Assembly: GCA_022828125.1 (NCBI GenBank)
Contig: JAJEJD010000014.1
Location: 1-44,800, forward strand
Source of the DNA: a bacterium
GTDB lineage: Bacteria; UBA8248
Reading direction: 5' to 3'
Length of the DNA stretch: 44,800 nt
In this document: in pieces, positions 1 to 44,800 of the stretch
How positions within the stretch are numbered: the first letter of the stretch is position 1
How the letters are laid out: each line of letters starts with the position of its first letter
Translations under genes and position numbers: made by a program
The notes under the pieces: generated by a model
Databases searched by the model: none
What the model saw: only the letters and a program-made list of their open reading frames with translations
Told to the model about the DNA's origin: nothing

Positions 1-957
1 GGTGCCGAAGCTGAAGCCGGTGACGAGGTGTTTCTGGATCAGGATGCCGAGAATGACCACGGGGATGGTGATGACGGTCCCGATCGCCGCTTGAGGCCCG
101 TAGAGTCTTCCCTCCACCGCGCTCTGGAACTTGTTGAGCAGCACCGGGAGGGTGGTGACGTTCGGCTGGGTGAGCGTCAGCGCGAGCAGGAACTCGCTCC
201 AGTTCAGGATGAAGATGAACAGGAAGGTCACCACCATGCCCGGCGCGACGAGGGGGATGACCACGCGGCGCAGCGTGTAGAGACGGCCCGCGCCCATGAT
301 TTGCGCGGCATGTTCGATGGTCTTGGGAATCTCCTCGATGAAGTTCAGCATCATCCAGATGACGAACGGCAGCGTGGTCGCTATGTAGAGGAGGCCGAGG
401 CCGGTGTAGGAGTCGATGAGGCTGAACCGGTAGCCCAGGACCGTCTGGGTCGCGAACGGAATCAGGATGGCGTAATACATCACGACGGGAATCGCGATGA
501 TGATGGGCGGCACCATGCGGATGGTGAGGATCATGTAGCGGAAATACTTGCCGCCCACGTTGAAGCGCGATATCGAGTAGGCGAGGAACGTGCCCAGCAG
601 GAGGGCAACCAGCGCGCTGATGGAGGAGATGATCATCGAATCGCGCACCCCTACCCAGATCGTGAAGGCCTGCTCGGTGGCCTCCCGGCTGAGGCCTTCG
701 CCGTGGCCGACCACGGCGAAAATCTGCCGGTAGTTGTGCAGGGTGGGCTCGTATCCCCCGCCGAGGAAGCTCGGGAACCAGTTCGGCGGCCAGGCCACCC
801 AGTCGCCCGTGTCCTTGAAGGAGGTCGAGACCATCCAGAAGATCGGGAACATGATCATGATCGCCCAGCTCAGAAGTGCTGCGTGACGGAACCAGAAGAA
901 GAGGTTGTAGCGCTTGGCGAAGGACATCTCCGCGCGCCTGTCGGCCTCGTTCGTCAT
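1..957 (-). CDS. ABC transporter permease, MalG/UgpE type (partial at window edge)
   Basis: Inner-membrane permease subunit of a carbohydrate-type (CUT1) ABC importer. 319 residues are visible and the C-terminus runs off the window. Hydrophobic segments are seen near residues 26-44, 106-128, 141-166, 186-204 and 241-262. The cytoplasmic EAA loop that contacts the ATPase is at about 215-240 (E-H-A-A-Q-I-M-G-A-G, then R-R-V-V-I-P). The ATG at 957 is preceded at 5 nt by AGGAGGGG. It lies 88 nt downstream of the M20 peptidase and could share its transcript. Substrate cannot be told from the sequence. The partner permease, ATPase and binding protein are not in the window and may lie beyond position 1. 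Confidence 0.88.
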   Translation of the reverse strand, partial: MTNEADRRAEMSFAKRYNLFFWFRHAALLSWAIMIMFPIFWMVSTSFKDTGDWVAWPPNWFPSFLGGGYEPTLHNYRQIFAVVGHGEGLSREATEQAFTIWVGVRDSMIISSISALVALLLGTFLAYSISRFNVGGKYFRYMILTIRMVPPIIIAIPVVMYYAILIPFATQTVLGYRFSLIDSYTGLGLLYIATTLPFVIWMMLNFIEEIPKTIEHAAQIMGAGRLYTLRRVVIPLVAPGMVVTFLFIFILNWSEFLLALTLTQPNVTTLPVLLNKFQSAVEGRLYGPQAAIGTVITIPVVILGILIQKHLVTGFSFGT

Positions 958-1045
958 CTCATCCCCTCCTCTCGGGCGATGGGCCGCTCCCGCACGAGCA
1001 GATATTATCAATGTCCCGAACATAAGGACAACAGGCTCGAGGCGC

Positions 1046-2347
1046 TCACGCCGCGCCGCACCATTCCAGAATCAGGTGAAGCAGCCCCTCGACAGAAAGC
1101 CCCAGTTCGTCGATAAACGTGAATTCGTCGGGGATGTGGCCCCGCGGGCACTCCCCCCCGAACATGATCGTCGGCGTATCTCCGTAGAGGACCGGGAACC
1201 GCATGTCCGTCGTCCCGTTCAGGGCCTGACGCTGGCAGGGCCGGCCCGTGACCCGCTCGGCCACCGACAACGCCGTCTTGACGAACGGGTGTTCGGGGTC
1301 GGTGAGGCAGGGCTCCGCGCGCCTCTCCGTCCATTCCAGACGGGGCGGATGCTCGCGAAGCCACGGGTCGGCCTGGGCTGCCCGGGCGATGTGGTCTTCC
1401 ACCAGTTGTTTCACCTCATCGAGACTCTCTCGCGGGGCCACCCCCGCCACACCCTCCAGTACGCACTCGGCCGGGAGCTGGCCGATGGACACGCCCGCGC
1501 GGATCACGGTCACCACGAGGTTCACCGTTCGGGGTTCGAGCCCGCTTATCTCGAAACGCTTTTCCACCAGCGGTTCGCGTACCGCCTCCGCTCTTTGCGC
1601 GTCCAGTTCCCTGAGCGCGGCGTGGATATATTCGGCTTTCTCGATGGCGTTCACGAAAAGGTGCGCCGAACCCTTGTGACCGGCCTGGCCCGGCACGGTG
1701 ATCCGGAAACTCACGTCGCCGCCCGAACCGATGTCCACGCCGCCGAGTCCCCCCGGCTTCATGTGCGTGTAAACGGCGCCATCCGCACGAAGGCCGCGCA
1801 GAACGCACGCCAGCATGCCCCCGCCGCCGCCTTCTTCCTCCTCGACGGTGGAAAGCAGCGTCAGATCGCCCTTCAAGCGCACCCCGGCGTCTTTCAACGC
1901 CTGTGCGCACACGATCATGACGGCCAGCCCCGACTTGGCGTCTCCCGACCCCCGCCCGTAGAGCCGGTTACCCTCCACCTCCCCTCCGAAGGGGTCCTTC
2001 GTCCAGGCGCTTCGCGGGCCGGGCGGAACCGTATCGGCATGGCAAAAGAGAAGGAGCGACCTGCCGCCTCCCGTTCCCCGAAGGCGGCCGATCACGTTGG
2101 GCCGCCCCGCATAACCCTTCTCCAGCGATGAGCGAGGCGCCGAGAACGCCGGATGCTCTCTCACCTCCTCCAGATTCGCCTCGAACGCCTCCACCTCCAA
2201 ACCGGCATCGGCGAACCGTTCCTGCACCAGGGTCTGGATTGCTTCTTCCTCTCCCGTGGGGCTGGGGATCCGGACGAGTTCCTGAAGCAGGGCGGCCACG
2301 TCCGTTCGCCGGGCCTGCGAAATCACCTTCTCAAGCGCATCGTTCAT
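1046..2347 (-). CDS. M20-family metallopeptidase (ArgE/DapE/CPG2-like deacylase)
   Basis: Cytoplasmic zinc-dependent amidohydrolase of the M20 family (433 aa), which removes acyl groups from, or splits, small peptide-like substrates. Visible metal-site motifs are the F-C-H-A-D-T-V-P-P block (His103, Asp105), G-S-G-D-A-K-S-G (bridging Asp136), the acidic T-V-E-E-E-E run with the general base and metal-ligand glutamates at about 169-170, and the C-terminal G-H-I-P-D-E-F block. The lid domain lies between about residues 200 and 320. The ATG at 2347 has GGAGG 7 nt upstream. It precedes a sugar-type permease on the same strand. The exact substrate (acyl-ornithine, succinyl-diaminopimelate or other) cannot be assigned. 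Confidence 0.9.
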   Translation of the reverse strand: MNDALEKVISQARRTDVAALLQELVRIPSPTGEEEAIQTLVQERFADAGLEVEAFEANLEEVREHPAFSAPRSSLEKGYAGRPNVIGRLRGTGGGRSLLLFCHADTVPPGPRSAWTKDPFGGEVEGNRLYGRGSGDAKSGLAVMIVCAQALKDAGVRLKGDLTLLSTVEEEEGGGGGMLACVLRGLRADGAVYTHMKPGGLGGVDIGSGGDVSFRITVPGQAGHKGSAHLFVNAIEKAEYIHAALRELDAQRAEAVREPLVEKRFEISGLEPRTVNLVVTVIRAGVSIGQLPAECVLEGVAGVAPRESLDEVKQLVEDHIARAAQADPWLREHPPRLEWTERRAEPCLTDPEHPFVKTALSVAERVTGRPCQRQALNGTTDMRFPVLYGDTPTIMFGGECPRGHIPDEFTFIDELGLSVEGLLHLILEWCGAA

Positions 2348-2429
2348 GAATAATCCTCCGCCTTTTTACATCTGCGGGTTGAATTCAAAATTCCCTCTCC
2401 AAAATCACTCCCTGGTGCCTGGGTTTTCT

Positions 2430-2764
2430 CACTCCCCCCTTGAGGGGGTTGTTGAAAAACCCCCTGAGAGGGTAATGGCAACCCCCTTGAAAGCGAAATC
2501 CCATAACGTCAACCCCCCCTACCCCCCCTTGTCAGGGGGGCAAGAAAAAGCAAAACCCCCTCAGCCCGGCGATGGCGCATCGCGTTTTTATACCTCCCCC
2601 TTTTGTCAGGGCATTGCCTTTTTATACCCCCCTGACAAGGGGGGGTAGGGGGGGTTGCCTTTCCAGTCGAGAGGGCGGTCGGGGGTTCGAGCGAAAGCGG
2701 CCTTTCCTCTAAAGGCAATGTTCCCCGACGAGGGCTTTTTTCAACGGTCCCTTGAGGGAGAGTG
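2430..2764. repeat. Modular palindromic intergenic repeat, copy A
   Basis: Fills most of the 613-nt gap between the M20 gene and the end of the dppF-like gene. The inner arms at 2510-2540 and 2627-2657 are a perfect 31-bp inverted repeat of the form CAA-C7-TA-C7-TTGTCA-G6. Outer marks are GTTGTTGAAAAAC at 2448-2460 and GCTTTTTTCAAC at 2734-2745. The asymmetric core is A-rich followed by CCCCCTCAGCCCGG. Relative to copy B, the core carries an extra partial duplication of about 35 nt ending at about 2626. No credible gene lies in this gap. Confidence 0.85.
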
Positions 2765-2845
2765 ATTCTGGTATGCTCCATGGTGGGAATACCCCCCCCA
2801 AGGAGAATGATAGACATCTTTCCCTGGTCGGTTTTGATCACCATT

Positions 2846-2890
2846 ATTCCGGCAATCAATGCCGACCGAGGAGGGAGGGATTGCCGGAAT
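2846..2890. terminator. Inverted repeat downstream of the transporter operon
   Basis: A perfect 11-bp inverted repeat, ATTCCGGCAAT (2846-2856) with ATTGCCGGAAT (2880-2890), is separated by 23 nt. It lies about 70 nt beyond the stop of the last transporter gene. There is no U-run, so it is not a classical intrinsic terminator. It may be a 3'-end stabilising hairpin or a member of the ATTCCGGC repeat type seen again at 21.8 kb. Confidence 0.4.
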
Positions 2891-2960
2891 CCAGAACTCG
2901 GGCTCCCAGTGCTGAGTCATATATATAATTCCCCAAAGAAAGGCCCAGCAGCTACGTGTA

Positions 2961-3983
2961 TCAATCGGCCGCGGCGTCGACGCCGACGTCGCCTGCGAAA
3001 TGACAGGCCACCGTATGGCCGGGGTGCAATTCCCGCAGCGCCGGCTTCTCTTCCACGCAACGCTTCTCGCTGTAGGGACAACGCGTATGGAAGCGGCATC
3101 CCGTCGGCGGGTCGAGGGCGGAGGGAACCTCTCCCTCGAGGATGATGCGCCGCCGCTTTCTGGCCTTCACCGGGTCCGCCACCGGCGTGGCCGAGAGCAG
3201 CGCCTGGGTGTAGGGGTGCAGGGGGGTCGTGAAGAGCGACTCCACCGCCGCAAGCTCCACGATCTCGCCCAGGTACATGACCCCCACCCTGTCGCAGACC
3301 GAGCGCACCACGCCCAGGTCGTGCGTGATGAAGAGGTAGGAGAGATCGTGTTGCGCCTGAAGGGCTTTCAGGAGGTTCAGGATTTGGGCGCGGATGGAGA
3401 TGTCGAGCGAGGAGACCGGTTCGTCCGCGATCACCAGCCGGGGCTTCAGCGTGAGCGCCCGCGCGATGCCGATGCGCTGGCGCTGGCCGCCGCTGAGTTG
3501 GTGCGGGTAGCGGTCCATGAAGATTTCGCCCGGCTCCATGCCCACCTGGTTCAGGAGCCCGACGACGGTCTCGTCAATCTCCCCTTTCTCCGCCGCGTCA
3601 TGATTGAGGAGGGGCTGGCGCAGGATGGCCCGCACGGTGCGCCTGGGGTTCAGGGATTCGAAGGGGTCCTGAAAGATCATCTGCACGTCGCGGTTGTACT
3701 GCTTGAGGGCGGGGCCGCTCAGTTCCGCGACCTCTTGTTCGTCGAAGAGCATGCTCCCGGCGTCGGGCTTCTCCAGTTTCGCCAGCAGACGCGCCGTCGT
3801 CGTTTTCCCGCAGCCGCTCTCACCCACCAGGGCGAACGACTCACCGGCTTTGAGCGAGAAACTGATGTCGTCCACCGCGTGCACGTGGCGGGGAGGCCGG
3901 AGCCACCCCCCGTCGACGGGAAAGTGCTTCGTCAGCCTGCGCACTTGCAGGAGTGAATGGTTCATCGCGGCGGACTCACTCAT
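2961..3983 (-). CDS. Dipeptide/oligopeptide-type ABC transporter ATP-binding protein (DppF/OppF-like)
   Basis: Second ATPase of the importer (340 aa). Walker A is G-E-S-G-C-G-K-T-T (54-62), the signature L-S-G-G-Q-R-Q-R starts at 163, Walker B L-V-I-A-D-E-P is at 183-189, and the switch His is 221. The C-terminal oligopeptide-transporter extension carries Cys296, Cys302, Cys309 and Cys327. The same spacing occurs in the upstream ATPase, and a related DppD structure binds a [4Fe-4S] cluster there. The start at 3983 overlaps the stop of the preceding gene by 8 nt (ATGAGTGA), which suggests translational coupling. An internal ATG at 3965 is the alternative. It is the last gene of the unit. Confidence 0.93.
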   Translation of the reverse strand: MSESAAMNHSLLQVRRLTKHFPVDGGWLRPPRHVHAVDDISFSLKAGESFALVGESGCGKTTTARLLAKLEKPDAGSMLFDEQEVAELSGPALKQYNRDVQMIFQDPFESLNPRRTVRAILRQPLLNHDAAEKGEIDETVVGLLNQVGMEPGEIFMDRYPHQLSGGQRQRIGIARALTLKPRLVIADEPVSSLDISIRAQILNLLKALQAQHDLSYLFITHDLGVVRSVCDRVGVMYLGEIVELAAVESLFTTPLHPYTQALLSATPVADPVKARKRRRIILEGEVPSALDPPTGCRFHTRCPYSEKRCVEEKPALRELHPGHTVACHFAGDVGVDAAAD

Positions 3984-4959
3984 AAAGCCAGCAAGCCACC
4001 ATCCGTCCCTCCCCCAGATCGAGAGATGGCGGCGACTCCTCGCGGCAGACGTCCTTGACGTGGGGGCAGCGCGGGTGGAAGCGGCAGCCCGAGGGCATGT
4101 CCGTCGGGTTCGGCACCTGCCCCTCGATGGTCTCGAATACCTCGACGCGCTTGTCGGGGCTGAGCGTCGAACGCAGGAGGCCCTCCGTGTAGGGATGCTT
4201 CGGTTCGGCGAACAGGGTGAAGGTGTCGGCGTGCTCCACAATCTGGCCCGCGTACATGATGTAGATCCGGTCGCAATGCTCCGCCACCAGGCCGATATCG
4301 TGGGTGATCAGGAACAGGGCGTTCTGGAGTTCCTCGCGGAGGTGGGCGAGCAAGTCCATGATCTGCGCCTGGATGGTCACGTCCAGCGCCGTGGTGGGCT
4401 CATCGGCGATGAGCAGGGAGGGGCGGCACGAGATGGCCATGGCGATGAGCACCCGCTGGCGCATGCCGCCGCTCAGCTGATGGGGGTAGCTGTCATAGAC
4501 CCTCTGAGGCGACGGGATGCCGACGCGCTCGAACGCGTCGAGCACCTGCGAGCGGGCCTCCCCCTTCGAGACCTCCTGGTGCTCCAGCACCACCTCCGCC
4601 ACCTGGGCGCCGGCCCGCATGACGGGGTTCAGATACGTCATGGGGTCCTGAAAGACCATGGCGATCTCCGTCCCGCGGAGGTCGCACATGCTCGCCGTGT
4701 CCAGCGTCAGGAGGTCCACGTCGTTCAGCAGTATTTCGCCCGAGAGGATGCGGGCCACGACCGGCTGGAGCCGGATGATGGTGAGCGCCGTCATGGATTT
4801 CCCGGAGCCCGACTCGCCGACCAGCGCAACGGCTTCCTTGCGGTTCACTTCCAGCGAGACGCCGTCGACGGCCTTGATCACGCCGGAGGGGACGTCGAGG
4901 TAGGTCCTGAGGTCCGAGACCCGCAGGAGTCCGTTTCGGTTTTCAGCGTTCGCGTTCAT
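3976..4959 (-). CDS. Dipeptide/oligopeptide-type ABC transporter ATP-binding protein (DppD/OppD-like)
   Basis: First ATPase of the importer (327 aa), on the cytoplasmic face. Walker [10 protein letters not shown] is at 48-56, signature L-S-G-G-M-R-Q-R starts at 162, Walker B L-L-I-A-D-E-P is at 182-188, and the switch His is 220. The C-terminal cysteines 292, 298, 305 and 323 match the spacing of the DppF-like partner and fit the iron-sulfur motif described for this subfamily. The ATG at 4959 overlaps the permease stop by 4 nt (ATGA). A longer in-frame reading exists upstream but would lie inside the permease gene and is not needed. Confidence 0.93.
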
Positions 4960-5855
4960 AGGCCGGTCCGGTGAATCTCGGAGGAGCGGGGGTTGAGCAC
5001 GTCGTTCAGGCCGTCTCCCAGCAGATTGAGCGTCAGGACCGAGAGAAAGATGCCCAGACCGGGATACACGGCCATCCACCACGCCTGGCGCAGAAAGGGC
5101 TGGGCCTCGTACAACATCCGCCCCCAGGTGACCAGGCTGGGGTCTCCCAGACCCAGATAGCTCAAGCCCGCTTCGAGCAGCATGGCCTGCGCGGTCAGAA
5201 GCGAGGCGTTCACGACCACGACCCCGATGGCGTTCGGCAGTATCTCGCGGAAGATGATCGTCGAGCGCTTCGTGCCGATCACGTGCGCGGCGTCCACGAA
5301 CTGCCGCGTGCGCAGGGTCAGGAACTCGGAGCGGACGAGGCGGGCCGTCACCGGCCACGTCAGGATGGAGATGGCCAGGATGATGTTCCAGATGTTCGCC
5401 CCGAAGAAGGCGACGATGATAAGGGCGAGGAAGAAGCGCGGGATCACCATGAAAGTCTCGGTGAGCCGCATCAGGATGTCGTCGACCCACCCGCCCAGGT
5501 AACCGGAGATCGTGCCCACGAACAGGCCCAAGACCGTCGTGGCGAAGGCCGCCGAGAAGCCGACGAATATCGAGACCCGCCCGCCCCACAGGATGCGGCT
5601 GAAGACGTCGCGCCCGAGGTTGTCTACGCCCATGAGGTTCCGGAAGCTGTGTCCGCCCAGCCGCGAGCCCGAACCCAGGGCGTAAGGGTCATAGGGCGCC
5701 AGGACGGGCGCGAACAACACCAGCAGAACCAGCACCAGAAGAATGGACCCTGCGATGGGCACCGCGCGATTCTGGCTGAATGCGCCCCAGATAGCTCTCC
5801 ACTGGGGCCCTCTGTTCGAGCTTCGATGATCGATTGTATCCGCCGATGTCGTCAC
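4956..5855 (-). CDS. Dipeptide/oligopeptide-type ABC transporter permease (DppC/OppC-like)
   Basis: Inner-membrane permease (299 aa) with an N-terminal membrane segment at about 32-53, the family block G-V-D-N-L-G-R-D-V-F-S-R at 76-87, further membrane helices from about 97, an EAA loop at about 189-210 (A-A-H-V-I-G-T-K-R), and the C-terminal L-L-G-D-G-L-N-D-V-L-N-P-R block at 278-290 typical of DppC. It pairs with the DppB-like permease 12 nt upstream and overlaps the ATPase gene downstream by 4 nt. Substrate class (peptide, nickel or other small solute) is not resolved by the permease sequence. Confidence 0.93.
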   Translation of the reverse strand: MTTSADTIDHRSSNRGPQWRAIWGAFSQNRAVPIAGSILLVLVLLVLFAPVLAPYDPYALGSGSRLGGHSFRNLMGVDNLGRDVFSRILWGGRVSIFVGFSAAFATTVLGLFVGTISGYLGGWVDDILMRLTETFMVIPRFFLALIIVAFFGANIWNIILAISILTWPVTARLVRSEFLTLRTRQFVDAAHVIGTKRSTIIFREILPNAIGVVVVNASLLTAQAMLLEAGLSYLGLGDPSLVTWGRMLYEAQPFLRQAWWMAVYPGLGIFLSVLTLNLLGDGLNDVLNPRSSEIHRTGL

Positions 5856-5867
5856 GAGCCTGAGTTC

Positions 5868-6851
5868 CTAGTTATACGCCACGCGCGGGTCGATCAAGGC
5901 GTAGAGAATGTCCGTGATGAGGTTCGCCAGCATGATCATCATCGAGACGACGAGGAAGATCCCCAGAATCATCGGATAGTCCCGCGCGGTGATGGATTCG
6001 AAGATCAGCCTGCCCATGCCCGGCCACCCGAACACGGTCTCGGTGAACACCGAGCCCGCCATGACGTAGGCGAAATTGATGCCGATCACGGTGACCACCG
6101 GGAGCAGCGCATTGCGCAGGGCGTGCCGGTAGAGCACGCGGCGTTCGTTCAGCCCCTTGGATTTCGCGGTCAGGATGAAGTCCTGCGCGAGCGTCTCCTG
6201 CATCTTGCCCCGCGTGATCCGGAACACGAGTGTCATGTGATAGGTGGCGTAGGTAATCGCGGGAAGGAGCAGGTGCTTCAAGACGTCCAGGACCGCGGGC
6301 CAGCCGGGCTCCACCCCGCGCATCGAATACATCCCCTGGCTCGGCAGCCAGTCCAGATAAAGGGCGAAAAAGAGTATGAGAAGCTGGCCCAGCCAGAAAA
6401 TGGGCATCGAATAGCCGGCGAGCGAAGCCAGGGTCGCCAGGTGGTCGCCCACCGAATAGGAATAGCGCGACGCGATGACGCCCAGAACCACCCCCATGAG
6501 GCTGGCGATGGAGAAGGCCGTCGCCATCAGGAGCATGGTGGCAGGCAGGCGATCGATGATGACGCCGAGTACGGGGGAGTTGTGCCAGGTGGAATAGCCC
6601 AGGTCCAGATGAAGCAGCTTCCAGAGGTAAATTCCCATCTGGACGTAAAGCGGCTTGTCCAGGCCGAACTCCTTGCGCAGCTCCGCGTAGGCCTCCGGCG
6701 TGGCCTCGGTGACGCTGGCCAGGTAAATAGCCGGATCGCCGGGAGCGAGATGGATGATGGTGAAGTTGATGATGATGACCCAGAAAACGAGAGGGACGGC
6801 CTGAAGGATTCGCCTTACGCTGTAACGCAGAAGCGGATAATCGCCTGCCAT
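5868..6851 (-). CDS. Dipeptide/oligopeptide-type ABC transporter permease (DppB/OppB-like)
   Basis: Inner-membrane permease (327 aa). The N-terminal R-R-I-L-Q-A-V-P motif and a membrane segment at 15-35 are typical of DppB. They are followed by the periplasmic L-D-L-G-Y-S block (82-87), several hydrophobic spans between 103 and 210, the EAA loop at 228-251, and E-T-V-F-G-W-P-G-M-G at 271-280. The ATG lies at 6851. The gene sits 84 nt after the binding-protein stop and 12 nt before the DppC-like gene, so the transporter genes are co-transcribed. Confidence 0.93.
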   Translation of the reverse strand: MAGDYPLLRYSVRRILQAVPLVFWVIIINFTIIHLAPGDPAIYLASVTEATPEAYAELRKEFGLDKPLYVQMGIYLWKLLHLDLGYSTWHNSPVLGVIIDRLPATMLLMATAFSIASLMGVVLGVIASRYSYSVGDHLATLASLAGYSMPIFWLGQLLILFFALYLDWLPSQGMYSMRGVEPGWPAVLDVLKHLLLPAITYATYHMTLVFRITRGKMQETLAQDFILTAKSKGLNERRVLYRHALRNALLPVVTVIGINFAYVMAGSVFTETVFGWPGMGRLIFESITARDYPMILGIFLVVSMMIMLANLITDILYALIDPRVAYN

Positions 6852-6935
6852 GGATCGCCCCTCGGTGAGACGTCAGGAAACCCGCGGGGCCCCGCCCGGA
6901 GACGGGGCCCCTGAAACACGATTCGAATACCGGGA

Positions 6936-8552
6936 CTACTTCTGGTAAGCGTCCTCCCGAGTGCAATACGCGCAGTAGGGACGCGTGACCACATCCGCCC
7001 ATTTCGCCGAATGCGTGTGAACGAAGGGCGTCTCGAACAGCGGGATCACGGGCGCGTCGGCCGCTACCATATCGACGATCTGACGCCACGCGGCGCCCCG
7101 CTTCTTCACGTCGGGGATCTGCCATTCGGCGTCGAGGAGACGCTGAACGCCGACGTTGATGTAGGACGGCGCGTTGTTGAAGTTCGCCGAGCCGATGTTG
7201 TTCCTGTCATAAACCCGCGTCACGCTGATCTTGGGGTCGGGCCCGGTGGTGAAGAACTGCATCATGATGTCGAAATCATGATTGATGTACACCTTCTTCA
7301 GCGTCGCCGCCCGGTCGAAGGACTCGATCTTGATGTCGATGCCGACCTTCTTGAGCTGCTGCTTGATCACCTCGGCCGCCAACCCCTCGAAGCCGCGGCC
7401 CTTGGCCCAGGTTACCGTGAGGCTGAAGCGCTTGCCTCCCCTCATCGGGTAGCCCGCCTCGTCAAGCAGCCTGTTCGCCATCTTCAGGTCCTGCTTGTAC
7501 TGGGCGAAGCTGCCCTTGTGCGCCCACTTCATGGCCGAGTGCATGATGCCGTCCGCCACTTTCGCGGTGCCCCCCGTAGCGAGCTGGCTGATCTGGTTCT
7601 TGTCCAGCGCATACGCGATCGCCTGGCGAACCTTCACGTTGCCGGTGATGGGCCGCCGCATGTTCAGGAGCATGAACTCGACCTGCCCCGTCGCCTCTCC
7701 CCCCTTGTCGAGGACGACGAGTTTCGGGTTCTTCTTGAGGCGTGCGGCCTGATCCCAGGGGATGAGGGCCGCGCGGAGATAGTCTATCTCCCCTTTCTCC
7801 AGGGCGATGAGGCGGGTGTTGGCGTCCGAGACGAACCGGATGACCAGCTCATCCGCGTAGGGCTTGGGCGCGTTCCAGTAATTCGGGTTCCTCACGAGCC
7901 TGACGTGGCTGCCCTTCTTGTACTCCTTGAGCATGAAGGGCCCGGTTCCGACGGGCTTCTTGCTATACGGAGCGTTCAGGAAGGCCTTTCGGCTGCCCAC
8001 GTGATCCTTCCACAGGTGCTTGGGATAGATGGCGGGCCCGCCGAAGATCACCCCCATCACGGTGAGCAGGGGGGCGAAAGGCTTCTTGAGGCGGACGACG
8101 ATGGTGTACTTGTCCGGCGCTTCCACCTTCTCCGCCACGGGCTTCCAGAACACGCGCGAGCGCGGATTGTACGGCAGGCACTTCTCCAGCGAGAACTTCA
8201 CGTCCTCGCTCGTCATCTCCTTGCCGTCGTGGAACTTCACGCCCTTTCTGAGGTGGAAGACGAGCGTCTTCCCGCCGTCCTTGACCTCCCAGGATTTCGC
8301 CAGCTCCGGCTTCGGGTTGAGGTCGAAATCGAGCGTGATCAGCTTGTTGTAGATGTTCACGGCCGGCACCTGGACCGTCGTGCCCGGTTTGACGATCAGG
8401 TTGAAGTGCCCCGGGTCGGCTTCCAGGCCGATGACCAGCGTGCCTCCCCGCTTCTGGGCCCATGCGGACCCCGGGATGTGAGTGAGTACGAGCACCGCGG
8501 CGAGAACCAAGAAGATAGCGGCGCTACCGAATCGAACCTTGCGTCGTTCCAT
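6936..8552 (-). CDS. ABC transporter substrate-binding protein, family 5 (SBP_bac_5)
   Basis: Secreted or lipid-free periplasmic receptor of the importer (538 aa). The chosen ATG at 8552 has GGAGG 8 nt upstream and gives a clean signal peptide: M-E-R-R-K, a hydrophobic core at about 10-25, and a predicted cleavage after A-W-A at residue 32. An upstream in-frame start at 8582 would add ten residues and spoil the signal. Family marks include L-R-K-G-V-K-F-H-D-G-K, D-V-K-F-S-L-E, V-G-T-G-P-F, N-P-N-Y-W and V-R-Q-A-I-A-Y-A-L-D. These proteins bind peptides, glutathione, nickel chelates or opines; the ligand is unknown here. The gene begins 155 nt after the UGSC partner gene. Confidence 0.93.
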   Translation of the reverse strand: MERRKVRFGSAAIFLVLAAVLVLTHIPGSAWAQKRGGTLVIGLEADPGHFNLIVKPGTTVQVPAVNIYNKLITLDFDLNPKPELAKSWEVKDGGKTLVFHLRKGVKFHDGKEMTSEDVKFSLEKCLPYNPRSRVFWKPVAEKVEAPDKYTIVVRLKKPFAPLLTVMGVIFGGPAIYPKHLWKDHVGSRKAFLNAPYSKKPVGTGPFMLKEYKKGSHVRLVRNPNYWNAPKPYADELVIRFVSDANTRLIALEKGEIDYLRAALIPWDQAARLKKNPKLVVLDKGGEATGQVEFMLLNMRRPITGNVKVRQAIAYALDKNQISQLATGGTAKVADGIMHSAMKWAHKGSFAQYKQDLKMANRLLDEAGYPMRGGKRFSLTVTWAKGRGFEGLAAEVIKQQLKKVGIDIKIESFDRAATLKKVYINHDFDIMMQFFTTGPDPKISVTRVYDRNNIGSANFNNAPSYINVGVQRLLDAEWQIPDVKKRGAAWRQIVDMVAADAPVIPLFETPFVHTHSAKWADVVTRPYCAYCTREDAYQK

Positions 8553-8707
8553 TGCTCCGCCCTCCAGAAAAAGGATTACCACTTATGGACCGGGGCGTTG
8601 TGCCCCGTCGTCATACCGCCTCCAGGGTTGAATGCTCCCGATAAGACAGGGGAATGATGGGATACGATAGCGCCTGGAACCCGTTCTCCTCTTGGTCCGA
8701 CTCGCGT

Positions 8708-9763
8708 TCAGTCGGTGAAGGAAAAATCCATCTTTCGCGTGACGCTGTGCGTGTTGCCGAACGTCGGGATGACGAGGCTGTGCTTCCCGAGTCCGCCCGC
8801 GACGAACAGGCAGATGCTATCCACATCGTCGACAACGGGAACGCTCTGGAGGTCTTCCTGCGCCATGAGGTCGTCCCGGCGCCCCCGCGCGCGCTCCAGG
8901 TTCGCAGGCGCAAAAAGAAACGTCGGCACCCTGCCCCGCTCGTACAGGAAGGCCCGGATCCGCGGCGGGTCCCAGCCGTCGCGCACGAGCATGTCCACGT
9001 GTTCGGGGCCGAGGACAACCACCATTTCGCCTCCGAAGAGCGCGTTGTTGCTCCCTGCCTGCATCATCGAAGAAGCGATGGACTGAAGCACGCCCTCGCC
9101 GTCCGTGCTGGCCGCGTCGTTGACCATGATGTGCGGGTCGACGGCGATGACCGTCACGGCGCTGTCGGAGCGTTCCAGGCCGCGCTCGACGTGGAGCGGC
9201 GGCCACGGGCTCGCCTCTTCGTTCTCGCCGATGCAGCTCGAAAACTTGCCCTGGTGGCCGAAGGTGCTGCGATCGGTATCGCCCGGCTTGGCGCCCCCGA
9301 TGTTCTGCAGGATGAACCGGAACGCCCTGCCGATGGTGGCGTTGGCGCGCCAGCCCTGGCCGAAGAGGTTTTCCCTGCAGTTGATCCCCAGCGCGCCCCG
9401 GGCGGGGCCGTGGACGACGATGAGCTGCGCGATGCAGTTCGTCGTCCCCTGAACGCCCGGCAGGTTGTATATGGGGTCGAAGATGGCGTCGACGGCGGTG
9501 ACGAGGACCGGCATGTATTCGGGCTCACAACCCGCCATGGCGGCGTTGACGGCGATCTTCTCGATCGTGGCGTCGCCGAACAGGTGGGGGATGCGGCCGC
9601 GGGATTCTTCGGGCGGCCGCCCCGATGCCTCCACCATGGCCGCCACCCGCTCTTCGGTCGGCGGGATGACGGGCAGCCCGTCCCCCCAGCCGCGTTCCAT
9701 CACGTACTCGAGCAACTCCAGGGGGGATTCCGCCACCTCGTGGCGCGTGGAGGCCAGCTTCAT
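8708..9763 (-). CDS. Uncharacterised conserved protein, partner of the UGSC selenoprotein
   Basis: 351 aa with no signal peptide or membrane span. I recognise it only as a conserved environmental-bacterial family that I recall seeing beside UGSC proteins; no function is known to me. Visible landmarks are G-W-G-D-G-L-P-V-I-P-P-T near residues 25-36, A-M-A-G-C-E-P-E-Y (75-83), R-A-N-A-T-I-G-R (139-146), N-I-G-G-A (154-158), and S-S-C-I-G-E-N-E-E-A-S-P-W (175-187). Cysteines are 79, 110, 129, 177 and 318. The strongly patterned Asn, Gly, His and Cys motifs suggest an enzyme. The ATG at 9763 overlaps the UGSC stop by 4 nt (ATGA), so the two are translationally coupled and probably act together. 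A longer reading upstream would run through the UGSC gene in another frame and is rejected. Confidence 0.8.
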   Translation of the reverse strand: MKLASTRHEVAESPLELLEYVMERGWGDGLPVIPPTEERVAAMVEASGRPPEESRGRIPHLFGDATIEKIAVNAAMAGCEPEYMPVLVTAVDAIFDPIYNLPGVQGTTNCIAQLIVVHGPARGALGINCRENLFGQGWRANATIGRAFRFILQNIGGAKPGDTDRSTFGHQGKFSSCIGENEEASPWPPLHVERGLERSDSAVTVIAVDPHIMVNDAASTDGEGVLQSIASSMMQAGSNNALFGGEMVVVLGPEHVDMLVRDGWDPPRIRAFLYERGRVPTFLFAPANLERARGRRDDLMAQEDLQSVPVVDDVDSICLFVAGGLGKHSLVIPTFGNTHSVTRKMDFSFTD

Positions 9764-10317
9764 CCTTCGTCTTCCGGGGGTGGCGACTGCGTCAGAGACT
9801 CCGCCACGCTTTCCAGAATTTCGTCCGCGTGGGCGTGCACCGTATCGAGCGGTATTCCGGTGATGGGATGGGGGATCGAGACGATCGGCAGGCCCGCAAA
9901 GCCCAGGGCCCGCGCCTTCTTGCGGCCGAAGGCTTCGAACATGTCCGTGATGACGGTGAGCGTGGGGAGCCCGCGCTGTTCGAGCTCGATCGCGTCGTGG
10001 ATACTCCACGGCGTGCAGGACCCTCAGTCGGGCACCGCGTTCACCACGAAGTCGCACTCCGCAGACATCCGGTCGATCAGGTCCTCCTCCAGGGGGAGCG
10101 CGCTGCCTCCCTTGCGGTAGTGCGTGAACGAGGCGATGGGATATTTCCCGCTCAAGCGCTCTTCCAGGCGGCGGAGCAGCTTGTCGGAGTTCGGCTTCGT
10201 GTTGTCGAGAAGGCCCAGGCGGACCCCCTCAAGTAAGGCGGGGCGCGCGGCCGGCCGCACCTTCTCCATCGGAGGGGGTATTCCCGATGGATCGAGAATC
10301 ACCAGAGTCTTCGCCAT
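9760..10317 (-). CDS. UGSC-family selenoprotein with in-frame TGA (selenocysteine at residue 98)
   Basis: A 185-residue protein read through an internal TGA at 10024-10026. The first 97 residues (D-P-S-G at 9-12, L-L-D-N-T-K-P-N at 36-43) lead to D97, then the TGA, then G-S-C-T-P-W. This reproduces the U-G-S-C-T motif that names the UGSC family, in which Sec or Cys occupies the first position. After the TGA the frame is open for 87 codons (I-H-D-A-I-E-L-E-Q-R-G, T-D-M-F-E-A-F-G-R-K-K, A-G-L-P-I-V-S-I-P-H-P) and ends in a TGA that overlaps the next ATG. U98-x-x-C101 is a potential thiol/selenol redox pair. The ATG at 10317 has GGGGAGGGG 6 nt upstream. A hairpin fits a SECIS. Function is unknown. 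A nonsense mutation is possible but unlikely given the exact motif. Confidence 0.88.
9996..10010 (-). promoter_or_regulatory. Putative bacterial SECIS hairpin after the UGA codon
   Basis: On the coding strand, CGTGG-AGTAT-CCACG forms a 5-bp stem with a 5-nt loop whose second base is G. The loop begins at the 22nd nucleotide counted from the U of the UGA. Weaker outer pairs flank an A/C mismatch. Bacterial SECIS elements are small hairpins just 3' of the UGA with a G in the first loop bases, at this kind of spacing. SelB binding is inferred, not shown. Confidence 0.6.
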
Positions 10318-10413
10318 AAAAGACCCCTCCCCTGAAACCAGGAAAATCGCGCTAAACGCGGTCTGGAATTACGTTAAGATGCCGGATCGTTATGGAATGA
10401 TAAGATGATTGAG

Positions 10414-10442
10414 AGTATCTATATTCTTGCCGATCCTGTCAA
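10414..10442 (-). promoter_or_regulatory. Sigma-70-type promoter of the UGSC-transporter operon
   Basis: Reading the minus strand, a perfect TTGACA (-35, 10437-10442), a 17-nt spacer and GATACT (-10, 10414-10419, four of six consensus bases) stand about 100 nt before the UGSC start codon. This leaves a leader of about 90 nt. No other comparably good candidate was seen in the gap. Confidence 0.55.
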
Positions 10443-10517
10443 CAAACCCTCAGACGGCCCCCGTGCCGGGCCTTTACGGCCTGGCGGCGAACATCCAAGG
10501 AATCTGAACTGTAGAGG

Positions 10518-10668
10518 GCTGTTGAAAAAGCCTCGCTTGTCAGGGGATAAAGGCAACCCCCCCCTACCCCCCCTTGTCAGGGGGGCAAGAAAAAACAAAA
10601 ACCCCTCGGCCCGGCGAGGGCGCATCGCCTTTTTATACCCCCCTGACAAGGGGGGGTAGGGGGGGTTG
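10518..10668. repeat. Modular palindromic intergenic repeat, copy B
   Basis: Lies in the 399-nt gap between the UGSC start and the cinA stop. Inner arms are at 10554-10585 (CAA-C8-TA-C7-TTGTCA-G6) and 10638-10668 (the complement, with C7). The core has an A-rich segment, then CCCTCG-GCCCGG-CGAGGG, itself a perfect 6-bp hairpin. GTTGAAAAAGCC marks the left flank near 10520; no matching right flank is visible before cinA. Apart from this repeat and the promoter at 10414-10442, I see nothing in the gap. Confidence 0.85.
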
Positions 10669-10716
10669 CTTTCAAAGAGGGAGGTCGGGGGGTCGCACGA
10701 AAGCGGCCTTCCCGCG

Positions 10717-11979
10717 TCACGTCAGCGGGTCGAGACCCAGCACGGCGCGGCGGACGAGCTCCATCCCGTAGATCGGCGCGCGCGACTGAACGAACTGCTC
10801 GTTGCCCCCGAAGCTCGCCGTGAAGGTGAAGGCGTCGCCTCCGGTGTCGAGCGCCATGTGCGTGTCGCCCAGCGCGGGCGCGCGGCGCGAATTTTCGGGC
10901 TCGATGTTCTCCGGCGGATTGGGACCGAAGACGGCGAGGCCCAGGTCGGCGCCCGACTCCTCGCGGATTCGCCTCGCGAGCGCTTTTGCGAAATCCTCCG
11001 GGCCTTCTCCCTCATCCACGCCGAACATGCGCGCCAGCTCCTCCGCGTGCAAGCCGACGACGCCGCGCTTTAAGAACTGCACGCGCTCGGGCCAGGCGTT
11101 CAGCCGCTGGATCAAGGCCCCGCCGGTGTTCGACTCGACGATGGCGATGGTCTTGCCGCTCTGGGCCAGAACGCGCGCCAGCGTCTCTTCGAGCGTCGCG
11201 TTCCCGGTGGCGTAGACGGCGGAACCGAGAATCTCGCGCACCTTGACCTCAAGACCCGCAATCATGTTGTTCGCCTCTTCGATATCCTTCGCGCGCGCGG
11301 TGATGCGCACGTCCACCTGGCCGGGGTGGGCGAGCACGCCGATGCTCGGGTTCACCGATTCCCGGAACAGTTCGGATATCATCTCATCCACCCGCGATTC
11401 GCCGAGGCCGCAGGTCTTCAGGACCTTCGTGCGGATGACTTCCCCTAAATCGAATTTCTCCTGCAGGGTGGGCACCGCGCACTGTGTGATGATGTAGCGC
11501 ATCTCGTGCGGCACACCCGGGCTCACGATGATGACCCCTTGCTCGTCCTCGCACATGAAGCAAGGCGCCGTGCCGCGCGGGTTCTCGATGGGCGTGGCCC
11601 CGGCGGGAATGTAGGCCTGCTTCTTGTTGTTGTCGCTCATGTGGAAGCCGCGGCGGCTGAAATAGGCGCTGATGTAGTCGTACAGGTCCTGCCGGAACTC
11701 GAGCTCGACGCCCATCACCTTGGCGCAGGCCTCCCGCGTCAGGTCGTCCACGGTGGGGCCGAGCCCGCCCGTGGTGATGACCACCTGGGAGCGCTCGTGC
11801 GCCTGTTTGATGACGCCCGCGATCCTGTCCAGATTGTCGCCGACGGTGGTCTTGAAATACATGTTGACGCCGATCGACTTGAGCTGGTCTGCGATGAAGG
11901 CGCTGTTGGTGTCGATGAGGTCGCCGAGCAGCATCTCGGTGCCGATGGCGACGATTTCGCCGCGTACAGGTTCCGCCAT
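10717..11979 (-). CDS. CinA-like protein (MoCF-domain plus divergent CinA C-terminal domain)
   Basis: 420 aa with two domains. The N-terminal molybdopterin-binding-like domain (about 1-175) is clear: A-I-G-T-E-M-L-L-G at 11-19, T-T-G-G-L-G-P-T-V-D-D at 69-79, and S-P-G-V-P-H-E-M further on. In CinA this domain is linked to ADP-ribose pyrophosphatase activity. The C-terminal domain (from about 255) should be a nicotinamide-nucleotide amidohydrolase, but its hallmark E-S-C-T-G-G reads E-S-N-T-G-G and later family positions are not recognisable. Deamidase activity is therefore doubtful. The gene stands alone, with repeat copy B downstream. Confidence 0.88.
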   Translation of the reverse strand: MAEPVRGEIVAIGTEMLLGDLIDTNSAFIADQLKSIGVNMYFKTTVGDNLDRIAGVIKQAHERSQVVITTGGLGPTVDDLTREACAKVMGVELEFRQDLYDYISAYFSRRGFHMSDNNKKQAYIPAGATPIENPRGTAPCFMCEDEQGVIIVSPGVPHEMRYIITQCAVPTLQEKFDLGEVIRTKVLKTCGLGESRVDEMISELFRESVNPSIGVLAHPGQVDVRITARAKDIEEANNMIAGLEVKVREILGSAVYATGNATLEETLARVLAQSGKTIAIVESNTGGALIQRLNAWPERVQFLKRGVVGLHAEELARMFGVDEGEGPEDFAKALARRIREESGADLGLAVFGPNPPENIEPENSRRAPALGDTHMALDTGGDAFTFTASFGGNEQFVQSRAPIYGMELVRRAVLGLDPLT

Positions 11980-12083
11980 GAAAGGTTCCTCTATGTCGAT
12001 GATCAGAAAATGAAGGCCACAGTGGGACGCCGCATATTAGGGGAGCGCTCCCCCGGCGACAAGGGCGGGAGAACTCAAGGCGA

Positions 12084-12806
12084 TTATGCAAGCCCCGAGA
12101 GAACGAGCCAGCGCTCGAACCAGCGCGCGGCGCGCCTGTTCAACGTCTCCATGTGCAACGGCGCTTCGCCCAATATCGCCTCGGGGTCCGCGTCCGAGCG
12201 CGGGGATTTCATATCGCCCTCGAACGCATCCAGCCAGGTGGATATGTCCTCCATCCCGATTTCCAGGTGAAACTGGAAGGCGTAGGCGCGCGCCCCCCAC
12301 CGGAACGCCTGATTGGGATACCGCGCGGAAGACGCGAGATGCACCGCGCCATCGGGAATGTCGAACGTATCGCCGTGCCACTGGAAGACCGGGAAGGACG
12401 CCGCCTCATCGCCCAGCAGCGGGTCTTCTTTCGCCTCGGGCGTCAGATCGACCGGGAACCAGCCGATCTCCTGTTTCCCCTCGCCCGGATACACGCGGGC
12501 GTCCAGCGCCGCCGCCATCAACTGCGCGCCCAGGCAAAGGCCGTAGACGGGGAATCCCGCGTGCAGCGCTTCACGGAGAAAACGAAGCTCATCCGCCAGC
12601 CAGGGGTATTTCTCCGCCTCGTAAACGCCCATCGGCCCGCCCAGGACGACAATCGCGCTTACATCCTCCAGATCGCCCAAAGAGCGCGGGAGAGGCTCGC
12701 CCTTGTGGAGGGCCAGGTAGCGCGCGGGAACCCCCTTCTGCGCGAGCACCTCTTCGAGCAGCGAGAGCCTCTCCACGTCAACATGCTGAAGCGCGAGTAC
12801 CGACAA
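12084..12806 (-). CDS. Class I glutamine amidotransferase-like protein (GMP-synthase GATase type)
   Basis: 240-aa stand-alone class I glutamine amidotransferase domain. The nucleophile elbow G-L-C-L-G-A-Q places the catalytic Cys at 91. The catalytic His and Glu are in F-Q-F-H-L-E (His180, Glu182), and the oxyanion region is V-L-G-G-P-M-G-V-Y (54-62). Stand-alone members hydrolyse gamma-glutamyl amides or small conjugates; the substrate is not predictable. The start is TTG at 12806, preceded by AGAGGA at 7-8 nt; no in-frame ATG gives the complete domain. Copy C of the palindromic repeat lies upstream. Confidence 0.88.
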   Translation of the reverse strand: MSVLALQHVDVERLSLLEEVLAQKGVPARYLALHKGEPLPRSLGDLEDVSAIVVLGGPMGVYEAEKYPWLADELRFLREALHAGFPVYGLCLGAQLMAAALDARVYPGEGKQEIGWFPVDLTPEAKEDPLLGDEAASFPVFQWHGDTFDIPDGAVHLASSARYPNQAFRWGARAYAFQFHLEIGMEDISTWLDAFEGDMKSPRSDADPEAILGEAPLHMETLNRRAARWFERWLVLSGLA

Positions 12807-12837
12807 TCGGGTGTCCTCTTATAAAGCGAACCTGGAA

Positions 12838-13090
12838 GGGGGCTGGTGAAAAAGCCCCCCTTCTCAGGGGATAAAGGCAACCCCCCCTACCCCCCTTATC
12901 AGGGGGGCAAGAAAAAACAAAAGCCCCCCTCAGCCCGGCGGGGGCGCACCGCCTTTTTAAACCCCCCTGTCAAGGGGGGGTAGGGGGGGTTGCTTTTCCA
13001 GCCGGGGAAGCGAGCGGCAGCCGGGTTCGGCCGTGAACCTTCCTTCCCCGTTCCGCCCGCCCCGACGGGGGCTGTTTCAACAACCCCTAC
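12838..13090. repeat. Modular palindromic intergenic repeat, copy C
   Basis: Occupies the 280-nt gap between the amidotransferase start and the HAD stop. Inner arms are at 12878-12907 and 12962-12992, with core variants TTATCA on the left and TGTCAA on the right. Outer marks are GTGAAAAAGCC near 12845 and GGGGGCTGTTTCAACAACCC at about 13067-13086. The right edge reaches the HAD stop codon. Confidence 0.8.
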
Positions 13091-13848
13091 AAACCCAGAA
13101 TTGAAAGCGTGTCCCTTAAGTCCTCAATCTCAAAATCTGGCGGCTCACTTCCCTCCGGCACGGGCGCGCCCTTTCTGTTGAGCCAGGCGCACGGCATCCC
13201 CACCCCTTGCGGGCCTTCCACGTCGGCATCGAAAGTATCGCCCACGAAGAGAACCTCGCCAGGCGCAACCCCCAGTTCTTCGGCCACCTTGAGGAACAAC
13301 GACGCCGCAGGTTTTCTGAAACCCTCATCCTCCGAGATATGCACGGTATCGAGATACGGCGTGATGCCCATTCGATCGATAATCCGCAGCGCGGTGGGCG
13401 AATGGTCGAAATTGCTGAGGAGCGCTACCGGAAGACCGGCGTCTTTTATCTTCCCCAGCACGTCGAGCCGGTCCGTGTCGAAGACGACGGAATTCTCTAT
13501 GCCGTACATGTGGGCGTTCAGGGCCGTCAGGGCGGCGCGCTCCCTGTCTTGCGCGGGAATGGCGACCAGCAGCTCCATGAGGCGCCGGAAGCGGACTATC
13601 GAGCGCACCTCCTTGAGCTCCGGGTCGTTGTTGCGCTCGCCCCACACCTCTTTCGAGTTCTGGAGCCAGAGCTGGTGGAAGGCCGAATAATTCGGCACGA
13701 GGAAACCGCCGTCATAAAGCGCGTCATAAGCCGCTTTCGAGGTGGTTTTCTCCTCCTTGCCGTCGATCTCCACCACCGGGAACAGCTTGATGTCGAAATC
13801 GACGAGCGTGTCGAACAGGTCGAACGCAACCGCTTGATACGATGCCAA
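13087..13848 (-). CDS. HAD-superfamily hydrolase (haloacid dehalogenase/phosphatase type)
   Basis: 253-aa cytoplasmic HAD hydrolase, probably a small-molecule phosphatase or dehalogenase. Motif I is F-D-L-F-D-T (nucleophile Asp10, acid Asp13), motif II is L-L-S-N-F-D, motif III is the Lys of F-R-K-P, and motif IV is V-G-D-T-F-D-A-D. A helical cap lies between about residues 20 and 110. The start is TTG at 13848, with AAGGAG 5 nt upstream. The flavin reductase gene is 36 nt upstream on the same strand, so they may be co-transcribed. Substrate unknown. Confidence 0.9.
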   Translation of the reverse strand: MASYQAVAFDLFDTLVDFDIKLFPVVEIDGKEEKTTSKAAYDALYDGGFLVPNYSAFHQLWLQNSKEVWGERNNDPELKEVRSIVRFRRLMELLVAIPAQDRERAALTALNAHMYGIENSVVFDTDRLDVLGKIKDAGLPVALLSNFDHSPTALRIIDRMGITPYLDTVHISEDEGFRKPAASLFLKVAEELGVAPGEVLFVGDTFDADVEGPQGVGMPCAWLNRKGAPVPEGSEPPDFEIEDLRDTLSILGL

Positions 13849-13884
13849 GGGAACTCCTTGTGTAATTCAGGCCTTGTTCAGGGA

Positions 13885-14388
13885 TCAGTCGTAGGAGCCG
13901 TCCATGTCCATCTTCCGGTAGGCGCTGCCGTAGAAAAGAAGCGGGGCGCGCACCTCTTCCTCAAGAACGACGCGGGTTACGCGCCCCACGACGATGGTGT
14001 GATCGCCACCTGGAAGCTCCTCGTGGAGATCGCACTCCAGAACGCCCACGTTCCCCGTGAGCACGGGCGAGCCGTTCTCGCCGATTTCATGCGGAATGTC
14101 GGCGAACTGATCCTCCGCGTCCCTGCCCTTGCCCGCGAACCAGTCGGAGGTATTCTTCTGCTCTTCCGAGAGGAAATTGATGGCGAACTTCTTCGCTTCC
14201 TGCACCATCTTCAGGCTCGACGCCTTGTTGTCGTAACACACCAGGACGAGCGGCGGGTCGAGCGAGAGGGAGGAAAACGCGTTCGCTGTCATGCCCCGGG
14301 CTTCGGTTGGCGTTTTCGCGGTGACGACCGTGACGCCCGTGGCGAACCTGCCGAGGGCGGTTCTGAATTCTTTTCCGTCGATGCTCAT
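13885..14388 (-). CDS. Flavin reductase-like FMN-binding protein
   Basis: 167-aa split-barrel flavin reductase of the type that supplies reduced flavin to two-component monooxygenases. The N-terminal block F-A-T-G-V-T-V-V-T and G-M-T-A-N-A-F-S-S-L-S, the D-P-P-L-V-L-V-C segment and F-A-I-N-F-L-S are typical. The C-terminal G-G-D-H-T-I-V-V-G-R-V is also diagnostic. The ATG at 14388 is preferred because AGAGG lies 9 nt upstream; the ATG at 14397 directly abuts the ribosome-binding site. No monooxygenase partner is nearby, so the client is unknown. Confidence 0.9.
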   Translation of the reverse strand: MSIDGKEFRTALGRFATGVTVVTAKTPTEARGMTANAFSSLSLDPPLVLVCYDNKASSLKMVQEAKKFAINFLSEEQKNTSDWFAGKGRDAEDQFADIPHEIGENGSPVLTGNVGVLECDLHEELPGGDHTIVVGRVTRVVLEEEVRAPLLFYGSAYRKMDMDGSYD

Positions 14389-14505
14389 GTGTGCCATCCT
14401 CTATATTGAAAACCCTGGATTCGTCCGAATATATCTCATCTTTCCTTGCGTTCGCCTTTTCCGGTGTAAAGCGCAGTCGTTCTCCGTTCCTCGCCTATCG
14501 GAGCT

Positions 14506-14713
14506 GTTGAAAAAGCCTCCTTCCGGGGAGTGGAGGGGCATCCCGCGCGCCCATAAAACCAACCCCCCCTACTCCCCCTTATCAGGGGGGTAAAAAAAAA
14601 GCGACGCCCGTCCGACGAGGAGGGGTTTTTGTTTTTCTTGCCCCCCTGATAAGGGGGGGGGTAGGGGGGGTTGCCTTTATGGAGTTTCCCCTTCAGGGAC
14701 TTTTTCAACAACC
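14506..14713. repeat. Modular palindromic intergenic repeat, copy D (inverted core)
   Basis: Fills most of the 347-nt gap between the flavin reductase start and the alcohol dehydrogenase stop. Inner arms are at 14560-14590 and 14641-14673. The outer pair is GTTGAAAAAGCC near 14509 and GACTTTTTCAAC near 14697. The asymmetric A-rich core is in the opposite orientation to copies A-C. No credible gene is present; open frames here are translations of the repeat. Confidence 0.85.
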
Positions 14714-14735
14714 CGCATCGGCCGCGTTTGACCCC

Positions 14736-15770
14736 CTATCCTTTAGGCGTCAGCAGCACCTTCAGCCCGGCCCCGCGCGCCATGATGTCGAAGCCCCGCT
14801 CCCATTCATCGAGCGGGAGCATGTCGGATACCATCGCTTCAGCGTCGACCCTGCCCGCCTCAAGCAACTCAAGCGCCAGAAGCCAGGCGGAGCGCTTCTG
14901 CCCGAACGTGCCGACCAGGCGAATCTCCTTGAACGCCAGCCGATCCATATCGACGGGTACAGGTACTCCGGGCAGGCCCACCTGAAGGATTTCCCCTCCC
15001 TTCCGCACCGCCTCGACGCAAACCTCCATCGCGCCGGCAGCACCAGCCGCCTCGACCGCCAGATCGACCCCCCAGCCGTTCGTCACCGCCAGAGCGCGCT
15101 CCAGAACGTTTTCGGTCTCCACGTTCACCGTCCATTCCGCGCCGAGCGAACGGGCGAGCGCGAGTCTGTGTGAGTCCTTCCCGGCGCCGGCCACCATCAC
15201 CCGCGCGCCGTGGGCGAGCGCCACCTGGGCGCATCCCAGGCCGATGGCGCCCGGCCCCATGATGAGGACGAAATCGCCCTCGCGCACGCTGCATTGCTCG
15301 CACACGCCGTGAACGCACACCGCAAGGGGTTCTGAGAGTGCTGCCGCCTTGAGACTCACGCTATCGGGCAGGCGGTGGATCGACTCGGCCCGCGTGACCA
15401 CGTAGTCGGTGAAGGCGCCGTTGCTCACCACGCCCGCGATGTCGCGCTGCTCGCAACGATTGTAGCGACCCGAGATGCAGTGCGGACAGACGCGGCATGT
15501 CGACTTCGTGGGTTCGGCCGTCACCCGCGCGCCGAGCGGAATTCCCTCGACACCCTCTCCAATTTCCACCACTTCGCCCGAGAACTCATGCCCCAGCACC
15601 AGCGGGGGGAAATAGTGAAAAAACTCGCCCGAGGCGATGTGCACGTCCGTGCCGCAGATGCCGGCGTGGGCGATCTTGACCTTCACCTGCCCGGGTCCCA
15701 CGCGAGGCTCTTCCACGTCCAAAAGCGCCATCTCGCCGGGCCCGCGCGCCCGTTTCACCAGGGCTTTCAT
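14736..15770 (-). CDS. Zinc-dependent medium-chain alcohol/polyol dehydrogenase
   Basis: 344-aa NAD(P)-dependent MDR dehydrogenase similar to threonine, sorbitol and butanediol dehydrogenases. Catalytic zinc ligands are Cys39 (G-I-C-G-T-D) and His61-Glu62 (G-H-E). Structural zinc cysteines are 92, 95, 98 and 106. The nucleotide fold is G-P-G-A-I-G-L-G at 171-178. It is 21 nt downstream of the cyclase-family gene, so the two probably form one unit acting on related oxygenated substrates (inference). Copy D of the repeat follows it. Confidence 0.92.
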   Translation of the reverse strand: MKALVKRARGPGEMALLDVEEPRVGPGQVKVKIAHAGICGTDVHIASGEFFHYFPPLVLGHEFSGEVVEIGEGVEGIPLGARVTAEPTKSTCRVCPHCISGRYNRCEQRDIAGVVSNGAFTDYVVTRAESIHRLPDSVSLKAAALSEPLAVCVHGVCEQCSVREGDFVLIMGPGAIGLGCAQVALAHGARVMVAGAGKDSHRLALARSLGAEWTVNVETENVLERALAVTNGWGVDLAVEAAGAAGAMEVCVEAVRKGGEILQVGLPGVPVPVDMDRLAFKEIRLVGTFGQKRSAWLLALELLEAGRVDAEAMVSDMLPLDEWERGFDIMARGAGLKVLLTPKG

Positions 15771-15791
15771 GTTCGCCTCGCGCGAGGGGAA

Positions 15792-16505
15792 TCAGGCGTT
15801 CAGCACGGCGATCGCCCGAATCGGCGAGCCCGACCCGCCCCGAATCTTGAGCGGGAGCCCGATGTAGAGAAACTCCTTGCCCACCACTAGCTCGATGTTG
15901 CACAGGTTTTCCGTATTGGTGCGGCCCAGCTCGCGGCAAACGAGGTGGCAGGGGTATCCGGGGCTGGTCGCCATGTCCATGCTCGGGGCGTCGGTGCCGA
16001 CGTTGATGGCCCCGCACTCGCCGTAGACGTACTCGGCCGCCTCGCGCGTCCAGCCCGCATAGGCCGTCGTATAGAGCGGCGTCGGGTGGTGACGCTTGAA
16101 GTGCCCATAGGTGTAGAGCAGCGTGTCGCCCGGCTTTATCTCGTAGTTGTAGTGGTCGAGCCTGCGCTTCACGTCGTCCGCGTCGATGTAGCTGTTGTCC
16201 TCCACGTTCTCGAAATCAATCGCGATGCCCCGGCTGTAGAAGGAATCGAAGTTCATCTCGTCGATGTGGGGCGCGTCGGGCGAGGGGTCGAGATGGCTGA
16301 TGGAATCCACGTGCGTGGGGCCGTGCTCGCAGAACTGGATGATGCCCGAATAGTAGCTCATCTCGCTCTGGAAGCGTCCGCTGGCGGCGCTTTCCTCGTG
16401 CGTCATGTTCGTCCAGCGCCAGGTCTCGGGGTGTCCCACGAACACGGGCTGGCCCTGGTAGATGTCTTGTGAGAGATCGATGATTTCGTGATTCTTGTAC
16501 GCCAT
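15792..16505 (-). CDS. Cyclase-family protein (kynurenine formamidase-like metal hydrolase)
   Basis: 237-aa member of the cyclase/kynurenine formamidase fold. The signature H-G-P-T-H-V-D-S-I-S-H (His61, His65, Asp67, His71) provides the metal ligands. The family includes arylformamidases, isatin hydrolase and cyclic-amide hydrolases. This N-terminus (D-L-S-Q-D-I-Y-Q-G-Q-P) is typical. The ATG at 16505 has GGAGGAG 7 nt upstream. It is first in a two-gene unit with the zinc dehydrogenase and is divergent from the MobA-like gene. Confidence 0.9.
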   Translation of the reverse strand: MAYKNHEIIDLSQDIYQGQPVFVGHPETWRWTNMTHEESAASGRFQSEMSYYSGIIQFCEHGPTHVDSISHLDPSPDAPHIDEMNFDSFYSRGIAIDFENVEDNSYIDADDVKRRLDHYNYEIKPGDTLLYTYGHFKRHHPTPLYTTAYAGWTREAAEYVYGECGAINVGTDAPSMDMATSPGYPCHLVCRELGRTNTENLCNIELVVGKEFLYIGLPLKIRGGSGSPIRAIAVLNA

Positions 16506-16546
16506 GGTGATTCTCCTCCGGGGTGTTCCGCTATTGGTGAACTGTT

Positions 16547-16563
16547 CGAATCCTTGCGATTCG
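16547..16563. promoter_or_regulatory. Operator-like inverted repeat in the divergent intergenic region
   Basis: CGAATC-CTTGC-GATTCG is a perfect 6-bp inverted repeat with a 5-nt centre, 42 nt before the cyclase-family start codon. The 290-nt region separates two divergent operons, so a regulator site is plausible, but no regulator gene is adjacent. It may be chance. Confidence 0.25.
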
Positions 16564-16724
16564 CTGCATGAAGCACATCTATTAAATCAGGCCAAAACCG
16601 GCGATACGACTTGCCCGCATCCGGGTTTCTTGTGGGATATGTCGTGGGTTTTGAGCGCTTCCCGATATTAGAGACGGGGTGATGGGTTGTCAACGGAAAG
16701 GCTTGAGGGCGCGTCCGCCTGGAA

Positions 16725-16754
16725 TTGACATCCGAAAGCCCGCCTCCTTACCAT
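16725..16754 (+). promoter_or_regulatory. Candidate sigma-70-type promoter for the MobA-like operon
   Basis: TTGACA (16725-16730), an 18-nt spacer and TACCAT (16749-16754, four of six consensus bases) lie 41 nt before the start codon at 16796. This fits a short leader. Predicted by eye only. Confidence 0.4.
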
Positions 16755-16795
16755 GCCGACGGGATCAGGCCTTATCATTGTTTCGGAGAACTCAA

Positions 16796-17425
16796 ATGGC
16801 AGACGCGCGCCGCATTACGGCGATAATCCTCGCCGCAGGCCTATCGAAGCGCCTGGGGCGGAACAAGCTCCTCCTGCCTCTGGGGGATGAGACCGTCGTC
16901 CGCAAGACGGCGAAAGCGGTGCTCGAAAGCGCGGTTTCCGAGGTCATCCTCGTCACGGGCCATGAGGAAGCAGAAGTAATACAGGCTGTGGAGGGTCTCA
17001 ACGTGCGCCTCGCGCACAACCCCCGCTACGCCGAGGGGCAGAGCACGAGCATGATCGCGGGAATCGAGGCGGCGCATGAGGACACCGAGGCCTATCTGTT
17101 CGTCCTGGGCGATCAGCCTCTGCTGACGACCGGAATCGTGAACGAGGTGATTTCCCTCTATGAGAAATCCCGGCCCGATGCCCTGGTCGCGGCGCCGGTA
17201 TTCCAAGGCAGGCGCGGAAATCCCACACTATTTTCCGCCTCCCTAAGAGACGAATTACTTCAGACGAGCGGCGATGCGGGAGGGAGGGGAATCATCCAGA
17301 GACTGGAAACCGAATCTCCCGGCAAGATCGTTTTTCTCGAACTCCCCAATGATGATATGTTTCTCGACATCGACACGGAAGAAGATTACGAATTCATGCT
17401 TCGTAAATTTCCCGAAAACTCATAA
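16796..17425 (+). CDS. MobA-like nucleotidyltransferase (MocA/CoxI-associated type)
   Basis: 209-aa NTP-transferase of the family that includes molybdenum-cofactor cytidylyltransferase MocA. The N-terminal nucleotide loop L-A-A-G-L-S-K-R-L-G-R-N-K-L (12-25) and the catalytic L-G-D-Q-P-L-L block are intact. It would transfer a nucleotide from NTP to a phosphorylated acceptor such as molybdopterin; the acceptor is inferred from family only. The ATG at 16796 has GGAG about 7 nt upstream; an upstream in-frame start at 16679 lacks such a site. It heads a unit with the iron alcohol dehydrogenase 21 nt downstream. No molybdenum hydroxylase is in the window. Confidence 0.85.
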   Translation: MADARRITAIILAAGLSKRLGRNKLLLPLGDETVVRKTAKAVLESAVSEVILVTGHEEAEVIQAVEGLNVRLAHNPRYAEGQSTSMIAGIEAAHEDTEAYLFVLGDQPLLTTGIVNEVISLYEKSRPDALVAAPVFQGRRGNPTLFSASLRDELLQTSGDAGGRGIIQRLETESPGKIVFLELPNDDMFLDIDTEEDYEFMLRKFPENS

Positions 17426-17446
17426 GAGCAGCGAAGGAGTGTATTC

Positions 17447-18589
17447 ATGGTGAAAGCGTTCCAGATTGCATCCGGCCCGCGCGTCCGCTTCGGCCGCGGA
17501 GAAGCCGCCCAGGTCGGAGAAGAAGCCAAGGGCCTGGGGATGACGAAGCCGATGCTCGTCACTGACCCGGGGCTCACATCGAGCGGGGCGCTCGATTCGG
17601 TCATCAAGGGACTTGAAGACTCAGTCGTCGAATATGTGTTCTACGATCAGGCCGAGGCGAATCCCTCAGACACGAGCATCCTGGCGGCCCGCGATTTCTT
17701 TGGCGAAAACGGGTGCGACGGCTTCATCGCCGCGGGCGGCGGCAGCACGATGGACACCGCCAAGACGACGCTGGCCATCGTCGCGAACGGCGGCGTGCCG
17801 AGCGACTACTACGGGCGCGGCAAGGCCACGAAACCCGGCCCGCCGCTCATCACCGTACCCACCACGGCGGGCACAGGCAGCGAGGTCACCATGAGCTCCA
17901 TCGTCACGGACACGAAGCTCATGATCAAAACGGTGCTCGCCGACGACTCGCTGTTCGCGAAACTCGCCGTCGTCGACTCCGCCCTGCTCGCCAAACTCCC
18001 CTCCCACATCGCGGCGGGCGCGATGATGGACGCCCTCACCCACGCCATCGAATCGGTCGGCTCGCCCGCCTCCAACCCGTGGACGGAGGCGCTGGCGTTC
18101 GAGTCCATCGCGCGAATCGGCGCGCACGGCAGGGCCTACGTGGACGACCCTTCGGACCCCGAGGCGGCCGACGCCATATCGCTGGCCGCCATGCTTGCGG
18201 GACGCGCTTTCACCAACACGGGACTCGGCATCGTGCACTCGCTCGCGCATCCGCTGGGCGCCTACCACGGGCTGCACCACGGCACGGCGAACGGCATCTT
18301 TTTGCCGCCCGTGATGGAGTTCAACCTTCCCGCCATGCGCGACGCCTACGCGCGCATGGCGCCGCTCCTGAAAGAAGGCGCAGCGCATACGGCCGAGGCG
18401 GCGATAGACGCCATCCGCGAACTCAACACGGACATCGGCATTCCAGGCAGCCTGAGGGAGGCGGACGTCGTAAACGAGGACCTGGACGTCCTGGCGAAGG
18501 ACGCGGCCGAGAGCCACCAGGTCAACACGAACCCGGTCCCCTCCACGCAGGAGGACTTGAAGCGCCTTCTGCTGGCCGTGCTCGAGTAG
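17447..18589 (+). CDS. Iron-containing alcohol dehydrogenase
   Basis: 380-aa group III (Fe-ADH) dehydrogenase, which interconverts an alcohol and an aldehyde or ketone with NAD(P). The coenzyme motif G-G-G-S is at 97-100, T-T-A-G-T-G-S-E-V-T at 139-148, and the metal ligands fit Asp195, His199, His264 and His278 (M-D-A-L-T-H-A-I-E and H-S-L-A-H-P-L-G-A-Y-H-G-L-H-H-G). This matches the canonical D-H-H-H set of lactaldehyde reductase. The ATG follows AAGGAG by 7 nt. Three nt separate its stop from the phosphoribosyltransferase gene. Confidence 0.93.
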   Translation: MVKAFQIASGPRVRFGRGEAAQVGEEAKGLGMTKPMLVTDPGLTSSGALDSVIKGLEDSVVEYVFYDQAEANPSDTSILAARDFFGENGCDGFIAAGGGSTMDTAKTTLAIVANGGVPSDYYGRGKATKPGPPLITVPTTAGTGSEVTMSSIVTDTKLMIKTVLADDSLFAKLAVVDSALLAKLPSHIAAGAMMDALTHAIESVGSPASNPWTEALAFESIARIGAHGRAYVDDPSDPEAADAISLAAMLAGRAFTNTGLGIVHSLAHPLGAYHGLHHGTANGIFLPPVMEFNLPAMRDAYARMAPLLKEGAAHTAEAAIDAIRELNTDIGIPGSLREADVVNEDLDVLAKDAAESHQVNTNPVPSTQEDLKRLLLAVLE

Positions 18590-18592
18590 ACG

Positions 18593-19114
18593 ATGCCTGC
18601 TGAGGAGATTCTGATATCGCAGGCGCGAATCGAGAGCCGCCTGCCCGAACTCGCCGCCGAGATCAACGAGGCGCTGCCCGAAGGACCGATCCACGTCGTC
18701 ATGATCCTGAAGGGCGCGATTGTCTTCGGCGTCGACCTCGCCCGCGCCCTCGGGCGCAACACCACGCTCGGCTTCCTCTCGGCATCGAGCTACGGCGCGA
18801 ACACGACAAGCAGGGGCCGGGTGGAGATCGACGCCAGACACCTGGGCGAGGTCGAGGGGCGGAACGTGCTGCTCATCGACGACATTCTCGATACGGGCCA
18901 CACGTTTGCGAAAACCATTGATATCCTTGGGGAAAAGCACCCGGCTTCCCTCAGGACGTGCGTGTTGATGGACAAACCGGAGAGGCGGGAAGTCGATATC
19001 CACGCGGACCACGTCGGTTTCGCCATCGAGAATCATTTCGTGGTCGGCTACGGCCTGGACTGCGACGAGGCCTACCGCACCCTGCCGGACATCCGTATCT
19101 ATGCGCCCGAGTGA
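18593..19114 (+). CDS. hpt: Hypoxanthine(-guanine) phosphoribosyltransferase
   Basis: 173-aa type I phosphoribosyltransferase that salvages purine bases to nucleoside monophosphates using PRPP. The PRPP loop V-L-L-I-D-D-I-L-D-T-G-H-T is at 92-104, the L-K-G-A loop is at 39-42, and K-P-E-R-R with the following V-D-I-H-A-D-H-V-G-F is the purine-binding segment. The start is 3 nt after the iron dehydrogenase stop, so it is in that operon although the pathway link is not obvious. Confidence 0.92.
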   Translation: MPAEEILISQARIESRLPELAAEINEALPEGPIHVVMILKGAIVFGVDLARALGRNTTLGFLSASSYGANTTSRGRVEIDARHLGEVEGRNVLLIDDILDTGHTFAKTIDILGEKHPASLRTCVLMDKPERREVDIHADHVGFAIENHFVVGYGLDCDEAYRTLPDIRIYAPE

Positions 19115-19186
19115 GCGTTGCCGGAGGGCAGGTGTAAGGCCCGGGCTGGGGAGGGAAGAGACAACCCTCCCCTCTAAAGCGGGTTG

Positions 19187-19450
19187 TTGAAAAAGTCTGG
19201 AACGCTGGATTTGTCGTATGTAACTGACCGACGAGAGAGAACAATCACTCCCCCCTTGAGGGGGAGTCGATGAAGCCGAGCGGTTTGTGCGAAGGCTGAA
19301 TCGGTGGGGGGTAGAATGCGTTTTATCGCCATTCCGAATTATACCCCCCACCGACTCGCTTGCGGGCTTCGCCCTTACCTCGTCGACTCCCCCTCAAGGG
19401 GGGAGTGAACTTTCCCTCTGCTTGGGTAGTAATAGCCCTCAAGGGGGGAG
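19187..19450. repeat. Long palindromic intergenic repeat, type E
   Basis: In the 394-nt gap after the phosphoribosyltransferase. A perfect 25-bp inverted repeat starts CACTCCCCCCTTGAGGGGGA at 19246-19270 and is complemented at 19383-19407. Nested inside is CGGTGGGGGGTA with TACCCCCCACCG. A left flank GGGTTGTTGAAAAAGTC at about 19183-19199 is shared with repeat copies A-D, but the core is different. A partial third arm (CCCTCAAGGGGGGAGT) follows near 19437. No credible gene is present. Confidence 0.8.
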
Positions 19451-19474
19451 TAATTTCATCAGCCTATATCGAAT

Positions 19475-19489
19475 GAGAATTCCATTCTC
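19475..19489 (+). promoter_or_regulatory. Operator-like inverted repeat before the enolase-superfamily gene
   Basis: GAGAAT-TCC-ATTCTC is a perfect 6-bp inverted repeat 19 nt before the start codon and directly upstream of the AAGGAG ribosome-binding site. It could be a repressor site or an mRNA hairpin affecting initiation. No experiment or regulator supports it. Confidence 0.25.
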
Positions 19490-19508
19490 CCATTAAGGAG
19501 CAAAGTTC

Positions 19509-20612
19509 ATGCCGATTCAGGAGATAACGGTCTGGGATACCGCCGTGGAAGTCAATCAAGGATCGAGAAACCGCTACGGGGGCGCGACGACGCTGGAGCG
19601 CGTCGTGGTCCGCTTGACGGACGAGGTGGGCGTAGAGGGCTGGGGCGAAGCGGCGCCGCTGATGTACATCACCAAAGAGACCGGCTCGGAGATGGCGGCC
19701 GCACTCCGTGAAGCCGCTCCCCGGATACGCGGCAAAGAGGCGGATGAACTCCGCGCCGCGCTCGATGAGGTGACGGATTTCACCGGGCTGGGCGCAGCGC
19801 GCACGGCGCTCGAAATCGCTGCGGTCGACCTGGCCGCCAAAACCGACGAGGCGCCCTTCTCTCAAGTCTTTGGCGGGCACAAGAGAAATGCCGTCACGCT
19901 CGATGCCCCCATCGGCCTCCTCCCGCCCGATGAGGCCGTCAGGAAGGCCGAACCGCTTGTGGCGCAGGGCGTCACGACCCTCAAGGTGAAATCGGGCGTG
20001 GACATGGAGGCGGACGCCGAGCGCATCGTCAGGCTGCGCGAGAGGTTCGGCCCCGATATCAAGTTGAGGACGGATGCCAACGGCGGGTTCACGCCCGAGG
20101 AAGCCCTGCGCTTCACGAACAGGATGGTCGAGATCGATCTCGAACACTTCGAGCAGCCCGTGCTCCCCACGGAGGCGAAATGCCTCGACGTTTTCCGCGA
20201 AATTCGCGCCCGGGGCATGCAGGTGGCCCTGGATGAGTCGCTGTTCTCTATCGACGACGCGCGCCGTCTCGTCGATGCGGAGGTCGTCGACGTCGGCCTC
20301 ATCAAGATCGCGAAATTCGGCGGCCCGAGAAACGCCTGGGAGGTGGCGCGGGTGTTCGACGCCGCCGGCAAGCCCGCCCTGCTGAGTTCGCCCTATGAGT
20401 CCTACATCGCCAAATCGGCGGGGTTCGCCCTCGCCCTGTCTCTGGAGACGGCGGACAGGGCGCACGAACTCGCCCATCTGCTCGATGAGGAGCCCTACGC
20501 CGAGTGGCGCCACGCCATATCGGGCGGTGCGTTCGCGCTTGCGGATGCGGCCGGGCACGGCGCCGTCGGCATCCCCGCCCGCGTCGAGAAGATGGCGAGA
20601 GCCGCCGTATAA
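19509..20612 (+). CDS. Enolase-superfamily enzyme (mandelate racemase/muconate-lactonising, dipeptide-epimerase-like)
   Basis: 367-aa enolase-superfamily enzyme of the muconate-lactonising subgroup. The acid/base Lys-x-Lys is K159-V-K161, metal ligands are Asp189 (R-T-D-A-N-G-G), Glu215 (F-E-Q-P) and Asp242 (L-D-E-S), and the opposite Lys is 269 (I-A-K-F-G-G). Such enzymes include dipeptide epimerases, muconate cycloisomerase and N-succinylamino-acid racemase; the residues do not decide between these. The ATG follows AAGGAG by 8 nt. HMG-CoA lyase follows after 36 nt. Confidence 0.88.
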   Translation: MPIQEITVWDTAVEVNQGSRNRYGGATTLERVVVRLTDEVGVEGWGEAAPLMYITKETGSEMAAALREAAPRIRGKEADELRAALDEVTDFTGLGAARTALEIAAVDLAAKTDEAPFSQVFGGHKRNAVTLDAPIGLLPPDEAVRKAEPLVAQGVTTLKVKSGVDMEADAERIVRLRERFGPDIKLRTDANGGFTPEEALRFTNRMVEIDLEHFEQPVLPTEAKCLDVFREIRARGMQVALDESLFSIDDARRLVDAEVVDVGLIKIAKFGGPRNAWEVARVFDAAGKPALLSSPYESYIAKSAGFALALSLETADRAHELAHLLDEEPYAEWRHAISGGAFALADAAGHGAVGIPARVEKMARAAV

Positions 20613-20648
20613 CGGAAACAATTCTTTTAACGCAGGAGAATGAATACG

Positions 20649-21563
20649 ATGAGTCTCCCCACGAAGGTCGATATCGTCGAGGTAGGCACGCGGGACGGCC
20701 TCCAGAACGAAAAGCAGTACATCTCGCCCGAGGACAAGATAAAGCTTCTGGACACCATCACCGACGCGGGCGTCCGCCGGGTCGAGGTGACGAGTTTCGT
20801 GAGTCCCAAGCACGTCCCGCAGCTTAAAGACGCGCAGGAGGTGCTGGCGGGCTGCAAGCGCAGCCCCGACGCCGAGTACGAAGCCCTGGTCCCCAACGTG
20901 CGCGGCATGGAGCGCGCCCTCGAATGCGAACTCGACGGCGTCATGCTGTTCGTCGCCGCCAGCGAGACGTTCAACCTGAAGAACATCCGCGCGAGCCGGG
21001 AGACGATGCTCGGCGTCGCCCGCGAAGTCGCCAGGATGGCGCTGGACGCGGGCCTCAAGCTCCGGGGCGGCGTGGTCGCCGCGTTCGGCTGCCCGTATGA
21101 GGGGCGCATCTCCTATGAGGACGTGGAGTGGATAGTCGGCGAATACGTGGACATGGGCTGCGGGGAAATCGGCCTCGCCGACACCGTGGGCATGTCGAAC
21201 CCGGCCGAAATCAAGAAGCTGACCGAACACATTCGTAACAAATTCCCCTCCGTCCGCTACGCGCTCCACCTCCACAACACGAGGGGAGCCGGTCTCGCCA
21301 ACCTGCTGGCGGGCCTGGAAGTCGGCGTCGACACGTTCGACGCCTCCATCGGCGGCCTGGGCGGATGCCCCTTCGCGCCGCGCGCCACCGGCAACATCGC
21401 GAGCGAGGACACGATCAACATGCTGCACGAGATGGGAATCGAGACGGGGGTCGACCTGCCGAAACTGCTTGAGGCTGTGGCTCATGCGGAGAAAATCCTG
21501 AACCGCCAGCTGCCGGGGCAACTCCTCCACGCCGGAATCCCCGAGTGGGAAATGGCGTCCTGA
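20649..21563 (+). CDS. Hydroxymethylglutaryl-CoA lyase
   Basis: 304-aa HMGL/isopropylmalate-synthase-type TIM barrel. It is predicted to cleave HMG-CoA (or a related 3-hydroxyacyl-CoA) to acetyl-CoA and an oxo acid. V-G-T-R-D-G-L-Q-N-E near the start contains the catalytic Arg and metal Asp, H-L-H-N-T-R-G supplies metal histidines, and G-G-L-G-G-C-P-F-A-P contains the family's active-site Cys. A normal small residue after F-A-P is Arg here (F-A-P-R-A-T-G-N). The ATG at 20649 is 10 nt after AGGAG; the ATG at 20640 is too close. It is placed with the CoA-ester genes downstream. Confidence 0.92.
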   Translation: MSLPTKVDIVEVGTRDGLQNEKQYISPEDKIKLLDTITDAGVRRVEVTSFVSPKHVPQLKDAQEVLAGCKRSPDAEYEALVPNVRGMERALECELDGVMLFVAASETFNLKNIRASRETMLGVAREVARMALDAGLKLRGGVVAAFGCPYEGRISYEDVEWIVGEYVDMGCGEIGLADTVGMSNPAEIKKLTEHIRNKFPSVRYALHLHNTRGAGLANLLAGLEVGVDTFDASIGGLGGCPFAPRATGNIASEDTINMLHEMGIETGVDLPKLLEAVAHAEKILNRQLPGQLLHAGIPEWEMAS

Positions 21564-21663
21564 AGCGACTCCGGCGGGTGGCGCGTGAGCGCTCCATGAA
21601 GCGCCCGTTTTTCCGGACAGGGCCGTTCGCGAACGACCCCTGCGTCACAACCATAATGACGAC

Positions 21664-21728
21664 TGTAGGGACAGGCCCCCGCGCCTGTCCGGCCGATCCT
21701 GTAGGGACAGGTCGCGACCTGTCCCTAC
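21664..21728. repeat. GTAGGGACAGG repeat with perfect 28-bp palindrome
   Basis: TGTAGGGACAGG occurs at 21664 and at 21700, and its complement ends at 21728. The block 21701-21728 is a perfect 28-bp palindrome centred on GTCGCGAC. It lies in the 509-nt gap after HMG-CoA lyase. The motif type resembles short dispersed repeats in many environmental genomes (memory only). Confidence 0.7.
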
Positions 21729-21758
21729 CAAAGACGGTCTTTGCGTTTTCTGGTTCGT

Positions 21759-21893
21759 CATTCCGGCGAAAGCCGGAATCCATTTGCTTTGCTTTTTTTA
21801 GTTCCTGATTGATTCCCGCCAATGGTGAGGAGATGAAAAGCCAGCGTATTATCTTTCTGTTTGAAAATGGATTCCGGCTTTCGCCGGAATGAC
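21759..21893. repeat. Inverted pair of ATTCCGGC-type short repeats
   Basis: GTCATTCCGGCGAAAGCCGG at about 21758-21777 and its complement-like copy GATTCCGGCTTTCGCCGGAA at about 21869-21888 form two small hairpins in opposite orientation around a 90-nt spacer. The general pattern ATTCC-N-GGAAT is a widespread class of bacterial repeat. A third related hairpin is at 2846-2890. I see no gene in this gap. Confidence 0.7.
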
Positions 21894-22072
21894 GGCGGTG
21901 GTCAATTCCGACCGGGGAAGGGTTATTCAACAACCCACATATGCATCCTGTTTTTTATCTCCTCCCCGTCGCGGCGGCTGTCCTCCCCAAAATCCCCTCC
22001 TGCCACCCGGAAACCCTTGACTTTATGGCCCAAAGCTGATTGTATGCAATATACACTTTCAGGAGACGCGCA

Positions 22073-23635
22073 TTGCCGCCCGACCCGAACAGTCCGGATC
22101 CAATAGATGAACTGAAAGCGCTCACCTCCCAGGCGCAGGCACTGGGCGGCGAGGCGGCGAGAGAGCGCCAGCACAAACAGGGGAAGCTCACCGCCAGGGA
22201 GCGCATCGACCTCCTGCTCGACCCCGATAGTTTTTCGGAACTCAACCTCTTCGTCGAGACGCGCGCCACGGATTTCGGGATGGACGCGCGTCGCTCCCCG
22301 GGAGACGGTGTCATCACCGGCAGCGGATACGTGAACGGCCAGCTCGTGTTCGTGGCCTCGCAGGATTTCGGCGCCTTGGGCGGATCGCTGGGGGAGATGC
22401 ACGCGGAAAAAATCGTGAAGATGCAGGATCTCGCCATGAAGGCGGGCGCGCCCATCGTCACCATTCTCGATTCGGGCGGTGCTCGCATCCACGAGGGCGT
22501 CCTGGCGCTTCACGGCTACGCGCAAATCTTCCATAACAACACCCAGGCGTCGGGCGTGATTCCGCAGATATCGCTCATCCTGGGCCCCTGCGCGGGCGGG
22601 GCCGTCTACTCGCCCGCCATCACGGACTTCGTCTTCATGGTCGACGGGCTGAGCAAGATGTTCATCACCGGGCCGGAGGTCATCAAGGCCGTGACGGGAG
22701 AGGACGTATCCGTCGAGGAGTTGGGCGGCGGCGCGGTGCACAGCTCCACGAGCGGGAACGCGCATTTCCTCGCCAAAGACGAGCGTGAGTGCTTCGAGAT
22801 GGTGAAGAAACTACTCTCCTTCCTGCCTTCGAACAATCTCGACGATCCCCCTCTGTCCAACCCGCCCGGGTGGCCGCCGGATGAGAACCCCGAACTCGAC
22901 GGTATCGTCCCGGCGGACGCCACGCAGGCCTACGACGTGCGCGACCTGGTGGCCAACGTCTTCGACGAGGGCGATTTCCTGGAGGTTCAGGCCGATTTCG
23001 CCAAAAACATCGTCGTCGGGTTCGCACGCCTGGGGGGAAAGCCCGTCGGCGTCGTGGGAAACCAGCCCACGCATCTCGCGGGCGTCCTGGATATCGACAG
23101 TTCCGACAAGCTCGCGCGTTTCGTGCGCTTCTGCGACGCCTTCAACCTCCCCCTCGTCAACTTCGTGGACGTACCCGGCTATCTGCCCGGCACCCAGCAG
23201 GAATACGGCGGCGTCATCCGCCACGGGGCCAAGGTGCTCTTCGCCTACAGCGAGGCGAACGTGCCGAAAATCGCCTTGATCGTCAGAAAAAGCTACGGCG
23301 GCGCCTACATTGCGATGAGCGGGTTCGGCCTGGGCTACGACCGCGTACTGGCGTATCCGTTCGCCGAGATCGCCGTCATGGGTCCCGAGGGCGCCGCCAA
23401 CATCATCTTCCGGCGCGAGATCGGCGAGGCCGAGGACCCCGAGAAGGTCCGTCAGGAGAAGATAGAGGAATACCGCAACCTTTTCGCCAAGCCCTATACG
23501 GCGGCGAAATACGGTCTCGTGGACGTCATCATCGAGCCGCGTCAGACGAGGGGCGCGCTCATCCGGGCTCTCGAAATGACCGCGCACAAGCGCGAGGACA
23601 GACCGCGGAAAAAACACGGAAACATTCCGCTGTAG
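22073..23635 (+). CDS. Acyl-CoA carboxyltransferase subunit of a biotin-dependent decarboxylase (MmdA/PccB-like)
   Basis: 520-aa carboxyltransferase of the propionyl-CoA carboxylase beta / methylmalonyl-CoA decarboxylase alpha family. The two crotonase-like halves are clear: G-G-A-R-I-H-E-G and G-P-C-A-G-G-A-V-Y-S-P-A in the N half, and V-D-V-P-G-Y-L-P-G-T-Q-Q-E-Y-G-G, S-Y-G-G-A-Y-I-A-M and G-P-E-G-A-A-N in the C half. It moves the carboxyl group from an acyl-CoA to biotin. The start is TTG at 22073, 7 nt after AGGAG. Genes for the small membrane, biotin and Na+-pump subunits follow directly, so it is read as a decarboxylase rather than a carboxylase. Confidence 0.92.
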   Translation: MPPDPNSPDPIDELKALTSQAQALGGEAARERQHKQGKLTARERIDLLLDPDSFSELNLFVETRATDFGMDARRSPGDGVITGSGYVNGQLVFVASQDFGALGGSLGEMHAEKIVKMQDLAMKAGAPIVTILDSGGARIHEGVLALHGYAQIFHNNTQASGVIPQISLILGPCAGGAVYSPAITDFVFMVDGLSKMFITGPEVIKAVTGEDVSVEELGGGAVHSSTSGNAHFLAKDERECFEMVKKLLSFLPSNNLDDPPLSNPPGWPPDENPELDGIVPADATQAYDVRDLVANVFDEGDFLEVQADFAKNIVVGFARLGGKPVGVVGNQPTHLAGVLDIDSSDKLARFVRFCDAFNLPLVNFVDVPGYLPGTQQEYGGVIRHGAKVLFAYSEANVPKIALIVRKSYGGAYIAMSGFGLGYDRVLAYPFAEIAVMGPEGAANIIFRREIGEAEDPEKVRQEKIEEYRNLFAKPYTAAKYGLVDVIIEPRQTRGALIRALEMTAHKREDRPRKKHGNIPL

Positions 23636-23649
23636 AAAAGGATTTCCCT

Positions 23650-23970
23650 GTGGACGCATTCATACCCGCAATTATGCTGACGATCATCGGCATGGGCGTC
23701 GTTTTCGGCTCCCTGATCGTGCTGATGGCGGTCATCATGCTCCTGGAGAGGTTCGTCGGCTCGGGAAGTGCGGAAACAGGCGTGGATGCGCAGGAGCAGA
23801 AGCCTTCGACTGAAGGAGACGATCTGGAACTCGTCTTGGCAGCCGCCGCCGGATATTTCCTCGAAACCGAAACGCCTGAGGTGTACGTTCCCGAGGTGCG
23901 CCGGAACGCGAATTCCCTTTGGGCGCGGTCCGCCCGCGTAGGGCGTCTCAGCCAGCGGAGGCGGCGGTGA
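23650..23970 (+). CDS. OadG/MmdD-like small membrane subunit of the sodium-pump decarboxylase
   Basis: 106-aa protein with a single N-terminal membrane helix (about residues 5-34: I-M-L-T-I-I-G-M-G-V-V-F then a hydrophobic stretch) and a polar C-terminal tail. This is the pattern of the OadG/MmdD subunit that joins the carboxyltransferase to the membrane pump. The start is GTG at 23650 with AAAAGGA upstream. Its stop overlaps the biotin-protein GTG by 3-4 nt. Confidence 0.85.
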   Translation: MDAFIPAIMLTIIGMGVVFGSLIVLMAVIMLLERFVGSGSAETGVDAQEQKPSTEGDDLELVLAAAAGYFLETETPEVYVPEVRRNANSLWARSARVGRLSQRRRR

Positions 23971-24374
23971 GAAACTTCCATCTGACCATCAACGGAAAGC
24001 GCTACGCGGTGAGCGTGGCGCGCGACCCCGGCTCGAACGATCTCGAAATCACCGTGGACGGGCAGACGCATCGCGTGGGGGTGGAAGAAGAGGAGAAGGC
24101 GGCCGCCGCTCCCCGTCCATCTCCCGCCGTGCGTAAGCCCGCGCCCCGGGCGACGAGCGTCGGCGGCAAGATACTCGCCCCCCTGCCGGGGGTGGTGCTC
24201 TCCGTCGAGGTGGCCCCGGGCGATTCGGCGCGCGCAGGGGATACGCTCCTGGTGCTGGAAGCGATGAAGATGGAGAACGTGATTCTCGCGGATTCGGACT
24301 GCGTCGTGCAGGCGGTTCACGTGACGAAAGGCGACAAGGTGGAAGCCTCGCAACTGCTGCTGGAGGTCTCATGA
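23967..24374 (+). CDS. Biotin carboxyl carrier subunit of the decarboxylase
   Basis: 135-aa biotinyl protein. An N-terminal small domain (1-45) is followed by an Ala/Pro-rich linker (46-62) and a biotinyl-lipoyl domain with E-A-M-K-M-E-N (98-104), in which Lys101 would carry biotin. The chosen GTG at 23967 overlaps the OadG-like stop as GTGA; an upstream in-frame ATG at 23919 lies inside that gene. Its own stop overlaps the next gene as ATGA. Confidence 0.9.
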
Positions 24375-25495
24375 GCCGCCTGTTCCATTCGGTCGCCGAT
24401 TTCATCTCCCTCACCGGGTTCGCGTCACTTCATTTCGGCGACGTCCTGATGCTCGCTATCTCCTGCCTGCTTCTCTATCTGGCCATCCGGAAGGGCTTCG
24501 AACCCCTGCTCCTGGTGCCCATCGGATTCGGCATGCTGCTCTCGAACCTCCCCGAAACCGGCATTTTCGATAAAGGCGGCCTCATCAGCTATTTCTATTT
24601 CGGGGTGAAGGCGGGCGTGTTTCCGCCCCTGATCTTCATGGGCATCGGAGCGCTCACGGACTTCGGCCCGCTGCTCGCGAATCCCAAGACGCTGCTCCTC
24701 GGTGCGGCGGCGCAGTTCGGCATCTTCGCCACGCTGCTCGGGAGCATATTCCTTGGCTTCAACCTCTCCGAAGCCGGCGCCATCGGCATCATCGGCGGGG
24801 CGGACGGCCCCACGGCCATCTACACGGCTTCCAAGCTGGCGCCCCACCTGCTCGGCCCCATCGCCGTGGCCGCCTACAGCTACATGGCGCTCGTTCCGAT
24901 GATACAGCCTCCCATCATGAAGGCGCTAACCACCGGGGAAGAGCGCTCGCGGGAGATGATGCAGCTCAAGGAGATCGAAAAGCCCGTCCGCATCCTCTTC
25001 CCCATCATCACGACGCTGCTCACCGGCCTCCTCCTCCCCTCGGCGGCGCCCCTCATCGGGATGCTCATGCTCGGGAACCTCTTCCGCGAGTGCGGGGTCG
25101 TCGAAAGGCTCTTGAAGACCTCCGAAGACGCGCTGCTCAACATCGTGACGATATTCCTCGGCGTCTCGGTGGGCGCTTCGATGACGGCGGAAACTTTTCT
25201 CAAGTGGGAGACCATCGGCATCCTCCTGCTCGGCTTCATCGCCTTCGGCATCGGCACGGCCACCGGCGTCATCTTCGGCAAGATCATGGCCGCGTTCAGC
25301 CGCACGCCGATCAATCCCCTCATCGGCGCTGCGGGCGTGAGCGCAGTTCCCATGGCGGCCCGCGTCGTCCAGAAGGTGGGTGCCGACGAGAATCCGGGCA
25401 ATTTTCTGCTCATGCACGCTATGGGGCCCAACGTGGCGGGCGTCATCGGCTCGGCGATTGCGGCCGGCGTGCTGATATCACTCATCCGAATCTGA
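24371..25495 (+). CDS. Sodium-translocating decarboxylase beta subunit (OadB/MmdB/GcdB-like)
   Basis: 374-aa integral membrane protein that decarboxylates carboxy-biotin and exports Na+. Many hydrophobic helices are visible. The key segment [11 protein letters not shown] places the essential Asp at 145, and V-P-M-A-A-R-V-V-Q and [15 protein letters not shown] near the C-terminus are diagnostic. The ATG overlaps the biotin gene by 4 nt. With the three preceding genes it makes a complete pump. Confidence 0.94.
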
Positions 25496-25510
25496 AGGAG
25501 CGACACCCTC

Positions 25511-26701
25511 ATGGCTGGACCACTCGAAGGCGTTCGCGTAGTCGATCTGACACGAATTCTCGCAGGCCCGTACTGCACCATGATGCTGGGCGATATGGGC
25601 GCGGAGGTCATCAAGATCGAACATCCCCAGGGCGGGGACGACACCCGGGGCTGGGGGCCTCCCTTTCTGAACGGGGTGAGCACGTACTTCATCTCGATTA
25701 ACCGCAACAAGAAAAGCCTCACGCTCAACCTGAAGGACGAACGCGGCAAGGATCTCCTGCGCGATCTGATTCGCAAGGGCGACGTCGTCGTGGAGAACTT
25801 CCGGCCCGGCACGCTGGACAAGCTCGGGTTTTCCTGGGAGGAGATCCACCGCATCAACCCCGCGGTGATATTCGCCTCGCTCTCGGGCTTCGGCCAGACC
25901 GGCCCCCGGAAAAACGAGCCCGGCTTCGACGTGGTCATCCAGGGCGAGGGCGGAATCATGAGCATCACCGGAGAGCCTGACGGCCCGCCCAGCAAGTTTG
26001 GCGCATCCATTGGGGACATCACGGCGGGAATGCTCGCCGCCCAGGGCGTTCTGCTCTCCCTCTACCACCGGGAGAAGACCGGCGTCGGCCAGATGGTCGA
26101 CGTCGGCATGCTCGACGGGCAGGTGGCCCTGCTCACCTACCACGCGAACAACTACTTCGGAACCGGAAAGCTTCCGCCGAGGCGGGGGAACAAGCATCCC
26201 TCCATCACGCCGTATGAGACATATAAGTGCAAGGACGGGTATTTCAACCTGGGCGTGGGGAACGACAGCCTCTGGCGGAGGTTCTGCGACGCGATGGGGT
26301 TGGGGCACATCAAGGAAGACCCCAAGTTCGCCATCAACAAGGACAGGGTGGACAACCGCCTGGAGCTTCAGGAGATTCTCGACCCCTTTTTCGCGGAGAA
26401 GACGGTGGGGGAAACGATCGAAACCCTGCGGGGAGCGGGCATCCCGTGCGGCCCGATTAACAATCTCGAGCAAGTGTTGAACGAGCCCCAGATTCTCGCG
26501 CGCGAGATGGTCGTGGACATCGACGTTCCAATCGCCGGCCCCACGAAGGTGACCGGCGTACCCATCAAGCTCTCCGAAACCCCGGGCGCGGTGCGGACGC
26601 CGCCGCCTACGCTGGGCCAGCACACAGAAGAGGTGCTCGAATCCGTCCTCGGCATGGATGAGGCGCAAAGAAACGTCCTTCGAGACGAAGGCGTGGTGTG
26701 A
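25511..26701 (+). CDS. Class III CoA-transferase (CaiB/BaiF/Frc family)
   Basis: 396-aa CoA-transferase that moves CoA between carboxylic acids through enzyme anhydrides. The catalytic Asp169 lies in G-A-S-I-G-D-I-T-A-G, numbered as in formyl-CoA transferase. L-A-G-P-Y-C-T-M-M-L-G-D-M-G-A-E (18-33), V-V-V-E-N-F-R-P-G and S-G-F-G-Q-T-G-P are family blocks. The ATG follows AAGGAG by 10 nt, 15 nt after the pump gene, so it probably activates the decarboxylase substrate with CoA (inference). Confidence 0.94.
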   Translation: MAGPLEGVRVVDLTRILAGPYCTMMLGDMGAEVIKIEHPQGGDDTRGWGPPFLNGVSTYFISINRNKKSLTLNLKDERGKDLLRDLIRKGDVVVENFRPGTLDKLGFSWEEIHRINPAVIFASLSGFGQTGPRKNEPGFDVVIQGEGGIMSITGEPDGPPSKFGASIGDITAGMLAAQGVLLSLYHREKTGVGQMVDVGMLDGQVALLTYHANNYFGTGKLPPRRGNKHPSITPYETYKCKDGYFNLGVGNDSLWRRFCDAMGLGHIKEDPKFAINKDRVDNRLELQEILDPFFAEKTVGETIETLRGAGIPCGPINNLEQVLNEPQILAREMVVDIDVPIAGPTKVTGVPIKLSETPGAVRTPPPTLGQHTEEVLESVLGMDEAQRNVLRDEGVV

Positions 26702-26782
26702 GGCTCGGGAGCATGGACACTCTTTTGGATTTTTCAGGAATGAGAGCGTTGAGACTTCGCAAGCGCTCGCGGGGGGATTGAG

Positions 26783-27490
26783 GTGCGGATACCGGGCGTT
26801 CAGATCGAAAAACCCAAATCCCTGAGCAAGATGGTGTCGGAACAGATAAAAGACGCCATCCTGAGCGGCATCTTCCAGCCGGGAGACAAGCTGGTCGAGA
26901 CGACGCTCACCGAATCGATGGGCGTGAGCAGAACCCCGCTCCGCGAAGCCTTCCGGGAGCTTGCGGCGGAGGGCTACATCACCGTCGTCCCGCACAAGGG
27001 GGCGCACGTGAGCCTCGTGAGCGAAGATGAAGTCCTGGACATCTACACGATCACGAGCGTGCTCGAGGGCCTCGCCACGCGCCTCGCGACCCCGAATCTT
27101 CGCGAAGGCAGGGCGAATGAGACGCTCCATGCGTTTTTCGAGCAGCTGAAGCGCCACCACGAGCGCGGCGAAGTGGACGAATACTGGGCGGCGAACCGCG
27201 ATTTTCACCGCCACATCACGAGCGCTTGCGAGAACTCGAGACTACAGGGGCTCATCGGGAACCTCAGGGAGCAGATCATGAAGACCCGCGTGGTGACGCT
27301 TCACGCGCCCGGGCGTCTCGAAAATTCCATGGCCGAGCACGAGGATATACTCGATGCCATTCTCGACGGCGACGCGAGAGCCGCCGAACGCCTGGTGATC
27401 AGGCACCTGGAAATTCAGGGAGAATTTGTCCTGGACCTCATCAAGAAATCATCTGAAAGCGCAAGCGTTTCCACTGAACAAGAAGGCTAG
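26783..27490 (+). CDS. GntR-family transcriptional regulator (FadR/FCD type)
   Basis: 235-aa DNA-binding regulator. The winged helix-turn-helix at about 12-80 includes I-L-S-G-I-F-Q-P-G-D-K-L-V-E and S-M-G-V-S-R-T-P-L-R-E-A-F-R-E-L. The FCD ligand-binding domain follows, with D-F-H at about 141-143 and H-xxx-H type residues in E-H-E-D-I and R-H-L. The start is GTG at 26783. Likely regulates the adjoining CoA-ester catabolic genes (inference from context). Its stop overlaps the convergent alanine dehydrogenase stop through CTAG. Confidence 0.93.
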   Translation: MRIPGVQIEKPKSLSKMVSEQIKDAILSGIFQPGDKLVETTLTESMGVSRTPLREAFRELAAEGYITVVPHKGAHVSLVSEDEVLDIYTITSVLEGLATRLATPNLREGRANETLHAFFEQLKRHHERGEVDEYWAANRDFHRHITSACENSRLQGLIGNLREQIMKTRVVTLHAPGRLENSMAEHEDILDAILDGDARAAERLVIRHLEIQGEFVLDLIKKSSESASVSTEQEG

Positions 27491-28602
27491 GCGAACACCT
27501 CCCGCACGCTTGCACCCTCCAAACTTAAGGCTTTCGCCACGCCCGCGTGCGTGATGCGCCCCTCGGCCACGTTCAGGCCGTCGGCGAGGTGCGGATTACG
27601 CACCGCTGCTTCCCTGATCCCCGAATTGGCGAGTTCCAGGGCGTAGGGCAGCACGGCGTTCGAGAGAGCGATGGTGCTCGTGCGGGGAACGACCCCCGGC
27701 ATGTTCGCCACGCCGTAGTGGACGACGCCCTCGACGACGTAGGTGGGATCCGAGTGATAAGTGGGGCGTATCGTCTCCACGCAGCCGCCCTGGTCCACCG
27801 CCACGTCCACGATGACGGCGCCGGGGTTCATCTCCCCCAGCATCTCGCGCGAAACCAGAACCGGCGTACGGCCGCCTGGCACCAAAACGGCGCCGATGAC
27901 CAGGTCCGCCTCGCACAGGGCTTCGCGTATGGTAAAGCGTGTGGACACCAGCGTCTTGACGCGGCCATCGAAAATATCGTCGATGTATTCGAGGCGCGCG
28001 TGGTTGATATCGAAAATCGTGACGCCCGCGTGCATTCCCACTGCAATTTTGGCCGCGTTCTTCCCAACGATGCCCGCTCCGAGGATGACCACGTTCCCCC
28101 GGGGAACACCCGGCGCCCCGGCGAGCAGAACGCCGCGGCCCCCTAAGTTTTTCCCCAGATACTTGGCGCCCTCCTGGACGGCCATTCTCCCCGCTATTTC
28201 GCTCATGGGTTGTAGAATCGGCAAAACGCCGTCTGGCGAAGTCACCGTTTCGAACGCGACGCCATACGTTCCGCTTTCGGCGAGCGCGTGCGCCAGGGGC
28301 CGGCAGGCGGCCAGATGCAAGAAGGCGAACAGAATCTGCCCTTCGCGCATCAGCGGAAATTCCGACTCCAGGGGCTCCTTGACCTTGACGACCATCTCCC
28401 CCTCCGCCCAGAGCTCCTCCGCAGTCGGGACGATACGCGCACCCACAGCCTCGTATTCCGCATCCGGGATACCGGCGTCCAGGCCCGCGCCTTTTTCCAC
28501 CATCACGGCGTGGTCCGCCTCCACGAGAGCCTCTACGGCGCCGGGCGTCAAGGCGACCCTGTATTCATCCTGCTTGATTTCCCTGAGCAGCCCGATTTTC
28601 AT
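27487..28602 (-). CDS. ald: Alanine dehydrogenase
   Basis: 371-aa NAD-dependent alanine dehydrogenase (L-alanine to pyruvate and ammonia). R15 (E-Y-R-V-A-L-T-P), Lys75 (V-K-V-K-E-P) and His96 (F-L-H-L-A) are the substrate and catalytic residues of the family. The NAD-binding segment V-V-I-L-G-A-G-I-V-G-K-N-A-A is intact. The ATG at 28602 overlaps the hotdog gene stop by 4 nt, and GGAGG of that gene serves as its ribosome-binding site. Confidence 0.95.
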   Translation of the reverse strand: MKIGLLREIKQDEYRVALTPGAVEALVEADHAVMVEKGAGLDAGIPDAEYEAVGARIVPTAEELWAEGEMVVKVKEPLESEFPLMREGQILFAFLHLAACRPLAHALAESGTYGVAFETVTSPDGVLPILQPMSEIAGRMAVQEGAKYLGKNLGGRGVLLAGAPGVPRGNVVILGAGIVGKNAAKIAVGMHAGVTIFDINHARLEYIDDIFDGRVKTLVSTRFTIREALCEADLVIGAVLVPGGRTPVLVSREMLGEMNPGAVIVDVAVDQGGCVETIRPTYHSDPTYVVEGVVHYGVANMPGVVPRTSTIALSNAVLPYALELANSGIREAAVRNPHLADGLNVAEGRITHAGVAKALSLEGASVREVFA

Positions 28603-29039
28603 GAACCGTCCGCCTCCTCTTCCACGACATGGAAGGTGCTCTCCGCCTCGGCGACAGCGTGACCGTCTTCCGCTCTGGTCGCTTTTCCCTCCAGGACGAC
28701 GAACCTGCCCTTTTTCTTCTTCAATCTTCCTTCGAGCAGCAAGGGAATGCCGACAGGCAAGGGGTCGTGGTAGCGGATTTCGCTTCTCGCCGAATAGGCG
28801 CGAATTCCTTTGAGGAAAAGCCAGTTCGCCATGACGTCATCGAGAACGCTGAAGACGATGCCGCCGTGGGTGACGCCGTCGTAGCCCTGGTGAACAGACT
28901 GCGGCGTGAACTCGGCACGACAGACGTCGTCCTCGAGCCGGAACGTGATCTTCAGGCCAATCGGGTTCGCGGGGCCGCATACGAAACAGCCGTCCGCGTC
29001 CGGGCGCCCTCTTGCATCAGTCAATTGCCAGGTCTCCAA
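28599..29039 (-). CDS. Hotdog-fold thioesterase (PaaI/4HBT family)
   Basis: About 146 aa. The N-terminal C-F-V-C-G-P-A-N-P-I-G-L and the core Q-G-Y-D-G-V-T-H-G-G-I-V-F-S-V-L-D-D (hotdog helix with catalytic region) place it in the PaaI-like acyl-CoA thioesterase group. The start is uncertain: TTG at 29039 gives the full N-terminus but has only a weak ribosome-binding site. It starts 18 nt beyond the ribosomal-cluster terminator, so it needs its own promoter or read-through. It is coupled to ald through ATGA. Confidence 0.82.
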   Translation of the reverse strand: METWQLTDARGRPDADGCFVCGPANPIGLKITFRLEDDVCRAEFTPQSVHQGYDGVTHGGIVFSVLDDVMANWLFLKGIRAYSARSEIRYHDPLPVGIPLLLEGRLKKKKGRFVVLEGKATRAEDGHAVAEAESTFHVVEEEADGS

Positions 29040-29056
29040 TTCATTTCAGGCCGAAC

Positions 29057-29087
29057 AAAAAAAGGAGAGCCTCGGCGGCTCTCCTTT
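29057..29087 (-). terminator. Intrinsic terminator of the ribosomal cluster
   Basis: On the minus strand GGAGAGCC-GCCGA-GGCTCTCC forms a perfect 8-bp GC-rich stem followed by seven U residues. It lies 24 nt after the rplQ stop and is the strongest intrinsic terminator in the window. Confidence 0.92.
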
Positions 29088-29111
29088 CGGGAGTCTCTCA
29101 TATGAGGGCCT

Positions 29112-29534
29112 CTACGCTTCCCCTTGCGCCTCTTTTCTCTTCCGGCGGCGCTCCTGCCTTTCTTCTTCTCTGGTGGTGTCCCTGTCGATCAACTCGAGGA
29201 GCGCCATGGGCGCGGCGTCTCCCTGCCGGGGAGGGAGGCGCAGAATCCGGGTATAGCCGCCGGGCCGCTCCGCATATCTCGGAGCGATGGTCTCCATGAG
29301 CTTGGCGACCGCAGCGGGCGTCTTGAGATAAGAGGCAACCTGCCGCCGCGCGTGGAGCGTACCCTTCTTGCCCGTGGTGATGATGCGCTCGGCGTGGCGG
29401 CGAACCTCCTTGGCCTTCGCCAGCGTCGTGCGCACCCTCTCCTCGTCGATGAGAGAAGTCACCATGTTCCTCGTCATCGCATCGCGATGTTTCGAGGTAC
29501 GTCCCAGTTTTCTTCCATGCCATCGATGCCGCAT
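29112..29534 (-). CDS. rplQ: 50S ribosomal protein L17
   Basis: 140 aa, close to the family's usual length plus a charged C-terminal tail (R-K-R-K-E-A-Q-G-E-A). Starts M-R-H-R at ATG 29534, TAGGA 9 nt upstream; a TTG one codon earlier is not needed. N-terminal G-R-K-L-G-R-T-S-K-H-R and T-T-L-A-K-A-K-E are diagnostic. Last gene of the cluster. Confidence 0.95.
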   Translation of the reverse strand: MRHRWHGRKLGRTSKHRDAMTRNMVTSLIDEERVRTTLAKAKEVRRHAERIITTGKKGTLHARRQVASYLKTPAAVAKLMETIAPRYAERPGGYTRILRLPPRQGDAAPMALLELIDRDTTREEERQERRRKRKEAQGEA

Positions 29535-29545
29535 CAATCCATGTC

Positions 29546-30565
29546 CTATTCTTGTTCGGAATCTTCCGGCGCGCTCAAATCGAGCGGCGAGAGATCCATA
29601 TAGCTCAAATCCATTCCCAGGGACAAACCCATTCCCGTGAGGATATCACGAATTTCATTCAAACTCTTGCGCCCGAAGTTCCTGGTTTTCAGCAACTCGG
29701 CCTCGGTTTTTTGCACCAACTCGCCCAGCGTGCGGATACGCGCGTTCTTTAGGCAGTTATAGCTGCGAACCGAAAGTTCGAGTTCCTCCACGCTCCTGCT
29801 GAGGCTCTCGACGATTCTCTGCTTGCGCTCATCCACCTTGGGCGCCTGGGGCTCGGTCTCCTCCTCGAAATTGATGAATATCTGGAGGTTGTCCTTAAGT
29901 ATCTTCGCTGCGTGGGCGACCGCATCGACGGGGGCGATGGTTCCGTTCGTCTCCACGTCGAGAATCAGCTTGTCGTAGTCCGTAATGTCGCCCACCCGGG
30001 TTTTCTCCACCTGGAAGGTGCAGCGGCGGATGGGAGAGAAGATGGAATCCACCGGGATGAACTGCGGGCCGAGCGTCAGGTCCACGTTTCTCTCCGCGGG
30101 AACGTAGCCGCGGCCGATGTTCGCCACGAGTTCCACTTCGAGTTCCGCCTCATCGTTCATGTTGGCGATCTCGATGTCGGGGGTCAGCACCTTCACGCCC
30201 GCAGGGGCTTCGATGTCTCCCGCCTTGAATACGCCGGCCGAACCCGAATGCCGATAATGCATGTGAACCGGCAAGGTTTCCGATTCCACCTCGATGACGA
30301 TGTCCTTGAGATTCAGGATGATTTCCGTCACATCCTCCATGACGCCGGGAATGCTCGAAAACTCGTGAAATACCCCCTCAATGCGCACGCTCGTGAAAGC
30401 GGCTCCCTGCAGTGAAGACAAGATCACGCGGCGGAGCGCATTGCCCAATGTAACGCCATACCCGCGCTCCAGGGGCTCGGCGACAAAACGGCCGAAAGTA
30501 TCGGTCAAACTTTCCGACTGGGGTTCCAGGCCGGTGGGTTTGACCAGATCAGCAATGGCTGTCAT
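29546..30565 (-). CDS. rpoA: DNA-directed RNA polymerase subunit alpha
   Basis: 339-aa alpha subunit. The N-terminal dimerisation and assembly domain (about 1-235) contains the [17 protein letters not shown] block. The C-terminal domain that contacts DNA and activators (about 255-320) contains S-V-R-S-Y-N-C-L-K and the K-S-L-N-E-I motif. A short acidic tail ends it. It lies 8 nt before rplQ and 67 nt after rpsD, as in standard alpha operons. Confidence 0.97.
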
Positions 30566-30632
30566 TTGCGTTGGTCCTCCGTTCGGCGGTTGACCACTTT
30601 TCGAAACAAGTAGGTCGAAACGAATTCGTTAT

Positions 30633-31265
30633 CTATTTGGAATACAGTTCCACAATCTGCTGCGCGTTGATGTCAATCTGGGAATCGACCAGACTGGGCG
30701 GCTCCAGAACACGCGCCTGAAGATCGGCGTGGTCCACATCGAGCCAGGCGGGAGCGCCGCGCACTTTCCCTTTTTCCGCGCTTTGCACGATCAGCGCAAT
30801 TTTCTTGCTTTTCTCCTTGATCTCGACGACGTCGCCCTTGCGCACGACGAACGCCGGGCGGTTCACCTTCCTGCCGTTCACCCGAACGTGGTTGTGAATC
30901 ACCAGTTGACGCGCCTGATTGCGCGAATCCGCAAAACTCGCCCGGAATACGACGTTGTCGAGCCTGGACTCGAGCAGAGAAAACAGGTTGTCACCGGTGA
31001 CGCCCTTGCGCCGCGCGGCTTCTTTGTAATACAGCCGGAATTGCTTCTCCAGCACGCCGTACACCCGGCGCGCCTTTTGTTTCTCCCGAAGCTGTTGTCC
31101 GTATTCGCTCAGCTTTCCACGCATACGCGCCGCGCCATGCTGCCCCGGCGGAAAACTCCTTTTCTCGAAAGAGCATTTATCGCCGATGCAGCGATCGCCC
31201 TTCAAGAAGAGCTTCATCCCCTCTCTTCGGCAGAGCCGACAAACCGAATCCTTGTATCGCGCCAA
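30633..31265 (-). CDS. rpsD: 30S ribosomal protein S4 (zinc-binding form)
   Basis: 210-aa primary 16S rRNA-binding protein. The N-terminus carries Cys9, Cys12, Cys26 and Cys31, the zinc-binding form of S4. The S4 RNA-binding domain is visible in S-R-L-D-N-V-V-F-R and [13 protein letters not shown]. Start is TTG at 31265, GAGGGAG 8 nt upstream. In related bacteria S4 also autoregulates the alpha operon. Confidence 0.96.
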
Positions 31266-31292
31266 AATTCAAACTCCCTCTTGCCTTGTGAC

Positions 31293-31694
31293 CTAGACCC
31301 GACGCCGCTTTCGCGGACGGCAACCATTGTGAGGAATAGGCGTTACGTCACGAATGAGGCTCACCTCGAGCCCCGCTGCGGCCAGCGAGCGAATCGCCGC
31401 CTCCCGTCCGGAACCCGGGCCGCTCACGAATACCTCAACCGAAGTCACGCCCAGGTCCAACGCTTTTTTGGCGACATCCGCAGCAGCCATCTGCGCGGCG
31501 AAAGGCGTGCTCTTCCGGGAACCCTTGAAGCCCTGCCCGCCGGCCGTCGACCAGCAAACTACGTTCCCGCCCGTGTCGGAAATCGAAATCATGGTGTTGT
31601 TGAAGGTCGCCAGGATGTGAGCCTGCCCCTTGCCGATGGCTCTCCGCTCACGACGGCGCTTTCCACCGCGTTTTCCTCTACCCGCTTGCGCCAA
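31293..31694 (-). CDS. rpsK: 30S ribosomal protein S11
   Basis: 133 aa. [26 protein letters not shown] and the C-terminal [13 protein letters not shown] are diagnostic of S11, which lines the platform near the E site. The start is TTG at 31694 with AGGAGA 6 nt upstream. The N-terminus is basic and Gly-rich as usual. Confidence 0.96.
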
Positions 31695-31732
31695 TTGAAA
31701 TCTCCTGCCTTATAAGAGACGAAATTGAAAAA

Positions 31733-32107
31733 TCAGTTGTCTTTTTTCTTTGCGCCCACCGTCTTGCGCGGCCCTTTGCGTGTGCGCGCGTTCGTATGGG
31801 TTCTCTGCCCGCGAACGGGCAATCCACGGCGGTGCCGGAGCCCCCGGTAGGTGCCGATGTCCATCAATCGCTTGATGTTCATGGTCACCCTGCTCCTCAG
31901 GTCGCCCTCCACCGCATAGTCGCGCTCGATAACCTCGCGCAAGGTCTGCACCTCGGCTTCGGAGAGGTCCTTCACCTTGGAGAAGGCATTGATACTCGCT
32001 TCCTCCACTATCTTGTTCGCGGAAGTCCGCCCGATTCCATAGATATACGTCAAGGCGATGTTGACGTTCTTGTCGTTGGGAATATCCACTCCGGCAATAC
32101 GGGCCAT
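31733..32107 (-). CDS. rpsM: 30S ribosomal protein S13
   Basis: 124-aa protein of the small-subunit head, which contacts tRNA and the large subunit. Starts [10 protein letters not shown], has Y-I-Y-G-I-G-R-T and the C-terminal [14 protein letters not shown] basic tail. Normal length and position between rpmJ and rpsK. Confidence 0.97.
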
Positions 32108-32138
32108 TCGCGTTCTCCTTTATTTCCTCGCCGCCGCC

Positions 32139-32252
32139 TCAGCCTTGTCGCTGCTTGTGCTTGGGATTCGAACACAAGACGCGCACGATACCCTTGCGGC
32201 GGATGACCTTGCACTTATCACACATCGGCTTGACGGAACTTCTCACCTTCAT
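32139..32252 (-). CDS. rpmJ: 50S ribosomal protein L36 (zinc form)
   Basis: 37-aa protein, [11 protein letters not shown] and so on. Zinc ligands Cys11, Cys14, Cys27 and His32 are all present, so this is the zinc-dependent L36. It sits between infA and rpsM as in most bacteria and is too short for routine ORF cut-offs. Confidence 0.95.
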
Positions 32253-32281
32253 TTCCCGGCTCCAAATCTCACTGGATACAT

Positions 32282-32569
32282 CTACTTGTACCGACTCGTT
32301 ATCCGCCCTCTCGTCAAATCGTAGGGGGACAACTCCACCTTGACGTTGTCTCCCGGCAGAATCCGGATGAAGTGCATCCGCATTTTCCCCGAGATGTGGG
32401 CCAACACCTTGTGGCCGCCTTCGAGTTCAACGCGAAACATCGCGTTCGGCAGAGGCTCCACGACGATCCCGTCCACCTCGATGACGCCTTCCTTGGGAGC
32501 CCTCTCCTCGCGCTCTGCCTGATCGCGCTTTCGCTGCTTCCGGCTTCCCCCTCGGCGCGGTCTCCTCAT
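32282..32569 (-). CDS. infA: Translation initiation factor IF-1 with N-terminal extension
   Basis: 95 aa against about 72 in most bacteria. Residues 26-95 are a canonical OB-fold IF-1 ([30 protein letters not shown]). Residues 1-25 are an extra Arg/Lys-rich segment ([11 protein letters not shown]). The ATG overlaps the map stop as ATGA, and there is no ATG, GTG or TTG between it and the core that would remove the extension. IF-1 binds the ribosomal A site during initiation. Confidence 0.93.
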
Positions 32570-33318
32570 GCGGCCAAGCTCAGAATATCCGGGCCATCTT
32601 CGGTGATGGCGACGGAATGCTCAAAATGCGCGGAGAGTTTCTCGTCCGCCGTAACGACTGTCCATTCATCGCTTAAAACCTTCACATCATGAACGCCCAT
32701 GTTCAGCATCGGCTCAATCGCGAGAACCATGCCCGCCTTGAGCTCCGGCCCCGTGCCGGGTTCGCCGAAATTCGGAACCTGGGGTTCTTCGTGAAGATTC
32801 GTTCCCACCCCATGCCCCACATAGGCGCGCACCACCGAAAATCCGGCGTTTTCCGCGTGCTTTTGCACGGCGTGTGAAATATCAAACAACCGGTTGCCCG
32901 GTTTCGCCTGCTCAATGCCCTTGAAAAGCGACTCCTCGCAACATTTCAACAGCTTTTTCGCCCCGGGATCAACGTCGCCCACGGGAAACGTGACTGCATG
33001 ATCTCCATAATAGCCATACAATTTCGCCCCGACATCCACGCTGACGATATCCCCTTCCTCGAGTTTCTTCCCGGAGGGCACCCCATGCACTACTTCTTCA
33101 TTGATCGAAGCGCATATCGTGTGCCGATAGCCCCTGTACCCCTTGAAAGCGGGTATGGCCCCTTGCTCCCGAATCACCCGTTCCGCCAAGGCGTCCAACT
33201 CCAGTGTCGTAACACCCGGACGAATCGCTTCCTTGAGTTCCGCCATGACACTCATCACTACCCGGTTGCTGGCCCGTAAACGCTCTATCTCTTTTCGCGA
33301 ACGAAGGATGATGGCCAT
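32566..33318 (-). CDS. map: Methionine aminopeptidase type I
   Basis: 250-aa metallopeptidase that removes initiator Met. All five metal ligands are present: Asp95, Asp106, His169, Glu202 and Glu233. The substrate histidine H-G-V region and the E-P-M-L motif are normal. It overlaps infA by 4 nt and the adk stop by 1 nt, which indicates tight coupling. Confidence 0.96.
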
Positions 33319-33947
33319 CAGGCAAGCACCTGGGCAATACCTTCCTCCACCCTCTGCGCGATTTCCTCAACGCTGCCCTCACCGTCGATCTCCGCAAGCT
33401 TGCCCTTGTCGCGATAAAACGACACCAACGGTTCGGTATGGTCCCGGTACAGATTGAGGCGACGAAGCACGGTGCTCGTCATGTCGTCCTCGCGCTGGTA
33501 GAGGTCTCCTCCACAAACGGAGCAAAGCGAGGTGTCCACCTTGGGATAGACGGCGCCGCATTTCCTGCACGTGAGTCTACCCGCCAGGCGAGCCACCACG
33601 GCCTCGCTCGAGACATTGAAATAGATAACCACATCCACGCTGTCCGGCAAGACTCTCTCCAGAGCCTCGCCCTGCTCAATCGTCCTCGGAAAACCATCCA
33701 GGATGAAGCCATTCCCGCAATCCGCTCGGGAAATGCGCTCCTCGATCACCGAAATGATAAGAGCATCCGGCACGAGACAACCCTGGTTGATGACATCTCC
33801 CACCTGTTGACCCAGCGCCGTCTTCTCCTCCACCGCCTGACGCAACATGTCTCCCGTCGAGATTTCGGGTATCTGCAGGGATTTCGAGAGCGCAGCACCC
33901 TGGGTGCCTTTTCCCGAACCCGGAGGGCCCAGAAGAATAATTTTCAC
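33318..33947 (-). CDS. adk: Adenylate kinase with zinc-binding lid
   Basis: 209-aa nucleotide kinase interconverting ATP, AMP and ADP. The P-loop G-P-P-G-S-G-K-G-T is at 7-15, the AMP site is S-T-G-D-M-L-R, and L-D-G-F-P-R-T is intact. The long lid contains Cys127, Cys130, Cys142 and Cys145, a zinc site seen in Gram-positive and several environmental lineages. Start is GTG at 33947, one nt after the secY stop; an upstream ATG at 33995 lies inside secY and is not used. Confidence 0.95.
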   Translation of the reverse strand: MKIILLGPPGSGKGTQGAALSKSLQIPEISTGDMLRQAVEEKTALGQQVGDVINQGCLVPDALIISVIEERISRADCGNGFILDGFPRTIEQGEALERVLPDSVDVVIYFNVSSEAVVARLAGRLTCRKCGAVYPKVDTSLCSVCGGDLYQREDDMTSTVLRRLNLYRDHTEPLVSFYRDKGKLAEIDGEGSVEEIAQRVEEGIAQVLA

Positions 33948-33948
33948 G

Positions 33949-35267
<1,319 letters not shown>

Positions 35268-35271
<4 letters not shown>

Positions 35272-35780
35272 TCGCTTTTATCCTCCGGCTTCGCGGCGAG
35301 GGCCACGATCTCCACGCTGCCGCCCGCGCTCTCGATTTTCCGGCGGGCCGATTCGCTGCATTTCTGGACTTTGAGGTGAAGCGCACGATCCACTTCGCCC
35401 TCACCCAAGAGCTTGACGCCGTCTTTCGCTACTTTTCGAATCAGGCCGGCGGCCCGCAGGGCGTCCGCGTCGGCGTTCACGCCCTCAGCCAGCACGTTCA
35501 AACGCCCTACGTTCAACTCGGAGAACTCTTTCTTGAAGCGGTTGTTGAACCCACGCTTCGGCAGGCGGCGCTGGAGCGGCATCTGACCACCCTCGAAACC
35601 GACTTTTCGGCTGTAGCCGGAGCGCGATTTCTGCCCTTTGTGCCCGCGCGCCGAGGTCTTGCCCCTTCCGGAGCCACTACCACGACCCACACGCCGCCTG
35701 GCCTTCACCGCCCCGTCCGGGGAGGATAAATCACCCAGGCCCGTATATGAATTTTCCGGCTTCGCGTCGTTTTCGGACAT
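35268..35780 (-). CDS. rplO: 50S ribosomal protein L15
   Basis: 170 aa, longer than the usual ~145 by an N-terminal segment of about 25 residues (M-S-E-N-D-A-K-P-E-N) before the canonical R-R-V-G-R-G-S-G-S-G-R-G-K-T. F-E-G-G-Q-M-P-L-Q-R-R-L-P-K-R-G-F is diagnostic. No closer ATG precedes the core, so the extension looks real. Confidence 0.95.
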
Positions 35781-35794
35781 TTGAATCCGGGGCG

Positions 35795-35983
35795 CTACGC
35801 CCCCTCCTCCACTTCTACGAGATGCTTGATCTTGAACACCATGCCGCGAATGCAGGCGTTGTCCGCCTTCACGACCGTCTGGTTGATCCGCCTCAGTCCC
35901 AGTCCGTGCAAAACGGCGCGCTGCTTCACGTTCGAGCCGGAAGTGCTCTTTCTCAAGGTGATTCTAATCTTATCCTGCGCCAT
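35795..35983 (-). CDS. rpmD: 50S ribosomal protein L30
   Basis: 62-aa single-domain L30: [19 protein letters not shown] and V-F-K-I-K-H-L-V-E are typical. Lies 8 nt after rpsE and 14 nt before rplO, its normal place. Confidence 0.95.
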
Positions 35984-35991
35984 CTTTTCCT

Positions 35992-36675
35992 CTATTCTTC
36001 CTTCGCGCCGGCGTCTTCGCCATCGCTCGCATCGTCGGCGTCACCAGCTTTGTCGGCCGGGGCGTCGTTTTCCGCAGCATCTTCCGCCGTAACCTCTGCA
36101 TCAACAGCCACGGCCGCGGCCTCGACGTCCTCCGCCACTGCGTCTTCAGCGGCGTCTTCTTCGATGCCGATTCCCCGCAGCGCCAAAACTTCATCCTTGT
36201 TGCGCAGCGAACTCAAGCCCTGCAGCGTCGCTTTGGCCGCGTTGTGCGGGTTGTTCGTGCCGATGCACTTCGTCAGTATGTCGCGCACCCCGGCGACGTC
36301 CAGAACCGCGCGCACGGGGCCGCCGGCGATGACGCCCGTTCCCCGCGCTGCCGGCTTGAGAAGTACGCGGCCCGCGCCGTATTTACCCATCGTCTGGTGG
36401 GGGATGGTCTCGTGGTCGAGGGCCACCTTCACCATTGCCTTGCGGGCCTTCTCCACGCCCTTGCGAATGGCTTCGGGCACCTCGTTCGCCTTGCCCATTC
36501 CGATGCCAACCTGACCCTTCCTGTCGCCGACGGTCACCAGGGCGCTGAAACTGAATCGCCTGCCGCCCTTCACCACCTTGGCCACACGGTTCACGTAGAT
36601 GACCCGGTCGATGAATTCACGCTCTTCGGGATTCTCGGGCTCCCTGTCCCGGCCTCGCCTTGCGTCTCGCGCCAT
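35992..36675 (-). CDS. rpsE: 30S ribosomal protein S5 with acidic C-terminal tail
   Basis: 227 aa, about 60 residues longer than usual. The core (1-170) is normal: [21 protein letters not shown] and [14 protein letters not shown]. Residues 171-227 are rich in Ala, Asp and Glu with only two or three Lys, an unusual tail for this basic protein. The ATG overlaps the rplR stop (TGATG). S5 acts at the decoding and mRNA-entry site. Confidence 0.95.
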
Positions 36676-37055
36676 CAGAAACTCACCCCCGTCTCTCTCA
36701 CGCTGTCGGCCAGCGCCTTCACGCGGCCATGATAGAGATAGCCGTTGCGATCAAAAACCACTTTTTCCACACCCTTGGCCTTCGCGCGATCGGCCAGCAG
36801 CTTGCCGACGATAGCGGCACCCGCCACGTTGCTCCCGCCCGCGTTTTCGACTTCCTTCGCCTCGGAGGCGAAATTCTCCTCACGCGAGGAGGCCGCGGCC
36901 AGGGTCCGGCCCGAGACGTCATCAATCACCTGGGCGTAGATGTGTCCACCACTCCTGAAAACCGTCAAGCGAGGACGCTCGCCCGTTCCGCGGCTTTTCT
37001 TGCGGATTCTCACCTTTCGCTTGCGCCTCGCCTCGAGTTTCGTCAATCGACCCAC
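36675..37055 (-). CDS. rplR: 50S ribosomal protein L18
   Basis: 126-aa 5S rRNA-binding protein: basic N-terminus ([11 protein letters not shown]), [16 protein letters not shown] and the C-terminal [19 protein letters not shown]. Start is GTG at 37055. Overlaps rpsE by one nt. Confidence 0.96.
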
Positions 37056-37072
37056 TTCTCAAACCTCCTGCG

Positions 37073-37618
37073 CTACACGCCGGCCTTGCCGACCTTGCGG
37101 CGAACCGTCTCGCCCGCATAGCGGATGCCCTTGCCCTTATACGGCTCGGGGGGCTTCACCTTGCGGATTTCGGCGGCCACCCAGCCCACCAACTGCTTGT
37201 CGATGCCCTTCACCTTGATCGCCGTCCGGTTGCGGTCGCTCTGCACCTCGAAGGTGATGCCCTCGATCGGTTCGATGCTCACCGGATGCGAATATCCCAC
37301 GTTCAGGACGACTCCCTTGCCCCTCTCCTCCACGCGGTATCCCAACCCGATTATCTCGAGTTCTTTTTCGAACCCTTTCGTCACGCCTTCGACCATATTG
37401 GCGATCAGCGAGCGCGTGAGGCCGTGAAGCGATTTGTCCTGGCGCGATTCGCTGACGCGCGTGACGACGATGTTCCCGTCATCTATCTCCACCCTCGGCC
37501 TGTGGTGCAACTCGAGGTCGAGTTCGCCCAGGGGCCCTTTGACGGAGATTTTCCGTCCATCGAGCTTCGCTTCGACGCCCGAGGGGATGGGAATCGGCAT
37601 TTTTCCGATGCGTGACAT
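37073..37618 (-). CDS. rplF: 50S ribosomal protein L6
   Basis: 181 aa with the usual two repeated domains; S-R-I-G-K-M-P-I near the N-terminus, G-Y-S-H-P-V and the C-terminal P-E-P-Y-K-G-K-G-I-R-Y are diagnostic. Binds near the GTPase-associated centre. Normal length. Confidence 0.97.
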   Translation of the reverse strand: MSRIGKMPIPIPSGVEAKLDGRKISVKGPLGELDLELHHRPRVEIDDGNIVVTRVSESRQDKSLHGLTRSLIANMVEGVTKGFEKELEIIGLGYRVEERGKGVVLNVGYSHPVSIEPIEGITFEVQSDRNRTAIKVKGIDKQLVGWVAAEIRKVKPPEPYKGKGIRYAGETVRRKVGKAGV

Positions 37619-37628
37619 TCAAACCACC

Positions 37629-38030
37629 TCACCAAATTTCACAGAGAACTTCACCGCCCACCCCCAGGTTCCTCGCTTCCTCATCCGTCACCACGCCTCT
37701 CGACGTCGTGAGAATGGCGATTCCCATGCCGTTGAGCACCTTGGGAACCGACTCCTTGTCCACGTACACGCGGAGGCCGGGCTTGCTGACGCGCTTGAGG
37801 CCGCTCAACACCAGCTTGCCGTCCTGGGGCGGCTTGAGCGCCACCTTGATTCGCGTCTGTCCCGTCGGACCCGGTTCGACATCGTATCCTTTGATGTAGC
37901 CCTGGGACTTCAGGATTCCGACGACTCGCGCCTTGAGTTCGCTGCCCGGAATCTCGACGCTATCATGGCCCGCACGCACCGCATTGCGAATGCGCGTCAG
38001 AAGATCGGCAATGGGATCCGTCATGCTCAT
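37629..38030 (-). CDS. rpsH: 30S ribosomal protein S8
   Basis: 133 aa: T-D-P-I-A-D-L-L-T-R-I-R-N and the C-terminal S-T-type loop (T-T-S-R-G-V-V-T-D-E-E-A, G-G-E-V-L-C-E-I-W) identify S8, the repressor of spc operons in many bacteria. Start ATG 38030 has GGAG 10 nt upstream; ATG 38024 is the alternative. A longer frame at 38099 runs into rpsN and is rejected. Confidence 0.96.
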   Translation of the reverse strand: MSMTDPIADLLTRIRNAVRAGHDSVEIPGSELKARVVGILKSQGYIKGYDVEPGPTGQTRIKVALKPPQDGKLVLSGLKRVSKPGLRVYVDKESVPKVLNGMGIAILTTSRGVVTDEEARNLGVGGEVLCEIW

Positions 38031-38046
38031 ACGCTTTGTTCTCCGG

Positions 38047-38232
38047 CTACCAACTCGACTTCGTGACTCCCGGAATTTCGCCCTTGAGCGACAATTCACG
38101 GAAACAAATCCGACAAATCTTGAAACGCCTCAAGTAGCCTCGCGGACGCCCGCAACGCTGGCAGCGGTTATACGCCCGCACGCCGAACTTGGGCGTCTTC
38201 TTCTGTTTCGCAATCAAGCATTTTTTCGCCAC
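38047..38232 (-). CDS. rpsN: 30S ribosomal protein S14, zinc-binding form
   Basis: 61-aa short S14 with zinc ligands Cys24, Cys27, Cys40 and Cys43 (C-Q-R-C-G-R-P and C-R-I-C-F-R-E-L). The [13 protein letters not shown] and P-G-V-T-K-S-S-W ends are typical of the zinc type. Confidence 0.96.
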
Positions 38233-38243
38233 TGTATTTCCTC

Positions 38244-38795
38244 TTAACTCGCCCGGAAGGGAACGCCCAACTCGCGAAGCAGCGCCCTGCCCTCTTCATC
38301 CGTGTTCGCCGATGTGTTCAGGACCACCCCGATGCCACGGGATCTCTCCACCTTGTCGATATCGATTTCGGGGAAAATGAGCTGCTCGCGAATCCCGAGG
38401 CTGTAGTTTCCGCGCCCGTCGAAAGACTTTGGGCTCAAGCCCCTGAAATCGCGCACGCGCGGAAGAGCCACGTTCACCAGCCGGTCCGCAAAATCCCACA
38501 TCCGCGCGCCGCGAAGCGTCACCATCGCCCCGATGGGCATGCCCTCGCGCAGCTTGAAATTCGCGATGGATTTCCTCGCGCGTGTGATGACGGGCTTCTG
38601 GCCCGCAATGCTCGTCAACTCGGCGACGCCGTTCTCCAGAGTCGCCGCATTCTGCACGGCCTCCCCAAGACCCATGTTCAGGGTGACCTTCACAAGTCGC
38701 GGAATCTGCATGACGTTGGCGTATTCGAACTCCTTGCGGAGTTTTTCCACGATTTCGTCACGATAAAGCTGCAACATTCTGGGCACGTACGCCAT
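38244..38795 (-). CDS. rplE: 50S ribosomal protein L5
   Basis: 183-aa 5S rRNA-binding protein. [30 protein letters not shown] and [17 protein letters not shown] are diagnostic. Normal length and place between rplX and rpsN. Confidence 0.97.
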
Positions 38796-38818
38796 TTCGA
38801 ATAAAATCCTTTTCTCTT

Positions 38819-39157
38819 CTACACCGTATCGAGCAATTCGCCGCTGCTATGCGTCACGCGCACGTGCGCGCCGTCTTCGAGCCGCTTTCTCCGAATCCGC
38901 GAAGGCTGGTTGGTCTTCGGGTCCACGGGCATGACGTTGGAAATATGGATCTTGCCCTCCCGCTCCAGAATACCGCCTTGCTGCTGCCCCTGGCTCGGCT
39001 TCGTGTGCCGCTTCACGATGTTCACCTTCTCGACGATGACACGGTTCTCATGTTTAAGCACCTGAAGTACCTTGCCGGTCTTCCCCTTCTCGCGGCCGGC
39101 GATCACCTGAACGATGTCGCCTTTTTTTACATGCGTTTTCTTTGGATTCGAACCCAT
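38819..39157 (-). CDS. rplX: 50S ribosomal protein L24
   Basis: 112 aa with the KOW motif [16 protein letters not shown] 39157 is preferred because GAGG lies about 6 nt upstream. A GTG at 39169 overlapping the rplN stop (GTGA) would add four residues. L24 starts large-subunit assembly. Confidence 0.95.
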
Positions 39158-39165
39158 CTCGTTCC

Positions 39166-39534
39166 TCACAGAACCTCAGGCGCGAGCGAAACGATGCGCA
39201 TGAACCGCTTGCGTCTCAACTCGCGGGCCACGGGCCCGAAAATGCGCGTCCCCATCGGTTCACGCGCCTCATTGATGATGACGACGGCATTGTCGTCGAA
39301 GCGAATGTAGGTGCCGTCCTCGCGCCCGGTCTCCTTGACGGTGCGAACGACGACGGCGCGCCTGACTTCTCCTTTTTTCACGGGACTGTTCGGCACGGCT
39401 TCCTTAATCGCCACGACGATGATGTCGCCGATCCGCGCGTACCGCCGTCGCGAGCCGCCCAACACCTTGATGCACTGGGCGCGCTTCGCCCCCGAATTGT
39501 CCGCCACGCTGCACATTGTTTCGACCTGAATCAT
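39166..39534 (-). CDS. rplN: 50S ribosomal protein L14
   Basis: 122 aa, exactly the standard length. [17 protein letters not shown] and the C-terminal [12 protein letters not shown] are canonical. Confidence 0.97.
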
Positions 39535-39546
39535 TTTCCCGGTTCC

Positions 39547-39807
39547 CTACTTGCTGCGCTCGATCACATCCAGAAGACGCCAGCGCTTCCTCCGGCTTAT
39601 CGGCCTGGTTTCGATAATGCGCACCCTGTCTCCCGTATTGAGTGAGTTCTCCTCGTCGTGAACCAGATATTTCTTTCTCCTGCGCACGACGCGCTTGAAG
39701 GTCGTATGCTTGAACATACGCACCACCTCGACGGTGGCGGTCTTGTCCGTCACGTCGCTTACGACTCTTCCTTCCCGAACCTTCCGCCTGCCTCGAACAT
39801 CACTCAT
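39547..39807 (-). CDS. rpsQ: 30S ribosomal protein S17
   Basis: 86-aa OB-fold 16S rRNA-binding protein: G-R-V-V-S-D-V-T-D-K-T-A-T-V, Y-L-V-H-D-E-E-N and R-P-I-S-R-R-K-R-W-R are typical. Directly abuts rpmC (start at 39807, rpmC stop at 39808). Confidence 0.97.
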   Translation of the reverse strand: MSDVRGRRKVREGRVVSDVTDKTATVEVVRMFKHTTFKRVVRRRKKYLVHDEENSLNTGDRVRIIETRPISRRKRWRLLDVIERSK

Positions 39808-40029
39808 CTACGATCCCTCTCCCTCTGTGCCCGCGGCCGGCGCGCTTTCGCGTTCACGCTTTGAAGTCAACACCCGCGCCAAATCCCGCTTCAACACTCC
39901 GATGCGCGCTGTATTGTCCAGTTGGCCCGTCGCCTTTCGAAAGCGCAGGTTGAACAACTCCTGACGCAATTCCTTCTCCTTGAAGCCAAGTTCGTCATCG
40001 CTCAGTTCGAGGACCTCGCCGTATTTCAC
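39808..40029 (-). CDS. rpmC: 50S ribosomal protein L29
   Basis: 73 aa, two-helix L29 at the exit tunnel: K-E-L-R-Q-E-L-F-N-L-R-F-R-K-A-T-G-Q-L and a Thr/Gly/Glu-rich C-terminal end. Start is GTG at 40029. Lies 13 nt after rplP. Confidence 0.95.
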   Translation of the reverse strand: MKYGEVLELSDDELGFKEKELRQELFNLRFRKATGQLDNTARIGVLKRDLARVLTSKRERESAPAAGTEGEGS

Positions 40030-40042
40030 GCCATCATCCCCC

Positions 40043-40450
40043 TCAGGAAGAGGTTACAATCCTGGTTTTGCACGGCAGCTTCTGGGCGGCCAGGCGCAGC
40101 GCCTCGCGGGCGACGTCGTCGGCGACGCCGTCCATCTCGTAGAGAATCCTGCCCGCGCGCACGGGCGCCACCCAGTACTCGGGCGAACCCTTGCCCTTGC
40201 CCATGCGAACCTCGGCCGGTTTCTTGCACATGGGTTTATCGGGGAAAAGACGAATCCATATCCGCCCACCGCGCTTGACGTGGCGCGTCATCGCGATACG
40301 GGCCGCCTCAATCTGGCGCGCCGTAATGTGCGCCGTCTCCAGGGTTTGAAGCCCGTAGGAGCCGAACGAGAGCGTCGAGCCGCGCTGGGCTTTGCCGTCC
40401 AGACGACCCTTCTGCGTCTTTCTGAACTTCGTTCTTTTCGGTTGCAGCAT
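40043..40450 (-). CDS. rplP: 50S ribosomal protein L16
   Basis: 135 aa: [24 protein letters not shown] and [10 protein letters not shown] with the conserved Arg. L16 organises the A-site tRNA and 5S region. Normal length. Confidence 0.97.
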
Positions 40451-40470
40451 GTCTCGCTCCTAAGCGCCTG

Positions 40471-41133
40471 TTACGAACCCAGGGTCTGGGAAGGCGTTCT
40501 TCTCGTTTGCCGGATCATCTCGCCCCTGAATATCCAGACCTTCACCCCGATGATTCCGTATGTCGTCTTGCCTTCGGCGAAGCCATAGTCGATGTCCGCG
40601 CGAAGGGTCTGAAGCGGCACGCGGCCCTCCCGGTACCACTCGGTCCGCGCAATCTCGGCGCCCCCGAGCCTGCCGGAACACTGAATCTTCACGCCCTTGG
40701 CGCCAAAGCGAAGCGCAGAGGTCACCGCTTTTTTCATCGCTCGACGGAAGGCGATCCGGCGCTCGAGCTGCATGGCGATGTTCTCGGCCACGAGCTGGGC
40801 ATCCATCTCGGCCTTTCGCACTTCCTTGATGTTCACGTTCACCTGATTGCCGGTGAGTTCCTGCAGATCCGCTTTCAGCCTATCCACCTCAGCACCACGC
40901 TTTCCAATGATGATGCCCGGCCGGGCCGTCCAGATGTTGATGCGCGCACGCTCGCTCGCTCGCTCTATCTCCACGTTGCTCACGCCTGCGTGCGAGAGAC
41001 GCTCCTTCACGTACTTGCGGATGCGCTGATCGTCCAGAAGCAGGTCGCCGAAATTGTGCTTGGCGAACCAGTGCGAATTCCAGCCTCTGGTGATGCCGAC
41101 CCGAAAACCGATGGGGTGAACTTTTTGACCCAT
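40471..41133 (-). CDS. rpsC: 30S ribosomal protein S3
   Basis: 220 aa with an N-terminal KH domain ([10 protein letters not shown]) and C-terminal S3 domain ([13 protein letters not shown]). Starts [13 protein letters not shown]. Forms the mRNA entry site with S4 and S5. Confidence 0.97.
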
Positions 41134-41143
41134 TTGTATCCCC

Positions 41144-41479
41144 CTAATTCGCTTCGCCGATATCCACGCGAATGTGGCAACTTCTGTGTTTGACGCGACC
41201 GATGCGCCCGCGCGCCCGCGCGCGGAACCGCTTGAGCGTCGGCCCCACGTCGACCCGAACGCTCTTCACGATGAGACCTTCGGGATCGTCATGCTCACCC
41301 TTGTCGGTGGCGTTTGCGAGTGCGGAGAGAAGCACCTTCTCCACCACCTTGGCCGATGAGCGCGTGGACAGGCGCAAAAGGTTGAGGGCGTCCGCCACCC
41401 GCTTGCCGCGGATCATATCCGCTATCTGGCGCGTCTTGCGCGGCTTGGCGCGGTAATATTTCAAAATCGCCTTGGACAT
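41144..41479 (-). CDS. rplV: 50S ribosomal protein L22
   Basis: 111 aa: [13 protein letters not shown] and the extended hairpin [13 protein letters not shown], the tunnel loop that lies next to macrolide sites. Normal length, between rpsS and rpsC. Confidence 0.97.
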
Positions 41480-41516
41480 GTCATTCCCTTGCCTGTTTCG
41501 ACCGATCCACCAGAAC

Positions 41517-41801
41517 CTACTTCAGCGTAACCTGCCGCTTCGTCATTCCCGAATGCGAGCGGAACGTGCGGGTGGGGGAAAAATCCCCGAGCTTGAAGCC
41601 CACCATGTTCTCCGTCACGTACACGGGCACGAATTTCTTGCCGTTGTGCACGGCGAACGTATGCCCGACGAAATCGGGGACGATGGTGGAACGCCTCGAC
41701 CAGGTCCTGATCATCCGCTTCTCGCCGCTCTCGTCCATCGCCTCCACTTTCTTTCGGAGGTGAGCATCTACGAATGGTCCCTTGTGAAGAGAACGTGGCA
41801 T
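41517..41801 (-). CDS. rpsS: 30S ribosomal protein S19
   Basis: 94 aa: [31 protein letters not shown] and [10 protein letters not shown] are canonical. Small-subunit head protein. Confidence 0.97.
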
Positions 41802-41827
41802 CGCTATCCAATCTCCCTGAAATCCGG

Positions 41828-42658
41828 CTACCTGGATTTTCTTCGCCGCACGATGAATTTGGAAGAAGGCTTATCCTTCTTGCGCGTCTTGTACCCTTTC
41901 GTCGGCTTGCCCCACGGGGTCACCGGGTGCCTGCCTCCCGAACTCTTTCCCTCGCCGCCGCCCAGGGGGTGATCCACCGGGTTCATGGCCACGCCACGGA
42001 CGTTGGGGCGACGACCCAGCCACCGCTTGCGCCCCGCCTTTCCGAGGCTCACGTTGCTGTGGTCGGAATTTCCCACCTCGCCTATCGTGGCGTAGCAGGA
42101 AAGGTGAATCATGCGGACCTCGCCGGAGGAGAGCCTGAACTGCGCGTAATTTCCCTCCTTCGCCATGAGCTGGGCGCTCACGCCCGCGCTACGGGCGATC
42201 TGTCCACCACGCCCCGGCTTCATCTCGATGTTGTGGCATGTGGTACCCAGCGGAATCCGCTCCACGGGCAGCGCGTTTCCGGTGCGGATCTCCGCCTCCG
42301 GCCCGGAGCTTATGGTCGCGCCCACTTCCAGGCCGTCGGGAGCGATGATGTAGCGCTTCTCCCCGTCGAGATAGACGATGAGCGCCAACCGCGCGGAGCG
42401 GTTCGGATCATATTCGATCGAGCGCACCTTGCCGGGCACGCCGGTTTTCTCCCGCCGGAAATCCACCACCCGGTAGCGGCGCTTGTGGCCTCCACCCCGT
42501 TGGTAGGTGGTGATGCGACCCCGGTTGTTCCGTCCGCCGGATTTCGACATCCCCTTGGTCAGGGACTTCTCGGGCCGATCCGTCGTAATTTCGTCCCGAA
42601 CCAGAACGTCCTGGAACCTCCGCCCCGGAGAAGTCGGCTTGTATTTTTTCACCGGCAT
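41828..42658 (-). CDS. rplB: 50S ribosomal protein L2
   Basis: 276-aa core peptidyl-transferase-region protein. Y-K-P-T-S-P-G-R-R near the start, [17 protein letters not shown], and the C-terminal [12 protein letters not shown] with the conserved His identify it. Normal length. Confidence 0.98.
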
Positions 42659-42675
42659 CGCACTCGCCTCAAAAT

Positions 42676-42963
42676 CTAGGTAGATTCAAAAAACTCGATC
42701 GTGTCGCCTTCGCGCAGCGTCACAATCGCTTTTTTCCATGCGGGCTTGGTCCCCTGATAGCGACCCATGCGAACCTTCTTGCCGGGCACCCGCATCGTGT
42801 TCACGTTCAGCACCGTAACGCCGAACAACTCCTGCACCGCCTGTTTTATCTCTATCTTGTTGGCCTCGACAGCAACCTCGAAGACAACCTTGTTCGCCTC
42901 CTCGGAGCTCGCGATGCTTTTCTCCGTCACGCAGGGCCTGCGGATGATGGACGTGCTTTCCAT
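42676..42963 (-). CDS. rplW: 50S ribosomal protein L23
   Basis: 95-aa exit-tunnel protein that docks trigger factor and [28 protein letters not shown] and the [10 protein letters not shown] loop. Follows rplD by 3 nt. Confidence 0.96.
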
Positions 42964-42966
42964 GAC

Positions 42967-43593
42967 CTAGCCCGCCAATCTTTCCGAGATGCCGCCGAGC
43001 GCGCCCTTGGTGCAAACGAGGTGCTCGTGACCCATGATGTCGTATACGTTCAGACCCTCGGGCCTCATCGGTTTCGCGCCCTTGATGTTTCTCGTTGCCA
43101 ACTCGAAATTCCGCTCGTTCCCGTCGTCCACGATTAACGCCTTGCTCCCGAGGTTCAGGTTCCCGATAACCTCCGCCATGAGGCGCGTCTTGGGCTCGGG
43201 CAGATTGAGGTCGCGCACGACGAGCAGTTTTCCTTCTTTCCATTTCAAATTCAGGGCGCTCCTGAGCGCACCGCTTTTCATCTTCTTGTTCATTTTTTGG
43301 GTGTAATCGCGCGGTTTGGGGCCGAAGGTAGTCCCCCCATGCCGCCATATCGGGGACTTAACGTCGCCCGCGCGCGCGCGTCCCCCGCCCTTTTGGCGAA
43401 AAGGCTTCGCGCCCGTGCCGTGCACTTCCTTGCGCGTCAGCGTGGAATGCGTGCCTGCGCGCCGCGCCGCGAGTTGCGCCTTCACCATCTGGTGGATCAG
43501 GTGTACTTTCACCTCACCGTCAAAAACGGACTCGGGCAGATCCATCTGCTCCACCACCTGACCTTCTAAGTCATACACATCGATCTGGGGCAT
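42967..43593 (-). CDS. rplD: 50S ribosomal protein L4
   Basis: 208 aa. ATG 43593 has GAGG 6-7 nt upstream; a TTG at 43605 would add four residues. R-A-G-T-H-S-T-L-T-R-K-E-V-H-G and K-P-F-R-Q-K-G-G-G-R-A-R are the tunnel-loop marks. In some bacteria L4 also controls the S10 operon. Confidence 0.96.
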   Translation of the reverse strand: MPQIDVYDLEGQVVEQMDLPESVFDGEVKVHLIHQMVKAQLAARRAGTHSTLTRKEVHGTGAKPFRQKGGGRARAGDVKSPIWRHGGTTFGPKPRDYTQKMNKKMKSGALRSALNLKWKEGKLLVVRDLNLPEPKTRLMAEVIGNLNLGSKALIVDDGNERNFELATRNIKGAKPMRPEGLNVYDIMGHEHLVCTKGALGGISERLAG

Positions 43594-43601
43594 GTCGTTC
43601 C

Positions 43602-44315
43602 TCAATTCCCTCGCGCAGCCCGCTTCGAAGCCTTCAGGGGGTTCAGGCTCCTGGCCTGCTCTTTCGGTTTTTCCAGTCCGCCCCTGTTGCCCTTGACACT
43701 CTTGCGCAAAATCACAAATCCATCGTTCGCACCGGGCACGGCCCCTCTGAGCAAAAGAAGATTTTCCTCGGGGATGATGTCCACCACCAGGAGTCCCTGC
43801 GTGGTGACTTTCTCGTTCCCCATCTGGCCCGGCATTTTCTTGCCCTTGATGATCTTCGATGGATACGCCGAAGCGCCCATCGCCCCCGGCAGGCGATCGA
43901 ACATGCCGCCGTGGGAGGCGGGCCCGCCGCCGAATCCATGACGCTTCATCACGCCTGCGAAGCCGCGCCCTTTGCTCGTGCCCGTGATGTCAATCCGGTC
44001 GCCGCGATCGAATATCGTCACGTCGATGAGGCTGCCCGCTTCGAGTTCCGCGTCCTCATCTTCCAGCGGAACTTCCTTCAGATACCGAAACGGCTGCGTC
44101 CCCGCTTTTTGAAAATGGCCCAGGGCCGCCTTCGAGAGGCCCTTTTCCTTTCGGGGCATATACCCGAGTTGAGCGGCCGCATAGCCGTCATTCTCCTCGG
44201 TTTTTCGCTGCACGACGGTGCAAGGACCCGCCTCGACCACCGTCACCGAGATCGCTCCGCCATCCGGTGAAAAGACCTGGGTCATCCCGACTTTTCGACC
44301 AAGTAAAAATTGCAT
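43602..44315 (-). CDS. rplC: 50S ribosomal protein L3
   Basis: 237 aa: L-L-G-R-K-V-G-M-T-Q-V-F at the start, G-T-S-K-G-R-G-F-A-G-V-M-K-R-H and F-G-G-G-P-A-S-H-G as the conserved tryptophan-finger region. ATG 44315 is chosen; the GTG directly before it is an alternative. C-terminal tail is a little longer than usual and basic. Confidence 0.96.
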   Translation of the reverse strand: MQFLLGRKVGMTQVFSPDGGAISVTVVEAGPCTVVQRKTEENDGYAAAQLGYMPRKEKGLSKAALGHFQKAGTQPFRYLKEVPLEDEDAELEAGSLIDVTIFDRGDRIDITGTSKGRGFAGVMKRHGFGGGPASHGGMFDRLPGAMGASAYPSKIIKGKKMPGQMGNEKVTTQGLLVVDIIPEENLLLLRGAVPGANDGFVILRKSVKGNRGGLEKPKEQARSLNPLKASKRAARGN

Positions 44316-44328
44316 CACATCATCCCGT

Positions 44329-44637
44329 CTAGTTCAGCTTGATCTCGACGTCTACGCCGGCGGCGAGTTCGAGTTTCATGAGCGCATCCACCGTCTGCTG
44401 GGTGGGTTCCATGATGTCTACGAGCCTCTTATGCGTCCGGATCTCGAACTGCTCTCTCGATTTCTTGTCGATGTGCGGGCCGCGCAGCACCGTGTATTTG
44501 TTGATGGAAGTGGGCAGCGGCACCGGCCCCACCAGCGAAGCGCCCGTTCGCTTCACCGTATCGACGATCTCGCCCACCGATTGGTCCAGCAGACGGTGAT
44601 CGTATGCCTTGAGTCGAATCCGAATCTTCTGGCTCAT
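44329..44637 (-). CDS. rpsJ: 30S ribosomal protein S10
   Basis: 102-aa protein: [31 protein letters not shown] and the C-terminal V-D-V-E-I-K-L are canonical. First gene of the S10 operon, just after tuf. Also acts in transcription antitermination with NusB. Confidence 0.98.
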
Positions 44638-44661
44638 TTCCCCCGCTATCCTTCCATCTCT

Positions 44662-44800
44662 CTACTCGACGACCTCGGTGACGACGCCGGCCCCCACCGT
44701 GCGGCCCCCCTCGCGTATCGCAAAGCGCAGCTCGCGCTCCATCGCTATCGGCGTAATCAACTCAACGTCCAGCGACACGTTGTCCCCAGGCATCACCATC
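44662..44800 (-). CDS. tuf: Elongation factor Tu, C-terminal end (partial)
   Basis: The last 45 codons are visible: [29 protein letters not shown]. These are the conserved domain III end of EF-Tu. The 5' part lies beyond the window. tuf directly upstream of rpsJ is the usual arrangement in many bacteria. Confidence 0.97.

Follow-up and report, generated by a model that had tools for sequence, protein, structure and literature searches.

An interrupted reading frame

The locus considered here raises the question of whether an in-frame TGA ends a short bacterial protein or is read through as selenocysteine and, if the latter, what the complete protein could do together with its neighbours. Within the window (the whole stretch of DNA that was analysed, 44,800 nucleotides), an open reading frame on the minus strand (10317-10024) encodes 97 amino acids and ends at the TGA at 10026-10024 in the context P-D-[TGA]-G-S-C-T, past which 87 further codons remain open up to a second TGA (9762-9760), which shares nucleotides with the ATG start of the following gene (ATGA; ..GGATGAAG..). 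An earlier note on this DNA had described these coordinates and counts, all of them correctly, and had proposed that the two halves form one selenoprotein of the UGSC family. The features concerned are the following:

9760..10317, minus strand: gene of a UGSC-family selenoprotein (185 aa, Sec98), supported by both family models and dN/dS
10024..10026, minus strand: in-frame TGA encoding selenocysteine (Sec98), motif D-U-G-S-C-T

The joined reading of 185 amino acids exceeds the cut-offs of both family models, scoring 148.6 bits against NF041046 (cut-off 125), in a single match that spans both halves, and 177.2 bits against PF24696 (cut-off 25), and the family assignment of the earlier note thus stands. 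In the scan with curated NCBIfam models, NF041046 was the sole match of this protein. The UGSC family was described in 2008 with a likely thioredoxin-like fold and with no function assigned (Zhang and Gladyshev, PMC2398784), and the gene of the window is therefore a member of an already known family and not in itself a new one. An orthologue sharing 94% identity (L070, titled Nitrospinota bacterium, COS4_bin_23) served for comparison: dN/dS is 0.12 upstream of the TGA and 0.08 downstream of it, so that purifying selection acts on the two halves to a similar degree.

Selenocysteine at the in-frame TGA

The genome to which the window belongs (3.92 Mb, 97% complete) contains the whole machinery for selenocysteine insertion that the earlier note had proposed to search for. 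The gene selA (576 bits) lies just upstream of selB (384 bits), a tRNA-Sec (selC) with the anticodon TCA (UCA) is present, and selD (C30:4116-5078, L026) is interrupted by one in-frame TGA, so that selenophosphate synthetase is probably itself a selenoprotein. Eight UGSC genes occur in this genome and every one of them carries exactly one TGA, as do 89 of the 90 UGSC matches in 18 genomes of the same phylum, the exception being a C-terminal fragment whose start lies after the motif. Such regularity indicates that the in-frame TGA is not a product of chance. At the motif column, the fetched loci, which were ranked by similarity to selenocysteine-form queries so that cysteine forms may be under-counted, have 119 TGA and two TGC codons, and four further matches belong to a divergent subfamily that has TGA too. 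The two homologues with TGC, reading C-G-S-C-T as the earlier note had suggested looking for, come from genomes titled Sphingomonas (L111) and Natrialba asiatica (L145). No selB above the cut-off was found in either of these two genomes, whereas it was found in 13 of the 14 selenocysteine-form genomes tested, the fourteenth having selB-like pieces split over contigs.

As side observations, a single marginal match was found on viral contigs, and five metagenome bins titled 'Bordetella parapertussis' (L104, L115, L119, L129, L140) contain selenocysteine-form UGSC genes similar to genes from environmental bins of Betaproteobacteria; the five bins probably carry a wrong species name.

The recoding signal expected after a bacterial selenocysteine codon is also present:

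9994..10012, minus strand: bacterial SECIS hairpin whose stem covers nt 12-30 downstream of the TGA, supported by covariation, codon choice and core z

The stem contains one C-A mismatch (nt 13/29), and the GU of the apical loop lies at 10004-10003, that is, at +20/+21 after the TGA, presumably the same position as in E. coli fdhF. At the top pair (nt18-nt24), 74 of 103 distinct selenocysteine loci have G-C and all of the remaining 29 have C-G, and the serine codon in the loop is AGT at 89 of 89 loci, compared with 9.6% of the serine codons in UGSC and P genes (P being the partner gene described below), although these loci are mutually related and neither the pair nor the codon counts are independent events. 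The 3'-side change at pair 18-24 leaves the encoded Val unaltered (GTC with TGG, GTG with TGC), and such a two-sided synonymous change would scarcely be expected unless an RNA structure were being maintained. The 25-nt hairpin core of the window folds with z = -2.75, within the range of -2.1 to -2.9 obtained for cores of 25-27 nt, which includes the divergent UGSCTPAV subfamily, where the protein sequence is different. The 61-nt fold after the TGA is no more stable than its shuffles (z = +1.0) and, therefore, the evidence for the SECIS element rests on the hairpin core, the covariation, and the codon choice.

These data bear directly on two other readings of the TGA. According to the first, the codon is a nonsense mutation, a sequencing error, or a programmed stop, and the product is the 97-residue protein at which a plain table-11 gene call indeed ends. 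This reading is effectively refuted by the recurrence of TGA at the same column in eight paralogues and about 90 copies in the phylum, the conserved SECIS covariation, the full selenocysteine machinery, the low dN/dS after the TGA, and the cysteine found at this column in genomes lacking a detectable selB. According to the second, TGA has been reassigned to another amino acid such as tryptophan in this genome, for which no supporting point was found and which is even less credible, since the UGSC gene itself terminates at a TGA overlapping the next start, homologues exhibit cysteine and never tryptophan at the column, and selA, selB, selD, and tRNA-Sec are all present. Reassignment and a pseudogene were accordingly weighed and rejected, as was the thioredoxin-like fold discussed below. 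The TGA at 10026-10024 encodes selenocysteine in a genuine UGSC-family protein, where SelB inserts it at residue 98 under the guidance of the hairpin, a conclusion that we regard as virtually certain and that upholds the proposal of the earlier note through TGA conservation, the SECIS element, and the complete machinery.

A conserved partner gene and its surroundings

The strongest clue to the function of UGSC is a conserved partner gene located directly downstream, which the earlier note had missed:

8708..9763, minus strand: partner gene P, about 350 aa, starting MKLASTRHEV; its start overlaps the UGSC stop; no Pfam/NCBIfam model or PDB fold match

Each of the eight UGSC genes in this genome is accompanied by homologues of P, and at C11 one homologue is fused to UGSC. 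UGSC–P fusions occur at L024/L039, and a fusion of UGSC with Unknown_1, a domain that may or may not correspond to P, was reported in 2008 (PMC2398784). On 80 contigs from other species, 88 of 89 UGSC genes have P in the same orientation no more than 3 kb away, and 82 of them no more than 250 nt away, in the order UGSC–P in 79 of the 88 pairs and P–UGSC in the other nine. This pairing spans Chloroflexota, Betaproteobacteria, Rokubacteria, Entotheonella, and haloarchaea, and the gene association makes it quite likely that UGSC acts jointly with P, putatively as a physical complex. A different arrangement is observed on contig C5 of the same genome (L035:13391-17559), where four tandem P genes are found with a single UGSC gene about 2.7 kb away, and the divergent gene between them looks like a molybdopterin-type oxidoreductase.

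P represents a widespread family without a name in current Pfam and NCBIfam. None of 49 members has a convincing match to the models of these databases, and PDB sequence searches with P and its profile returned no convincing relative. AlphaFold models P with confidence (pLDDT 92.8, pTM 0.92), and no PDB match listed for this model exceeds a TM of 0.26, so that the modelled fold may be new. The Foldseek matches, to cyclic amide hydrolases and class I fumarases, had TM ≤0.26 among those listed and were judged meaningless. The nearly invariant polar residues of the family are D27, C78, N140, R145, K172, E179, N180, and E181.

P is followed in the window by genes of a transporter and a peptidase-like enzyme:

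6936..8582, minus strand: substrate-binding protein of a dipeptide/nickel-type ABC transporter (SBP_bac_5), the next gene in this direction, with synteny in L070
3000..6851, minus strand: Dpp/Opp-type ABC transporter permeases and ATPases, open reading frames named by sequence inspection
1046..2347, minus strand: M20-family peptidase/deacylase-like open reading frame at the cluster end, named by sequence inspection only

The substrate-binding protein and the permeases and ATPases after it are likely encoded in one operon, and the orthologous locus L070 keeps the permease and following genes downstream too, while the M20-like reading frame is a possible substrate-processing enzyme. Other UGSC–P loci have genes for the uptake and catabolism of organic acids nearby, among them TTT-type binding proteins (at 27 loci), crotonases, and CaiB-type CoA transferases (named by inspection), as well as acyl-CoA dehydrogenases and LLM flavin oxidoreductases (both likewise named) and amidohydrolases. 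A recurring downstream pathway was sought across the UGSC–P loci and none was found; since the neighbouring genes vary so widely, no single pathway is indicated. The intergenic regions of the window also harbour a dispersed repeat at four sites in 12 kb (2468-2682, 10513-10693, 12837-13017, and 14564-14684), up to approximately 160 nt long and containing CCCCCCTACCCCCCCTTGTCAGGGGGG as its core together with an inverted partner, which is possibly a REP/MITE-like element or a transcription terminator.

Kinship with GrdB and PrdB and the predicted fold

GrdB and PrdB are known as protein B of the selenium-dependent reductases that act on glycine, betaine, or sarcosine and on D-proline, respectively. 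When 63 UGSC proteins were scanned with NCBIfam, the top five non-UGSC models by number of members matched were all of GrdB/PrdB types, namely TIGR01917 (35 of 63, best E 1.4e-7), TIGR01918, GrdF, GrdH, and PrdB TIGR04483 (3.8e-5), matches that are weak yet agree with one another. The UGSC protein of the window itself has no match to the curated GrdB/PrdB models. Profile comparison by hhalign of UGSC with GrdB/PrdB-like selenoproteins gave P 9.4e-8, with U aligned to U and similarity running C-terminal, compared with P 0.0034 for the best of 100 column-shuffles and 0.13 for the reversed profile; in an earlier and smaller set, masking of the selenocysteine column in both profiles gave P 2.5e-5. 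The region of detected homology consists largely of the last 90-100 residues, which surround and follow selenocysteine, and these profile similarities argue strongly that the selenocysteine half of UGSC is a distant relative of the selenocysteine domain of GrdB/PrdB. The partner does not share in this kinship: P exhibits no similarity to GrdE and GrdB profiles (P = 0.25 against GrdE), the gene adjoining UGSC in the window is thus not a pyruvoyl-type GrdE, and no P gene was found beside the fetched GrdB/PrdB-like genes, including the PrdB-like ones with UPxC.

The same genome also encodes a GrdB–GrdE pair (C15:262831-265233; L161, L180), whose GrdB has an in-frame TGA in a UGTGT motif with no cysteine. 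The PF07355 match to this GrdB stops exactly before selenocysteine, so that model-based calls lose the C-terminal part. Moreover, short PrdB-like selenoproteins with UPxC (L164-L167, L183-L205) are frequent in UGSC-bearing genomes.

The AlphaFold model of UGSC (pLDDT 95) consists of a five-stranded flavodoxin/Rossmann-like sandwich with selenocysteine just before helix 101-114. Comparison of this fold with the PDB gave weak matches, including several flavodoxin-like structures and other alpha/beta sandwiches, with no thioredoxin among the best 50, and PDB sequence searches with UGSC and its profiles found no convincing relative. The fold of UGSC is thus predicted to be flavodoxin/Rossmann-like and not thioredoxin-like, a prediction that disagrees with the proposal made in PMC2398784.

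The earlier note had read the U98-x-x-C101 spacing as a redox centre. This suggestion holds in part, since Cys101 is nearly invariant, being kept in >90% of UGSC members, while the predicted non-thioredoxin fold, the match of the motif to the selenocysteine site of GrdB/PrdB, and one paralogue speak against it. This paralogue (L037:1888-2403, contig C31 of the same genome) has UGSS in place of UGSC and SVRD in place of SVHD, having kept the hairpin and lost the second cysteine, and GrdB-type proteins of the phylum are also without a second cysteine (UGTST/UGTGT). It has to be considered, nevertheless, that UGSC could be a general thiol-disulfide oxidoreductase in which UxxC reduces disulfides or peroxides and P is a target or an accessory, as the U-x-x-C spacing and the thioredoxin-like fold thought likely in PMC2398784 would suggest. 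We consider this improbable in view of the modelled fold with its weak TM to doubly-wound folds, the profiles pointing to GrdB/PrdB, the UGSS paralogue, and the clustering with catabolism and uptake genes and not with redox defence.

A proposed two-subunit reductase

UGSC and P could constitute a two-subunit, selenocysteine-dependent reductase for organic substrates, a mechanism for which we see the case as evenly balanced. The neighbouring transporter would import a small substrate, an organic acid or an amide-like compound, which P would bind. Sec98 would be placed as in GrdB/PrdB, where a buried strand leads into the N-terminus of a helix, and its selenolate would attack the bound substrate in a reductive cleavage of a carbon–heteroatom bond or in another reduction. 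The resulting Se-substrate or selenenylsulfide intermediate would be resolved by Cys101 where present and by an outside thiol in UGSS paralogues, and the eight paralogous UGSC–P pairs may be specialised for different substrates. Since P is unrelated to pyruvoyl-type GrdE by profile, the carbonyl chemistry of Grd/Prd is not simply transferable to UGSC–P.

Alternatively, UGSC–P could be a non-reductive enzyme, such as a hydrolase, lyase, or transferase acting on CoA or amide substrates, with selenocysteine serving as a nucleophile or a metal ligand. The CoA transferases, crotonases, and amidohydrolases among the neighbours fit such an enzyme, and P, confidently modelled without a known fold, leaves the chemistry wide. 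However, the characterised relatives of the selenocysteine domain, GrdB and PrdB, belong to reductases (PMC13188914), and the conservation of Cys101 likewise argues against this possibility, which we regard as unlikely, though less so than a thiol-disulfide oxidoreductase. The whole account, comprising a selenocysteine-form UGSC, its kinship with GrdB/PrdB, its joint action with P, and the reductase mechanism, is the one we favour by a narrow margin. More tentatively, UGSC and P might represent an undescribed class of selenium-dependent reductases, composed of a minimal GrdB/PrdB-type selenocysteine subunit and a new-fold substrate subunit, and multiplied into numerous pairs, each specific for its substrate, with which uncultured bacteria of marine, sponge-associated, freshwater, and groundwater origin (and, in a cysteine form, some organisms without selB) would degrade unusual organic compounds.

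Comparison with known systems

The additions to the known UGSC family are, thus, the kinship with GrdB/PrdB, the near-obligate partner P, and the UGSS paralogue. Kinship and partner, together with the uptake and catabolism context, provide a testable enzyme hypothesis for UGSC, and the results question the assumption of a thioredoxin fold. Thioredoxin-fold selenoproteins of the UxxC type share this spacing with UGSC, whereas the predicted fold differs and the second cysteine is not absolutely required in UGSC. With GrdB (TIGR01917) and PrdB (TIGR04483), UGSC has in common a strand, the motif U-G-[ST]-[CSTG]-T, and a helix ending in E-x-x-G-[IV]-P-T; in contrast to them, it comprises 185 amino acids without the N-terminal part of GrdB and pairs with P, whereas GrdB/PrdB pair with GrdE/PrdA. 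UGSC genomes also keep their own GrdB–GrdE and PrdB-like selenoproteins alongside the UGSC–P pairs.
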